A stretch of DNA of 64,000 bases from Notolepis coatsorum. Taxonomy: Eukaryota > Chordata > Actinopteri > Aulopiformes > Paralepididae. The position numbers and the translations under genes are program-made. Location of the stretch: NCBI GenBank assembly GCA_963971535.1, contig OZ020586.1, forward strand, positions 78,596,412 through 78,660,411, in the 5' to 3' direction. How positions within the stretch are numbered: position 1 is the first letter of the stretch; every line of letters begins with the position of its first letter. Below are positions 1-64,000 of the stretch, piece after piece. Below the pieces are notes generated by a model. The model searched no databases. It was given only the letters and a program-made list of their open reading frames with translations, and was not told the DNA's origin.

Positions 1-608
1 CCCAGGGCGTGAGACCCCTCTACATATGTTCAGATCCATTCCGTCATCATCCCCCAGATATGAACGAGAATCCGTCGACAACCAAAACAGGCCGTCGGAA
101 GAGGAAAAACCTCCATCCCAGTTGCTTTATAAAAACGCCGTTTTAACCCCAAGCAACCAAGGCGTGCCAGTCAGTCGCCTGATTACAGAACACCCCGAGC
201 TAGCACTATGCGTGTGTCGGGACACAACCACATCAATGAACAGGCTATTTAGACCCGTCATTGAATCCCCAAGGCGCCCAGGGGAACGACAAGAGGGGTG
301 TGATACTTCCTAACTCCAACTCTTTTTAATAGAAAAGAAGGAAGCACCAACAGTATGTATCCCAGTCTACACAGCCAGGGGTAAATTTTTTTTACATTTT
401 TACATTCCACCACCCTCCCATAGAGAGGAGACGGAAATCCCCAGAGAGACTTCCCACGCGAGCTGTACAGATTGAAAAGAATATATTGCACCTTGAGCCA
501 TGTAAAAGTTTGGTTTTAGGGCTCTCCGGGGAGGAGGCACTGAACCCATACACACTCAATAATCTAATTGAATCGAATACACACACAATAGAGTAGGACT
601 CCTCCTTG
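1..608. other. Unassigned DNA, no clear gene
   Basis: I see no recognisable coding exon or complete repeat here. A minus-strand acceptor-like tract near 474-490 could lead into a further exon of the gene represented by the exon at 609-761, but the downstream frame soon meets stops. A 'ccagggcgtg' motif at the left edge recurs near 854, which may mark a dispersed repeat. Confidence 0.4.
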
Positions 609-761
609 AGGTTCCACTCACCTTATCAATCTGAGGAGGAGGCTCTGTACTCTGAGGAGGCTCCCTCACATGGAAGGAGAGTCCCAACTCACAGAAGGCC
701 CGAATAGGAGCTTCGTGAGGAGGAGCCCTGACTACCCCCCGAAACAGATCCATCATATGGA
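609..761 (-). CDS. Unassigned internal exon, 51 codons
   Basis: On the minus strand a pyrimidine-rich acceptor (tgtgctgttcag) precedes a 153-nt block with no stop in one frame. The block ends in ATTGATAAG followed by a strong donor, gtgagtgg. It starts and ends in phase 0. The peptide carries DLFRGVV, FCELGLSFHV and a proline-rich end, STEPPPQIDK. I do not recognise the family. Exon status rests only on splice signals and the open frame. A gene running leftward out of the window would fit the CG-containing stretch near 1.9-2.3 kb as its promoter, but that link is inference. Confidence 0.35.
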
Positions 762-3224
762 CCTGAACAGCACACGGAAGTCCTACCAACAGAGACGCGC
801 ACAGTGACGTACTCTATGGCGTGGGAATTTCTGCGGTGCACACGCCCAATATTCCAGGGCGTGGGACCAGGAAACTCCCCTCACCCTGTAACGACGTGCC
901 GAACCGCAACGTGACAGGAACTTTGAAGGACAGGTGGGTTTACCCCTGACCAACAGAAAAAAGGGGGAGGAAAGGTTACCAGTTCACCCCTTTACGACCC
1001 CACACCCATGATACGATGTAATGACAAAAAGACTATGATGCAGTCATAGTCAGCTCCATGAAGCGTCTAACAGCTTCACACAGCGCATGTGCTAACCTGC
1101 TATCTGATTTTTACTAAGGAAAAAACACAGAATAGAGAGGGCCCTCCAAGAGCCCCGGTACCAACTTACACATGTGCTTCTGTGGCCAGCCCAACCCAGT
1201 TGCAGGTCACACGACACACACAACCCATCATTCATCACCTACAAAAAATGGCAAAAAACACTCTACAGAGGAACGCCGTTTTTCATAATGAGAGAATACA
1301 TAATTCTCGATTAGTATCGGCCACAGGCCTTGCTAAGCACACACGAAAAGCGACCAAACAATCTTTTCTTTTAGGAAAATAAAGTTCCTCAAGCAGTTTT
1401 AGCACAACCTCAGCAACCAAGCTAAGGGTTACATCGTATCCCTACCACACAGTGACACAATATAGTGTAACAACATGTCTGAGAGGAGGATGAAGAAGTC
1501 CCCAGGGAACCGGGGGGAAACACAACCCTCCTACTTTACCCTTAATACGGCCAGTTAAACAGGTAAACCTGTTAATGTGTGAACACACTGTTCATTGTCA
1601 TTACAGGCTGAGAAAAGAACCATTCTTTACTCATATGTCACTAAGCATAGCTTTATAGGTTAGTTTAACCCCCTTAGTTGTGAGTACACAGTACATAAAC
1701 ACACAGGATGTTTCTCAACACAACAAACCAGATCATTTTCACATCTGTAACAAACAACCCGATTTGCATGGAGAAGCTAAATACCAGTGACAAAACAATT
1801 CACACATAACTCGCGTTGTATCCTAAATGTAGTGCAGCAACACTCGTTTTGGAAAACATCGTTATTTACAAAACATTTAGAAGGGAAAGCAAGAAGAAGT
1901 GTTCAAGGCCTGGTCAGGACCTTGCCTACCAGGAGCGCAGATCAGGCGATTTGCAGTCTCTAACAAGGCACCGAAGTAAACACAGCCTCCTGTGTTTGAC
2001 GACACGGGCAGCTCGCTGCTCCAACCCGCCACTACGGTGCTCCTTGTTGACGTAGTCCTCGCCGGCCTGGCTCAGGGCAGGTTCGACGAACATCCTCTGT
2101 CAAAGATGACGTCGTAGTCAAGAGTGTTAAAAAACATGTTACCGTCACAGCACGTTCAACAGTGTAGCATTAAGCTAACGGCCGCTCTCGGCCGAAAGCA
2201 GCAAGCTAACGTTTACCTAGCCTAGTGACACAACAGGCCTGGTAAACACAGCGAGCTAGCGCCGCAGCTAACAGCTGACTGGCTAACACAGTAGGCCACA
2301 ACAAGCACGCAAGCTAAGCAGCCACCACCTGAACTCGTACACAACGATACAACAAGTCACACTCCGACAGGCCGCCGTTCTGAAACCCTCCTCACTTTTT
2401 AAGAGAAAAGAGAAACAAGATGTTAACACAGTTTTACAACGGTGATTTTACCAACACCCGACGGAGCCAGCACAATTCCCAACTGGGCTGTAGCTGACTT
2501 GAACACAGATCTTCCGCTAACGAACATCCATGCCCATATTTCCTCGTGAGGGAATACTCTCATTTGTATATGAAAGATGGGGCCCCACGGTGACAGAGAA
2601 ACATCCACTCGTCCAAAAAACACAGGGATCACCAGTGTTATTGGTCGTGGCCCACTAGTTTAACTATAATGGGTTTCAGACCAAGGTCTTCCGCCGTTGC
2701 CTAAGAGGCTGAACAAAAGACCTTAATCTGGGGCCGGTGTTCGTAAACATTGTCAGCTAGCCCCCATAGCACTAACAGACAAGTGGAGCTCGCAAGCAAA
2801 AGATTACTCACCCAACCTGGAACCCACCGCTTCTCACAACAGCGGCACGTCCTACAGTCCAGCTGTGCTTTTACCGCAACCAGCCACAGCAAGGACTGTA
2901 GTTGGAAGGCATGTAGCGGCGCAAACTCCCAATACGAAAACCGGTGGAGGTAGAATGATCATCATCTTCCAGACACTCCAGTACGAAGACAATATCGCCG
3001 TATTTTCTCGAATATAGTGAGAGAGAAAATAAAGATATGATGTCAACGTATCTCTTGTTTTCCAACTCTTCTCCTACTATCACATTCACGTCAAGTGGGG
3101 ATCTACCGAGGCACTTCCTTGTGGTGAAAGCGAGAAGGAGGAGAGCAGGTGACCACACAGTCACAGTACTAGGGAGAACAAAACACATATTGGATCATAA
3201 ATCACTGTACATTCTATATTGCTC
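762..3224. other. Mostly unique DNA with a promoter-like CG-containing stretch
   Basis: No transposon ends or family-level coding matches were recognised. Around 1,900-2,350 the sequence has more CG dinucleotides than its neighbours and repeated 'gctaacg/gctagc' words, as in some vertebrate 5' regions. A minus-strand ATG near 2,094 opens a short frame reaching a possible donor near 1,925. No function can be assigned. Confidence 0.3.
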
Positions 3225-3480
3225 ACTATACCATATCTGAACTACTGTGTGGAGATTTGGGATAACACTTATAAAAGTAACTTAAAACCATTATGCACAC
3301 TACAAAGAAAGAGCAATTAGGATTATCAATAAGGTAGGATATCTGGAACACACAAACACAGTTTTTAAAATCACATGCCATGAAACTCAGTGGCCTGGCT
3401 GAATTTAAGACTGCACAAATCATGTTTAGAGCACGAAACAATTCACTCCTGGGTAACATCCAAAACATTTTCTGTGATAG
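3225..3480 (+). mobile_element. LINE fragment (jockey/L2-like RT C-terminus, decayed)
   Basis: With frameshifts tolerated, the plus strand reads YCVEIWGNTY, then LQRKAIRIINKVGYLEHTN, then LAEFKTAQIMFRARNNSLLG and NIQNIFCDREGGYN. These are the conserved C-terminal blocks of jockey-superfamily non-LTR reverse transcriptases common in fish (reference from memory). Stops and frame changes break it, so it is a dead 5'-truncated copy. Confidence 0.7.
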
Positions 3481-3889
3481 AGAGGGGGGTTACAATCATT
3501 TTCAGAAATCTCGTACATGCCCAAGTAAATGGAAGATTGCTCCACTTCTACAAGGTCAATTTGCATGTTCTTGGTATCTAGGAACATCTATGGACCTTGG
3601 GGAATGTATTCCCATTGTCAGATATTGTGTCTGTTACTAGGCTTGAGTAAATTGTGATGAAACAAAGGAGAATATAAATTATGATTTCTTTTGCATCTTT
3701 GCCGGTGAATGACACCATGCTAACATTGAGGTTCTTCTGATTCCACTTGCTGAGCTCATTCAGCACCTTCTTGAGATAAAGTGTACAAAATATCTAAGTA
3801 AATGAATAAAGGGAAGATGATTAAACAGAAGGATTTGTAGATACAGTATAATCCATTTGAATTATACATTCAAAATTGAATTATGAACT
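3481..3889. other. AT-rich spacer, nothing recognised
   Basis: Short non-overlapping ORFs only. No splice-flanked exon, repeat terminus or RNA gene was recognised. Confidence 0.4.
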
Positions 3890-4246
3890 ATAAATTACCT
3901 TATTATGACCAAGTCATACATCTATAGATAGGGACAAAGCTCTTCCTTCCAATGGCAGTGTTACATCTGGATTTAGTCATTTCCTCACGGTTTTACAATA
4001 AAAGAGAGATCGAATTTGCATTATTCAGATAAATTCTTATTTTCGGACAATCTTAAAAACACTGTTAAACAAACGTAGTGCTGAAAATATACACTTTGAC
4101 TGTTGTTTTGATAGGGTTAGGGTCTTTACTCTTGGCTACATTTGAAAAGGAAACAACATTAATTAATACGGCCTATAATGATCAATTTATGATAAAACAG
4201 CAGGGTCCCCAGGGGGGACCTTACAGTTTAAAGCGTTAAGAGGGGA
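3890..4246 (+). repeat. Dispersed repeat E, copy 1
   Basis: The sequence from 'ttattatgaccaa' to 'gggggaccttacag' is repeated at 5,460-5,690 and, for its last ~80 bases, at 6,375-6,460. Shared blocks include 'gtcatacatctat', 'tttccaatggcag', 'atatacactttgact' and 'gatagggtta'. The class is unknown. The right end holds a 'ggggtcc...ggggggacc' near-palindrome. Confidence 0.6.
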
Positions 4247-4675
4247 GTCTAACTTCAAGAAACAGGCTGTTCATTCAACAATAAAGAGTATTAAAACAAA
4301 GCAAAAATATAATTACTTAAAAAAACATATAAAAGGATTTTATTTCAGAGGTATATGGATGAGGAGGCGTTGTGTTGAACACTTGAGCCATGGCGTCCCT
4401 GTCCAGGGGCTAGTGCTCGGCGGGATTATCATTAGCCTCATTACTGATATTTTCTTTTCATAATATTTTCTTTTTATAGTGTGGAAATTTGGGTTGTATG
4501 AACATTTGTTAATATGAGTTGCATAAGATAATAGAGTGTGAAGGGGGTAGGAATACATAAGTTTACACTTCATCCTACTCCTTTTCGAACATTACTATTT
4601 TGCTTGTTTGTTTGTTTTTTAGTATTACTTTATTGTTTTATAATTTTTTTTAAATGTATTTAATTTTTTTTAAAT

Positions 4676-4746
4676 TTATGTTCCATTGTCGGACAAGATG
4701 AGTGTTTTGTAGAAGCTAGCTTGGCACAAATTAATGGAAACCAGTT
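4676..4746. mobile_element. Fragment of fold-back MITE family B
   Basis: 'ccattgtcggacaagatgag' followed by 'tgttttgtagaagctagctt' and 'ggcacaaattaatggaa' matches the left arm of the copy near 10,720. It breaks off close to the long-TIR MITE that follows. Confidence 0.6.
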
Positions 4747-4792
4747 GCGGACTGGGACCATAATTCCTACCGGGAGTTTGACAGGCCAGGCC

Positions 4793-5292
4793 AGGCCGCC
4801 TATATATTAATGCCAGCCCAAGAGTGGCTTCCGCATTTCTCTGATTGGCCGCGACGCCCCACGTGACAACGCCTAGCACCGCCCCGCGGCAGAGGCAGAG
4901 CGGCAGAGGTGCATAGGTTGCCGCGGCATTATGCATTCGTAATCCCCCCTGTTTTAACATCGACGGTTAGCTCAACTCGTTCCTCAGCTTGCTGTGGAGC
5001 CTGCGGTCAGTTGGTGACAAGTTTGAATCACTTAAATTATTATTATTTTTTTTTTACGTTTAATTAATTTATCATCTCTCTATATAAACGTAACTAGCGT
5101 CTGTCTTTCTTTCGCCGGTTAAGTTTAGGCATTCTTAGAGTTTGTCGCAGAGCATGGCAATAGAATGCCTGTCTTTCTTTCGCCGGAGAAGCAGCCTATT
5201 TCCGCTCTGCCGCGCGCCGCGGTCACATGGGCGTCGTGGCCAATCAGAGAAACGCGAAGCACTCTTGGGCTGGCATTAATATAGACGCGGCC
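4793..5292. mobile_element. Long-TIR MITE A, copy 1 (~500 bp)
   Basis: The two ends are inverted copies of each other. Left: 'tattaatgccagcccaagag' then 'tctctgattggccgcgacgc'. Right, inverted: 'tattaatgccagcccaagag' then 'tctctgattggccacgacgc'. The terminal inverted repeats exceed 80 bp. There is no coding frame between them, so it is non-autonomous. The same element lies in opposite orientation at 38,915-39,558. Short GGCC-rich repeats at both edges blur the target duplication. Confidence 0.8.
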
Positions 5293-5454
5293 AGGCCAAC
5301 AGAATATAATCATAGCCACGGAACGCATTTATAACGGGATGCTGAGGGGGGGGAAATAAAACGAAAAGGGAGGGGGGGGGGCGCAAATTAACGAGCAGAA
5401 ATGACTTGACTGTTAAGTTTGCTGATTTAATTATAAATTCATATTTGACCTTGA

Positions 5455-6462
5455 ACTTGACCGTGACCTTATTATGGCCAAATCATACATCTATGGATAG
5501 GGAAAATGCTCCTCTTTCCAATGGCAGGGTTGAATCCGGATTTAGTCATTTCCTTGCGGTTTTTACGATAATTAGCATTTTCCGATAAATTCGTATTTCC
5601 GATAAATCGTATAAAACATCGGTAAAATGAAAATATACACTTTGACTACTGTTTTTGATAGGGTTATGGTCTTTACTCTTTGCTACAAAAAAATAATATT
5701 TAAAAACATTAACCTCTTAACATCGAAGGGCCCACATGTGGATGATTCTTTGTCGACCTCTAGTGGCTCGGTGTGCATTTCTTTTAATACAATATATAGA
5801 TCAAGTCAAGTCAAGAGTTTTATTTGTCACGGCATACAAGTATACAATGAAATGCGGGTGGTCTTGCCCGCAACGATGTGCAATACAGTGGTACAACATA
5901 TAATAGAATCCAATAAAAAACAACATTGTGCAATAAACAGGTAACAGGTAACATGGTGGGACATCTCGGTATCTGTACATAGTTATTTACAGAGCATATA
6001 GGACATGCTAGGAAGCTTTGGTAGTGCAATACACTGTTACTGTTGTTATACTAATTTAAAGTGGCCTTTCCTTTTTGGCCATAAGTGTGGGTGTGTGCGT
6101 CATGAGTGTGTGCCTGCTCATGTTAAAGTGTTAAAGCGCGCACAGCGTAGATAGGATTAAAGCCCTATTTGTTGCCTGTCGATTTCCCTTTCAGGTGACA
6201 AAATCCGTTCAGCGGTTCTCGAGTTACATGCCGATATGTGAGGCGTGCCCCAAAGTACGCAAAAGTACACATTACCACACCCGACTCCCGGGGCTCTAGT
6301 TCCGTCAATCATTTGGCGATCTCGAAAATCCTTGCACAGGGTTGTAGCCAATGAGTGTGGCTTTTCAATGATACGATAATTGGGGATCTAATACGGTCTC
6401 TATTGATCGATTTATGATAAAGAAAAGCAGGGGGTCCTATAGGGGGACCTTAAGGCTTAAAC
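5455..6462 (+). repeat. Dispersed repeat E, copy 2, split by an insertion
   Basis: The first part (5,460-5,690) and last part (6,375-6,460) match copy 1 at 3,890-4,246 in order. The intervening ~680 bp includes a minus-strand LINE tail (5,800-6,040). Copy 1 lacks that interval, so copy 2 was interrupted after it arose. Confidence 0.55.
5800..6040 (-). mobile_element. LINE 3' tail (L2/Rex-like)
   Basis: 'caagtcaagtcaagagtttt' followed by 'atttgtcac' is the reverse complement of the usual fish L2/Rex 3' end (gtgacaaataaaa...cttgacttg). The same kind of tail ends the LINE at 40,330 on the plus strand. Only the 3' end remains. Confidence 0.6.
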
Positions 6463-7020
6463 GACTACCTTAGATGCGCCTCGCTGCATGCATCCGATCC
6501 CACATCTCCAACTCCAAATGTGGCCTACAGAGCCGCCGTGTGTTACGACAACTAAGAACACGTTAAACCAACAGATACAGGTGATTAGTTCCTAGTACCT
6601 GACGTAGTGACTTTACAATGTTTACAATGTTTCTTACATGTTGCTGTTTTATTTTAAATGTTTATCTTTTTATTTGTGTCTCAATTGAAATAAACGAATG
6701 AATGAATTAAATTAATTTGTTTTTGGATAACTTTATTTATTCTTGGGTAGGAATGCTAATATGATTACGTTACATGTTACCTATTTGTTCACTATAATAG
6801 AATTCAACATTGCCTACATAACTGCAAGTATAACAGGTTAAAAGTAAAAACAAAAACAAAACATGCAACTGTAGAAAAGCTTCAAATCAGCTTCATATTA
6901 GTGTGTGAACTCTGTGGAAAGGTGATGGGCAAATCCTTTACTCTCTTTTAAAACTCTGAACAAAAAAAAACAAACATCTGGAATTTACTATTCAATGCGC
7001 AGAAATAAGAAAAAAGTTAA
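6463..7020. other. AT-rich spacer before the repeat gene
   Basis: No exon or transposon end was recognised. 'gttcaattacag' near 7,030 is a possible splice acceptor for the repeat-coding region that follows. Confidence 0.35.
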
Positions 7021-7077
7021 ATTGTAATTAGTTCAATTACAGCAACCAACACTGTCTATAGCTAATTTCACTGTTCA

Positions 7078-8476
7078 TTGCTTTCAATCTGGCTCCCAGG
7101 CCGAGCAGCAGCCAAGCTACCAGGGCACGTAGCAACATGGCTCCCAGGCCAAGCAGCAGCCAAGCTACCATCCCAGCTCCCAGGCGCAGCAGCCAAGCTA
7201 CCAGCCCAGCTCCCAGACAGAGCAGCAGCCAAGCTACCAGGCCAGCCCCCAGGCCAAGAAGCAGCCGAGCTACCAGCTCAGCTCCCAGGCCGAGCAGCAC
7301 CCAGGCTACCAGCTCAGCTCCCAGGCCGAGCAGCAACAGGGATACCAGCCCAACTCCCAGGCCGAGCAGCAAGAGGGATACCAGCCCAGCTCCCAGACGC
7401 AGCAGCTAAGCTACCAGCCCAGCCCCCAGGCCAAGCAACATCCAAGCTACCAGCCCAGCCCCCAGGCCAAGCAACATCCAAGCTACCAGCCCAGCTCCCA
7501 GGCCAAGCAGCAGCCAAGCTACCATCCCAGCTCCCAGACCGAGGAGCAGCCAAGCTACCAGCCCAGCTCCCAGGCCAAGCAGCAGCCAAGCTACCAGGGC
7601 ACGCAGCAACAGGGCAACCAGCCAAGCTTTCAATCTGGCTCCCAGGCCGAGCAGCAACCAAGCTACCAGGGCACGGAGCAACATGACTCCCAGGCCAAGC
7701 AACAACCAAGCTACCAGCCCAGCTCCCTGGCCAAAGCAGCAGCTAAGCTACCAGCCCGGCTCCCAGGCCAAGCAGCAGCCCAGCTACCATCCCAGCTCCC
7801 AGGCCAAGCAGCAGCCAAGCTACCATCCCAGCTCCCAGGCCAAGCAGCAGCCCAGCTACCATCCCAGCTCCGAGGTGCAGCAGCCAAGCTACCAGCCCGG
7901 CTACCAGGCCAAGCGGCAACCAAGCTACCAGCCCAGCTCCCAGGCCGAGCAGCAGCCAAGCTACCAGCCCAGCTCCCAGGCCGAGCAGCAGCCAAGCTAC
8001 CAGCCCAGCTCCCTGGCCAAGCAGCAGCCAAGCTACCAGCCCAGCTCCCAGGCCAATCGGCAGCCAAGCTACCAGGGCACGCAGCAACAGGGCAACCAGC
8101 CAAGCTTTCAATCTGGCTCCCAGGCCGAGCAGCAGCCAAGCTACCAGGGCACGTAGCAACATGGCTCCCAGGCCAAGCAGCAGCCAAGCTACCATCCCAG
8201 CTCCCAGGCGCAGCAGCCAAGCTACCAGCCCAGCTCCCAGACAGAGCAGCAGCCAAGCTACCAGCCCAGCTCCCAGGCCAAGCAACACCCAAGCAGCAGC
8301 CCAGCTCCCAGACCAAGCAGCAGCCAAGCTACCAGGGCACGCAGCAGCTAAGCTACCAGCCCAGCTCCCAAGCCAAGCAGCAGCCAAGCTACCAGGGCAC
8401 GCAGCAACAGGTCAACCAGCCAAGCTTTCAATCTGGCTCCCAGGCCGAGCAGCAGCCAAGCTACCAGGGCACGTAG
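7078..8476 (+). repeat. Degenerate 36-bp coding-type tandem array
   Basis: Tandem copies of a 36-bp unit (protein form QPSSQAKQQPSY) are mixed with a second block, GTQQQGNQPSFQSGSQAEQQ. In the SYQ frame this part is broken. TAG replaces CAG at 7,130, 8,154 and 8,474, each time in the same GGCACG(T)AGCAACATGG context, and indels near 7,735 and 8,290 shift the frame. The unit is low in stops in all six frames, so long ORFs appear on both strands; these are artefacts. It looks like a decayed or non-coding extension of the coding exon that follows. Confidence 0.75.
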
Positions 8477-9351
8477 CAACATGGCTCCCAGGCCAAGCAG
8501 CAGCCAAGCTACCATCCCAGCTCCCAGGCGCAGCAGCCAAGCTACCATCCCAGCTCCCAGGCGCAGCAGCCAAGCTACCAGCCCAGCTCCCAGGCCAAGC
8601 AGCAGCCAAGCTACCAGCCCAGTTCCCAGACCGAGGAGCAGCCAAGCTCCCAGACGCAGCAGCCAAGCTACCAGCCCAGCTCCCAGGCCGAGCAGCAGCC
8701 AAGCTACCAGGGCATGCAGCAACATGGCTCCCAGGCCGAGCATCAGCCCAGCTACCAGCCCAGCTCCCAGACCGAGCAGCACCCAAGCTACCAGGCCGAG
8801 CAGCAGCAGCCAAGCTACAAGGGCACGCAGCAACATGGCTCCCATGCCGAGCAGCAGGAGAGCTACCAGCTCAGCTCCCAGGCCAAGCAACACCCAAGCT
8901 ACCAGCCCAGCTCCCAGGCCAAGCAGCAGCCAAGCTACCAGGTCACGCAGCAACATGGCTCCCAGGCCGAGCAGCAGGCAAGCTACCAGCCCAGCTCCCA
9001 GGCCAAGCAACACCCAAGCTACCTGGGCACACAGCAACAAGGCTCTCAGGCTAAGGAGCAGACGCAGTCTAGCTACCAGCATCCAGGTTCCTCCAGCTTC
9101 TATGGTTCTTATCCCGTATCTACCAAGACTGGAGATGCAGCTAGTAACAAGGATGCAGATGGGTGAGTTTATCTTGGCCTTCACTCTGGAATGTCTAGGG
9201 TCACTGCTAAGATTAATGGTACAATGACTGCCTTAGTTGCTAGAGTTATGTCTCATTCCCTCTTTGACTCCACAGCTATGGAAGGCCTAAAGGAGTTGGC
9301 AATGATTCTCACCAGCCAGGGCATGGATATGACTCCACCAGCAGGGACTAA
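8477..9351 (+). CDS. 3' end of a Q/S/P-rich repeat protein gene, two exons
   Basis: I do not recognise the protein. Exon 1 is open from the TAG at 8,474 to 9,162 (GATGG, donor gtgagttt). It codes about 17 imperfect 12-residue repeats of the type QPSSQAKQQPSY, then a non-repeat tail, SSFYGSYPVSTKTG. The intron is 113 bp with acceptor tttgactccacag. Exon 2 (9,276-9,351) continues in frame as GYGRPKGVGNDSHQPGHGY and ends at TAA (9,349-9,351). A further small intron may lie in the 3' UTR (gtgtgt at 9,361; acceptor tctcatttcag before 9,462). 'aataaaatgg' near 9,520 is a likely poly(A) signal. No start codon, signal peptide or upstream exon is certain; ATG 8,714 is only an internal methionine. The composition suggests a structural or low-complexity protein, but that is inference. 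Confidence 0.55.
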
Positions 9352-9517
9352 GGGTAGAAGGTGTGTTTTACTCAGAATTGCCAGCAGACTAACTGCTTCA
9401 AATGTTCTGCATGCAGATTCCATTGAGCGGTTTTGACTGAAACATTGTATTTCTCATTTCAGATGCTATAACTAGATGATGAGCCTTGGTGAATTTCAAT
9501 CTTGTGTGGCGTCAACA

Positions 9518-9528
9518 AAAATAAAATG
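9518..9528 (+). terminator. Probable polyadenylation signal
   Basis: 'aaaataaaatg' lies ~170 bp after the stop codon of the Q/S/P-rich gene, the usual position for a vertebrate AATAAA signal. Confidence 0.5.
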
Positions 9529-9708
9529 GAACTTTTACCCAACTTCTTGGTTTTGACTTAATGATTTGACCACAGGATTTTGTAGCCAAATGTCTTCTCC
9601 AACATTTCAGACTCAACTTGTAGGGGAAATGTACCAATTTCTGTGTACTGCCACCTGGCTCTGATTTTACTGCGGAATCACTCTTCCTTCACCTTGTCTA
9701 GTTATACT

Positions 9709-10091
9709 CTTACCATTAGGGGACTAAATGGTCCTCTTAAAAAATGCCATAAAAATATTAGGTTGAAATAATTTCCCACTTTTTTTTTTTTTTTTTTTTT
9801 TTTAACTTCAGCCCTGATCATATACTACCAATATTCATTTGTAAGGCCCAAATTAAATTTACATCAACTTCAGAGGCCAGAATGTGGGACCTATAAACAC
9901 ATTTACTTTCCAATAGCATTGTGAGGCTGAACAACGGGACCCATTATGTAAATGTGCTCAAACATTTACAGATTTTTTTTTTCAATAACACATATTTGTA
10001 TGGATCTTTTTTTTTAGTGTGGTCGGGGCCGCATTTTTATAACGGATTTATTAAGTTTTTGAAGAGGACTATTTAGTCCCCTAATGGTAAG
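9709..10091. mobile_element. TIR MITE (~380 bp)
   Basis: The left end 'cttaccattaggggactaaa' is matched by the inverted right end 'tttagtcccctaatggtaag', extending inward through 'tggtcctctt'. The interior is AT-rich with a 23-bp poly-T run and no coding frame. No clear target duplication was found, so the superfamily is undetermined. Confidence 0.75.
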
Positions 10092-10686
10092 TAACTAAAA
10101 TACATCTTTGCCACATATATTGGCTACAAACATAACCACTGCAAGTTATCAAAAAATAAGAATCTCAAAGGACCATTTGGTGGCGGTAATGACGGTAATG
10201 ACAATCTCATGAGGTAGCGGTGTTTTCTAGAAAATGTCATTTGGGTCTAATGGTGTGGTAGATGGGAACACTTTGGCGCTATTGTGTAGAGGGGAAGTTG
10301 CGCATTCTAGCTTTAATTTTGTAACATGGCTTGAGTTTAGTGCAGTTTATTGCAACTAAATTAATGTATACAGTAGATCACTTGGGACTCTAGGTATCTT
10401 GTCGCTAGCTTTTATGGAAAATAACTTCTGAAGTTGTTTATGGTTACCTAACTGACTGAAATTACATGTGTACATTTGAATTTGTGTACTGCATGTTGGT
10501 GATGGAGTGTTTACCTTTGAATGCAAAATATAAGTGGGTTAGAGAAGTGAGAAATTTAAGATCCAGAGGACTACAAGAGTACTCTGAAGATGTACATTAA
10601 AAGATGCCATGTTTGGCTATTGTGAAACTGGTTTTAAACATTTTAATCAAACCCCTTGCCAGTTGAGATAAAAAAAATATATAAAG
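10092..10686. other. Spacer, nothing recognised
   Basis: AT-rich, without exon-like blocks or repeat ends that I could match elsewhere in the window. Confidence 0.35.
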
Positions 10687-10895
10687 GAGGAACACTCCAT
10701 TATGGGAAATGCAGATTTCTCCATTGTCAGACAAGATGAGTGTTCTGTAGAAGCTAGCTTGGCACAAATGAATGGAAACAGACCACTAACGGGACTAGCT
10801 GGTCCGTATCGGTTCATTTGTACTAGACTAGCTTGCAGCCAGATGGCTTTCTACTATCGGACTCTGGAGTATTTCCCATAATGTTTGTGTTTAAG
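10687..10895. mobile_element. Fold-back MITE family B
   Basis: The arms 'gaacactccattatgggaaa' and 'tttcccataatg' are inverted. Inner arms 'gctagcttggcacaaatgaa' and 'ttcatttgtactagactagc' pair as a hairpin. The same architecture recurs at 12,187, 22,556, 36,437 and 51,625. Confidence 0.7.
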
Positions 10896-10923
10896 GAGAT
10901 ATCTGGTACTGCAAACATGGATG

Positions 10924-11105
10924 CTTAATCCTTTCACTGCCACACGACAGAAGGTTAACCCTTTACTATCACACAACCGACGGCAATGCATCCGCGGAGC
11001 TAATGATGGAGCATCGCCGTCGGTTGTGTGATAGTAAAGGGCTAACCTTCTGTATTGCCACAGTGAAAGGGTTAACCGGCTGTCGTGTGGCAGTGAAAGG
11101 GTTAA
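10924..11105. mobile_element. TTAA-bounded palindromic MITE (piggyBac-type ends)
   Basis: The outer ends are 'ttaatcctttcactgccaca' and the inverted 'tgtggcagtgaaagggttaa'. Inside is a second palindrome pairing 'actatcacacaaccgacggc' with 'gccgtcggttgtgtgatagt'. TTAA at both edges followed by CC(C/T)TTTCACTGCC matches piggyBac-superfamily ends. There is no transposase. Confidence 0.65.
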
Positions 11106-11560
11106 GACGAGCCTTCTCTCGATGTTGTGAAACTCTTACATGCAGTGTTTTAGTGCAGAGCCTGCAACTTACCAAGCTCTTACATCATGTCATTAGAACT
11201 GTACGTCATCGTCATGAATCCAAACAATAATTTTGAGGCAATGTGAACCAAACCTAAGTCTATAAGATACTATGTATAGTAAATACGTAAACAAAATGGA
11301 AGTGTAAATGTTCAGGTTGTCAAGTTTTAAACAGTTCCAGGGAGATGGGTATAGTTTTTCTCAAGCACAATTGTTCACTTATGAAAACAATCTCTTCACT
11401 TTCTCAAGATTTTCAAAGCTATATGGTAAAATGCTTGAATCTAATCGTCAAACGGAAAGAGCTCTTTGGGGTCTGTTTGATGGCATTACTAGTCTACACT
11501 GTAGTTTCCTCATTTAACTTTTCCATCAAGCTAACTGAAGAGACCCAAGTTGATCGCCGA
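11106..11560. other. Spacer, nothing certain
   Basis: Short open frames only, without splice signals that link them. It borders the piggyBac-like relic that follows and may include its diverged left part. Confidence 0.3.
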
Positions 11561-12110
11561 CCCCAGAAAAGTGTGGATTATGTATTTCCAGCACCCAACG
11601 CTGAATCAATAAACAAGATCGATATTTTGAATGGCGATCAGGAATTGGAATAATCTTTTTGGATAACATCTGATCTGAGGTAAGGAATCTATTTTACCAG
11701 TCTTGGGATAATCAGAGCTTTTTTCACAGATATATCAACGTGTCCCATATGTGTGTGTGTGTGTCTGTGTGTGCCGCTGATCAGGAAATGAGAGAATAGA
11801 TATTTCAGCCCGCTTCTATAGCGTGCATAAGTACACATATACTATCGATAATCTAGCGTTTATTTGAAAACGATTCATAAATAGGCCGAAAAATGACAAC
11901 GTTTTTGTGTATGCCAGAATATTCCAGTAAATGCAGTTTATCACGGAATCTTTATATTTTCCTGAAAAACTAGGGCTTTTCAAAATGCTATAAAACGGAA
12001 ATGAACCGATTAAAAAACAATCCTTTTCGACAATGTTGCCTGCAAACAAGTCATTGATAAGCGACGGGCAGATTAGACACATAGCCATAATTTAAGACAG
12101 AGATTATGCG
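11561..12110 (+). mobile_element. piggyBac-like relic, plus strand
   Basis: 'ggcgatcaggaattggaata' followed by 'ttttggataacatctgatct' and 'gaggtaaggaat' matches, inverted, 26,650-26,740. The downstream part, 'cttttcaaaatgctataaaa' to 'taagcgacgggcaga', matches inverted 26,270-26,390. It carries the conserved splice-donor-like 'gaggtaagga'. The ends are missing or diverged. A short GT run lies at 11,750-11,770. Confidence 0.6.
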
Positions 12111-12186
12111 TTCACAACGCTATCATTGAAGTGGGTGCTGGCATTTAACCACGTTTTACCATGTTCACCAGTGGTAATCAAAGTGT

Positions 12187-12813
12187 AAAGGAACATGCCA
12201 ACATTTTGGGAAATTAGCTTACCGTCTTCTCCAGAGAGAGACAAGAAGATAGATGCGAGTTTCCTCTCTGTGCGTTCATTACAAAGCTATTTGGCTGCAC
12301 GTTAGCCTAGCTTAGCACAATGAATGGAAGCGGACAGTGCCGGTTAGCCTTCGGGAGAGGTGTTAGTTAGACAATGCCTAGGCTAACTGGCACTGTCCGC
12401 TTCCATTCACACAAACACATTACAGGTCACTTTAAAGAAAAGAAAAAAACATAACTATGTTTTTGTATAGTATAGTTTAGTCATATATAGTGTATATTGT
12501 ATAGTAGTGTATATAGGACTCATTACCTTTTAATTCGTAAGCTTAGCATTGTATTGTATCTTAGTACTTTTTATCATGTCTATTTTATTATCTATTCTAT
12601 TCTATTATTATTTGTATTTTTGGACAATCAAGGTGGGCATGGCCACCATGTATGTATGTGACGAATAAACCTCTTGAATCTTGCTCAGCTTGGCTAACGC
12701 GCAGCCAGATACTGTAGCTTTCTACTGAACACACAGAGAGGAAACCGGTATCTATCTTCCTGTCTCTCTGGAGAAGACGGTAAGCTAATTTTCCCAAATG
12801 TTGGCGTGTTCTC
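12187..12813. mobile_element. Fold-back MITE family B with nested LINE tail
   Basis: The left arm 'gaacatgccaacattttggg' then 'aagcttaccgtcttctccag'-type sequence is repeated inverted at the right ('ggagaagacggtaagctaat', 'cccaaatgttggcgtgttct'). The central hairpin is 'atggaagcggacagtgccgg' against its complement near 12,390. A stretch at ~12,413-12,690 ending 'aataaacctcttgaatcttg' is a LINE-type 3' tail inserted in the right half. The right arm contains the left breakpoint (12,751) of the large tandem duplication. Confidence 0.75.
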
Positions 12814-13216
12814 CAATGAGAGAATGTGACTATTCTGATCATAGTTTTAATTTCACCGTTCTCATCTCACCTACAGTATAGACTGCTATGGGATTCTGGA
12901 CTTAATATTATCCACAATCTTCTCAGATGGGGGTCCCCAAGACGAGTCTCAAAACGGGGCATGTCCAGTGTCCACGGCACGACCTATCGATCCGAGGTCC
13001 TCGCCACCAAAAGAAGTTTTGAGAACCACTGCTCTAGAGATGATGATTAAAGATGCAGTCTGTGATTCAAATGTAAACAAGTGGACCACTGGAAACAAAT
13101 GCGTGTGATTTGAAGAGTTTCATTGTTTAATGGATGGATACAAAGTGGTGCAGGAGTAAACGACCCACTGTGATTAGTATGTCTTCCCAAAGTGTGTAAA
13201 TCACTGGCAAATAGAT

Positions 13217-13290
13217 CAATCAGGGTAGGTGGACCAATCAGGCTACAGGAGGGTAGGTGGACCAATCAGGCTACAGGAGGGTAGGCAGAT
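13217..13290 (+). repeat. Short direct repeat, ~31 bp x 2-3
   Basis: 'gggtaggtggaccaatcagg' then 'ctacagga' occurs twice in tandem plus a partial third copy. It is repeated in unit 2 at ~16,195-16,268. Confidence 0.8.
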
Positions 13291-13294
13291 CAGG

Positions 13295-13640
13295 GGTGAC
13301 AGTGGCTCAGGAGGTAGAGTGGTCGTCTGGTAATTGGAAGGTTCCTGGTTCGATTCCGGCAGCATGTCGAAGTGTCCTTGAGCTGCTGTCGCTGAGTGGG
13401 TCGGCACCTTGCATGGTCACCTCTGCCGTCTGTGAGTGAATGTGAGTGAATTGTACATAACTGTACAGCCCCGGCCTATGTGTTATAATTATATTCTATT
13501 GTGCTTCTATTAAAATTTTGTTTATAGTGTCCATCTTATTCTACCTTCTATTTTATTCTACCGTAATTGTCTGTCCGTTAATGTTGCACCAAGCGACCAA
13601 ATAAAATTCCTTGTATGTGTAAACTACTTGGCAATAAAGA
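13295..13640 (+). mobile_element. tRNA-type SINE D, unit 1
   Basis: The head 'ggtgacagtggctcaggagg' then 'tagagtggtcgtctggtaat' resembles a tRNA A-box region, and 'ggttcgattcc' is a canonical pol III B box. The tail ends in 'aataaaattcc' and 'caataaagacctttctgatt'. A related head occurs at 47,301. It is duplicated at 16,273 as part of the tandem unit, not as a separate insertion. Confidence 0.7.
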
Positions 13641-14352
13641 CCTTTCTGATTCTGATTAACCTTTGAACCCCTGGGTGACAGGAAAACAAGGATAAGGTAT
13701 GGTGGACAGTTGGTTCCCAGCTGTATATGTTCCGCTACGCTCGACGCGGGTGACTTCTAGGTGATTTTATTTTACCTACTCAGAAGCATTTTATATTACC
13801 TAAACATAAAATCCAGGCCACTTATTTGTCAAACACTTAACTCGGAAGTTGTTGAAATGATCCAATTTCAATGGAGAATCGGTTAATGGGGGCTGACATC
13901 TTGATTAGAACGTACATGTCTTTCTTTTTATTTAAAAATGTTCACTCCAAGTCTCATTCGATTCATCACTGCTTACAAACTCACCGTGTTCGAGCCAATC
14001 AGAAATACCAACTGAGTCACGTGACTAAGTTGCCCCCTACCTGCGCTAAAAGAATACAACGGGGCTCTATGGAGAAACCATGACACTACCCTGACTAAAA
14101 GTAGTTTCAAACGGAAACGTCTGGATGTCATTTTGCCAAATCAGCATGGCTGTGAGTGCGAGTCTTTCACCTCTTACATAATCTAGCTTTGGCATGGATT
14201 GATTGATTGAACAAATGCAAATATATTGTAGTTTGCCCCGTTGTTCTGTTCTGACCAGGATTACGCGTGCGCACATTGAATCTGACGTGTACAGCGAACA
14301 GGTCTATATAGTATGAAGTTAACGTTTACTGGAGGATATTGTGGCAGACAGA

Positions 14353-15715
14353 GGCACAGCTTGGGCTGTTCTTCCTGTAACGTCACGTCATCCATCTTAA
14401 AGGGGTATTCAGCTACACTGCAGCTGTTCTTCCTGTAACGTCATCCATCTTAAAGGGGTATTCAGCTACACTGCAGCTGTTCTTCCTGTACCGTCATCCA
14501 TCTTAAAGGGGTATTCAGCTACACTGCAGCTGTTCTTCCTGTAACGTCATCCATCTTAAAGGGGTATTCAGCTACACTGCAGCTGTTCTTCCTGTAACGT
14601 CATCCATCTTAAAGGGGTATTCAGCTACACTGCAGCTGTTCTTCCTGTAACGTCATCCATCTTAAAGGGGTATTCAGCTACACTGCAGCTGTTCTTCCTG
14701 TAACGTCATCCATCTTAAAGGGGTATTCAGCTACACTGCAGCTGTTCTTCCTGTAACGTCATCCATCTTAAAGGGGTATTCAGCTACACTGCAGCTGTTC
14801 TTCCTGTAACGTCATCCATCTTAAAGGGGTATTCAGCTACACTGCAGCTGTTCTTCCTGTAACGTCATCCATCTTAAAGGGGTATTCAGCTACACTGCAG
14901 CTGTTCTTCCTGTAACGTCATCCATTTTAAAGGGGTATTCAGCTACACTGCAGCTGTTCTTCCTGTAACGTCATCCATCTTAAAGGGGTATTCAGCTACA
15001 CTGCAGCTGTTCTTCCTGTAACGTCATCCATTTTAAAGGGGTATTCAGCTACACTGCAGCTGTTCTTCCTGTACCGTCATCCATCTTAAAGGGGTATTCA
15101 GCTACACTGCAGCTGTTCTTCCTGTAACGTCATCCATCTTAAAGGGGTATTCAGCTACACTGCAGCTGTTCTTCCTGTAACGTCATCCATCTTAAAGGGG
15201 TATTCAGCTACACTGCAGCTGTTCTTCCTGTAACGTCATCCATTTTAAAGGGGTATTCAGCTACACTGCAGCTGTTCTTCCTGTAACGTCATCCATCTTA
15301 AAGGGGTATTCAGCTACACTGCAGCTGTTCTTCCTGTAACGTCATCCATTTTAAAGGGGTATTCAGCTACACTGCAGCTGTTCTTCCTGTAACGTCATCC
15401 ATCTTAAAGGGGTATTCAGCTACACTGCAGCTGTTCTTCCTGTAACGTCATCCATCTTAAAGGGGTATTCAGCTACACTGCAGCTGTTCTTCCTGTAACG
15501 TCATCCATTTTAAAGGGGTATTCAGCTACACTGCAGCTGTTCTTCCTGTAACGTCATCCATCTTAAAGGGGTATTCAGCTACACTGCAGCTGTTCTTCCT
15601 GTAACGTCATCCATTTTAAAGGGGTATTCAGCTACACTACAGCTGTTCTTCCTGTAACGTCACGTCATCTATCTTAAAGGGGTATTCAGCTACACTACAG
15701 CCTGCCATCTTGAAA
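14353..15715 (+). repeat. 53-bp satellite array 1 (~25 copies)
   Basis: Head-to-tail units run 'cagctgttcttcctgtaacg' then 'tcatccatcttaaaggggta' then 'ttcagctacactg'. Units vary mainly at catcttaa/cattttaa and gtaacg/gtaccg. The first and last units carry an extra 'tcacg', so array ends are distinguishable from the middle. Confidence 0.95.
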
Positions 15716-16272
15716 AAAGACCAGCAAATCTATCTTCCTGTCTCTCTGGAGAAGACGGTAAGCTAATTTTCCCAAATGTTGGCGTGTTCTCCAATGAGAG
15801 AATGTGACTATTCTGATCATAGTTTTAATTTCACCGTTCTCATCTCACCTACAGTATAGACTGCTATGGGATTCTGGACTTAATATTATCCACAATCTTC
15901 TCAGATGGGGGTCCCCAAGACGAGTCTCAAAACGGGGCATGTCCAGTGTCCACGGCACGACCTATCGATCCGAGGTCCTCGCCACCAAAAGAAGTTTTGA
16001 GAACCACTGCTCTAGAGATGATGATTAAAGATGCAGTCTGTGATTCAAATGTAAACAAGTGGACCACTGGAAACAAATGCGTGTGATTTGAAGAGTTTCA
16101 TTGTTTAATGGATGGATACAAAGTGGTGCAGGAGTAAACGACCCACTGTGATTAGTATGTCTTCCCAAAGTGTGTAAATCACTGGCAAATAGATCAATCA
16201 GGGTAGGTGGACCAATCAGGCTACAGGAGGGTAGGTGGACCAATCAGGCTACAGGAGGGTAGGCAGATCAGG

Positions 16273-16618
16273 GGTGACAGTGGCTCAGGAGGTAGAGTGG
16301 TCGTCTGGTAATTGGAAGGTTCCTGGTTCGATTCCGGCAGCATGTCGAAGTGTCCTTGAGCTGCTGTCGCTGAGTGGGTCGGCACCTTGCATGGTCACCT
16401 CTGCCGTCTGTGAGTGAATGTGAGTGAATTGTACATAACTGTACAGCCCCGGCCTATGTGTTATAATTATATTCTATTGTGCTTCTATTAAAATTTTGTT
16501 TATAGTGTCCATCTTATTCTACCTTCTATTTTATTCTACCGTAATTGTCTGTCCGTTAATGTTGCACCAAGCGACCAAATAAAATTCCTTGTATGTGTAA
16601 ACTACTTGGCAATAAAGA
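16273..16618 (+). mobile_element. tRNA-type SINE D, unit 2
   Basis: Duplicate of the SINE at 13,295-13,640, with the same B box 'ggttcgattcc' and tail. It is present because the whole unit was duplicated. Confidence 0.7.
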
Positions 16619-17330
16619 CCTTTCTGATTCTGATTAACCTTTGAACCCCTGGGTGACAGGAAAACAAGGATAAGGTATGGTGGACAGTTGGTTCCCAGCT
16701 GTATATGTTCCGCTACGCTCGACGCGGGTGACTTCTAGGTGATTTTATTTTACCTACTCAGAAGCATTTTATATTACCTAAACATAAAATCCAGGCCACT
16801 TATTTGTCAAACACTTAACTCGGAAGTTGTTGAAATGATCCAATTTCAATGGAGAATCGGTTAATGGGGGCTGACATCTTGATTAGAACGTACATTTCTT
16901 TCTTTTTATTTAAAAATGTTCACTCCAAGTCTCATTCGATTCATCACTGCTTACAAACTCACCGTGTTCGAGCCAATCAGAAATACCAACTGAGTCACGT
17001 GACTAAGTTGCCCCCTACCTGCGCTAAAAGAATACAACGGGGCTCTATGGAGAAACCATGACACTACCCTGACTAAAAGTAGTTTCAAACGGAAACGTCT
17101 GGATGTCATTTTGCCAAATCAGCATGGCTGTGAGTGCGAGTCTTTCACCTCTTACATAATCTAGCTTTGGCATGGATTGATTGATTGAACAAATGCAAAT
17201 ATATTGTAGTTTGCCCCGTTGTTCTGTTCTGACCAGGATTACGCGTGCGCACATTGAATCTGACGTGTACAGCGAACAGGTCTATATAGTATGAAGTTAA
17301 CGTTTACTGGAGGATATTGTGGCAGACAGA

Positions 17331-18427
17331 GGCACAGCTTGGGCTGTTCTTCCTGTAACGTCACGTCATCCATCTTAAAGGGGTATTCAGCTACACTGCA
17401 GCTGTTCTTCCTGTAACGTCATCCATCTTAAAGGGGTATTCAGCTACACTGCAGCTGTTCTTCCTGTACCGTCATCCATCTTAAAGGGGTATTCAGCTAC
17501 ACTGCAGCTGTTCTTCCTGTAACGTCATCCATCTTAAAGGGGTATTCAGCTACACTGCAGCTGTTCTTCCTGTAACGTCATCCATCTTAAAGGGGTATTC
17601 AGCTACACTGCAGCTGTTCTTCCTGTAACGTCATCCATCTTAAAGGGGTATTCAGCTACACTGCAGCTGTTCTTCCTGTAACGTCATCCATCTTAAAGGG
17701 GTATTCAGCTACACTGCAGCTGTTCTTCCTGTAACGTCATCCATCTTAAAGGGGTATTCAGCTACACTGCAGCTGTTCTTCCTGTACCGTCATCCATCTT
17801 AAAGGGGTATTCAGCTACACTGCAGCTGTTCTTCCTGTAACGTCATCCATCTTAAAGGGGTATTCAGCTACACTGCAGCTGTTCTTCCTGTAACGTCATC
17901 CATCTTAAAGGGGTATTCAGCTACACTGCAGCTGTTCTTCCTGTAACGTCATCCATTTTAAAGGGGTATTCAGCTACACTGCAGCTGTTCTTCCTGTAAC
18001 GTCATCCATCTTAAAGGGGTATTCAGCTACACTGCAGCTGTTCTTCCTGTAACGTCATCCATTTTAAAGGGGTATTCAGCTACACTGCAGCTGTTCTTCC
18101 TGTAACGTCATCCATCTTAAAGGGGTATTCAGCTACACTGCAGCTGTTCTTCCTGTAACGTCATCCATCTTAAAGGGGTATTCAGCTACACTGCAGCTGT
18201 TCTTCCTGTAACGTCATCCATTTTAAAGGGGTATTCAGCTACACTGCAGCTGTTCTTCCTGTAACGTCATCCATCTTAAAGGGGTATTCAGCTACACTGC
18301 AGCTGTTCTTCCTGTAACGTCATCCATTTTAAAGGGGTATTCAGCTACACTACAGCTGTTCTTCCTGTAACGTCACGTCATCTATCTTAAAGGGGTATTC
18401 AGCTACACTACAGCCTGCCATCTTGAA
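17331..18427 (+). repeat. 53-bp satellite array 2 (~20 copies)
   Basis: Same unit as 14,353-15,715, including the distinctive first and last copies. Copy-number loss relative to array 1 accounts for the length difference between the two duplication units. Confidence 0.95.
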
Positions 18428-18440
18428 AAAAGACCAGCAA

Positions 18441-18912
18441 TACATGGTTTGATTGCCACGCCCCCTTTGGCAACTCGGGGAATAAACAGGGATTAGATGG
18501 TGTTTGTTCATGGCCAGAAATTTGTCATTACCTCTTAGTTTTAGGTCACTTCATAAGTGTAATATTTAATGTCCAGGTAGGGAAATCAGGAAATATCCTA
18601 CAGCTGACTGGGGAAATAGACCTGAAAACGGATCAAACTTAACTTTTCACAATGGTGTGAACGCTCAATGGTGGCCACTGGCCAGTGATGCAAAGTAATT
18701 GCTTGACTTAACATGATGCACTAACAAAACAAACGTTTCAAACAATGTAAGTGTTCTGCAGACAGTTCTTATACAGGCCAAATACAATGGCGGTCAATAG
18801 GAACAGTGTCTGCGTTTACCCCAAAAGTAGTTGCGTCTGCAAAAGAAATATATATATATATAAAAAGCCAAAGTAAAGCCGGTGTGGAGTATGTGCAGAA
18901 GTCCAAACGCAT
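18441..18912. other. Spacer, nothing recognised
   Basis: No exon-like block. A short TA run lies at 18,850-18,862. Confidence 0.35.
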
Positions 18913-18913
18913 T

Positions 18914-19031
18914 AACCCTTTCACTACCACACTACAGAAGGTTAACCTTTCACTACAACACTAGACGGTTAACCGTCTGTAGTGTGGTAGTGAAAGGGTT
19001 AACCTTCTGTAGTGTGGTAGTGAAAGGGTTA
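18914..19031. mobile_element. Self-nested TTAA palindrome (piggyBac-type MITE)
   Basis: 'ttaaccctttcactaccaca' occurs at the left. Its inverse 'tgtggtagtgaaagggttaa' occurs twice on the right, at two successive TTAA sites, and 'ctacagaaggttaacctttc' reads inward on the left. The pattern fits a short TTAA element inserted into another copy of itself. A single 31-bp arm also lies at 24,763-24,793. Confidence 0.65.
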
Positions 19032-20040
19032 ACTACACACCCACGGCCCAAAGGGTGACGCCCAGAAATGTCCCAAACAAACACAGCAAAACAAGAAACT
19101 ACAGGCAGAGGGAGGGGACTCTGCAGACGAAGACACCGCCACACACTTCTAGTGGGTCATAAGTGATGATTGAGAGGGATTATTTATGCATGAGTCTATA
19201 CATTGTTTTTTCTTTTTTTTTGGGAAAATGTTACGTATTGTGCCTTTAAATGCAGCAATGCCAATATAAAAACATGAGATGTTAAAGAGAACCCCCCCCC
19301 CCCAAAAGAAACACAAATATTTAATGTTCTATCTCTTCCAGAGAGTGAAAAAAATACTCTAATCTTTTACAATGTACATCATTGTATACGTCTGTTGAAA
19401 ATAAATACAAAATATTAAGATAATTTCAAAATATAATATCACATATATTTACGAGTACTTCCATAGCCTGTTCTGTTCTAATGTAGCTTAGCAGAAGAAA
19501 CAAGTGTTTTTGTTTTTACCATCATTCTTTCCTGGAGGTGTGTTTTCAACAGGAGAAAACTCACTAAAGACAAAACATTGCTCTTCACCATAAATATGAC
19601 CATATGGCACAACCGTAGGTTCACGCTCAAAATGACGGGGATGCACGCCTTGTTAAAACAATTACTGTAACCTAATTATTCGAGCCCGTTTCCACTCTTA
19701 ACAGTTAAATGTGTTTCCAGTCATCGTTTCAAGCGTGAATCCATGGTTTGGCTATGTTTGTTTTTTCTTACAATGAAAACGATTCATATACTGTACACAT
19801 GCAAGCGGTTTAAGCCTTTAACTGGCACTCGAATCTTAGGGATCATAGTATTGTTTTTCCTCACCAGGTACTGTACTTGTCACAATATGGGGAAGGAGTT
19901 CTGGAAGAATGTTCTCTGTGACCCTCTGGTGAGAATTGTATAAGAATTATCACTTGTTATTTCAATAAGAATCATCAGGATATGCGTTGACTGTCAGGTC
20001 TGGAAAGTCCAAGATCAGATTTAGCTCACAACTGTGATCC
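19032..20040. other. AT-rich spacer, nothing recognised
   Basis: Contains a C run (19,291-19,302) and AT-rich tracts. No gene or repeat family was identified. Confidence 0.35.
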
Positions 20041-20044
20041 TATG

Positions 20045-20490
20045 AACCAGACCACATCCATAGAAAATCATGGGTCACCACATGCATAGAAACACGTCCG
20101 TCACTAAATTCATAGAAACCCATGGATCACTGCATGCATAGAAACCCATGTGTCACCACATGCATAGAAACACGTCTGTCACTAAATCCATAGAAACCCA
20201 TGAATCCAAGTCATTATTATTATTATTATTATTATGTGTCACCACATCCATAGAAACTCATGTGTCACCACATACATAGAAACTCATGTGTCACCACATC
20301 CATAGAAACTCATGTGTCACCACATCCATAGAAACTCATGGGTCACCACATCCATAGAAACCCATGTGTGACCACATCCATAGAAACCCATGTGTCACCA
20401 CATCCATAGCAACCCATGTGTCACCACATCCATAGAAACTCATGTGTCACCACATCCATAGAAACTCATGTGTCACCACATCCATAGAAA
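20045..20490 (+). repeat. 26-bp minisatellite
   Basis: Tandem units of 'tagaaactcatgtgtcacca' plus 'catcca', the left half more diverged, with a (TTA)n run at 20,214-20,236. It lies downstream of crtc2 and is not coding. Confidence 0.9.
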
Positions 20491-21150
20491 CCCAGGAAAG
20501 AGATACCAGGAAAGAGAGAAAAAATATGGGATATGAAATTAGGTTGATGTTTTACAATCTTGGAGAGCTGTGGGCTTCTATGTAGAGTAGTAAAATGATT
20601 GCGGCTAATGTTCATTTTCACCAGAGGCTATGGCCGTAGAGAAGACTCTTCCAGAACCTGAGAGGACCGGCACTGCAGAACTCTCTTGGTACCCAAGTTG
20701 ATGGAAATACAATTAGTTAGCATAGCGAACATTCCTCACTGAAACCAATGGCTACTGCTAGCCACACACAAGCTTATTAGCTTCCACACAACAATGTAAC
20801 AAGCTGTTTCTAGTGTAGCTGAAGGCCATGTGATACATTTATTTCCCCCATAATGTGACCAGTGATCACACATGATCAGTGTATGGTGAAAATAAACCAA
20901 AACAAAGCAAAAAAACAAACAAACAACAAAAACATTCAGAGTATCAAGCTCTTACATTAAGAGAACCAAGGCTCATTGTGAACTGATATGGCACTTAAGT
21001 CCATTCTATATATATTTTTTGCAATAGCATAAAAAGATTACGTGTTGAAGTTTTGAAGCCATTTATAGCCTTTAGCTCAATGGGAGAAGGGAAGATGCTC
21101 CACTACACTAGGCTACTATGTGAACCAAAACACACACTCATACTATAACC
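20491..21150. other. Spacer, nothing recognised
   Basis: No supported gene. 'gctagccacacac' and A-rich tracts only. Confidence 0.3.
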
Positions 21151-21345
21151 ATGTCTCAATTCAGGGGTTGTAGCCTTCGAAGGCTGCATTTGAAGACTGT
21201 ATGCGATGCAACCAAGGCTGTCCCAATGCCAAGGCTCCTTCAAATGCAGCCTTCTTCTCGGAGGGATCCTCCGGGACAGCCAAGTAACCCAGAATGCATT
21301 TCACACCAACGGGCAGACCGACGCAGTTTTAACGTCACGACCTAG
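21150..21345. mobile_element. Probable MITE fragment with imperfect inverted arms
   Basis: 'gccttcgaaggctgcatttg' and the downstream 'caaatgcagccttcttctcg' are inverted, a layout common in fish hAT-type MITEs. Outer ends are not clear. Confidence 0.4.
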
Positions 21346-21797
21346 GACCGTTACTATACAGTTTTAATTTTTAAGGAGAGGTCAGTTCGTCCAAATAATG
21401 CCAGTTTGGAAATTAGCTCCAACATTTTCAGAGGACTGCGACAGGACTGGGGTTGACACCCAGTTTAACTGGGAATCCCCGTTCAATGTGAGGTTTAACT
21501 ATCGTCATCCTGCTATATGCCTTTATCTGTCATTTATCAGTCTCCCCAGTTAGTAGCTAAATTAATAAACGTAGTGTAAGTGGCAATAATCAACTAATCT
21601 GGATAAAATCATTGCTTTATCCGTCTGATTCAGATGATGCTATCCGCCAGATATGGCCCCTGAATTAAGACGCAGCTTAAAAATTGTCAAACCAGTGAAA
21701 ATGTAAAACAACACCTGTGTATTGTATTAAACACCACCTGGACGTCCAGTAAAAAGGTTGTCTTGTTCTAAAAGGAAACTCGTGTAACAGGCTTTTC

Positions 21798-22075
21798 TTT
21801 AAAGGTAGAATCTGTAATGTCATCAAACAGCGACCTCTAGGCAAAAGAGCCCCACTTTCTTGTTTTGGTCTGACGTATGGATGTGCTACTGTGCATTTCT
21901 CCAGACCTCTCTTGGTAGAGCCTGAGGTGTGGCCAGCAGTAGCAACCCCTCCCCATCCCCACTGAAATCCAACCCAAATATCACACAAAAAAAAAAATTT
22001 AAACAAAGCGCACTACCAAGCGGGGCTCTTTGGCCTAGAGGTCGCTGTTTGACAGCATTACAGATTATACCTTTA
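21798..22075. mobile_element. TIR MITE C (278 bp)
   Basis: The left end 'tttaaaggtagaatctgtaa' then 'cagcgacctctaggcaaaag' is mirrored at the right by 'ctttggcctagaggtcgctg' and 'cattacagattataccttta'. There is no coding content. A related half-end occurs near 35,760. Confidence 0.8.
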
Positions 22076-22555
22076 AGCAATCATCTATCTACTAGGTGCA
22101 AACATCATCAACAGGCATTCATAGATTCTACATATTATATAAAAAAAAAAAAAAAAGCATTCCAATACAATTTTTTAAAGTGCCCGCGAAATGGCGTTCA
22201 GAATATGTTTTGCTTTCCCGTGATGTGATTTGAAGTGTTTAAAGATGAAAGGGCTGGCAGGACTCGACAGGATACAATCTGAACACTGACCAAAGACGTT
22301 AGCCTTCAGGACCAAGAGGAAGAAAGATGTATTTGCTCAGAGGCAGGAGCTTTGGATTATTCTAAAACTAACGAGGACATTTTAATTTAATTGAATTGTT
22401 TTGAATTTATTTTATTTACAGTCCTCAGAGCAGTGATGGATCGGCGACAACGTTTAGACACTTTCCAGGAAGAGACATGAATGGAATTTGTGTTCACGTG
22501 AATGAATGGTTCTGGCAGGACACGCTATAAGTCACGCATGGAACTGTGGCGCCTT
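22076..22555. other. Spacer, nothing recognised
   Basis: A 17-bp A run at 22,140-22,157; no gene or repeat match. Confidence 0.3.
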
Positions 22556-22746
22556 TAAAGGAACACGCTGCACATTAGCCTAGCTTAGCGGACAGTGCCG
22601 CTTCCATTCATTGTGCTAAGCTAGGCTAACATGCAGCCAGGTAGCTTTCTACTGAACGCACAGAGAGGAAACTAGCATCTATCTTCTTGTCTCTCTCTGG
22701 AGAAGACGGTAAGCTAATTTCCCAAAATGTTGGCGTGCGTTCCTTT
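22556..22746. mobile_element. Fold-back MITE family B
   Basis: Central inverted arms 'attagcctagcttagc' and 'gctaagctaggctaa' flank 'ggacagtgccgcttccattc'. The right arm is the family's 'ggagaagacggtaagctaat' and 'aaatgttggcgtg'. The left arm is shortened. Confidence 0.7.
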
Positions 22747-24120
22747 ATTAAGCCCGACTCTGATACACCTCCCCCGTCACGAGACTCTGATGCTGGGCCA
22801 TTGTTTGGGCTGCCGCTACCTTCAAGTTAAGGTACCAGCCACTCCAGCCTCCACCGCTGTGGTTTTACTGTGTATCGTATGCATCTACCCTGAGGGCATC
22901 GTTCACATCTGGACACTGCGTTCCCTATGAGGGATTTCGTTCACATTGCTCCCAGTTAGTATGCTATTGCTAACAGTTTAGTGTGCTGTTATGAAAGCTT
23001 GTTATGCTAGAGTAGAACCAAACCATCAAGACTATTCATATTTCCATTGCCATTTATTCTGTATTATAACAAATGGGTAAACTAATAATGTGACTGATTC
23101 CTGACAGAACTATGAGACGGGCTTGCTGATATTCATACTGTAGCTGTAGGGCTGGGTGATATGGGCAAAATATGACCATATCAGTGAATCAAATTCTTTT
23201 TTTAAGTCTTTGCCGATATTTGGCGTTATTCTTTTTTTTCTCTTTTTACATTTCAAAATGTGATATTTTAATCACATTTCTGTCTTAAAATCTTTTACAA
23301 TACTGCTGCACGGAATTATTTTTTTAGAATAACTTAATAATAAAATAGATCTTTTACATTTTGCATAATTTAACGATTTCTATATATCATCGAGGACTGT
23401 ACTGTAAAAAAAAAAAACATACCTTTGCATGGATCCGTGACGGTAAAAGTTGATATTTAGTAGGCATTCCTCCCTACATAGCTGTACATTACATTCAGGC
23501 ACGTGAAGTGACAAGATGGAAGACGTTTTTCACTTCATGGGCACAAAAAATGGCCTGTAGGTTTGTTTCTGGTGGGTCCTCATATGACAGCAGTAGGCTA
23601 CTATACTATAGTGTTTAATGGACTGTAGGTTTGTTTCTGGTGGGTCCTCATACGACAACAGTAGTAGTGTTTAATGGACTGTGAACCTGCCCTTTGGTCA
23701 AATGTATATATGGACATGTGAGAAGATTAAATCCTCATTAAACAAACGAATTAAGTGCCTTTAAGAATACGAAGAGTACTTTTAGGAGAGGGGGTCATAT
23801 TGGGGTTTGAACCCCAGGATGGACCTACAGTACATCCTGAAGGAGCAAAACAGTGATTACATCTGAGCTTTGTAGCAGAACCGCTGGGCTTTGGCCTTTT
23901 AAAGTTAAATAAATCATTGAAACTGCAGTCGCAAACCATCTCTTTGTTTTAGCTCTTGGTCGACACAGCGATCCCAGGGGACGGGGGTCCTTCGTTAGAA
24001 ATGAACGGAAGGTGTGCGTCACAAAATAAATACATTTCAAAATGTTGTGTGGGAAAAGGGAAACACTTTGATGCTTAGATGTTTCTTAATCACATAAGCA
24101 GTAGTTAATTATGGGTTTGA
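22747..24120. other. Spacer with small repeat traces
   Basis: A truncated hAT-type end, 'tagggctgggtgatatgggc', lies near 23,147. Two ~75-bp direct repeats around 'ggtttgtttctggtgggtcc' are at 23,560-23,690. No exon was recognised. Confidence 0.4.
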
Positions 24121-24284
24121 GTCCTCGACCACATGTCCAATAGTAACTTCTTTGTGTGAACTATTCCATTAAGTGTCTTTGACCACATAGTTATCCAATA
24201 GTTATTTCTTTGCATGAACTATTCCTTTAAGTGTCCTTGATCACATATTAGGTTGTTAACTCTTTATCTGTCTAAAGTATTCCT

Positions 24285-24560
24285 CGACCACGTGTCCAAC
24301 ATGTGAAGTATTCCTTTAAGTGTCCTCGACCACGTGTCCAACACGTGAAGTATTCCTTTAAGTGTCCTTGGCCACGTGTCCAACACGTTAAATATTCCTT
24401 TAAGTGTCCTCAACCATGTGTCCAACATGTGAAGTATTCCTTTAAGTCTCCTCGACCCACGTGTCCAACACGTGAAGTATTCCTTTAAGTGTCCTCAACC
24501 CACGTGTCCAACACGTGAAGTATTCCTTTAAGTGTCCTCGACCACGTGTCCGTCAGCGAG
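24285..24560 (+). repeat. 42-bp minisatellite overlapping the crtc2 stop region
   Basis: Tandem units contain 'aagtattcctttaagtgtcc' then 'tcgaccacgtgtccaacacg' then 'tg'; diverged units extend left to about 24,120. The last unit is the end of the crtc2 reading frame: read on the minus strand, GTGGTCGAGGACACTTAA encodes VVEDT and the stop. Array and coding exon are therefore continuous. Confidence 0.9.
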
Positions 24561-24679
24561 CATGCTGAGCTCTTCCAGCCCCAGGGGGTCGATGTTGAGC
24601 GTCACGTCGTCCAGGGAGAACGGATCCGACTGGGACTGGAACCCATATAGGGACAGACAGCTGGACATGTCCTCGTAAC
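24528..24679 (-). CDS. crtc2: crtc2 terminal coding exon (activation-domain end)
   Basis: The acceptor is 'tttatacatttgacag'. The frame starts with two bases of a split codon, then encodes 49 residues, including [24 protein letters not shown] and the ending VVEDT. The hydrophobic-acidic pattern matches the CRTC C-terminal transactivation segment (EPLGLEGLNML in mammals). Family members normally continue FRxDRL after VEDT/VEES. Here TAA follows at once, inside the minisatellite unit. The phase requires a preceding exon ending in phase 1, while the exon at 36,811 ends in phase 0. Confidence 0.85.
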
Positions 24680-27600
24680 CTGTCAAATGTATAAACGACA
24701 GGAGAGAAAGTGAGGGAGTGGTACTGCCAAGAGTCAACCCCTTGATGGCCCCAGCCGTCTTAACCCTTTCACTACCACACTGCAGAAGGTTAAAAGGGTC
24801 ACAACAGGCGGTTAGGTGGTCGAGCGGAGATTGCGTTCGTCACCAGCCCCGGAGCTGTGAGCTTGGTTCGCCTGTTCGAATCCAGCTCACAGCTCCGGGG
24901 TTGTCACCAGCTTGGCTGGCCGTCTGCACTGATACAATTGGCTGTATCAGAGGGTGGGAGAAGCTGGCGGGGTGGGTCCGGGTCGTTGTAAACAGCGACT
25001 CCTACAGTTCGGTCGGGGCGCCTGCTAAGCGCGGATTGGACGTGAGGGGGATAGTGTGGTCCTCCCACACGCTACGCCCTCTCAATGAGAATCCGCGCTG
25101 CCAGGTGAAAAGAAGCGGTGATTGGCTGGACGTGTGTCGGAGGAAGCACGTGGTAGCCTCCACTCTCCCAAATGATTTGACTGTGGGGGGTAAAGCGCAG
25201 CGACCAGGAAGGGACTGGGAATTGGCATACGACTAACATTGGGATGGGAGAAAATCGGAAGAAAATGGAGGGGGAAAAAGACCAAAAAAAAAAAAAAAAA
25301 AGGGTCACAACAATGCAGATTTATTTTGCACATAATGAATGAATGAATTGCATTTATATAGCGCTTTTCTAGACACACTAAAAAAACGCTTTTTACAATG
25401 TAGGCCAGGGTGGACATGACTTCCTTCACCACCACTATGTAGCATCCAACCTTGGGCTATGCAGGCTCAATGGCTGCCATACACTGGCACCAGGCACACA
25501 TCACACTACACAATGGCTGAAAAGCTCAGGAGAAAGGGATTGATATCAGCCAATTAAGGGGGAGGGGGTGATTAGGTGGCCTTGATGTCAGAGACCTGAT
25601 TGGGAATTTGACCAGGAACATTGGGGAACCCCCTTGCCTACTCTTTGCGATGGGCACCCTGGGTTCTTTGATGACCGAATTCAGTCATAATAATCTCACA
25701 CACATCTAAAAACTCTAAAACAGTTTTGCACACATTCATTTAGTTTGACAGTTATTGAGAGTAAATGAGTTTGAATATGGCCACCAGTGATGTAATCAGG
25801 GATGTTGAATCCTTGTGTTACAGCACCATGAAATCATTGTAGATTGAAAAAAATAGCAATACCTTGTCTTATCTCTCATAAAAAATTATGTTTATTAACT
25901 TTTTTTTATTTACAGTCATGCCTCAACAAGGCATCTGATCCGAAAATAAATAAAATCACTACACCAACACTGCAAATGACAGTGAATGAATAAATAAATA
26001 AATATGAACTAAACCCAATCGCGCAGATATAGCTATAGTGGAATAGAATGGACCCATCTACATTCTGCTCTCAGCACACCCATTCCTTTCATAGGCTATA
26101 TATTTGCTACATGTTCTATGTTATTATTTATTGTTGGTTTTATTTGTATTGACATTGCTTATTGTATACATTTGAACACTTTCTATGCCACGAGGTGGCG
26201 CCAGAGTTAGCGCTTCAATGCCACCATCCACTTTAATGTTATCGTTAATATCGCCTAATCTATGTTTTAAATTATGGCTATCTGCCCGTCGCTTATCAAA
26301 GAATCCTTTTCCAGTCAGTGCTGTCAAGGCAGATTGGTTTTTTATCGCTTCATTTCCGTTTGAGAGCATTTTGAAAAGCACCCGTTTTGAGGTAAAAAAC
26401 AGTCCATTCTGGGGCATTCTATGATAATCGTCTTTTACTGGAATATTCCAGAACGTTGATATTTGTCGGCCTATTTATGAAGCGTTTTCAAATAAACGCT
26501 AGATGATCAATATTATACATACACGCACGCCCATTCGAGGCACGCGCTGATAATAGCCGTGTTCATTTCCTCATGGATTTTTTCAGTAAAACCGATAGAG
26601 CCCATTTCACAAAACAGCCTATATCTTCATCAAAATGAGTCTGATTATCCTAACACTGATAACATAGATTCCTTACCTGACATCAGATGGTATCCAACTG
26701 GTATATTCCAATTCCTGATCACCATTTGAAAAAATCGATAAGTGTATAGATCCAATGTGTGTACAGTGTAACACATGATTCCGCGGGGCTGAGAGCCCCC
26801 TGAATGAACCCTGGTACTCCGGCTGCATGGGTGGACTGGAAAATGTGGAGTACAGGATTTTTTCCCCCATCCATTTTCATTGAGTCCATTCCAAAATCCC
26901 TTATGTCATCTGGGAGACGATAGGGGGCGCTTTTTTCCACATCTGATCGCTGGCGGCACTCGGGTATACTAGGGTAGGCTCGCGTGATGCAATAATATTT
27001 CCGATCGCAAAAAAAGGAAAAAAAAATCAGAGAAATCTCGTGAGTGGCTTTCAACGAGATATTAATAATTCCGAGAATACTCGTGAGTGGCAGTGAAAGT
27101 GTTAAGAGCCACTGAAGAAATATTCCACTGCTCATCTTGCCCGGACAACAGACAGTCCAACAGCGATTAATTGCATGGATGTAGGATGAATAAAGCCTTT
27201 AACTCATTCAGCGCCGCCAACCACGTAATAATACGTGTTTGCTCGCCAGCGGTTGAGCGCCAATCACGTACGTATATTATGTTTTTAAATCGTTTTTTCG
27301 ATTTTAATATTCTATACACTTTCACGGACCTCTGTGTTATCATTGAAACTCATTCTGAGACCTCGAGAGTGCAATGCCGGCCAAATCCTGCTAGGTGGCA
27401 GTATCGCCTACCCTTTGAAACCATATTACACACTGTGTGTTACGTTTTATATGGTCCGGGTGGAGAATTTGGACCCGGGCAAGTGAAACGCTTCATTCGA
27501 GCAACTTGGAACGCGTCCAGCACACTTTGGGGACCCGATGGACATCAATACTGGAAATCGCGATCAGACAATTGGAATATTCATTTTGGAATAACTCCTA

Positions 27601-28335
27601 GCAAAGGTAAGGACTATATGACGTCAATCCTACTTTGATCCTACGATGATTTCACATCGATCGCAATGATCAACGTATGTAGTATTCAAAACGTATGCCG
27701 TTGCTGACGATCAGAGCATCACAAAACGACCCCCCCCTCTGATGCCTTCATGATGAAACATAATACCTATATACCTATACCTTACTTACGACTTTCGCAA
27801 AATGCACATAGCGCTCCATAACTCAGCTTCCAGGAATTAGCCCGGATCATTCTGAAACTATACAATATTCCCCACAGGATAACACGCGAACGTATAATGA
27901 AATAATTAGGGGTGGGACAATACATCGATCCAGATCGATATATCGATCTATTATCAATAATCAAATAGGATCGACGCAACGTAAAAAGATCGATTCATAT
28001 TGCGATACTCTTATTTTGAAAATCCCCGCGAGTCATATCCGCCGGCGCCCAGTATTGTGAAACTCCGTGTAGACATTACAGCAGTGTTTGCGTCTGCTGT
28101 AAAGCACTCAGAGCGTCTATTTTGCGAGCCGATATAAGTCTGTGCAGTTTTTTCCCCGCAATGGGTCAAATGCATATAACAGGCGTTGCATCGTCGCCAT
28201 TCCTTTATGCCAACGTCGCGTTAAATATCTAAATGAACGTCGCGTTGGCTGCTTAAAAGCTAAGCAGCTAACCGTGAGAGAGAACAGGAGAGGAGAGAGG
28301 GGACTTGGAAGGAGGAGGGGTGGGGGCTGTGGGGG

Positions 28336-28387
<52 letters not shown>

Positions 28388-31300
28388 TGTGTGTGTGTTA
28401 AAGCTCAATATATAAAAACAAAAGTGAACAGGAGGTCTATTTGTATTAAAAACAATAGATTGTTTTTCATTTAAATGTCTGGAAGAGCTCAAAAATAAAT
28501 ACATCAATTGATATTTCCGTAGCCTTTTTTTAGTTGATCTAAATGTGACTGATTGTGTTAAATGGGCACATAATATCGCCTCATATCGATCGCAGGGACC
28601 TGAATTGAATCGTATCGTATCGTGGCAGACTTTGTGATATCGGCAAATATCGTATCGTTGTCCAAAGAATCGATATCGTATCGTATCGTGATGAAACTGG
28701 TGATTCCCACCCCTAGAAATAATTAACAATTTTTTACATATTGGACTACAAACAGTGTCTGTCAAATGAGCCGGACTATTTTCTCCATAGCTATAATATA
28801 GAATATACAATAGATCCGCAAAGATTGTGAAATGTCGTGAAAATAGGCAATGGAAAGCTGGCGCTAGAGAGCAGAGATGGGTGCTGGGTATGGCGTTGAA
28901 TGAGTTAATGGTCGGGCTGAGGGGGCAGTGCTGGTGGACGGTCGGGCTGAGATGTCATGTTCTACAGTATGCCTTACTACTATAGCGTCTTTATACCTGT
29001 ATCCAGGGCACGAAATTTACTTTTTGACTCACCGGCCAGTGGCGGGTAGATGGGAAAATTCTACCCGCCAAGCATATTTCTTAACATTTTTGTGTCACAT
29101 GTATACATTTTTTTCAGTACATTTCAAGTAGATAAGCTATTACATTGAAGAATAGACACTTAAAGAGGCCAGAGTTAAATTTGTACCCTCTCTCTCTCTC
29201 TCTCTGAAGTGACTTCTCGCTCTCTGCAAACAGCTCCACTGTCTGTGTGTATACTTAGTAGCCTCCAGATGCAGCCAGGATTCTCCGGCACTGCAGCTGG
29301 ACCCTATTGGTATACTGTGCTTTGGTCAAATCACATTCAGCATGCCCTCAGCTCAAATATGCATCGAATCAATGTTATAAGACATTGATATCAGGAGCTA
29401 TCTGTAGCTACTGCTAGCCGGCTAGATAACGTTAAGACAACGCCTCAGTGAACTATTTAGTTTACTGGGACATATAGAGCTAACGTGAGCTAACGTTGCC
29501 TACCGAGCGAATGGAGGTATTATGCACTCGAGTCGACTATTGCTGGAGCATTTGTTGATATCAGCAGCTATCAGTAGCTAGCCAGCTAGATACCGTTAGA
29601 CAATGCCTCATGTATTAAACTAAAAGTGAATAGTTGACTGGGTCATTGTTTAAACAGTAACGTTAGCTCACGGAGGTCCGTAATAGACTAGAGCAGACTG
29701 CCTCTGTGTTGATACGAGCAGAAGCGAGCAGAGCAGAAACGAGTCATATCCGCCACAGGTTTTTTTTCAAAATAAGAGTATCATATGAACCGAACGTTGC
29801 TAACTGCCGGAGCCATCGATATTATGACTGAAGCTGCGCTTGGGGCGGAAATGAGACCCGCACAGAATTTTCAAAATAAGAGTATCGATATGAACTACAC
29901 GCCAGGTGGCGGGCAGACCTCTCATTGTTAGTCGCCAAACCTAAAATATGCCCGCCATTGGCGGGTGGCGGGCTCTAATTTCGTGCCCTGCCTGTATCAC
30001 TGTACATATTAATACTACTACTCTGTACATGCATCTGATGGGCACTATTACTTACTGTAGTAGTATTTATATATTTTATACCCAGTTTAATCACCTGTGC
30101 ACTTTACTGTTACATTTGTACTCTGGTTAGATGCCAAACCAATTTTCATTGTATTGTGCTGTATCATGATGACAATACATTTTAATCTAATACAATTTTA
30201 AAAAATCGCTTCCATGCTACCTGTTGAATACGGGGGTCACTTCCACTTCCGTTTTGCACACAGTCCTTCGCCCTCACCCATTTTAAGAATTCACACCCAT
30301 GTGAACCATCCAATCGGTGATGTCACTGGGATGTAAAATCTGGAGCTGCTCCATAGTCATGACATGTTTGTGAGCTCTTTGAAAAAACACATGTGAATTC
30401 TTAACTCAATCTGCGCCAACCACGTATATATGTTTGCCCGCCATGCGTTGAACGCCAATCACGTATATATACGTTATTAGATCGTTTGATATTTTTCCTT
30501 TGATCCCCATGCTACAGACTGGCCCGAAGCGATCTGAATCACTTTGGCACAGCCACATACGCTTGAACTGCAATGCCGATCGAATATCACCAGATGGCAG
30601 TATCGTCTACCATTTTAACTCGGATAGGAAGGCAGCATTATTGTCATTGAATGCATCGAGACTGGCTCTGTGGGGGAGGAGCTCTTCCAAAGCAATCGCA
30701 AGCAGATCCACTCGCCTCAAAACCTAGTGTCCAGTAAACACGTGTAATTACATATAAACTTGTAATCGCGATCGCCGATGGGATCATTGGAATTATTCTT
30801 TTTGGATTACCTTCTGGCTATTTTACCAAACGTGGAACATGTTTATGTAACTATCACAGTGGCTTACTGTACCGGTCATAAACGAGGCTTTTTCTAACGA
30901 TCGGATTTTTGGGATAAGACAGCCTGCGCCCCCCCCCCCCCCCCTTGATGATTTTGTGAAGGTACATTGTTATATACCTTTGATTTGAGAGTATTTGGGG
31001 GTTCAGGGAATCAACCAGAACGATTCGGGCTTATTGCACATAAAGCATCCTATCTCGCGATCTATGGAAAAAGACTGGATTATTTCAGAAATGGGCGATG
31101 TTCAGCTGTAATAAACTACAAACTACAGTGTGTAGAAACTAACGCCTTTTTGCATGCTGTACTGCAAATAGTGTCTGTCAAATTAGCCATACCATTTTCC
31201 CCATAGCTATAATATAGAATATACAAATATCTCCGCAAATATCATGAATTATCGCGAAAAAAGTCACGAAAAGCTGGCCTACTGACTGCAGGATGCGCGG

Positions 31301-33041
31301 CCAGCATGGCAGAGAAAGAGTGGGTGACATTTCCCTTTAACCCTTTCTGCGCCAAACCCAAGATTTCTCGGGTTTTGAATCCAACGGTTGAACGTCAAAC
31401 CCGAGATTTCTCGATATTCCCATTATTATTTTTCTTTTATTGATCTTTTTCCCCCTCCTTTTTCCTCCGATTTTCTCCCATCCCAATGTTAGTCGTTATG
31501 CCAATTCCCAATCCCCTTCCTGGTCGCTGCGCACTTACCCCCCACAGTCGGTCTGGGAGAGTGGAGGCTACCACGTGCTTCCTCCGACACACGTCCAGCC
31601 AATCAACCGCTTCTTTTCACCTGGCAGCGCGGATTCTCACTGAGAGGGCGTAGCGTGTGGAAGGATCACACTATCCCACTTAGATCCTATCCACGCTTAG
31701 CAGGCGCCCCGACCGAACTGTAGGAGTCGCTGTTTACAACGACCCGGACCCACCCCGCCAGCTTCTCCCACCCTCTAATACTGCCAATTGTATTAGTGTG
31801 AACGGCCAGCCAAGCTGGTGACAACCCCGGAGCTGTGAGCTGGACTCGAACAGGCGAATCCAGCCGCTCCGGGGTTGGTGACGAACGCAATCTCCGTTAC
31901 GCCACCTGACCGCTCACGATATTCCCATTCTAAACACTCGTGCAGACCTGCCTGTGTCTCCCTGGCACTGCTGCCTACGTTATAATTGCAATGACGATCG
32001 AATCTCGGCAGGTGGCAGTATCGCCTACCTTTTGAGCTGGGTCTCTCAGTTGTCTTTCAGTACTGAGGTACCTCCGGCTGCAGGAATCCCATCCCCCTCA
32101 AAGTGAATCAGCACACAGCTATCTGTCGCCGATCTGCTCGCCTGAAACCTATTGTTTCCCGTATTATAGCCATGCCCAATGCACACGACTAATGGCGATC
32201 GCGATGGAACTACTGTGATTATTCATTTTGGAGTACCTACTGACTAAGGTAAGGTCTATTTTACCGAACCTAAAACATGCTTTTGTATTGATCACAGCGT
32301 CGTATTTTACCGAACATAAAACATGCTTTTGGTAACGATTGCAGCTTCATAAAACCACCCATGGTATGGCTGTAATATTATGGTATGGCCGTAGTATATG
32401 GTATGGCTGTATTATTATGATATGGCTGTAGTATTATGGTATGGCTGTAGTATTATGGTATGACTGTAGTATAGGGTATGGCCGTAGTATATGGTATGGC
32501 TGAATTATTATGATATGGCTGTAGTATTATGGTATGGTTGTAGTATAGGGTATGGTTGTAGTATTATGGTATGACTGTAGTATTATAGTATGGTTGTAGT
32601 ATTATGATATAACTGTAGTATAGGGTATGGTGTTTCCCCTACCATTGCCCGCCCCCGCCCCTCCAGAAAAAGTTATAATAAAATAATGTTTAAATCTTTT
32701 TATTAAATCTTTTTAATTTATTAAAGTTTGCTTTAATCACAGTAACGTTGTCAAGCTAGCTAAATTATACATAAATCGGTTTTCATATAAATCAATCTTC
32801 ACTAAGACTTTAAAACGGTGGCGCGGCACAGTCTACGGAGACGCAGAAAAAAGCTACCAAATCCATTCCGAGACAACTCCGAGACTGACTAGCGTCGCAC
32901 GTAACAAGTCTCAGTCTCTCTCTCTCTCTTTCTCTCTCTCTCTCCTTCAAGTAGACAAACGTTACACTATAAAAACTAACTGGATAGTTGATATAAGTTG
33001 ATATATGAACTGGATAGTTCGTATAAGCCATTCTCCCTTTC

Positions 33042-33072
<31 letters not shown>

Positions 33073-36000
33073 CCGTCCCAACTCTGGTCTTTGGAAAGTT
33101 TGATAGTATTTACTATTTACTGAGGATGGCCAGATAATGTTGATATTTAAACTTAAAAAATAATTATACAGAGAGAAGCTTCAGTACAAAACGCTGCTGA
33201 CCGACAAAAGAGAATCCCTCACTGAGGAAAACACAAAGGCCTAACGATCATGCTGTCAGCCAGAGATGGGGAGAAGCATGCACCTTTAAAGGACATCTCT
33301 TTGAAATAAATTACATTTTACAGTTTTTTTCTGATTTCTTTTAAACAAATTATTATTTTGTATTATTTAACTATTTAATTATTATTTAGTTATTGCACTG
33401 CACTGGCAGTTGAACTGCATTGAACTGAACTGAATTGGAAAAAAGAAACCTCATAACCTAACTGGCACTGAACATTGAACTACACTGGCACTGTTTGCAG
33501 ATGTACTGTTATTAAATTTAGTTAAACATAATTTTGTATCATTTTTTTTGTTAAATCCAAAGGAAAAAATATAAAATCAGAGAAATTCGAAAACGGGAAA
33601 ATTAAAAACCGAGAAATCCGAAAACAGGAAAATTCAAAACCGAAAACAGGAAAAGATAAAAATGGATTTCATAGGGCCCTAGTTAAGGTGAGTTAATAAA
33701 TTCACTCTGAAAATCTGCTCCGCTCTAATAAACTGACTCTTTGGTCAGAGTGTCCAGTGTGCACTCTGAGCCCTCAGAATTTCCAAACAATAGGGCGGCT
33801 ACGTGGCGTAGTGGGCAAGGCGCTCGCAACGAATGCGGAGACGCTGGGCTCGCCTGTTCGAGCCCAGCGCTCCACATTGCTTTCAGTTTAGCTGGTCGTT
33901 CATACTAATACACATTGGCCGTATTAGGGGGTGGGAAACTGATGGGTGGGGATCGGGCGTTGTGGACAGCGACTCCTACAGGTCGGTTGGTGCGCCTGCG
34001 CAGTAGAATCAGGAAGTGTCGGGGGCAGCGTGAGCCTCCCACGCGTTACTCCTCGCCACTGAGAGATCGAGCTGCGCAGGTGAAAAGATGCGACTGCTGT
34101 TACCTCAAGTACCGGAGGGGACTTGTGCTATGTATGACTTAGTCCACATTGCAGCCGGCTTGTGGGAGGCAAGAAACAGCGTTTGTGACAGGGGAGGGTT
34201 GAATTGGATGATACGAAATTGGGATGGGAGAAAAATATAGAAAATGGGAGAAAAAGTGGATAAAAAAAATAAATAATTCCAAACAACTTGAGTGCGCTCG
34301 CTCTGACACTGGTTGTAAATAGTTGTGAGTGTTGTATGTGCCTCCCTGTATTGTAAATAGTTCATTATGTGTGTTGTCACTACTGTATGTATAATTGTAA
34401 ATAAGTAAATTTATGTGTTGTAAATAAATATTGTTAATATTTATTTACCTAATTTATGTGCAATAGTTTCATTTCAGCTCAGTGTAGAGAAATGCACCGA
34501 TACTAACAACCGCCTTACTGCGAGCGCCTATGATGACACTGTTGACAGTACACCACGTATCCGTGACACGGCGCCACGCGAAAACACTAGTAGTTTTGGG
34601 GGCCTACCACCCCCCCTGAAAAATATCCTAGGGGAAACACTGGCTGTAGTATTATAGTATGGTTGTAGTATTACGGTATGGCTGTAGTATTATGGTATGG
34701 CTATATGGTATGGCTGTATTATTATGATATGGCTGTAGTATTATGGTATGGCTGTAGTATTATGGTATGACTGTAGTATAGGGTATGGCTGCAGCTAGGC
34801 TGCAGCAAAAAACTAAAAACCAGATTTACAAACATAAACATAAAGACAGAAAACACTCTCATCACAGACAAGCTGGATGTGGCCAAATACTTAAACATTT
34901 TCTTTACAAACATAGCCACAACACTGGTTAATAAACTACCTTCCCACTCAGGGCATTTTGGGGTAGAACACATAGCCTACTACAAAAACCTAGGGGTCCG
35001 CAAAGACGACTTCAAACTTGAAATGGTAACAACAGTTGAGGTACTAAAAAAACTGAGCACCCTCCAACCTAACAAGGCCACTGGCCATGACAATATCCCC
35101 TCCAAATTCCTCAGAGACTCAGCAGCCGCCATCACCCCAGTCATCACACACATAATAAACCTCTCCATAAAACAGGGACATGGTATGGTTCTTACCCATG
35201 GGGAGGTTAGTCTGCAGGGAGCACTGGTAGTCTTGGTCCCTCTCAGAGGAGATGAGGGGGACAGGGGACAGAGAGTCTCCCCAGACTGGCAGCTTGCTGA
35301 GTGGACCCAGCTGGACAAGAAGGGGAGGAAGAGGAGAAGAGAGGAGTGAGTGAGTGAGTGAGTGAGTGAGTGAGTGAGTGAGTGAGTGAGTGAGTGAGTG
35401 AGTGAGTGAGTGAGTGAGTGAGTGAGTGAGTGAGTGAGTGAGTGAGTGATGGAAGAAAAACATGCAGTTTGGGGAGAAACATATTTTAACATGTTGGTTA
35501 ACAAAACATAGGTCATTTTCTACATTACTACTTGATTCAACGTGGTGGTGTCATAGGTTAAGTGTGAGGTTGTCATGAAAGGCGTTGTGCTTTTTGTTGA
35601 TCAGCAACAGCATCATAGAGAATTCCAAACTTGGGCCTGACAGAGATATATCGGTCAGGTCATATTATCAGACGATTTCAGGCTTGATGAACTGATTTAT
35701 TAGGGGATAAAAAGCCTCAATAGAGAAAGTCAGGTAGCTCAGATGGCAAAATTCAAGTCTTTAAAGGTGCTGTATAGATAATATTCAGCTACTAGATGTC
35801 GCCCTAGAGCTCCAACATGTCATTTATCCAATCAGGTGCCTTCCACGTGGGGAAATGGGAAGTAGGGAGCGGATACATGCACTCAACATGTAAACAACAA
35901 CATTCATTTTGGACCCGCAAACATTTTTCAATAATCTTTTGGTAGGAAAAGCAATGCTTTTATTCTGCACCTTTCTAAAAGCTCTGTGGATGTATTATAA

Positions 36001-39000
36001 TAATAAAAAAAGATTACTCTACACTAACAGTCTACATACAAATGTTATGCTCTATACTACTTACTTTGCAGCCTGGACATTTAACACATTAAACACATTT
36101 AAACGAGATACAGAGAAGTTATCACAACATATAAGTAACTTCCTAATCCAATACATTTTAAAATATCAAAATCATATTTAAGACCCTTTTAAGGCCTAGA
36201 ATTCTGATTATTAAATTTAAGACTTTTTAGACTTTCAAACTGCAGGTAAAGTGGCCCAAATCAGATATATTTTGTTGCTCATATGTTGACTCAGATCAGT
36301 TTTCTTAACAGTGTGAACAGCACAAATCACATGGAATCTGATCTTTTCAATTCTGATTTGGGCCACTTTCATATGTGCTCCTAAATCAGATTTGCTTTAA
36401 TTAGCTGGCCTCCACTACATTCAACTCATAAGTGAAAAGCTTAGCACAATGAATGGAAGCGGACATGGCCGGTTAGCCTTCGGGAGAGGTGTTAGTTGGA
36501 CAATGCCTAGGCTAACCGGTCATGTCCGCTTCCATTCATTGTGCTAAGCTAGGCTAACGTGCAGCCAGATCGCTTTCTACTGAACGCACAGAGAGGAAAC
36601 TGGTATCTATCTTCTTGTCTCTCTCTGGAGAAGACGGAAAGCTAATTTCCCCAAATGTTGGCGTGTTCTTTTAAGACCCAGCGGGAACCCTGAATATAGA
36701 AAATAAAACAAACAAGATCCAGCACTCGTTTCAGCCCTGATGCCGTGGAAAACGTTGTTAAATGCACCGTGGTTCATTTAACAGGAAGGTCATAGGGTCA
36801 GGGGTCATACCTGCTGAGCCAGAGCCTCAGTCTGACTGGGGGTGAGGTGCAGACCTATGTAGGGCTGATGCTGCAGAGGCTCCACGTCACGCTGACAGTC
36901 CTGAGGAGACAGAGAGGCAACACAGTCTCGTCAGATACATCTAAATAAAGTCCATTATGTTATAACAAAGTAAGATATATACATATACACATAGTGCTCT
37001 CCTCGCTCTCTAACTATGATTACAGTTAAGAGTTAAGATTAGTTTTAGGGTGGCACGGTGGTGTAGTGGTTAACACTGTCGCCTCACAGCAAGAAGGTCC
37101 AGGGTTCGATTCCCGCTTGGGGACCAGGTTTCCATGATGCCAGGTACCCAGGTGGGGTATCTCCCAGGCCTTTCTGTGTGGAGTTTGCATGTTCTCCCCG
37201 TGCTCGCAAGGGTTTCCCCCCCCGATAAGATAAACCCAATGGAAAAACATGCACAACAACAGATCGCTAACGCTGTGGCGTCCTTGACGAAGACGGACAG
37301 GAGCACTTGGATTGGTCCCCTGGCGCGGCTCACGTTGACGCCTGTCTGCTCCCGGCTGCCCTTGGGGGGGAAGGACGACGGGATGGGTAATCGCAGAGAC
37401 GAATCGCATCGGCGATTCTAAAGAGACAATGCATGCGTGTGTGTTTCCGGTGTGTGTGCTAAAAACTAACCGCTGTGTGTGTACCGCTAAAACATTGAGT
37501 GTCGTTGCATGCCGAATAAAGACCTCTGCAACAGGTCCTGCATTATATTAAAAAAAAAAAAAGAAAAAAAAAAAAAAAAAATGATTGGTTTTAACATTCG
37601 CTTAAAGGGGAACTATTTTACTATTTCTTTCACTATTTGGGCACTTTTACACAATTCCTGTGAGTTTATGGAACACCTCTGTAATTAAATTTTTTTTTTA
37701 ATTCATTGTTTTGTATTTCTAATCAAGTCCTCAAAAACAGCATTTTTCTACCTCAAGATCCTAAGCCGTTTTGAGGCTGGGCTCCAACCACAATGGTAAA
37801 CCACTGCGCCGCCTGAACATTATCATGCAGCGGTGTCTCTCTGACATCACAAATCATCACATTTTCAGATGACTCAGTTCAGTGAGGGTGAATATTGTGA
37901 GAGGAGAATTGGAAGAATGCGCCAATATGATAATTAGAGACATAGATCATATTAATATAAGTCCACATAGCTAGGAAACAATGCTAAACACTGAAAAAGG
38001 CCATTTATAAGATAGTTCCCCTTTAACAGTTATTGTAACTGTTGCCATTATATGGTTTACATCATTTATATGTTCTTTAAGTTTTTGTAAGCCTAATGTA
38101 ATATTTGAGAATGTGTTTATGTTGCATTTCTTATTTATACATTATTTAATTTGCTACAAGTTATAGTACCTTCATTATGAAGTCTCAGTTATGTACAGTA
38201 TCTCGTGGGGCTGCTCTCGCGTGTTTAGGACTAATTGCGACACCTGCAAGCAGCAGGGATGGTCAGCATTATGCTCCGGTGAAAGTGTATCATTTAATTA
38301 ACATGATGGTTACAAGCAAACAGAGGACTGAAGATTATTCCCCTTTGTTGTAGCATGCAGCCAACGCGGTATTTGTTGCTGGAGGTCAGCATCTATGGCG
38401 CACCGGTCGAGAGAGTGAACAATTTCAAGTACCTTGGAGTCCACATATCCGAGGCCTTGTCATGGACGACACACAAAGACAGTGTAGTGAAGAAGGCACG
38501 GCAGCGCCTCTACTTCCTTAGGCGCCTAAGGAAGTTCAAAGTGAGTCAGAAGATCTTAAAGAACTTCTACTCGGGCGGCTAGGTGGTGTAGTGGGCAAGG
38601 CACTCGCCACCAACGCAGGAGACGCTGGGTTCGAGCCCAGCTCTCGGCGTTGCTACCAGCTTGGCTGGTCGCTCATACTAACACAATTGGAAGTGTTAGG
38701 GGTGGGAAAGCTGGTGGGTGGGTCCTGGTCGTTGTAAACAGCGACTCCTACAGTTCGGTCGGGGCGCCTGCACAGCGAGGGAAGGATCTGGAGGGAGGTA
38801 GTGTGACCTTCCACACGTTACACTCTCCCGGTGAGTCTGCGAGTTGCCAGGCTGGCTGCTGGCTGGCTGCACATGTGTCGGAGGAAAGCATGTGATAGTC
38901 TCCGGCCTCCCGGACGCGTCTATATTAATCCCAGCCCAAGAGTGCTTTGCGTTTCTCTGATTGGCCACGACGCCCATGTGACCGCGGCGTGCGGCAGAGC

Positions 39001-41328
39001 GGAAATAGGCTGCTGCCTCCGCGTCAAGAAAGACAGACAGGCATTCTATTGCCATGCTCTGCGACAAACTCTAACCTTAACCAACTCCGAAAGAATGCCT
39101 AAACTTAACCCTAACCTTAACCAACTCCGAAAGAATGCCTAAACTTAACCCTAACCAACTCCGAAAGAATGCCTAAACTTAACCCTAACCTTAACCAATT
39201 CCGAAAGAATGCCTAAACTTAACCAACTCCGAAAGAATGCCTAAACTTAACCCTAACCTTAACCAACTCCGAAAGAATGCCTAAACTTAACCGGCGAAAG
39301 AATGCACGTTTATATAGAGAGATGATTAAACGTAAAAAAGTTATTCGAACTTGTCACCAACGCACCGCAGGCTCCACAGCAAGGCGGCGAACGAGTTGAG
39401 CTAACCGTCGATGTTAAAACAGGGGGGATTACGGCTGCATAATGCCGCGGCAACCGCTCTGCCGCTCCGCTCTGCTGCTCCGCCGCGGGGCGTGTCGTGG
39501 CCAATCAGGGAAAACGCGGAAGCACTCGGCAGCACTCTTGGGCTGGGATTAAAGAATAGGCCTCCCGGACCAACAGTAGCAACAACCAGGAAGGGGGTTG
39601 GGAATTGGCATAACGACTAACAGTGGGATGGGAGAATAATCGAAAAAAGGAGGGGAAAAAATAAATAAAATAAAAAATAAAAAAAATTACTTCTACTCGT
39701 GCACAATAGAGAGCATCCTGACTGGTAACATCACCTCCTGGTTTGGGAATAGCACCACATGACCGCAGCAGACTACAGAGAGTGGCTCGATCAGCCGAAC
39801 GCACCATCGGAGGTGGGCTTCCCACATTTACACCAGGCGTTGCAGGGCCAAGGCTAAGAGAATAACCAAAGACTCTAGTCACCCAAACAACTGCCTCTTT
39901 GCACTGCTGCGGTCAGGCAAGCGCTACCGGAGTCTCATGGCCAGTACAGAGAGACTCAGAAGGAGCTTCTATCCCCAGGCCATCAGGATGCTCAATGACT
40001 ATGCAACAATAATCCATCCATCTACATTCATTGCACACACATCCACACACTCACTTTAAACACTCACCTTAAAATCTATTTAGACACTTTAAACACTACA
40101 CCATATTTAATCTATGTATTACTAAAACGGTTTGCACTACATCCCTACCAAATTTTTGCATTTAAAAATAATTAATAAAAAAAGATTTCTGTACTTCATT
40201 GTTTGCATTTTGTACTTTAGGTTGTACTATATTTTGTATAGTGTTTGGCCTTATTATTTTTTACTGTATGAAGCATTATCTTAGGGGGCTCAGAAGAACC
40301 AAGCATTTTCACTGTAATGTACATTTGTGTGACAAATAAAACAAAACTTGAACTTATACAGCCATCAAAAAGACCAGTATTCTTAGATATAAGATTTGTG
40401 AATACAACCCCAACATGAAGTCATATTTCTGGGCCAAGCGGACAACCACACTCACATCAGAGAGACCCTGTGCTGCTGTGTCCAAACAACTCCCAGCTTG
40501 CTGGCTCTGTTTCTTCTGAGCCTGTAGTTTCTGCTGGGCCCAGGTCTTCCCCTGCTGGTTCGGCGTCTGGTACTGTCTCCGCGCCGTCTCCTGCCTCGCC
40601 TCGGCCCCCTGCATGGTAGGCGCACAGCCGCTCTGGCTTTTCAAGTCGAGGCTCTGAACTGAAGTTTGGTTGTAGGGTGGCAACTCCTGGTTTGGCCAAT
40701 ATTGCTGTGCGGGATGCTGCTGTTGAAACTGATGGCCCTGTTGGGACAGAAACGGTCTGCCATCTTGGGGACACTGCTGCGCTTGTTGCTGTTGGCATAG
40801 TTGATACTGGTGAAACTGTCTGCCATCTTGGCTCTGCTGCTGTTGGCACAATTGATATAGCTGAAACTGTCCACCATCTTGGATCTGCTGCTGCTGCTGT
40901 TGTTGACACAGACGCTGCTGCGGGGTTCGGCCATTTTGGATCGGTTGCTGTTGGCACAGTGGAAACTGCTGAAACTGGAGGGCGTTGTGAATCTGCGGAT
41001 CCCTCGGGTGCGTCTGCTGCGGGTAGAACAGCGGATGCTGCTGGTTTGAGTAGTGATGGAGCGACTCGCTCAGCCCTCGGTTCACTTGATAATGAGTGAG
41101 CGGGAAGTCGCTCGTCTGACCGAGTTGCGGGTGTTGTTGTTGTGAATGATACTGGTATTGTTGTTGTTGTTGGTGTGTCTGGGGGCCCGTCTGCAGCTGA
41201 CGGGGGTCCTGCAGGGTGTGTATCTGCGGCAGCTGATGAAGCTTTGGCACCTCCTGGTTCTGATGAGGGTGGGGTTGGAGGAAACTGAGTTCCTGAGACA
41301 GAGGCTGTTGCTGCTGCTGATATGAGTC

Positions 41329-41359
<31 letters not shown>

Positions 41360-44300
41360 GAGATGATATGTTCTTGTTCTTGATGTTTCCGCTGCTCGTC
41401 TTGGCTCAGCGTCTCACAGTGACGCGTCTCTCCATCTTTCTGATGACCGTGGACCTGGGGGTGCGTCGGCCCGCCGTGTTGGTAGGGTGGTCTGCTGGCG
41501 TGAGGATCCTCCTGCTGATGGAGAGGAGGAAGCTGACCGAGTTCCAGACCATGTTGAGGAGGGTGCTGCTGGGAAGGCAGGCCGGCGTACTGAGAGGGAC
41601 TGAGAGGGTTTGGCTGAATCTGGGTACAAGACGTGTCTAGCTGGGTCTGGGGCAGGAACTGGGCCTTGTTCTGGGGTTGACCAGATGGACTGAGAGAGTA
41701 CACAGGCGGCCTGGGATCCTTCAGCAGCTGGGTGTTCAAGAGGACGCCCTTAGGGGTGGAAAAGAGTGAAATAAAAACAGTGTTTGATAATTTAATTACA
41801 ATTATTCCTTCTGATTTCTTTAACTGGCCATGAATCACCCTATTTATTTTTATTATTTAATTTGACAATTTCTATGACAAAATGTAGTTTTGTTATACAC
41901 CAGCTTGTTAAAATGTAACTAACAGAATTATTACATCTATACCTGAGTGATAGAGGAGAGAGTCGGGGAGCTGACAGGTGAGAACTGCTTGGTCTGGTGC
42001 CAGCGAGACTCTCCGCCTATGGGGACCACCAGAGGGCTGAGAGGGGCCCGCCTTCTCGCCAGGGACACTTGCGATTGGCTGGTTTGACGCGGCGAGCCAC
42101 AGAGAGAGGAGGAGGAGCAAGAGCGAGATCCACCGATCCCGCTGCTGTAGCTGCAGAGGCTGGCTGCCGATTGGATGGACTGGCTACTGAGGGAGGAGCT
42201 ACTATGGAAGGACTGCAGGGATTGGTTGCTGGGGGACGATTGCAGAGAACGGTTGCTGAGTGAGAGGTTCAAGGAGGCGGAGCTTAGAGAGGCAGGGAGG
42301 GAGTGGCTGCTGAGAGATGTTTGGATGTTGGGGTTGCTGTGCGACGACGGGAGCAGGGGGTTGCTAAGGGAGCCTTGAAGGGATACTGACAAACCTGAGG
42401 AAGCAAGAATAGATAAGATAATAAACCGAAGAACAGTTATCAAGCAAAACAATATAATTTTTTTTTAATCTTGCATGCATTCACTCACACACACACATAC
42501 AAACAAAGATACACATGTATACACAAAGACACACATGTACACACAAAAAACAAACACACACATACAAAGACACACATATACACACAAAGACACACATACA
42601 CGCACAAAGACTAACATATACACACAAAGACACACCGCTCATGATGTATGTCTCTGAGGCAGATGAGGTGTCCACACACACACTTCCACAACAACAACCC
42701 ACACCCACCTGGGAGGTTAAACTCCTCCCCCTGTCCTCCCATGTCATTGATGCTCTGCGGCAGGCGTCCCGTGCTGCACGCTGTCCCCAGAGAGGTTGTC
42801 CCCAGGGTGGCTGTCCCTGCCTGTAGCTTTTAGAGGTTGGACAACACACACACACTGTGTGGTTAGCGGCAGACAATAAGGTGAGACACAGTGTCAACAG
42901 TCTATTTCAAGCAGGTTTCATAACGTTGTTCTGATTACATCATCACTAGAGACATCTTGGTTGGCAAACAAGCGGTATACACTCTGTCCTCATTGGGTGA
43001 TGCAGACGCTCGGGCAATAAAACCTATATGGACGGAAGGACTAATGTCTAGTAGTTAAAATATCATTTGAAAATGGTTCCCCCCCTCCATTTTTTATTAT
43101 TATTATTAATGAATTTATTTCTAAATATGTTTATTTACTTGTTTATTGTTGCTTTGTTTGTTTGTACTCACTAAAGTACTCACTTTAGCCTTTTTACTCA
43201 TTTGTAATTTCTTCACGCTCAATATTATTTTCTCTTCATGTTTTGGGGATGTGGGGGAGGTGGGTGTCCTGGGATTGGGGGGTGGGGTCGTTGGGGAGTC
43301 TTGGCTGGGGAGGGTGGTTGAGCTGGGGCAGTGTGGGGTGGGAGGGGGGAGATGGGGGAGGGCGGGAGTGTTGTGGGTCTATATCATACATTTTCTATTT
43401 AGAATCAGAATCAGAAAGGTCTATATAAACTAAATTAGTATTCTAATATATTTTTAAATAGAATATTCTAATTCAAGTGTTTTAATTATTATTATTATTA
43501 TTATTATTATTAATAATAACTTTATTTATATATCACCTTTCATACATGGATTGCAGCTCAAAGTGCTTCACAGCAAATAGCATAAAATGAACATAGGCAT
43601 AGAATTAGCATACAGCCAGTCCCCCAAACAGCCCAATTGAAAGATTTCTATTTAAGAAATATATAAATAAATATATACATTTTTATAAATAAAACGAATT
43701 ACTATTATGAAGAACATAGTGTGAGGAAGAGACCTGCTTGCTGCGGTGCTCTGTGGCAGGCTGTGGGGAAGGCAGGTGGAGGCTGGAGAGGTCTGGCAGA
43801 GACCCGCTGGCGCTGAGGGCTGATTGGATACTTAGCAACCCGCTGCTTAGCTGGTGGTCTGGAGACGGGAGGATACTGGAGAGAGACAGACACGTAAAAA
43901 ACTGTCCCCTCTACCCTCTACTGTGCACCATCTGGACGTCTTCACATATTGATCGCAGTAGGGACGCACCAGATATCGTGACCATATCGGTATCTGTGAT
44001 TTTTTTTCCATATATCGGTATTGGTCCGGGCAGATTATCAGCAAACATATCGACTATGTTTTTTTTCTTGATGAGCAAAACTGGGATAATATGATCAACT
44101 GATTATTTCTCTGTCTAGCGGCTGTTGTGTGTATGTGTTAAAAATGTTCAGGCCATGTAGAGTTTGTTAACATTTGGTAACATTACTTGCATGTGACAAC
44201 GACGGAGCACAGGATTGTGGGCTAACATTGTTTCATTGTTTCAGTATACCGGTATACAAAAATGTTATGTACAAAATTAGATTATCATAGAAATGTGTTT

Positions 44301-45906
44301 TATTTATACAGATCAAATCGACATCTGTCAGTCATCGACCATAACAGAAATGTTAATATTCGTTATCGGTATCGGCCGAAATCGGTGCATCCCTAATTCA
44401 TAACATTGAATCGTGGACATCTTGGTAGGAAAACAACAGGTGATTTTAATGACATAGCAGGTGATTCTCATTAAACGACAACGTGGTCAATGAGCTGTGG
44501 CGCTGCAGCGTATTGTATGAAGAAACGCGTCAAGAGAACACTATGGCTATGTTCACACTTACCGCTCAATTCTCATTTATTGCTCAGATCTGACTTTTTT
44601 TGTTTGGCTGTTCACATTCTATGACCTACTGATGGCAGCTGACTCCGGACTATTATCCATCCTCATCCTCCTCGATCTAAGCGCCGCATTTGACACCATA
44701 TCTCACTCCACCCTCCTTAACCGACTAGCCTCCATTGGAATCTCCCACACATCCCTAGACTGGTTCCACTCATATCTCTCTGGCCGTACTCAGTTCATTC
44801 AGCTAAAATCATTCACATCCCATCCATCCCCCCTCTCCTCCGGTGTTCCCCAGGGCTCTGTCCTTGGCCCTATCCTCTTCATTATCTACCTCCTCCCACT
44901 CGGTCGGATTCTCCGTAAACACAGCATCAATTTCCACTGTTACGCAGACAACACCCAGCTCTATGTTTCCTCCAAACCCACTTCCACCCTCCCTCCCTCT
45001 TCCCTCTGTGCCTGTCTACAGGAAATCAAATCCTGGTTCACCTCAAATTTCCTGAAATTTGGCAAAACAGAGGTAGTCCTCATTGGCTCCAAGTCCACAC
45101 TCACCAAGCACCCCAGTTTCACCCTCACCATAGACAACTCCTTGGTTTCCCTTTCCCCCCAGGTCAAGAGTCTGGGTGTCGTCCTCGACAGCACCCTATC
45201 ATTCCATTCCCACATTAATAACATCATCCGGTCCGCCTACTTCCACCTTCGCAACATCAACCGCCTCCGCCCTTCACTCACTCCCAACAGCGCCGCAATC
45301 CTGGTCCACGCCCTCGTCACTTCCCGCTTAGATTACTGCAACTCCCTTCTCTTTGGTCTTCCCCACAAACTCCTCCATAAGCTCCAACTGGTCCAGAACG
45401 CTGCTGCCCGTATAATCACCAGAACCCCTGTCATCAGTCACATCACCCCCGTCCTACGCCAACTACACTGGCTTCCCATTAAACTCTGCATAGTCTACAA
45501 GATCCTCCTCCATACATACAAGGCCATACACAACCTCGCCCCTCCATACCTGTCCGACCTTCTTCATATTAACATTCCCACCCGGTCCCTCAGGTCTGCC
45601 TCCTCCATCAACCTGACCATCCCCCCAGCCCGTCTGTCCACCATGGGGTCAAGAGCCTTCAGCTGCTCTGCCCCCCGCCTCTGGAACTCCCTCCCCCCCG
45701 ACATCAGGAACATTGACTCCATCATTTCTTTTAAAACCCACCTCAAAACCCACCTTTTTAGGCAGGCGTATGTCTGATTTTAATTTTTGTCTGTTTTTAT
45801 ATATTTTAATTTTTATTTTAATGAACTGTGATTATGAATTTAACTGTTTTTAAATTGTTGTACGGCGACCTTGTGTGCCTTGAAAGGCGCCTTATAAATA
45901 GAATGC

Positions 45907-45979
<73 letters not shown>

Positions 45980-48355
45980 TTTTTTAAATGTGGCCAATAT
46001 CAGATTCCAGTGTGAACTGGTCACACTCCTGGACTGACCCGCATGCTCAAATTAACAATAAAGATGATGGACATAAAAGAATGGTTGCACGAGTGTTCAG
46101 ACTGAGGTCACATTGCAAAAGATCAGACCTGTATCTGATTCAGGACCACATTATGAAAGTGGCGCAAATCAGAATTGAAAAGATCAGATTTGATGTGATT
46201 TGTGCTGTTCACACAAAAACAGATCTGTCTGTACTGTTCACAGACTGTTTTTATATACAGACTGGTAAAACCTGTGTCTCCATGGTGTGGTGTGGATTAA
46301 AACCTTTTTGTTTCAAGACCCTGTTTGCTGCCTGTCTGAAGCTTCCCATTTCGCTCTGAACCAGAAGTATTTTTTTTTCTCTTTTTTTTTATCCACTTTT
46401 TCTCCTTTTTCTCCCATCCCAATTTCATGTTTCCAATTCTCCCCTCCCGTCTTGAACGTTGCTCGACTATGCCCCCCACTGGTCGGTTGTAGGGAGGATA
46501 GAAGCCTTGCATCACGTGTCTCCGGTACATGAGGAGGCAGCCTGTCACATCTTTTCACCTGCCAGCGCGGACTCTCAATGGCGAGGTGTAACGCATGGGA
46601 GGCTCACGCTGCCCCCGCTACTTCCCGTCTCTGCTGTGCAGGCGTCCCCCAACCGACCTGTAGGAGTCGCTGTCCACAACGTCCAAATTACCACCCATCG
46701 ACTTCCACCCGCTGGCTCTGCCAATTGAGCCAGTATGACGGCCGGCCCAAGCCGGAGGCAATGCTGACACCCGGATTCGAGACCGGAGTCTCTTGCATTG
46801 GTGACGAGCGCAATCTCCGCTGCGCCACCCAGCCGCCCAACTGGCAAGTATTCTATAACACTTAATGTCCAAAGAATCCAAACTATCCCTTTAACAACCT
46901 GGGAGTAGAAGGGGTTAACTTACTTGATACCAGGAATCCCAGTGGACTTGTGTCTGCTGGCCAACGCTGGAGACTGGGATGAAAAACCACACGTTTAGAA
47001 ATGAATGAGGTACATTACAAAAACGCAGAGTTACGTCTACAACTGTATATTTCAACGTTATAATTACATCACCTGGAATAAAAGATGATTCACGTGAAGA
47101 CAACGTCTATTTTAGAAATCAGTAAATGTGTGAAGTTCTATCATTACCTTCCCATTGCTCCTGGACAGTGGCCCCTCCTCTAGAACGTTCTCCTCAATGG
47201 GAGGCACTGGGTATGGAAACACTGAGGGGGGAAAAAAAGGGGGGGGGGAACATTAGGTAGGTGGTGTCTAGATCCAATCACCCGGAGGGACCTTGGATGT
47301 GGGTGGGGTGACAGTGGCTCAGGAGGTAGAGTGGTCGCCTGGTAATCTGAAAGTTCCCGGTTCGATTCCTCCAAGTGTCCTTGGGCAAGACGCTTAACCC
47401 TTAACTTCCCAACATTATGGGAAATAGCTTTTTTTTTTTTTTTTTTTTTACTTTATTTTTTAGCGTTTATCGCTTTTCTGGTCAAGCATGACCGACAGTT
47501 GTAGGGTGAAACGGGAGAGAGAGCAGGGGGAGACATTCGGCAAATGACGGCGAGTCCGGGAATCGAACTCGGAGTCAACCAGATCCGTGACGCAGCACGG
47601 AGTCCCGCGACGCAGCGCGGTAACATGGTGTGCTACTGGAGCACTCCGAGGGAAATAGCTTTCTACTGAACACACATAATGTTGACCTGTTCCTTTAAGT
47701 TCAGCAACGTGCATGGTTCAACTCTGCCGTCAGTGTGTAATAAAAATGGATTGGTGTAAATAAACCTATCCATCACCTCAACTCCAAACTCCAACCTCCA
47801 AGGTTAGCTTTTTCTGGATGGTGTGATCTAGACTGTAGAGACGACCCATTAGGTATCACCGCTATACCCTACATCCCTGCATGTGGCTGTCCTCGACTAA
47901 AGATATTCTTAGTTGACAAATTATCATGGGACTTTGGCGACGAATCGATTAGTTGATTTAAATGACGATTTTCAACAATGCTGATATTCAGAGAGCAGGG
48001 CAACTACCGATAAAGTTGCTGAACTTTGCTGAACACATCAGACAAGAGTCAGACAAGAAGATAGATACCAGTTTCCTCTCTGTGCGTTCTCTCTCTCTCT
48101 CTCTCTCTCTCTCAATCTGTATGTGTATGTGCGTGTGTGAATGTACCACTGTGTCTGTTCCTAGAAGTGTGTGTGTGTGTGTACGTACCAGTGTGTCTGT
48201 TCCTAGAAGTGTGTGGGTGTGTGTGTACGTACGTACGTACCACTGTGTCTGTTCCTAGAAGTGTGTGTGTGTGTGTACGTACCAGTGTGTCTGTTCCTAG
48301 AAGTGTGTGGGTGTGTGTGTGTACGTACGTACGTACCACTGTGTCTGTTCCTAGC

Positions 48356-48422
<67 letters not shown>

Positions 48423-49134
48423 CAGTGTCTGTTCCTAGAAGTGTGTGTGTGTGTGTACGTACGTACCACTGTGTCTGTTCCTAGCAGTTTGTGTGTGTGT
48501 GTGTGAATGTACCAGTGTCTGTTCCTAGAAGTGTGTGTGTGTGTGTGTGTGTACGTACGTACCACTGTGTCTGTTCCTAGAAGTGTGTATGTGTGTGTGT
48601 GTGGGTGTGTGTGTGTGTGTGTGTGTGGGTGTGTGCGTGGGTGTGTGTGTGTGTGGGTGTGTGTGTGGGTGTGTGTGTAGATAGATTGATAGATGTGTGT
48701 ACGTACCACTTGAGTCGAGTGAAAACAGATGACTGACTTGCTTTTAAAAGCGAAAGTAAATAAAGACATAAGGTACAACTGAAGGCTAAATATTGGGTCC
48801 TATGGTCCACGAAAGGAGATGGATGCATTTTTATTAAATAAAAACACGAGGCAGGTACAGATAATGCTCTGTGTGTTTGGAGACATTTGTATTGCTGCGC
48901 ACAGTGAGATGAGGTGCGCTTGATTTCTATCACAGCTGTTCTGTTCTGTATCAGTGTGTTATGAGGAGTTTCATTCTGTGTCACGCTGCTCCGTGTTTGT
49001 TTGTTATTCCAGCACATGTGCGCGGTGTCAGGAATTAAGTAAAATACTGACGCTTTTTTGCGACAATAGCTAAAGATATCTACCGATCTGTCTGTTCCTA
49101 GCAGTGTGTGTGTGTACCACTGTGTCTATTTCTA

Positions 49135-49183
<49 letters not shown>

Positions 49184-49549
49184 CTACCACTGTGTCTGTT
49201 CCTAGCAGTGTGTGTGTACGTACCACTGTGTCTGTTCCTAGCAGTGTGTGTGTACGTACCACTGTGTCTGTTCCTAGCAGTGTGTGTGTACGTACCACTG
49301 TGTCTGTTCCTAGCAGTGTGTGTGTACGTACCACTGTGTCTGTTCCTAGCAGTGTGTGTGTACGTACCACTGTGTCTGTTCCTAGCAGTGTGTGTGTACG
49401 TACCACTGTGTCTGTTCCTAGCAGTGTGTGTGTACGTACCACTGTGTCTGTTCCTAGCAGTGTGTGTGTGTGTTGGGCTCAGGGCTCCTGTGTCTGTGTT
49501 CCTCAGGCTGGTATGAAGAGCTGAGTCAGAGTTTGTCCTGTATAGAGAG

Positions 49550-49602
<53 letters not shown>

Positions 49603-52600
49603 TTTTTTAGAAGGGAGATAACACCTAACACACACACATAGCCAGAAGAAAACAGCGGTATGTACGTACACACACACACGCACGCATCTTCCCCTCATGT
49701 CTCTCTTCCACGATGCCAGTTACTGTACAACGGGCTGGAGGTGGTTGAGATCGTTCATGAACAGGCACTGAGCTGCAGCATTTGCTCACATTCTCCTCTC
49801 TTGTGAAACGGAACAAACACCGTGTGACATGCCATCTCTACGTGCACAGGCCGTGTAATGGGGACCTGGGCATTTTGTTCACCTGTTGAGGGCTGTAATG
49901 GGCGGCTGGAGCAGCGGGGACTTGTTGAGCTGCGGGGAGACACTGCACCAGTTTCTATCAGGGAGACAAGCAATGTTCACGTTTAATAGAACATCATGTC
50001 AACATGCAATTACCTTTTGAACACAAAGGATATCGCTAGAAAACCAGAACATCGCCTAAATCAAATCAAATTTATTTGTAAATCAAATCAATTATTTGTA
50101 AGGCCCGACAACACACGTTAGTGTCCCCATGGGCCAGACACGTCTTATTTAAACAAGTCAAGAAGAAACATCACAATAAATCAAGAACAAAACAAAACAC
50201 CATGAAATCCAAGATAACATTTTTTAATTAATGAATGAATGCAACACTCCGAGACATAACCCACGCGAAGGTAAGGAAAAACTCACTAAAAACCTAGCAA
50301 TAGGAAAAAAGCACCACAGGCAATGTGGAGGGGAGAAACCTTAGAAGGGCCGTTAAAGGGGGGATCTCCCTTCTTAGATGTCGGTGATAGTAGTGTTGCT
50401 ATAAAACAGGCGAAACAGTTGGTAAGCATGTATATAAATGTGTAATGAAACACAAATAAGTACATGCAATAGCAACTTGGGTACATAAGAATTTTTTGGA
50501 AGATTGAAAATAGAGCTGATGATGAGCCTAACCACCTCCAGGTCACAATCGTGGATTAATTTGTTCCCGCCAGTCCCGGTGAGCATTAGGGTTGGGTACA
50601 GTTCACATTTGAACCGATACCGGTACCAGTAACAGTTCCTGGAATTCGGCATCGGTACCAAGCGGTACCTTTTTCCGATACTTAACTCTCTATAATAACA
50701 ATTGTTTTTATTTCAGTTGTAAAAAAAAACAAGTCCAAACTTTAAAAAAAAATCAATATTGTTATTTATTTAGAACATATTTATTGTTGTAACACACCAC
50801 ACAAAATACAAATAAATGTATTATGTTTTTAAATGTTTAAACATCTACATTATCTGGCCATCCTCAGTAAATATGATCAAACTCCTCTGACCTTGTCTGG
50901 TCTTTCCAAAAACTGCCCCGGATCTAAAAACGCTTTACAACTCATGCCTCACCCGTTCACTCAGGCAGTCACACACCGACGGCGGAGGCGACCATGCAAG
51001 GTGCCAACGTGCGCATCGGGAGCAGTTAGGGGCTTAAGTGTCGCTGTGTTGCTCAAGGACACTTCAACACACTGCCCGGGAGAAGCCGGAATCTAACCAA
51101 GAACATTCAGATTACTGCTCTACCCGAGTCACTGTCCCCCTATATCAGGTCTTTACTTTATTATATTCATATTTTACTATACACACATACATATTGATAA
51201 CTGTTCATTATGAACAAAATGTCAGAAATGATTGGAAATGGTATTTTCTGCAAAGTGATCTGGCTCACTGTGTAATCCTGCTTGATGAAATACATACACA
51301 GTCAGCACACTGATTGACAGCTCACAAAAAGACACACAACTCACAACTAGGGCTGTCCCCATTAACATTATTGGGCTTCTAAGCTTCGGTAGTAATTAAT
51401 AGTGAATAATCTAAGCTTCAGTAGTAATTCATAGTGAATAATCTAAAACATGGATTGAAGCTTTGAAGCGTGGGTGTCAGTGTGGTGTTACCTTTTCCAG
51501 CTGGGGTCCGGAGGAGACAGGTGGACAGAGTGATAAGGAGAGTTGGTCTGGGAGACGGTTAATTAAGGCCTTAAAGAACAAGTGCTATGGAAAACATGTT
51601 TTTCAATCACCTTGCATTATTTAAAAGGAGCACGCCAGAATTATGGGAGATTTATTAGCTTAGCGCAAATGAATGGATGCAGATATGGACCACTAGCCTA
51701 GTTTGAAACTCCGGGAGAGGTGTTTTTGGCCAACAGCTAGGCTAGCCGGTCCGTATCCACTTCCATTAATTTGTGCTAAGCTAGGCTAGCTTGCAGCCGG
51801 ATAGCTTTCTACTGAACGCACAGAGAGGGAATTGGTATCTTATCTTCTTGTCCGACTCTGGAGAAGATGGTAAGCACATTTCCCATAATGTTGCTGTGTT
51901 CCAGAACAGGCATGTCCATGTGAAGTTACCCAACGTGGTATAATCGTGAGTATCTCTAAAGCCCCTTGAAAGACCTACTTAACCACAAGCTCCAAAACAT
52001 CCCTCAAAATGAGCTTTACCTACTTACTACTAGGTCAGCCCCATGTACAAATATATATAGCTAACCTACAGTCTACTCTGTGCAGCGTGCATGTAATCCA
52101 TACTGTACCACAGATTGCCCAAGTCTAAGTCTGTTTGTGACTCTCGCTATAGGGTCTTCTACTCTCCGTCTGACAAAGAGCCCGAGCTGATCTTTGGGAT
52201 CTCATTCACACACAAGTCCTAATGGAAAGGTTTGCATGTGTGAAGGGGATTACAGGCCCAATTGGTGATCTGTAACAACTGGGTAGCCTCAGCACCACCA
52301 CTAAGTGGGGATGTGATCAGGTCAATAATGGTGCGAATTGTCTTAAAAAAGACATGGGTCCATATTCGTAACGCCTCTCAAAGCGGTCTGATCTGGAGCT
52401 TCAATCGGTTAGCCTGAATAAGGTCAAAAGGTCAAAACGTTTTCCTGGTCACTGATCCCAGATCAGCACTGCTAATCTGGGAAGCTTTATGAATAATGAA
52501 GGGGCCAGAATGACATGACATCCCGATATCGTTTGTGTGACAGTGGGTTTGACAGAGAGACCAAGTTCAAGTTTAGACCAGAGGCTTCCTTGTGATATGA

Positions 52601-55600
52601 ACTGTTTAAAAAGGGACACTTCACCAAAAAACAATGCTGATTTATTTTGCACATAATCTCACACACATCCAAAAACGATTTTGCACAGTCTTGTACACAT
52701 TCTTTAAGTTTGACAGTTATTGAGAGTAAATTAGTTTGAATATGGCCACCCGTGTTGTCATCGAGGACATTGAATCATTGTGTTAATTACAGCTCTGAAA
52801 TAATAAGGTTAGGTTAGGTTTACTTTATTTGTTCAAGGGGGACAGTGTACATTAATAAAACATTTTACAATGTAAATGTAGCAGTCGCTATAAGACATTG
52901 GTCATTTTACATCTACATTATTTAATTGAGCTATAATTAACACAACACAAGGATTCAATGTCCCCGATGACATCACTGGTGGCCATATTCAAACTAATTT
53001 ACTCTCAATAACTGTCAAACTAAATGAATGTGTGCAAAACGTTTTAGAGTTTTTAGACGTGTGTGAGATTACGTACAAAATAAATCAGCATTGTCTTTTG
53101 GTGAAGTGCCCCTTTAACCTCAGACAATATTGGATTTGAATCTTAATCACAGATTTAGCTGGTTACCATGCTGTTAACATGCTCAGTGGTTCCCATACCC
53201 ATACTGTATCCCTCACTACTTTGAATTAAACAATGAACTTTCATTAAAATGGAAAATAAAGCATATTCCTATTTTTGTCAATCAATGAATCTTTTTTTTT
53301 AAAGGATACATGTCGTCTGATTGGTCGGATGGGTAAGCAGACCCGCCCATCTCCTTGAATCCGCTCTCCCATTGGATGATGCCTTGCAGAGCATCCTGCG
53401 TCTGGGCCGCAGGTGGGCTGGCCCTAAGCGAGACAGGAAACACCAAATATGACCATGAGAAAAGGAAGTTAAAGCATATTATATAATATAAAAGCTAAAT
53501 TCTATTTCTTGTAATGTTTCGATATTGACAGTTTTAAATTGACAAAATAAACATTCTAAAATTGAATGCATTTGATTTTAGTGACTGATATCACACTATA
53601 ACACTGCAACATCAAATCCACACTCCTACACAGAGAGTTGGAAGACTTTCCCCCCGAGTTCCACTGTCAAACTTCTCTGCCCAAACAGGAAGAAAGTAAG
53701 TGCCTGGGAGTGTGACGTACAGGCGTAGAGACACAGCCCTGCCTGGGAGTGTGACGTACAGGCGTAGAGACACAGCCCTGCCTGGGAGTGTGACGTACAG
53801 GCGTAGAGACACAGCCCTGCCTGGGAGTGTGACGTACAGGCGTAGAGAGGCAGCCCTGCCTGGGAGTGTGACGTACAGGCGTAGAGAGGCAGCCCTGCCT
53901 GGGAGTGTGACGTACAGGCGTAGAGACACAGCCCTGCCTGGGAGTGTGACGTACAGGCGTAGAGACACAGCCCTGCCTGGGAGTGTGAAGTACAGGCGTA
54001 GAGACACAGCCCTGCCTGGGAGTGTGACGTACAGGCGTAGAGACACAGCCCTGCCTGGGAGTGTGACGTACAGGCGTAGAGACACAGCCCTGCCTGAGAG
54101 TGTGACGTACAGGCGTAGAGACACGGCCCTGCCTGGGAGTGTGACGTACAGGCGTAGAGACACAGCCCTGCCTGGGAGTGTGACGTACAGGCGTAGAGAC
54201 ACAGCCCTGCCTGGGAGTGTGACGTACAGGCGTAGAGACACAGCCCTGCCTGGGAGTGTGACGTACAGGCGTAGAGACACAGCCCTGCCTGGGAGTGTGA
54301 CGTACAGGCGTAGAGACACAGCCCTGCCTGGGACTGTGCAGGGAATCAACTGCGGCCCAACCTGTTCCCTAGCAGCACAATTCCATTGAAACCATCCATA
54401 GAAAAGAATACTGTATCATGCACGTCTCAGGACAGTGAACCTTCATCATTACCCTCTCTGGGGATCCGATGTCATCACCTCATTTCCTCTGAAGCTCTCA
54501 GTATTGATGACTGCTAACCAGGGGTGCAGTCGTAATATCAGAACTGCCTGGACGCCACGTGCACGCACGCGCATACATGTTCCCTCGCGTGTGCACAGAC
54601 CAGCTCAAGCAAACCCCCCACAGGGCTTGTATTTTGGTCTTGCACTTCTCTTTCTTTGTTATGCTATGCAAAGACTAGGTGATAAGTGCCGGGTACTTGG
54701 CGCACGGCGCGACAGTAGAGTGAAAGTTGTGACCGCATTTTCGTGTGCGCGGCTGCGCGCGCGTGCACATCCGTGCGCGCACTTCTGCTCAGCGAACTGC
54801 TAGGATGGCGTGGTACCACCACTGCATCACTGCTGCTAACGGGTAAATTACTTTTGGAAAAGTGGTCAAAGAATGAAATACTGTTTCCTGGGTTGTTGGG
54901 TGGGTCTGTATTCATACAGGGTTCCTGTTGGTTTCAACAAGTTAAATCTAAGACTTTTTAAGACCACTTTGTAGGGCTGTACCGAATGTCATTTTTTTAA
55001 CATTCGAAGCTTCGATTGAAGTATTCGAACAAAGCTTCGAATGTCTATAAAAAAACAAATTACTTCAAAAAATTATTATTATTATATATATATATTTTTT
55101 AAACTAAATCCTCAATTTGAATAAAGTGATTAATCTGATTAAATGAGTCTTTTTCTTTTATTAAATCAACTTTCTTTAATGAATATAACTCATCAGTTTC
55201 GTCAACATAAATAATCCAATAAGGGCACGGTTGGTATGAAAGTGATGGTGACGTCTTATAGTATAATATTATAATATTAGTGTAGCCTAATCTTTAACGG
55301 CAACTGTGAAGAAAACCCCCATTGGTTTAAACAGATTGAATAGACACATTTTTTTTATTATTATTATTTTTTATTAAAAATTCAAATGTTGATTTAGATT
55401 TCGAATGTCAACATTATGATCGAAGCTTCGAAGCATTCGGTACAGCCCTACCACTTTGAATATAATATTGAATACGTATTGCACGGCCATACTCACAAAA
55501 AGGTATGAAGGAAAATTACTTTGAAAAAAGTAATTCCATATGAATTGTTGGGGGGGGGGGGGGGGGCTGATTCTATTACCTTACTGCTTACTTTGCCGCC

Positions 55601-58600
55601 TGGATATTTCCCCCCCAAACACTAGAAGTCACTTCCTAATCCGATTTTGAAGACCTATCGAAATCACATTTAAGACTTTGTAGTATTGTCATGGTGTTTC
55701 TTGCCAACCGATACGGCACAATGCTACAGCTCATGTCTACGATGGAACACTATGAATATTATGTGTAAATAAGTGTGTTTTCTTTAGCAGAGGTCCTTAA
55801 TATTGGTGGACTATTCATGAACTCCTACAGAAGCATTTGCACCAAAGGGTTTTACTTAGGGATGTCCGATATTATCGGCCGATATTGGCATTAAAATGTA
55901 ATATCGGAAATGATCAGTATTTCATTTTTTTTTTTTTTTTTTTAGATTTTATTTATAGCATTTTCAGCTTTTTTGGTCAACGTGGGACCTTTTGGCCACG
56001 CAGGACCGACAGAGGAGAGAGGGTGAAACGGGAACCCAGAGCGACCGCTTCGCGACTCAGCGCGCTATGTGGTGTGCTACTGGAGCGCCCCTTTTGAACA
56101 TTTATTTAACCTTTATTTACCCAGGCAAGCAAGTAAGAACAAATTCTTATTTTATTTATTGTCAAAAGTATGCATAATGTTGTATTAATTCCACGACAAG
56201 AGATATGTAATGTTAATGTTATTCCGTTTTTTTGGGGGGGGGAAACCCCACATATATCGGTATCGGTTGATATCGGTATCGGAAATTAACAGTTGGACAA
56301 TATCGGTATATCGGATATCAGTAAAAAAGCCAATATCGAACATCCCTAGTTTTACTAGATTTTGTTGGTTTGTCATCAACTAAATCACTTGTTTAGTTGA
56401 CCAATAGTATTAGTCATAGGACTTTATTGACTAATATATTTGTTGATTTAATCAACACTAATCTAGTGCACAGATGTGCTCGTCGTTTTAAATCTAGTGC
56501 TTAACACAGAGATGTGCTTGTCGTTTTAAATCTAGTGCTTAACACAGAGATGTGCTTGTCGTTTTAAATCTAGTGCTTAACACAGAGATGTGCTTGTCGT
56601 TTTAAATCTAGTGCTTAACACAGAGATGTGCTTGTCGTTTTAAATCTAGTGCTTAACACAGATGTGCTCGTCATTTTTCAGGATATAACTCAATCAACAT
56701 GGGAAGAAAAAGAAAGAAAAAAGATTCTTGAATTAATTGAAAGATTTAGTTCTTTTAACATTCAATAATTTAACCCTTGCACTGAAGAACCATATAAGTG
56801 AGTTTTTTTATGTTTCCAATTCCAACCGTCTTTAACTATGAGTGAACACAACACTCTAACAAACCATTTAATTTTAGTCTATTCTATTTTTATTATTTGT
56901 ATTACTTAATGAAACTGTAAACAGAGAGCCTATTGGGATGCTAGATCCTAATGTGAAACACTGTGATTTACCTGACTTACCTTGCTACCTCTCTATCTTT
57001 TTATCTTTTTTATGCTAGCTTATGCCTGTATGAAAAGTGCTATACAAATAAAGTTATTATTATTATTACCATCTTTAGATAATAAAGTATTCAACCTCTA
57101 CAGTCTTTAACTATGAGTGAACACAACACTATAACTTACCATCTTTAGATAATAAAGTACTCAACCTCTACTGTCTTTGATTACGAGTGAACACAACACT
57201 ATAACTTACCATCTTTAGATAATAAAGTACTCGACCTCTATTGTCGTTAACTATGAGTGAACACAACACTATAACATACCATCTTTAGATAATAAAGTAC
57301 TCAACCTCTATTGACTTTAACTATGAATTAACACAACACAACACACCTTTAGATAATAAAGTACTCAACCTCCACTGTCTTTAACTATGAGTGAACACAA
57401 CACTATAACTTACCATATTTACTTATTTAGATAATAAAGTACTCAACCTCTATTGTCTTTAACTATGAATGAACACAACACTAACTCACCATCTTTAGAT
57501 AATAAAGTACTCAACCTCTACTGTCTTTAACTATGAGTGAACACAACACTATAACTTACCATATTTAGATAATAAAGTACTCAACCCCGACTGTCTTTGA
57601 TTACGAGTAAACACAACACTATAACTTACCATCTTTAGATAATAAACTAGATAGTAAAGAAATGTCCTCTGAAAACTTAAACAGACTTATATGGTTCTTC
57701 ATCTGATGTACTCAATTGTTATCCCAGATTTAGCATGACTTTCAGCATCAAGTCGAGTACTTGAACATAGCCTAGTCTATTTTTGGAATCACAGCGCCTA
57801 ACGTCCATTTTGAGTACTTCAACAATCACGCACATCCCTACTTTCAACATTAATGTTAGGCTACAGCAAATTCTCTGTATACTATATATATTTTTATTTT
57901 TTTATCCACTTTTTCTCCCATTTTTTCTATATTTTCTCCCATCCCAATTTCGTATCATCCAATTCAACCCTCCCCTGTCACGAACGCTGTTTCTTGCCTC
58001 CCACAAGCCGACTGCAATGTGGACTAAGTACATACAGTAAATACATAGCACAAGTCCCCTCCGGTACTTGAGGTAACAGCAGTCGCATCTTTTCACCTGC
58101 GCAGCTCGATCTCTCAGTGGCGAGGAGTAACGCGTGGGAGGCTCACGCTGCCCCCGACACTTCCTGATTCTACTGCGCAGACGCACCAACCGACCTGTAG
58201 GAGTCGCTGTCCACAACGCCCGATCCCCACCCATCAGTTTCCCACCCCCTAATACGGCCAATGTGTATTAGTATGAACGACCAGCTAAACTGAAAGCAAT
58301 GTGGAGCGCTGGGCTCGAACAGGCGAGCCCAGCGTCTCCGCATTCGTGGCGAGCGCCTTGCCCACTACGCCACGTAGCCGCCCTGTATACTATATTTGTT
58401 AAGCTCATAATACTGTGTATACTGTCACTTCTCAGATTCTATTTTTGACCTTCAATCGTCAGCTTTATTTGAATAGCCCGAAATCAGATTACATGTGTCA
58501 ATGGGTTTTATTGCCCACAGCGCACCACCCTGACTTAACCCACATTGAGGACAAGCCCCAGTACATTTGTACAATACCTCAAAACATCTCTGCAAATACT

Positions 58601-60773
58601 ATACTACATATACCTACTTGACTTGTTTTTAGATTTAGAATTATTATTTTCTATTTCTATATTACATATTATTCTAGATATGTTTTTGTCCTCTTTGTGT
58701 GAGCGAGTACCAAGACAGACTCCTTGTGTGCAGCAGGTACTTGTAGATATTCTGACTGTGACTGCTACAGCCTCGTTCTGACTGACTGCTACAGCCTCGT
58801 TCTGACTGTGACTGCTACAGCCTCGTTCTGACTGACTGCTACAGCCTTGTTCTGACTGTGACTGCTACAGCCTCGTTCTGACTGACTGCTACAGCCTCGT
58901 TCTGACTGACTGCTACAGCCTCGTTCTGACTGACTGCTACAGCCTCATTCTGACTGACTGCTACAGCCTCGTTCTGACTGTGACTGCTACAGCCTCGTTC
59001 TGACTGACTGCTACAGCCTCGTTCTGACTGTGACTGCTACAGCCTCGTTCTGACTGACTGCTACAGCCTCGTTCTGACTGACTGCTACAGCCTCATTCTG
59101 ACTGACTGCTACAGCCTCGTTCTGACTGTGACTGCTACAGCCTCGTTCTGACTGACTGCTACAGCCTCGTTCTGACTGTGACTGCTACAGCCTCGTTCTG
59201 ACTGACTGCTACAGCCTCATTCTGACTGACTGCTACAGCCTCGTTCTGACTGTGACTGCTACAGCCTCGTTCTGACTGACTGCTACAGCCTCATTCTGAC
59301 TGTGACTGCTACAGCCTCGTTCTGACTGTGACTGCTACAGCCTCGTTCTGACTGTGACTGCTACAGCCTCGTTCTGACTGTGACTGCTACAGCCTCGTTC
59401 TGACTGTGACTGCTATAGCCTGGTTCTGACTGTGACTGCTACAGCCTCGTTCTGACTGACTGCTATAGCCTGGTTCTGACTGTGACTGCTACAGCCTCGT
59501 TCTGACTGTGACTGCTACAGCCTCGTTCTGACTGACTGCTACAGCCTCGTTCTGACTGTGACTGCTATAGCCTGGTTCTGACTGTGACTGCTACAGCCTC
59601 GTTCTGACTGACTGCTACAGCCTCGTTCTGACTGACTGCTACAGCCTCGTTCTGACTGTGACTGCTACAGCCTCGTTCTGACTGACTGCTACAGCCTCGT
59701 TCTGACTGTGACTGCTATAGCCTGGTTCTGACTGTGACTGCTACAGCCTCGTTCTGACTGACTGCTACAGCCTCGTTCTGACTGTGACTGCTACAGCCTC
59801 GTTCTGACTGACTGCTACAGCCTCATTCTGACTGACTGCTACAGCCTCGTTCTGACTGTGACTGCTACAGCCTCGTTCTGACTGACTGCTACAGCCTCAT
59901 TCTGACTGACTGCTACAGCCTCGTTCTGACTGTGACTGCTATAGCCTGGTTCTGACTGTGACTGCTATAGCCTGGTTCTGACTGTGACTGCTACAGCCTC
60001 GTTCTGACTGACTGCTACAGCCTCGTTCTGACTGACTGCTACAGCCCCGTTCTGACTGACTGCTACAGCCTCATTCTGACTGACTGCTACAGCCTCGTTC
60101 TGACTGTGACTGCTACAGCCTCGTTCTGACTGTGACTGCTACAGCCTCGTTCTGACTGTGACTGCTACAGCCTCGTTCTGACTGACTGCTACAGCCTCGT
60201 TCTGACTGTGACTGCTACAGCCTCGTTCTGACTGACTGCTACAGCCTCGTTCTGACTGACTGCTACAGCCTCATTCTGACTGACTGCTACAGCCTCGTTC
60301 TGACTGTGACTGCTACAGCCTCGTTCTGACTGTGACTGCTACAGCCTCGTTCTGACTGTGACTGCTACAGCCTCGTTCTGACTGTGACTGCTATAGCCTG
60401 GTTCTGACTGTGACTGCTACAGCCTCGTTCTGACTGTGACTGCTACAGCCTCGTTCTGACTGTGACTGCTACAGCCTCGTTCTGACTGTGACTGCTACAG
60501 CCCCGTTCTGACTGTGACTGCTACAGCCTCGTTCTGACTGTGACTGCTACAGCCTCGTTCTGACTGTGACTGCTACAGCCTCGTTCTGACTGTGACTGCT
60601 ACAGCCTCATTCTGACTGTGACTGCTACAGCCTCGTTCTGACTGTGACTGCTACTACAGCCTCATTCTGACCTGGAGTTCTGCTGGGTTCCTCCCAATCT
60701 GGTTGACGTTGGGCAGGGAGCCTCCGTAATAGGGTCCCAGGCCCCGGGCTTGCTGCACCCTCTGCACCTGGAG
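24528..60773 (-). CDS. crtc2: CREB-regulated transcription coactivator 2 (partial; 13 exons found)
   Basis: CRTC proteins are CREB coactivators held in the cytoplasm by SIK-type kinases and 14-3-3, and released by calcineurin (family knowledge). Exons, in transcript order: 60,773-60,672; 53,423-53,310; 51,547-51,492; 49,954-49,883; 49,537-49,440; 47,221-47,148; 46,973-46,924; 43,875-43,734; 42,820-42,709; 42,394-41,943; 41,748-40,456; 36,900-36,811; 24,679-24,528. Phases agree at every junction except before the last exon, where an intermediate exon must be missing. About 935 codons are present versus roughly 700 for mammalian CRTC2, mainly because of the Q-rich exon. TLSSITQGV and the [12 protein letters not shown]-terminal block favour CRTC2 over CRTC1 or CRTC3. 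The N-terminal CREB-binding exon is outside the window. The usual C-terminal FRxDRL is absent. Confidence 0.9.
24807..25300 (+). mobile_element. tRNA-type SINE A, copy 1
   Basis: The head 'gcggttaggtggtcgagcgg' is tRNA-like, with a B-box-like 'gttcgaatcc'. The body contains 'gcgactcctacagttcggtc' and the tail 'tgggatgggagaaaatcgga' then poly-A. An exact 12-bp target duplication, agggtcacaaca, lies at 24,795-24,806 and 25,301-25,312. It interrupts another dispersed repeat. Confidence 0.85.
25300..25860. repeat. Half of fold-back repeat F, split by a 'gcatttatatagcg' repeat
   Basis: 'gcagatttattttgcacata' (25,315) and 'tctcacacacatctaaaaac' (25,693) are adjacent in the fold-back element at 52,620. 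Here they are separated by ~360 bp starting 'aatgaattgcatttatatag' then 'cgcttttctagacac', a common fish interspersed repeat. The insertion post-dates the fold-back repeat. Confidence 0.6.
26172..27105 (-). mobile_element. piggyBac-like non-autonomous element 1
   Basis: Read on the minus strand it begins 'ttaacactttcactgccact' (27,105 inward) and ends near 26,172 with 'ggcatagaaagtgttcaa', a diverged inverted end. Internal blocks are shared with 11,561-12,110, including the donor-like 'cag|gtaagga' (inverted at ~26,676). No transposase frame is present. Confidence 0.6.
27907..28715. mobile_element. hAT MITE with exact 8-bp duplication
   Basis: The ends are 'taggggtgggacaatacatc' and the inverted 'taggggtgggaatcaccagt'. 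The flanking 8-bp duplication gaaataat is at 27,899-27,906 and 28,716-28,723. The interior has many 'atcgatatcg' words and a (GT)n run. No transposase is present. Confidence 0.9.
28338..28400 (+). repeat. (GT)n microsatellite
   Basis: About 60 bp of GT with a single interruption, inside the hAT MITE. It produces spurious valine-cysteine and histidine-threonine ORFs. Confidence 0.97.
29004..29990. mobile_element. hAT element, 987 bp, exact 8-bp duplication
   Basis: The left end 'cagggcacgaaatttacttt' and the inverted right end 'cagggcacgaaattagagcc' form CAGGG-type hAT termini. Further inverted 'gcgggtag/gccgccattggcggg' blocks follow. Target duplication cctgtatc lies at 28,996-29,003 and 29,991-29,998. 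There is no intact transposase. Two internal 'caaaataagagtatc' copies occur near 29,770 and 29,873. Confidence 0.9.
30401..31337 (+). mobile_element. piggyBac-like element 3
   Basis: It starts 'ttaactcaatctgcgccaac' and repeats the subterminal 'gttgaacgccaatcacgtat' layout of element 2. The shared internal block 'gcaatgccgatcgaat' then 'ggcagtatcgtctacc' is present. The right end is diverged and abuts the TTAA of element 4. A C run lies at 30,929-30,944. No transposase frame was found. Confidence 0.65.
31337..32350 (+). mobile_element. piggyBac-like element 4, split by a SINE
   Basis: It starts 'ttaaccctttctgcgccaaa'. The internal block 'ggtggcagtatcgcctacct' and donor-like 'ctaaggtaaggtct' (32,244-32,257) match elements 2 and 3. 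A minus-strand SINE interrupts it at 31,425-31,916. The right end is lost where the minisatellite at 32,360 begins. Confidence 0.65.
31425..31916 (-). mobile_element. tRNA-type SINE A, copy 2
   Basis: Inverted copy of the SINE at 24,807. The A/T-rich tail is at the left and the head, with its 'gcggtcaggtggcgtaacgg'-type start, at the right. The 13-bp duplication cgatattcccatt lies at 31,412-31,424 and 31,917-31,929, within piggyBac-like element 4. Confidence 0.88.
32358..32630 (+). repeat. Minisatellite G, left part
   Basis: Units of 16-19 bp based on 'ggtatggctgtagtattat'. The array resumes at 34,641 after a ~2 kb transposon, so it was one array before insertion. Confidence 0.9.
32631..34640. 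mobile_element. hAT-like element (~2 kb) splitting minisatellite G
   Basis: The ends 'tgtttcccctac' and inverted 'tgtttcccctag' match the CAGTGTTTCCCC-type termini of a common vertebrate hAT group. The target duplication cannot be read because the flanks are tandem repeats. The interior is AT-rich with scattered short frames, a GT run at 33,043-33,063, a GA/TC run at 32,910-32,943 and a nested SINE at 33,791. No intact transposase is present. Confidence 0.7.
33791..34276 (+). mobile_element. tRNA-type SINE A, copy 3 (young)
   Basis: The head is 'agggcggctacgtggcgtag' then 'tgggcaaggcgctcg'; the B-box-like 'gttcgagccc' and an AT-rich tail follow. Duplication ttccaaacaa lies at 33,781-33,790 and 34,277-34,286. 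Its central ~220 bp encode, in a non-functional frame, the same peptide as the copy at 57,887-58,382, so the two copies are nearly identical. Confidence 0.9.
34641..34795 (+). repeat. Minisatellite G, right part
   Basis: 'ggctgtagtattatagtatg'-type units continue the array interrupted at 32,630. Confidence 0.9.
34796..35185 (+). mobile_element. LINE fragment (jockey/L2-like, upstream of RT core)
   Basis: An open plus-strand frame reads [19 protein letters not shown], then [20 protein letters not shown] and [20 protein letters not shown]. This is the block just before the reverse transcriptase catalytic core in jockey-superfamily LINEs (NKATGxDxIPxxxL). It is cut off after NLSIKQG. Neither the 5' domain nor the catalytic motifs are present. 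Confidence 0.8.
35345..35448 (+). repeat. (GAGT)n microsatellite, ~26 units
   Basis: An uninterrupted tetranucleotide run of about 104 bp. It generates long minus-strand histidine-serine-leucine-threonine ORFs that are not genes. Confidence 0.98.
35450..36430. other. crtc2 intron spacer
   Basis: Contains a half-end of MITE C near 35,760 and a 'cccaaatcagat' inverted pair at 36,250-36,370, probably a MITE fragment related to the DNA flanking the LINE at 44.6-45.9 kb. I searched it for the missing crtc2 exon and did not recognise one. Confidence 0.4.
36437..36673. mobile_element. Fold-back MITE family B, left-truncated
   Basis: A strong hairpin pairs 'cacaatgaatggaagcggac' with 'gtccgcttccattcattgtg' around a ~70-bp loop. 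The family right arm 'ggagaagacggaaagctaat' and 'aatgttggcgtgttc' follows. The matching left outer arm is absent. Confidence 0.75.
36811..36900 (-). CDS. crtc2: crtc2 exon, 30 codons
   Basis: Acceptor tctgtctcctcag and donor gtatgacc bound a 90-nt phase-0 block encoding [14 protein letters not shown] and [14 protein letters not shown]. It follows in phase from the Q-rich exon. No specific motif was recognised; position and splice sites support it. Confidence 0.75.
37048..37583 (+). mobile_element. tRNA-type SINE (HE1/DANA-like)
   Basis: The head 'ggcacggtggtgtagtggtt' and 'cactgtcgcctcacagcaag', B box 'gggttcgattccc' and core 'tctgtgtggagtttgcatgt' are hallmarks of a SINE group widespread in teleosts (reference from memory). 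It ends in a ~35-bp A-rich tail. Imperfect flanking 'gattagttttag/gattggttttaa' may be the target duplication. Confidence 0.88.
37602..38026. mobile_element. TTAA-flanked MITE D (425 bp)
   Basis: 'ttaaaggggaactat' at the left is mirrored by 'atagttcccctttaa' at the right. There is no coding content. Confidence 0.75.
38915..39558. mobile_element. Long-TIR MITE A, copy 2 (inside a SINE)
   Basis: The ends 'tctatattaatcccagccca' and inverted 'taatcccagcccaagagtgc' match copy 1 at 4,793-5,292, in opposite orientation. The flanking 11-bp repeat ggcctcccgga (38,904-38,914; 39,559-39,569) marks insertion into the SINE. It contains a private minisatellite at 39,065-39,295. Confidence 0.9.
39065..39295 (+). 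repeat. Minisatellite inside MITE A copy 2
   Basis: Units 'aactccgaaagaatgcctaa' plus 'acttaaccctaaccttaacc', with some shortened. The 4.8-kb copy of the MITE has only a single unit-like segment ('aagtttaggcattcttagag', inverted near 5,120), so the expansion is specific to this insertion. Confidence 0.85.
40456..41748 (-). CDS. crtc2: crtc2 glutamine-rich exon, 431 codons
   Basis: The acceptor is ttccacccctaag and the donor gtgagtgtgg; phase 0 to phase 0, 1,293 nt with no stop. It begins [18 protein letters not shown], continuing TLSSITQ from the previous exon as in CRTC2 (ITQGVPLDTSKL). It then becomes glutamine- and histidine-rich, with a run of 10 Q near 41,340 and repeats such as [12 protein letters not shown]. 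The corresponding mammalian segment is only about 100-150 residues. Glutamine-rich regions in CRTCs are thought to aid transactivation. Confidence 0.88.
41943..42394 (-). CDS. crtc2: crtc2 exon, Ser-rich plus conserved RRRAPLSPL region
   Basis: The acceptor is attcttgcttcctcag and the donor gtatagatg. It encodes 150 codons: [36 protein letters not shown], then repeated Ser/Leu/Gln segments, [32 protein letters not shown] and [16 protein letters not shown]. The order and motifs match CRTC2 ([34 protein letters not shown]). This is the strongest evidence for gene identity. Confidence 0.93.
42709..42820 (-). CDS. crtc2: crtc2 exon, 37 codons
   Basis: Acceptor tctaaaagctacag and donor gtgggtgtgg. 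It encodes [20 protein letters not shown] and [17 protein letters not shown], comparable in place to the NSTSNLTHTMTHLG region of CRTC2. It ends in phase 1 and joins in frame to the Ser-rich exon. Confidence 0.8.
43243..43378 (+). repeat. G-rich, quadruplex-prone tract
   Basis: Dense runs of three to seven G with short spacers on the plus strand (for example ggggatgtgggggaggtggg). It lies in the crtc2 intron, so the C-rich complement is transcribed. Confidence 0.8.
43485..43640 (-). mobile_element. LINE-like 3' tail
   Basis: An ATT run followed by 'actttatttatatatcacct' and 'agctcaaagtgcttcacagc' is the inverted tail typical of fish L2-type repeats. The same kind of tail ends the LINE at 45,880 on the plus strand. 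Confidence 0.55.
43734..43875 (-). CDS. crtc2: crtc2 exon with the GSLPDL motif, 47 codons
   Basis: Acceptor gtctctctccag and donor gtctcttcc. With one base carried from the previous exon it completes [12 protein letters not shown], followed by [19 protein letters not shown]. The CRTC2 equivalent is PGINIFPSPDQ...TGGSLPDLTNLHFPPPLP. The phase is exact on both sides. Confidence 0.93.
43959..44395. mobile_element. hAT-type MITE (437 bp)
   Basis: The ends 'tagggacgcaccagatatcg' and inverted 'tagggatgcaccgatttcgg' carry many 'tatcggtatcgg' words inside. The flanking 8-mers do not match, so the duplication has decayed. Confidence 0.7.
44620..45910 (+). mobile_element. L2-like LINE, 5'-truncated, substituted RT motif
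   Basis: A 381-codon open frame (44,632-45,777) covers the reverse transcriptase core: [32 protein letters not shown], then YADNTQLY at 44,938-44,961, where active enzymes have YADD. C-terminal blocks follow: [32 protein letters not shown] and [16 protein letters not shown]. The endonuclease domain is missing. The 3' end 'aaggcgccttataaataga' runs into an (ATT)n tail. The long open frame suggests fairly recent insertion. It lies in a crtc2 intron in antisense. Confidence 0.92.
45911..45978 (+). repeat. (ATT)n microsatellite at the LINE tail
   Basis: About 22 ATT units directly follow the L2-like 3' end, as expected for the tail repeat of this LINE group. Confidence 0.95.
46370..46855 (-). 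mobile_element. tRNA-type SINE A, copy 5 (older)
   Basis: Inverted copy with poly-T and 'tttttctcccatcccaattt' at the left and the tRNA-like head ('gcgcaatctccgctgcgcca' then 'cccagccgccc') at the right. It is more diverged than copies 3 and 6. A short 'aagtatt' at both edges may be the duplication. Confidence 0.8.
46924..46973 (-). CDS. crtc2: crtc2 exon with the MARK/SIK-type serine, 16 codons
   Basis: Acceptor tttttcatcccag and donor gtaagtta. It encodes [16 protein letters not shown], matching SSRPRSCEVPGI in CRTC2, including the basic-Ser site before PGI. It ends in phase 2; the next exon completes the Asn codon. Confidence 0.88.
47148..47221 (-). CDS. crtc2: crtc2 exon with PPIEEN, 24 codons
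   Basis: Acceptor ccccctcag and donor gtaatgat. It encodes [20 protein letters not shown], matching VPAIEENLLDD of CRTC2. Its first two bases complete a Val codon with the G that ends the preceding exon, which supports the donor chosen at 49,439. Confidence 0.9.
47300..47405 (+). mobile_element. tRNA-type SINE D head fragment
   Basis: 'ggtgacagtggctcaggagg', 'tagagtggtcgcctggtaat' and B box 'cggttcgattcc' match the SINE at 13,295. It is truncated after 'gacgcttaacccttaac'. Confidence 0.7.
47431..47649 (-). mobile_element. tRNA-type SINE C, copy 1, in a MITE B fragment
   Basis: On the minus strand the head is 'agtagcacaccatgttaccg', with B box 'gagttcgattcccg' and an A-rich tail. The 12-bp duplication gggaaatagctt lies at 47,419-47,430 and 47,650-47,661. 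The flanks (cccaacattat / gctttctactgaacacac) are pieces of fold-back MITE B. Confidence 0.85.
48090..48680 (+). repeat. GT microsatellite mixed with a 'tgtctgttcctag' minisatellite
   Basis: Blocks of 'accactgtgtctgttcctag' and 'aagtgtgtgtgtg' with 'gtacgtac' repeat at irregular 60-75-bp spacing, divided by pure GT runs. A TC run lies at 48,089-48,113. It is clearly related to the array at 49,190-49,470 that overlaps a crtc2 exon end, and lies about 0.8 kb further into the intron. Confidence 0.9.
49136..49470 (+). repeat. 36-bp minisatellite carrying the crtc2 splice donor
   Basis: After a GT run (49,138-49,180), seven or so near-identical 36-bp units, 'tgtgtctgttcctagcagtg' then 'tgtgtgtacgtaccac', run to 49,441. 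On the minus strand every unit contains CAGTG|gtacgtac, a good donor consensus. The unit length is a multiple of three and has no stop in the crtc2 frame. Confidence 0.9.
49440..49537 (-). CDS. crtc2: crtc2 exon with the SIK/14-3-3 phosphosite
   Basis: The acceptor is ctctatacag. With AG from the previous exon it encodes [11 protein letters not shown], the conserved regulatory phosphosite ([11 protein letters not shown] in CRTC2), then [12 protein letters not shown]. The exon then enters the GT/36-bp array ([10 protein letters not shown]). The first donor in the array, gtacgtac at 49,439, leaves phase 1, which fits the next exon. Donors in later units would also keep the frame. Confidence 0.85.
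49556..49600 (+). repeat. (GA)n microsatellite
   Basis: A ~40-bp GA run just upstream of the phosphosite exon acceptor. On the transcribed strand it is a TC-rich tract that could serve as an extended polypyrimidine tract. Confidence 0.9.
49883..49954 (-). CDS. crtc2: crtc2 exon ending in ALNR, 24 codons
   Basis: The acceptor is gtctccctgatag, chosen because it keeps phase with the preceding exon; a nearer ccgcag at 49,930 would break the frame. It encodes [19 protein letters not shown] then TALN and AG, giving [14 protein letters not shown] as in the CRTC2 [18 protein letters not shown]. Donor gtgaacaaa. Confidence 0.88.
50040..50390. repeat. Common fish interspersed repeat (LINE-tail-like)
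   Basis: 'aaatcaaatcaaatttattt' and later 'ggaaaaactcactaaaaacc', 'aggggagaaaccttagaagg' resemble a dispersed repeat seen in many teleost genomes (from memory). No coding part is present. Confidence 0.45.
50586..50680. mobile_element. Truncated hAT-type MITE end
   Basis: 'tagggttgggtacagttcac' then 'ccgataccggtaccag' has the start and internal style of the hAT MITEs here. The partner end was not found. Confidence 0.4.
51346..51440. mobile_element. Truncated hAT-type MITE end
   Basis: 'tagggctgtccccattaaca' then two copies of 'aagcttcggtagtaattaat'-type sequence resemble the element at 54,972-55,450. Only one end is visible. Confidence 0.4.
51492..51547 (-). CDS. crtc2: crtc2 exon with [11 protein letters not shown], 18 codons
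   Basis: Acceptor aaccgtctcccag and donor gtaacacc. It encodes [18 protein letters not shown] and AG, matching DSSPYSPAYLSPPPESSWRR in CRTC2. Phase 0 in, phase 2 out. Confidence 0.9.
51625..51902. mobile_element. Fold-back MITE family B, complete copy
   Basis: The outer ends 'ggagcacgccagaattatgg' and inverted 'ggaacacagcaacattatgg' bound an inner hairpin ('agcttagcgcaaatgaatgg' against 'ccattaatttgtgctaagct'). There is no coding content. Confidence 0.75.
52612..53117. mobile_element. Fold-back repeat F, near-perfect palindrome (~505 bp)
   Basis: Left arm: 'gggacacttcaccaaaaaac', 'aatgctgatttattttgcac', 'gacagttattgagagtaaat', 'gaatatggccaccc'. The right arm is the inverted complement of all of these in order. 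A ~130-bp spacer with 'ggttaggtttactttatttg' separates the arms. A half-copy lies at 25,300-25,860. Confidence 0.88.
53310..53423 (-). CDS. crtc2: crtc2 exon with the ARHH motif, 38 codons
   Basis: The acceptor is tcctgtctcgcttag and the donor gtatcctt, preceded by CAT (weaker than consensus). It encodes [19 protein letters not shown], then ERIQGDG and LPIRPIRRH, aligning with SRSTRHHGLVERVQRD and SPLRRYTRH of CRTC2. Phase is 0 on both sides and joins cleanly to GRNPAELQ upstream and TNSPYHS downstream. Confidence 0.85.
53702..54335 (+). repeat. 39-bp minisatellite, ~16 copies
   Basis: Units of 'ctgggagtgtgacgtacagg' then 'cgtagagacacagccctgc'. Because 39 is divisible by three, several frames stay open and give ORFs over 220 codons on both strands. 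It lies in a crtc2 intron about 280 bp upstream (transcript sense) of the ARHH exon. Confidence 0.95.
54972..55450. mobile_element. hAT MITE, 479 bp, exact 8-bp duplication
   Basis: The ends 'tagggctgtaccgaatgtca' and inverted 'tagggctgtaccgaatgctt' match. Duplication ccactttg lies at 54,964-54,971 and 55,451-55,458. The interior is AT-rich with 'gaagcttcgaa' palindromes. Confidence 0.93.
55857..56348. mobile_element. hAT MITE, 492 bp, exact 8-bp duplication
   Basis: The ends 'tagggatgtccgatattatc' and inverted 'tagggatgttcgatattggc' match. Duplication gttttact lies at 55,849-55,856 and 56,349-56,356. A SINE C copy is nested at about 55,925-56,097. Confidence 0.93.
55925..56097 (-). mobile_element. 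tRNA-type SINE C, copy 2, nested in a hAT MITE
   Basis: It shares 'ggtgtgctactggagcgccc', 'agagggtgaaacggga' and 'ttttggtcaacgtggga' with the SINE at 47,431. The poly-T tail is at the left and the head at the right. Confidence 0.75.
56460..56680 (+). repeat. 38-bp minisatellite, ~6 copies
   Basis: Units of 'tagtgcttaacacagagatg' then 'tgcttgtcgttttaaatc'; intronic. Confidence 0.93.
57055..57650 (+). repeat. ~70-bp minisatellite, ~9 copies
   Basis: Units contain 'accatctttagataataaag', 'tactcaacctctactgtctt' and 'taactatgagtgaacacaac'. They are more diverged and variable in length than the other arrays, so probably older. Confidence 0.9.
57887..58382 (-). mobile_element. tRNA-type SINE A, copy 6 (young)
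   Basis: Inverted; the head 'cacgtagccgccct' is at the right and the A/T tail at the left. The 13-bp duplication ctgtatactatat lies at 57,874-57,886 and 58,383-58,395. It is nearly identical to the copy at 33,791-34,276. Confidence 0.92.
58755..60668 (+). repeat. 24/26-bp minisatellite touching a crtc2 splice donor
   Basis: About 75 units of 'tctgactgactgctacagcc' plus 'tcgt' (24 bp), or with an extra 'tg' (26 bp), in irregular alternation. On the transcribed strand each unit begins gtcagaacgaggctgtagca, and the first unit is the intron start itself: CTCCAG|gtcagaatgagg at 60,671. The array thus extends the exon's own 5' splice site region. Confidence 0.95.
60672..60773 (-). CDS. crtc2: crtc2 exon with the [11 protein letters not shown] motif, 34 codons
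   Basis: Acceptor gtgtttgtcctcag and donor gtcagaat. It encodes [13 protein letters not shown], then [13 protein letters not shown] and RNPAELQ. The CRTC2 equivalent is [20 protein letters not shown]. It is the second or third coding exon of the family; the CREB-binding N-terminus would lie further upstream, beyond the window or the LTR element. Confidence 0.94.
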
Positions 60774-60797
60774 CTGAGGACAAACACAGGGAATGTG

Positions 60798-60870
60798 TAG
60801 TAGATGTAGTAGTAGTAGTAATAATAGTAATAGTAATGGTAGTAGTAGTAGTAATAATAGTAATAGTTGT
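60798..60870 (+). repeat. (TAG)n-type microsatellite
   Basis: 'tagtagtagtaataatagta' repeats for ~70 bp, just upstream of the GGSLPNV exon's acceptor. Confidence 0.9.
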
Positions 60871-60969
60871 TCTGAAGGATCAGATAAACCGAATATATAT
60901 ATTTATTTATATATATATATTTAATTGTATTTGTATATCCCCTGATATCCCTTGTATATTCCTTGTACA

Positions 60970-62270
60970 ATATGCATTGAATATCCCTTCTAGTCTACTG
61001 AACATCCCATAATAGTCTCCATTCTACCATTGGACGAGACCTTGGTGCCAGGTCGCCATACCCCTCAGACCAGGTTCAATCGTACCGCTCAACATGTATG
61101 GACAAGTCCTAGTTCCGCGTAGGAATATGTCTACCGCACCACTAATGGTACTATTTGTTCATAGTGCGTATATATACTGCGCTATTAAAGTAGAGCTTTC
61201 CTTTTAGTCCAGTTCCTTACCCTCCAACAGAGTGACAGACGCAAAAGCCTCCCCGCGAACCACGTGTGGGCAGTAAGGCCAATTCGGCCCAGTATCGGCA
61301 TTGAGACATCGTGTATATTAATATTTGAATAGTCATATTTGGCACTATATCGTCGAGTTGGACGTATTCTATTAAGCTAATAATAGTCTATTCATATATA
61401 GTGCCTCGTGCGGTAAGAGTTCTATAGTAATCAGCACCCCCATCGTTTCGGGCATCAGCTGGACGCTTATCCAGGGTGGTTGACCCCACGTGAAGCTGCA
61501 CCCGAGGAGCTCCAGGCCAAAGAGCGAGTGGACCTGTATATTGGATTATTCTACCGACGACGGCTAGCCTTCCCCGGCTTGGATTATGCTTTGAGTACTT
61601 TGATTATTCTATGGATAAAGGCCAACACTGCGGTGTGTTGGAAATACCCCCCCGGAGAGGACGACAGGTGAGAAGACGCTCTACACGACGAGGTCGCCTC
61701 ACGTCTCTCCATCGTGGACCGGAGGACGCCGGCCACAGAGAGTCCAACTGCTTTCATCTGTGGATCGAGGATCGCTGGGCACCGGGTCGCACGACTGTGG
61801 GCTCTCCCAGGATACCCTCGGCCAGACGGGATACAGCCAGACTCTACCCCCCCCCTCCAGCTGTCCTACAAGCAGTCGGAACCTTCCCCTAGTGTATCCA
61901 GCTATATAATCATTCAAGTATCATTGCTATTGTTCCCTAAATATTCCAGGTTGTATATTTGCTTCCTGCGCAATCAGAGATTGGACATTCGATATTGATC
62001 TACCTACGAATACTCATTTGCCATAAAAGTGCATACTATTTCAAATCATAAATGTAATTAAGTGATCGTTGTACATACCTTTTGCTATGTATTATTATTA
62101 AACGCAGACTTTCGACTTGGTACATTTGTGTTGGATCCGTTTCATCAGGTGGGAGTGTTTATCATAATTATTTATACCTAGTACTGGGTGGCCAGAGTCT
62201 AAAGTACAAGAGGTAGTGGTAGTAAGTATCATATCTAACAATAGTCAGGGAATTGTACCCCTCAGTTACA
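60970..62270 (+). mobile_element. Putative 5' LTR and leader of the LTR retrotransposon
   Basis: The right edge is taken as '...ccctcagttaca' at 62,270. It is followed by 'attggtccttcgagccggat', a leader of the kind seen just after LTRs. Upstream are a TATA-like 'gtatatatactgcgctatta' (61,167) and a poly(A)-signal-like 'attattattaaacgcag' (62,090). The left edge (TGT...) is uncertain, and the 3' LTR is outside the window, so identity between LTRs cannot be checked. Confidence 0.45.
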
Positions 62271-62341
62271 ATTGGTCCTTCGAGCCGGATGGTAATCAGT
62301 GTAATATTAATATAGTGTTATTAATATTAAAATGGCCTATG

Positions 62342-64000
62342 ATGAACACTCCACGAAACGATCCTCCTAACCAACAACGCCCGCGGCGCAGACGACAGCT
62401 CCCTCAGTACCTAGAGGCTTACGCTGTCAGTCAACAACCTAGTCTTCTACCAACGGTAAACGCGGTAAAACTAGAAAGTGGGGTTGTGTCTGACCCTAAC
62501 GACCAGGCTGCCCCGACCATAGAGGCCCCTGTGGGTTCTAACGTAACTGACCCAGCTCACGGTGGGGACCAGGGGGAACCAGACATGACTTTACACCCCG
62601 CCAATACCGAAGAAGTAGTCCCCGACGAGTCCCGGGAGGAGGACAACACTACCGAGAGAGAGCTCGGTACGGAAGAAGATGAGGAGAGCACCGTGGAGAT
62701 AGAGCTCCAAGACTCCGCACGGAGTACCCCAAGGGACGGCTCCCCTATACAACCGTCTTCTCCCAGCGAGGCAGAGAGGACACTACAGCAGGCATTCCTC
62801 GTCAGCCTGAAAGCCTCTACTGAACGCGATAGACTCCAGGGTGAACGCGATCGATTGCAGATACAGCAACGGAGCGAAGAAGAGCACATACGCCTGGAAA
62901 TAAGACGCATTCAGATGGAAGAGAATATGGCAAGAGACCGGGCCGACGCCCAGCGCGCCGCCACCGGTGCCCAGAGAGAATCGGATCTCACCAAGCGCGA
63001 AGCCGAGCGCGACAGAGCACAAGCGCAACTAATAGAACAGCTGATCAGAAGGACAACACCCCCTCCCTCCACCAGAGGCTCCAGGAACTCGTCTAGACAT
63101 CACTCCAGGGCGGCATCCCCTAGCCGAGTAAGCGACCCTGAACTTGACCAACAGACGAGGTTTATACCCCCCGCAGACCCCCTTCCCCAACCGGTCCAAG
63201 CGAGACCCAGCCACCGGGAAGGAGCAGCATACACTGCGGAGAGGCTAAATCAGAGACTACAAGCCCTGGATGACCTAACGGAAGACGAAGAGGAAGAGGA
63301 GGAGAACCACGCCCGACGACAGCACAGTACTCTACCGGACCAGGAGGTCCAGTACAGCCCAGGCTATACCCCCGCGGAGCTGCGCTACAGACCCCCGACG
63401 CTATTCACGGGTGAGCACGACGCACGACCCGCACCGAGGAACAGCACCTGGACCAGCGGGCCATGGTACACAGCCGGTACCAGCCCACGCCAAGGAGCAG
63501 GAGGAGACTCGCCTAGGAGGCCTCTCCCCCAACGCTCGCCGATGTATCAACAATCCGCGTCATACATTGGCACACCTATGGTACCAGACTTCACCCAGGA
63601 GAACCGGGCCCAGTATACGGAGCTCCGCATGTGTCTGGAGACAATGTTGGTGGATGTCATTGATGAACGCCATAAATACGCGATACTACTGAAGCATTTA
63701 AAGGTACCCCACGCGCACAACATAGCGCTCGCCTACGCCACTTCCACGACCCCATACACCGCAGCGCTGGTAGCGTTGGACCAGAGATATGGACGTATAT
63801 GGGATTACGTGATCCAGGAGATCAGGCACATCGACCGCCTACCCCCAGCAACAGACAATCGAGCACTGGACGACCTGTCCATCAGAGTGCAGTCCCTAGT
63901 AGGGATGCTGGGAGCGCAGAGGGAAAAGGGTAGGCATGAACTATACGCCAACTCAAATGTAGAGAGGATCTTGGAGAAGCTACCGCCCGCCCGACAGGAG
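62342..64000 (+). CDS. BEL/Pao-type LTR retrotransposon Gag, open to the window end
   Basis: From ATG 62,342 one frame stays open for 553 codons to the last base. Residues ~1-140 are acidic and proline-rich. About 140-235 form a charged, coiled-coil-like stretch (ERDRLQGERDRLQIQQRSEE, KREAERDRAQAQL). About 235-420 are low-complexity. From ~420 a conserved domain has VPDFTQENRAQYTELRMCLE, AYATSTTPYTAALVALDQRY, RALDDLSIRVQSLVGML and NVERILEKLP, matching the DUF1759-type Gag domain of BEL/Pao elements (family knowledge). Gag coats retrotransposon RNA in particles. No stop or frameshift is visible, so the copy may be young. It is antisense to crtc2 and upstream of all crtc2 exons found. Confidence 0.75.
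   Translation, partial: MNTPRNDPPNQQRPRRRRQLPQYLEAYAVSQQPSLLPTVNAVKLESGVVSDPNDQAAPTIEAPVGSNVTDPAHGGDQGEPDMTLHPANTEEVVPDESREEDNTTERELGTEEDEESTVEIELQDSARSTPRDGSPIQPSSPSEAERTLQQAFLVSLKASTERDRLQGERDRLQIQQRSEEEHIRLEIRRIQMEENMARDRADAQRAATGAQRESDLTKREAERDRAQAQLIEQLIRRTTPPPSTRGSRNSSRHHSRAASPSRVSDPELDQQTRFIPPADPLPQPVQARPSHREGAAYTAERLNQRLQALDDLTEDEEEEEENHARRQHSTLPDQEVQYSPGYTPAELRYRPPTLFTGEHDARPAPRNSTWTSGPWYTAGTSPRQGAGGDSPRRPLPQRSPMYQQSASYIGTPMVPDFTQENRAQYTELRMCLETMLVDVIDERHKYAILLKHLKVPHAHNIALAYATSTTPYTAALVALDQRYGRIWDYVIQEIRHIDRLPPATDNRALDDLSIRVQSLVGMLGAQREKGRHELYANSNVERILEKLPPARQE

What the first reader, a model, noticed from the sequence alone, without database searches (positions are those of the whole stretch)
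49136..49537. A minisatellite multiplies the crtc2 splice donor in frame-preserving 36-bp steps
The exon with the regulatory [11 protein letters not shown] site runs straight into a 36-bp tandem array. Each unit carries CAGTG|gtacgtac on the sense strand. Thirty-six is divisible by three and the crtc2 frame has no stop across the units (repeating [12 protein letters not shown]), so using any of the ~7 donors would give the same downstream frame with 12-residue steps next to a kinase/14-3-3 site. Array length could therefore vary both splicing and protein length between alleles.
Basis: partly seen in the sequence, partly recalled or inferred. Interest (0 to 1): 0.8.

Follow-up and report, generated by a model that had tools for sequence, protein, structure and literature searches.

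The report
Minisatellite copying a fish splice donor
In a fish genome, the end of one exon of the metabolic regulator gene crtc2, with its splice site, is repeated seven times in identical 36-base steps, so the protein could be lengthened in 12-residue steps; similar repeats are known in a few human genes, and no RNA data were available to show that the extra sites are used.

Summary
On the minus strand, crtc2 exon 49537-49440 ([11 protein letters not shown]) runs into seven identical 36-bp units, each with GTG|GTACGT (+1 G at 49439, 49403, 49367, 49331, 49295, 49259, 49223). All seven are phase 1, stop-free and in frame with the next exon, 47221-47148.

New here: donor 1 is the ancestral exon end. 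Esox and Dallia end this exon RNRHS|VFPYP, Diretmus RNRHS|VFLYP, so each unit copies exon end + donor + CA tract. None of 120 listed CRTC proteins carries unit words twice. The extra donors are therefore a lineage-specific, probably young duplication.

Most likely donor 1 is mainly used, with minor +12-residue forms. Human precedents point that way: IFI6 (three mRNAs through repeat-unit donors) and ABCA7 (next-unit donor about 2%, independent of VNTR length); CBS has a VNTR spanning a donor. So this is a new member of a known kind. A degenerate inverted unit copy upstream (49630-49677) beats all shuffles, but modelling shows it favours no donor. Donor use and allele variation could not be tested.

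The parts
49440..49537 (-). crtc2 exon with [11 protein letters not shown]...ARNRHS, ending at donor 1 (98 nt, ends in phase 1)
   Evidence: exon end matches Esox, Dallia and Diretmus proteins
49206..49457 (-). Seven identical 36-bp units CTAGGAACAGACACAGTG|GTACGTACACACACACTG
49438..49439 (-). Donor 1 (GT), ancestral exon end
49222..49403 (-). Donors 2-7, +1 G at 49403, 49367, 49331, 49295, 49259, 49223; all phase 1, no stop
49136..49205 (-). Eighth copy with a weaker donor (GTG|GTAGAT, +1 at 49187), followed by a CA tract (49138-49181)
49081..49135 (-). Two decayed copies; the exon-3 frame stops at about 49134
48122..48646 (-). Second, diverged array in the same intron: nine copies of the core, donors out of frame or behind stops
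49630..49677 (-). Degenerate inverted copy of the unit in the upstream intron; 49662-49677 is exactly complementary to +1..+16 of the array donors
49883..49954 (-). Preceding crtc2 exon (...PPITALNR)
47148..47221 (-). Following crtc2 exon ([12 protein letters not shown]...), needs a phase-1 donor; 74 nt

Best explanation
The array is a tandem amplification of the 3' end of a crtc2 coding exon together with its splice donor. The exon end CTAGGAACAGACACAGTG lies between a CA tract in the exon and a CA tract at the start of the intron; slippage or unequal exchange between those tracts duplicated the piece between them (inferred from anatomy). Donor 1 is the ancestral site (shown by peptide conservation in relatives). 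Donors 2-7 are sequence-identical, phase-matched candidates that would insert ([12 protein letters not shown])1-6 between the kinase/14-3-3 site and the [12 protein letters not shown] block (shown as potential only). Most likely the spliceosome uses donor 1 for most transcripts and leaks in frame to later copies (inferred from human precedents). The array is most likely tolerated rather than a selected switch.
For: Identical exon-end peptide RNRHS|V in Esox and Dallia, and in Diretmus. Spacing SDSALHT to the PVP block: 23-45 residues in 118 of the 119 measured of 120 proteins (one is 4); donor 1 gives 27, donor 2 gives 39, donors 3-7 give 51-99. No earlier usable donor in the exon: its one GT scores -1.5. 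Joined frame open with donor 1 (783 aa) and with donor 7 (855 aa). Donor score 6.23 inside the range 1.5-9.9 of the eight other donors. Strong genome matches to a two-unit probe only here (12 of 18 matches; the other six at 79-86%). Precedents: IFI6, three mRNAs through repeat-unit donors, 130-aa form predominant; ABCA7, next-unit donor 2 +/- 1%.
Against: All seven donors are identical in sequence, so nothing in the 9-nt site favours donor 1. In the folding model the array donors are costlier to open (7.3-8.4 kcal/mol) than most of the gene's other donors (1.4-7.4), and the upstream inverted copy pairs with unit 1, which if anything would count against donor 1. No transcript was seen. The nucleotide sequence of the exon end in relatives was not available, only proteins. 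That the predominant IFI6 form is the first-donor form is my inference, and ABCA7's 2% is lowered by decay of frame-shifted transcripts.
Confidence: 0.62

Rival explanations
1. Working length ladder: all seven donors compete about equally (or the last wins), so the fish makes a mixture of CRTC2 forms, and array-length alleles change the spacing next to the kinase site.
For: Seven donors identical from -18 to +18, same phase, no stop. Donor 2 would still fall inside the spacing range of relatives (39 against 23-45). Other fish CRTC2 proteins already differ by about 9 residues at this junction. Opening costs are nearly equal for all seven.
Against: No protein with extra units among 120 or in a search with a seven-unit query. 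Donors 3-7 exceed every spacing measured. In ABCA7 use of the next-unit donor was about 2% and did not change with VNTR length.
Confidence: 0.2
2. Inert intronic repeat: only donor 1 is ever used; the array is a neutral minisatellite that happened to capture the exon end.
For: The second array shows the same unit growing and decaying deep in the intron; the annotated relatives need only donor 1.
Against: The extra donors are exact copies with the same matrix score, and in IFI6 and ABCA7 downstream units are used to some extent.
Confidence: 0.13
3. The array disturbs splicing in another way: its length promotes skipping of a neighbouring exon, or the inverted copies that flank the exon loop it out.
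For: In ABCA7 skipping of the next exon rose with VNTR length. An inverted copy of the unit sits upstream of the exon with its complement downstream.
Against: Skipping the 98-nt exon or the following 74-nt exon would shift the frame. The folded exon-plus-array is ordinary (z -0.67, 24 of 100 shuffles fold at least as well).
Confidence: 0.04
4. Assembly artefact: the number of units is wrong or the array was expanded by the assembler.
For: Perfect identity of seven units; reads were not available.
Against: The seven units span only about 250 bp inside a 209-Mb contig, with distinct flanks and a distinct eighth copy.
Confidence: 0.03

Closest known systems
Human IFI6 (6-16, G1P3) minisatellite with multiple splice donors (Turri, Cuin and Porter 1995)
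   Same: A minisatellite at an exon end supplies several donors; downstream repeat units are used, giving three mRNAs and isoforms (passage in PMC4526556; title of the 1995 paper in reference lists).
   Different: Interferon-induced human gene; unit of 12 bp (recalled). Use of several donors was reported there; here it is only potential, with 36-bp steps next to a CRTC2 regulatory site. The 1995 paper was not held.
ABCA7 intron 18 VNTR (25 bp)
   Same: The first GT of the array is the exon's own donor, and the next unit can serve as donor (PMC5954066, passages and section 21).
   Different: 25 bp breaks the frame; 36 bp here keeps it. There the array lies in the intron only; here the unit includes 18 bases of exon end. 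There VNTR length changed skipping of the next exon, not donor use.
CBS 31-bp VNTR, c.1444_1467+7(16_21)
   Same: By its name the unit takes in 24 exon bases and 7 intron bases, so it spans a donor, as here; copy number varies between people (PMC2630376, passages).
   Different: 31 is not a multiple of 3; which donors are used was not in the passages I saw.
Introns born from tandem arrays (Zhuo and others 2007)
   Same: Splice sites carried inside tandem repeats; frequent alternative splicing (recalled; seen only as a reference in PMC2812944).
   Different: There both intron ends lie in repeats and the intron is new; here the intron is shared with relatives and its 3' end (47222) lies outside the array.

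Membership tests
VNTR-multiplied splice donor (IFI6/ABCA7/CBS type) | Tandem array overlaps the donor of a real coding exon | tested here: met
   Exon end conserved in relatives; array begins at that end
VNTR-multiplied splice donor (IFI6/ABCA7/CBS type) | Downstream units carry donor-like sites as good as the first | tested here: met
   Seven sites with identical score 6.23
VNTR-multiplied splice donor (IFI6/ABCA7/CBS type) | Transcripts use more than one unit's donor | not testable with these tools
   No RNA data; no listed protein carries extra units
VNTR-multiplied splice donor (IFI6/ABCA7/CBS type) | Copy number varies between individuals | not testable with these tools
   One assembly; the two-unit probe found strong matches at this locus only
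CRTC2 (TORC) gene | TORC middle domain (PF12885) | tested here: met
   E 1.3e-20, 74.4 bits against cut-off 27
CRTC2 (TORC) gene | N-terminal TORC domain (PF12884) | not tested
   Only exons were mapped: relatives' residues from about 59 on are found at 60776 and below; the first ~58 residues of the Esox query were not found in the window
Intron gained from a tandem array (Zhuo type) | Both intron boundaries lie in repeat copies | tested here: not met
   The 3' boundary at 47222 lies outside the arrays
Docking/selector RNA pairing (Dscam-like choice) | One docking site pairs with one of several selectors and so frees or blocks single sites | tested here: inconclusive
   A 16-nt complement exists and pairs with unit 1 in the model, but opening costs hardly differ between donors with or without it

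The most novel reading that the evidence does not exclude
A natural length ladder with a built-in switch: donors 1-7 all fire at useful rates, alleles differ in copy number, and the inverted unit copy in the upstream intron pairs with the first donor's intronic side (probability 0.97 at most of its bases in the model) to hand splicing to downstream copies, so that array length sets the distance between CRTC2's kinase/14-3-3 site and its next conserved block.
Probability: 0.08. Interest if true: 0.72.

Novelty: new member of a known kind. Interest (0 to 1): 0.42.

Why it matters
It is an unusually clean natural experiment on donor choice: seven donors identical from -18 to +18, evenly spaced, all in the same frame, next to a well-studied regulatory site. 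Junction counts would show directly how position alone decides between equal splice donors, without the decay of frame-shifted transcripts that blurs the ABCA7 case. It also suggests a simple way for an exon to grow in fixed steps when its donor sits between two CA tracts.

Tried and rejected
RNA structure as a selector: the 350-nt exon plus array folds no better than shuffles (z -0.67; 24 of 100 shuffles at least as good). Opening costs are 7.3-8.4 kcal/mol for the seven donors, 6.8-7.6 with the upstream copy masked, against 1.4-7.4 for the gene's eight other mapped donors; structure singles out none.

Dispersed-repeat origin: strong matches to the two-unit probe lie only at this locus; the six others (C29, C46; 79-86%) were read over 1 kb each and look like other CA/TG-rich arrays. 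The C29 array shares a GGAACAGACACA-like stretch with the unit, so this is not fully closed; the exact count of the core did not complete.

Reading the junction from a retrocopy: a 164-aa query gave 4 matches in the genome, all exons of this locus. It found no CRTC paralogue either, so its sensitivity is limited and the absence of a retrocopy is weak evidence.

Frame as evidence of selection: rejected, since 1 period in 3 keeps frame and the exon part is in register by origin.

Alternative exon end before the array: the one GT in the exon scores -1.5, and the five GC sites have poor contexts.

Slip: the line '0 with score >= array donor' is an index error of my script; one search gives 117 of 4163 GT on the minus strand, 14 of them in 47222-49537. 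The donor matrix is recalled, not fitted here.

No search was made for a paper on a crtc2 minisatellite; the ten paper searches were about repeats, splice donors, CRTC2 Ser171 and CA repeats.

Full report
WHAT IS THERE. On the minus strand the window holds a fish crtc2-type gene. Nine exons between 51547 and 40456, joined in a script, give one open frame of 783 aa if the first array donor is used. A 468-aa part of it hits Pfam TORC_M (PF12885, E 1.3e-20). The protein search scored the 7984 candidates sharing most words and gave 834 with E <= 0.001, of which the best 120 are listed; most of these are named fish CRTC2, a few CRTC1, CRTC3, hypothetical or otherwise. All 120 contain SDSALH. More crtc2 exons are found by tblastn up to 60776 and down to 24531; the first ~58 residues of the Esox query were not found in the window. 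The genome is 3.42 Gb and the window lies at C7:78596412-78660411. The closest listed cytochrome b proteins are from Scopelarchoides, Scopelosaurus, Gigantura, Benthalbella and Scopelarchus (top 7 of 120 listed, 91-93%; the rest 86-89%). Scopelarchoides danae and Gigantura indica are Aulopiformes; for the others this is recalled. The source is therefore probably an aulopiform fish.

THE ARRAY. The exon 49537-49440 ends in CTAGGAACAGACACAGTG|GTACGTACACACACACTG, and this 36-mer stands seven times without a difference. The donors' +1 G are at 49439, 49403, 49367, 49331, 49295, 49259 and 49223. With a recalled human-like matrix each scores 6.23, inside the range of the gene's eight other mapped donors (1.5-9.9); 117 of 4163 GT on the minus strand score at least as well. 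All seven are phase 1 and stop-free from the exon start, and the next exon at 47221 needs phase 1. With donor 7 the joined frame is 855 aa and open. An eighth copy has GTG|GTAGAT (score 3.2) and a CA tract, two more are decayed, and the exon-3 frame stops at 49134. A second array of the same core (nine copies, within 48122-48646) follows in the same intron with its good donors behind stops.

WHERE THE UNIT CAME FROM. Protein relatives show which donor is old. Esox and Dallia have [17 protein letters not shown], Diretmus SPTHTFRNRHSVFLYPAPPIEEN, and the window through donor 1 [25 protein letters not shown]. RNRHS itself is in only these 3 of 120 proteins; a looser exon-end pattern, [RQ][NST]R[HR]x before the FPYP-type block, is in 18 of 120; others have diverged there or carry about 9 more residues. 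Hence the exon end is inherited, and each unit copies exon end plus donor plus CA tract. The spacing from SDSALHT to the PVP block could be measured in 119 of 120 proteins: 23-45 residues in 118, and 4 in one; donor 1 gives 27, donor 2 gives 39, donors 3-7 give 51-99. A search with a seven-unit query found 18 proteins: 17 are among the 120, and the eighteenth (P0121) is an unrelated repeat protein. None of these 121 proteins contains two unit words. The exon end is flanked by CA tracts on both sides, so duplication by slippage or unequal exchange between them is the simplest route (inference). Strong genome matches to a two-unit probe lie only here: 12 of 18 matches; the six others on C29 and C46 are 79-86% and look like other CA/TG arrays. 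The tool warns that such counts are lower bounds. The 16-mer GTGTGTGTGTACGTAC, the complement of the unit's intronic part, occurs 241 times in the genome, 14 of them at this locus; the same letters read backwards, the tool's control, occur 1677 times.

INVERTED COPY. The intron upstream of the exon holds a degenerate inverted copy of the unit (49630-49677) with 16 nt exactly complementary to +1..+16 of the array donors. Its local alignment score is 37, reached by 0 of 1000 dinucleotide shuffles (maximum 32); the best of 178 minus-strand and 179 plus-strand pieces of the same length elsewhere in the window scored 24 and 25. In a folding model it pairs with unit 1 (13.95 of 16 expected pairs; probability 0.97 at most bases, but 0.17 and 0.37 at the donor's G and T). 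Yet the cost of opening the donor is 8.0 kcal/mol at donor 1 and 7.3-8.4 at the others, and 6.8-7.6 with the inverted copy masked, and the exon-plus-array fold is ordinary (z -0.67). I do not claim that it chooses a donor.

HOW IT MOST LIKELY WORKS. Donor 1 is expected to do most of the work, with in-frame leakage to later units. This is inferred. In IFI6, downstream repeat units serve as donors to give three mRNAs, with the 130-aa form predominant (PMC4526556, passages; that this is the first-donor form is my inference; the 1995 paper was not held). In ABCA7 the first GT of a 25-bp VNTR is the exon 18 donor; splicing to the next unit made up 2 +/- 1% and did not change with VNTR length, while skipping of the next exon did; the frame-shifted form is subject to decay, so 2% is a low estimate (PMC5954066, passages and section 21). 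CBS has a 31-bp VNTR, c.1444_1467+7 (PMC2630376, passages). Against a firm prediction: the seven sites are identical, and SRSF1 favours intron-proximal while hnRNP A1 favours intron-distal donors (PMC5585400, passages), with factor levels here unknown. Each unit contains TAGG and CA repeats, which I recall as hnRNP A1- and hnRNP L-type motifs; not tested. Skipping this exon (98 nt) or the next (74 nt) would shift the frame.

FUNCTIONAL SETTING. Phosphorylation of CRTC2 at Ser171 makes it leave the nucleus (PMC7493656, passages). That [11 protein letters not shown] is the Ser171 region and binds 14-3-3 is recalled. Fish CRTC2 proteins already differ by about 9 residues (GQSDGEGRR) at this junction, so a 12-residue insert is plausible in length; whether that difference is alternative splicing or a gene difference was not tested.

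VERDICT. Observation confirmed; interpretation partly supported. The kind, a minisatellite that multiplies a splice donor, is known in human genes; this is a new, unusually regular, in-frame member. Use of the extra donors and allele variation are open and directly testable.

Noticed in passing
49630-49677: Degenerate inverted copy of the array unit in the intron upstream of the exon; beats 1000 shuffles, origin and role unexplained.
   Followed up: partly
48122-48646: Second, diverged array of the same core in the same intron, with further donor-like sites behind stops.
   Followed up: partly
7140-9023: 36-bp repeat reading as SQAKQQPSYQPS-like units, with an open frame of 447 aa at 7133-8476 on the plus strand.
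   Followed up: no
14385-15701 and 17363-18414: Two arrays of the same 53-bp unit, 24.8 and 19.8 copies, about 3 kb apart; a 28-bp repeat at 13222 and 16200 is also shared, as if the stretch were duplicated.
   Followed up: no
53701-54338: 39-bp array of 16.4 copies inside a crtc2 intron, open in several frames on both strands.
   Followed up: no
44521-45777: Plus-strand open frame of 418 aa that by eye reads like a LINE reverse transcriptase remnant, inside a crtc2 intron (no family search made).
   Followed up: no
49470-49537: The exon itself contains AGGAACACAGACACAGG, similar to the unit core AGGAACAGACACAGTGG; possibly an older internal duplication or chance.
   Followed up: no
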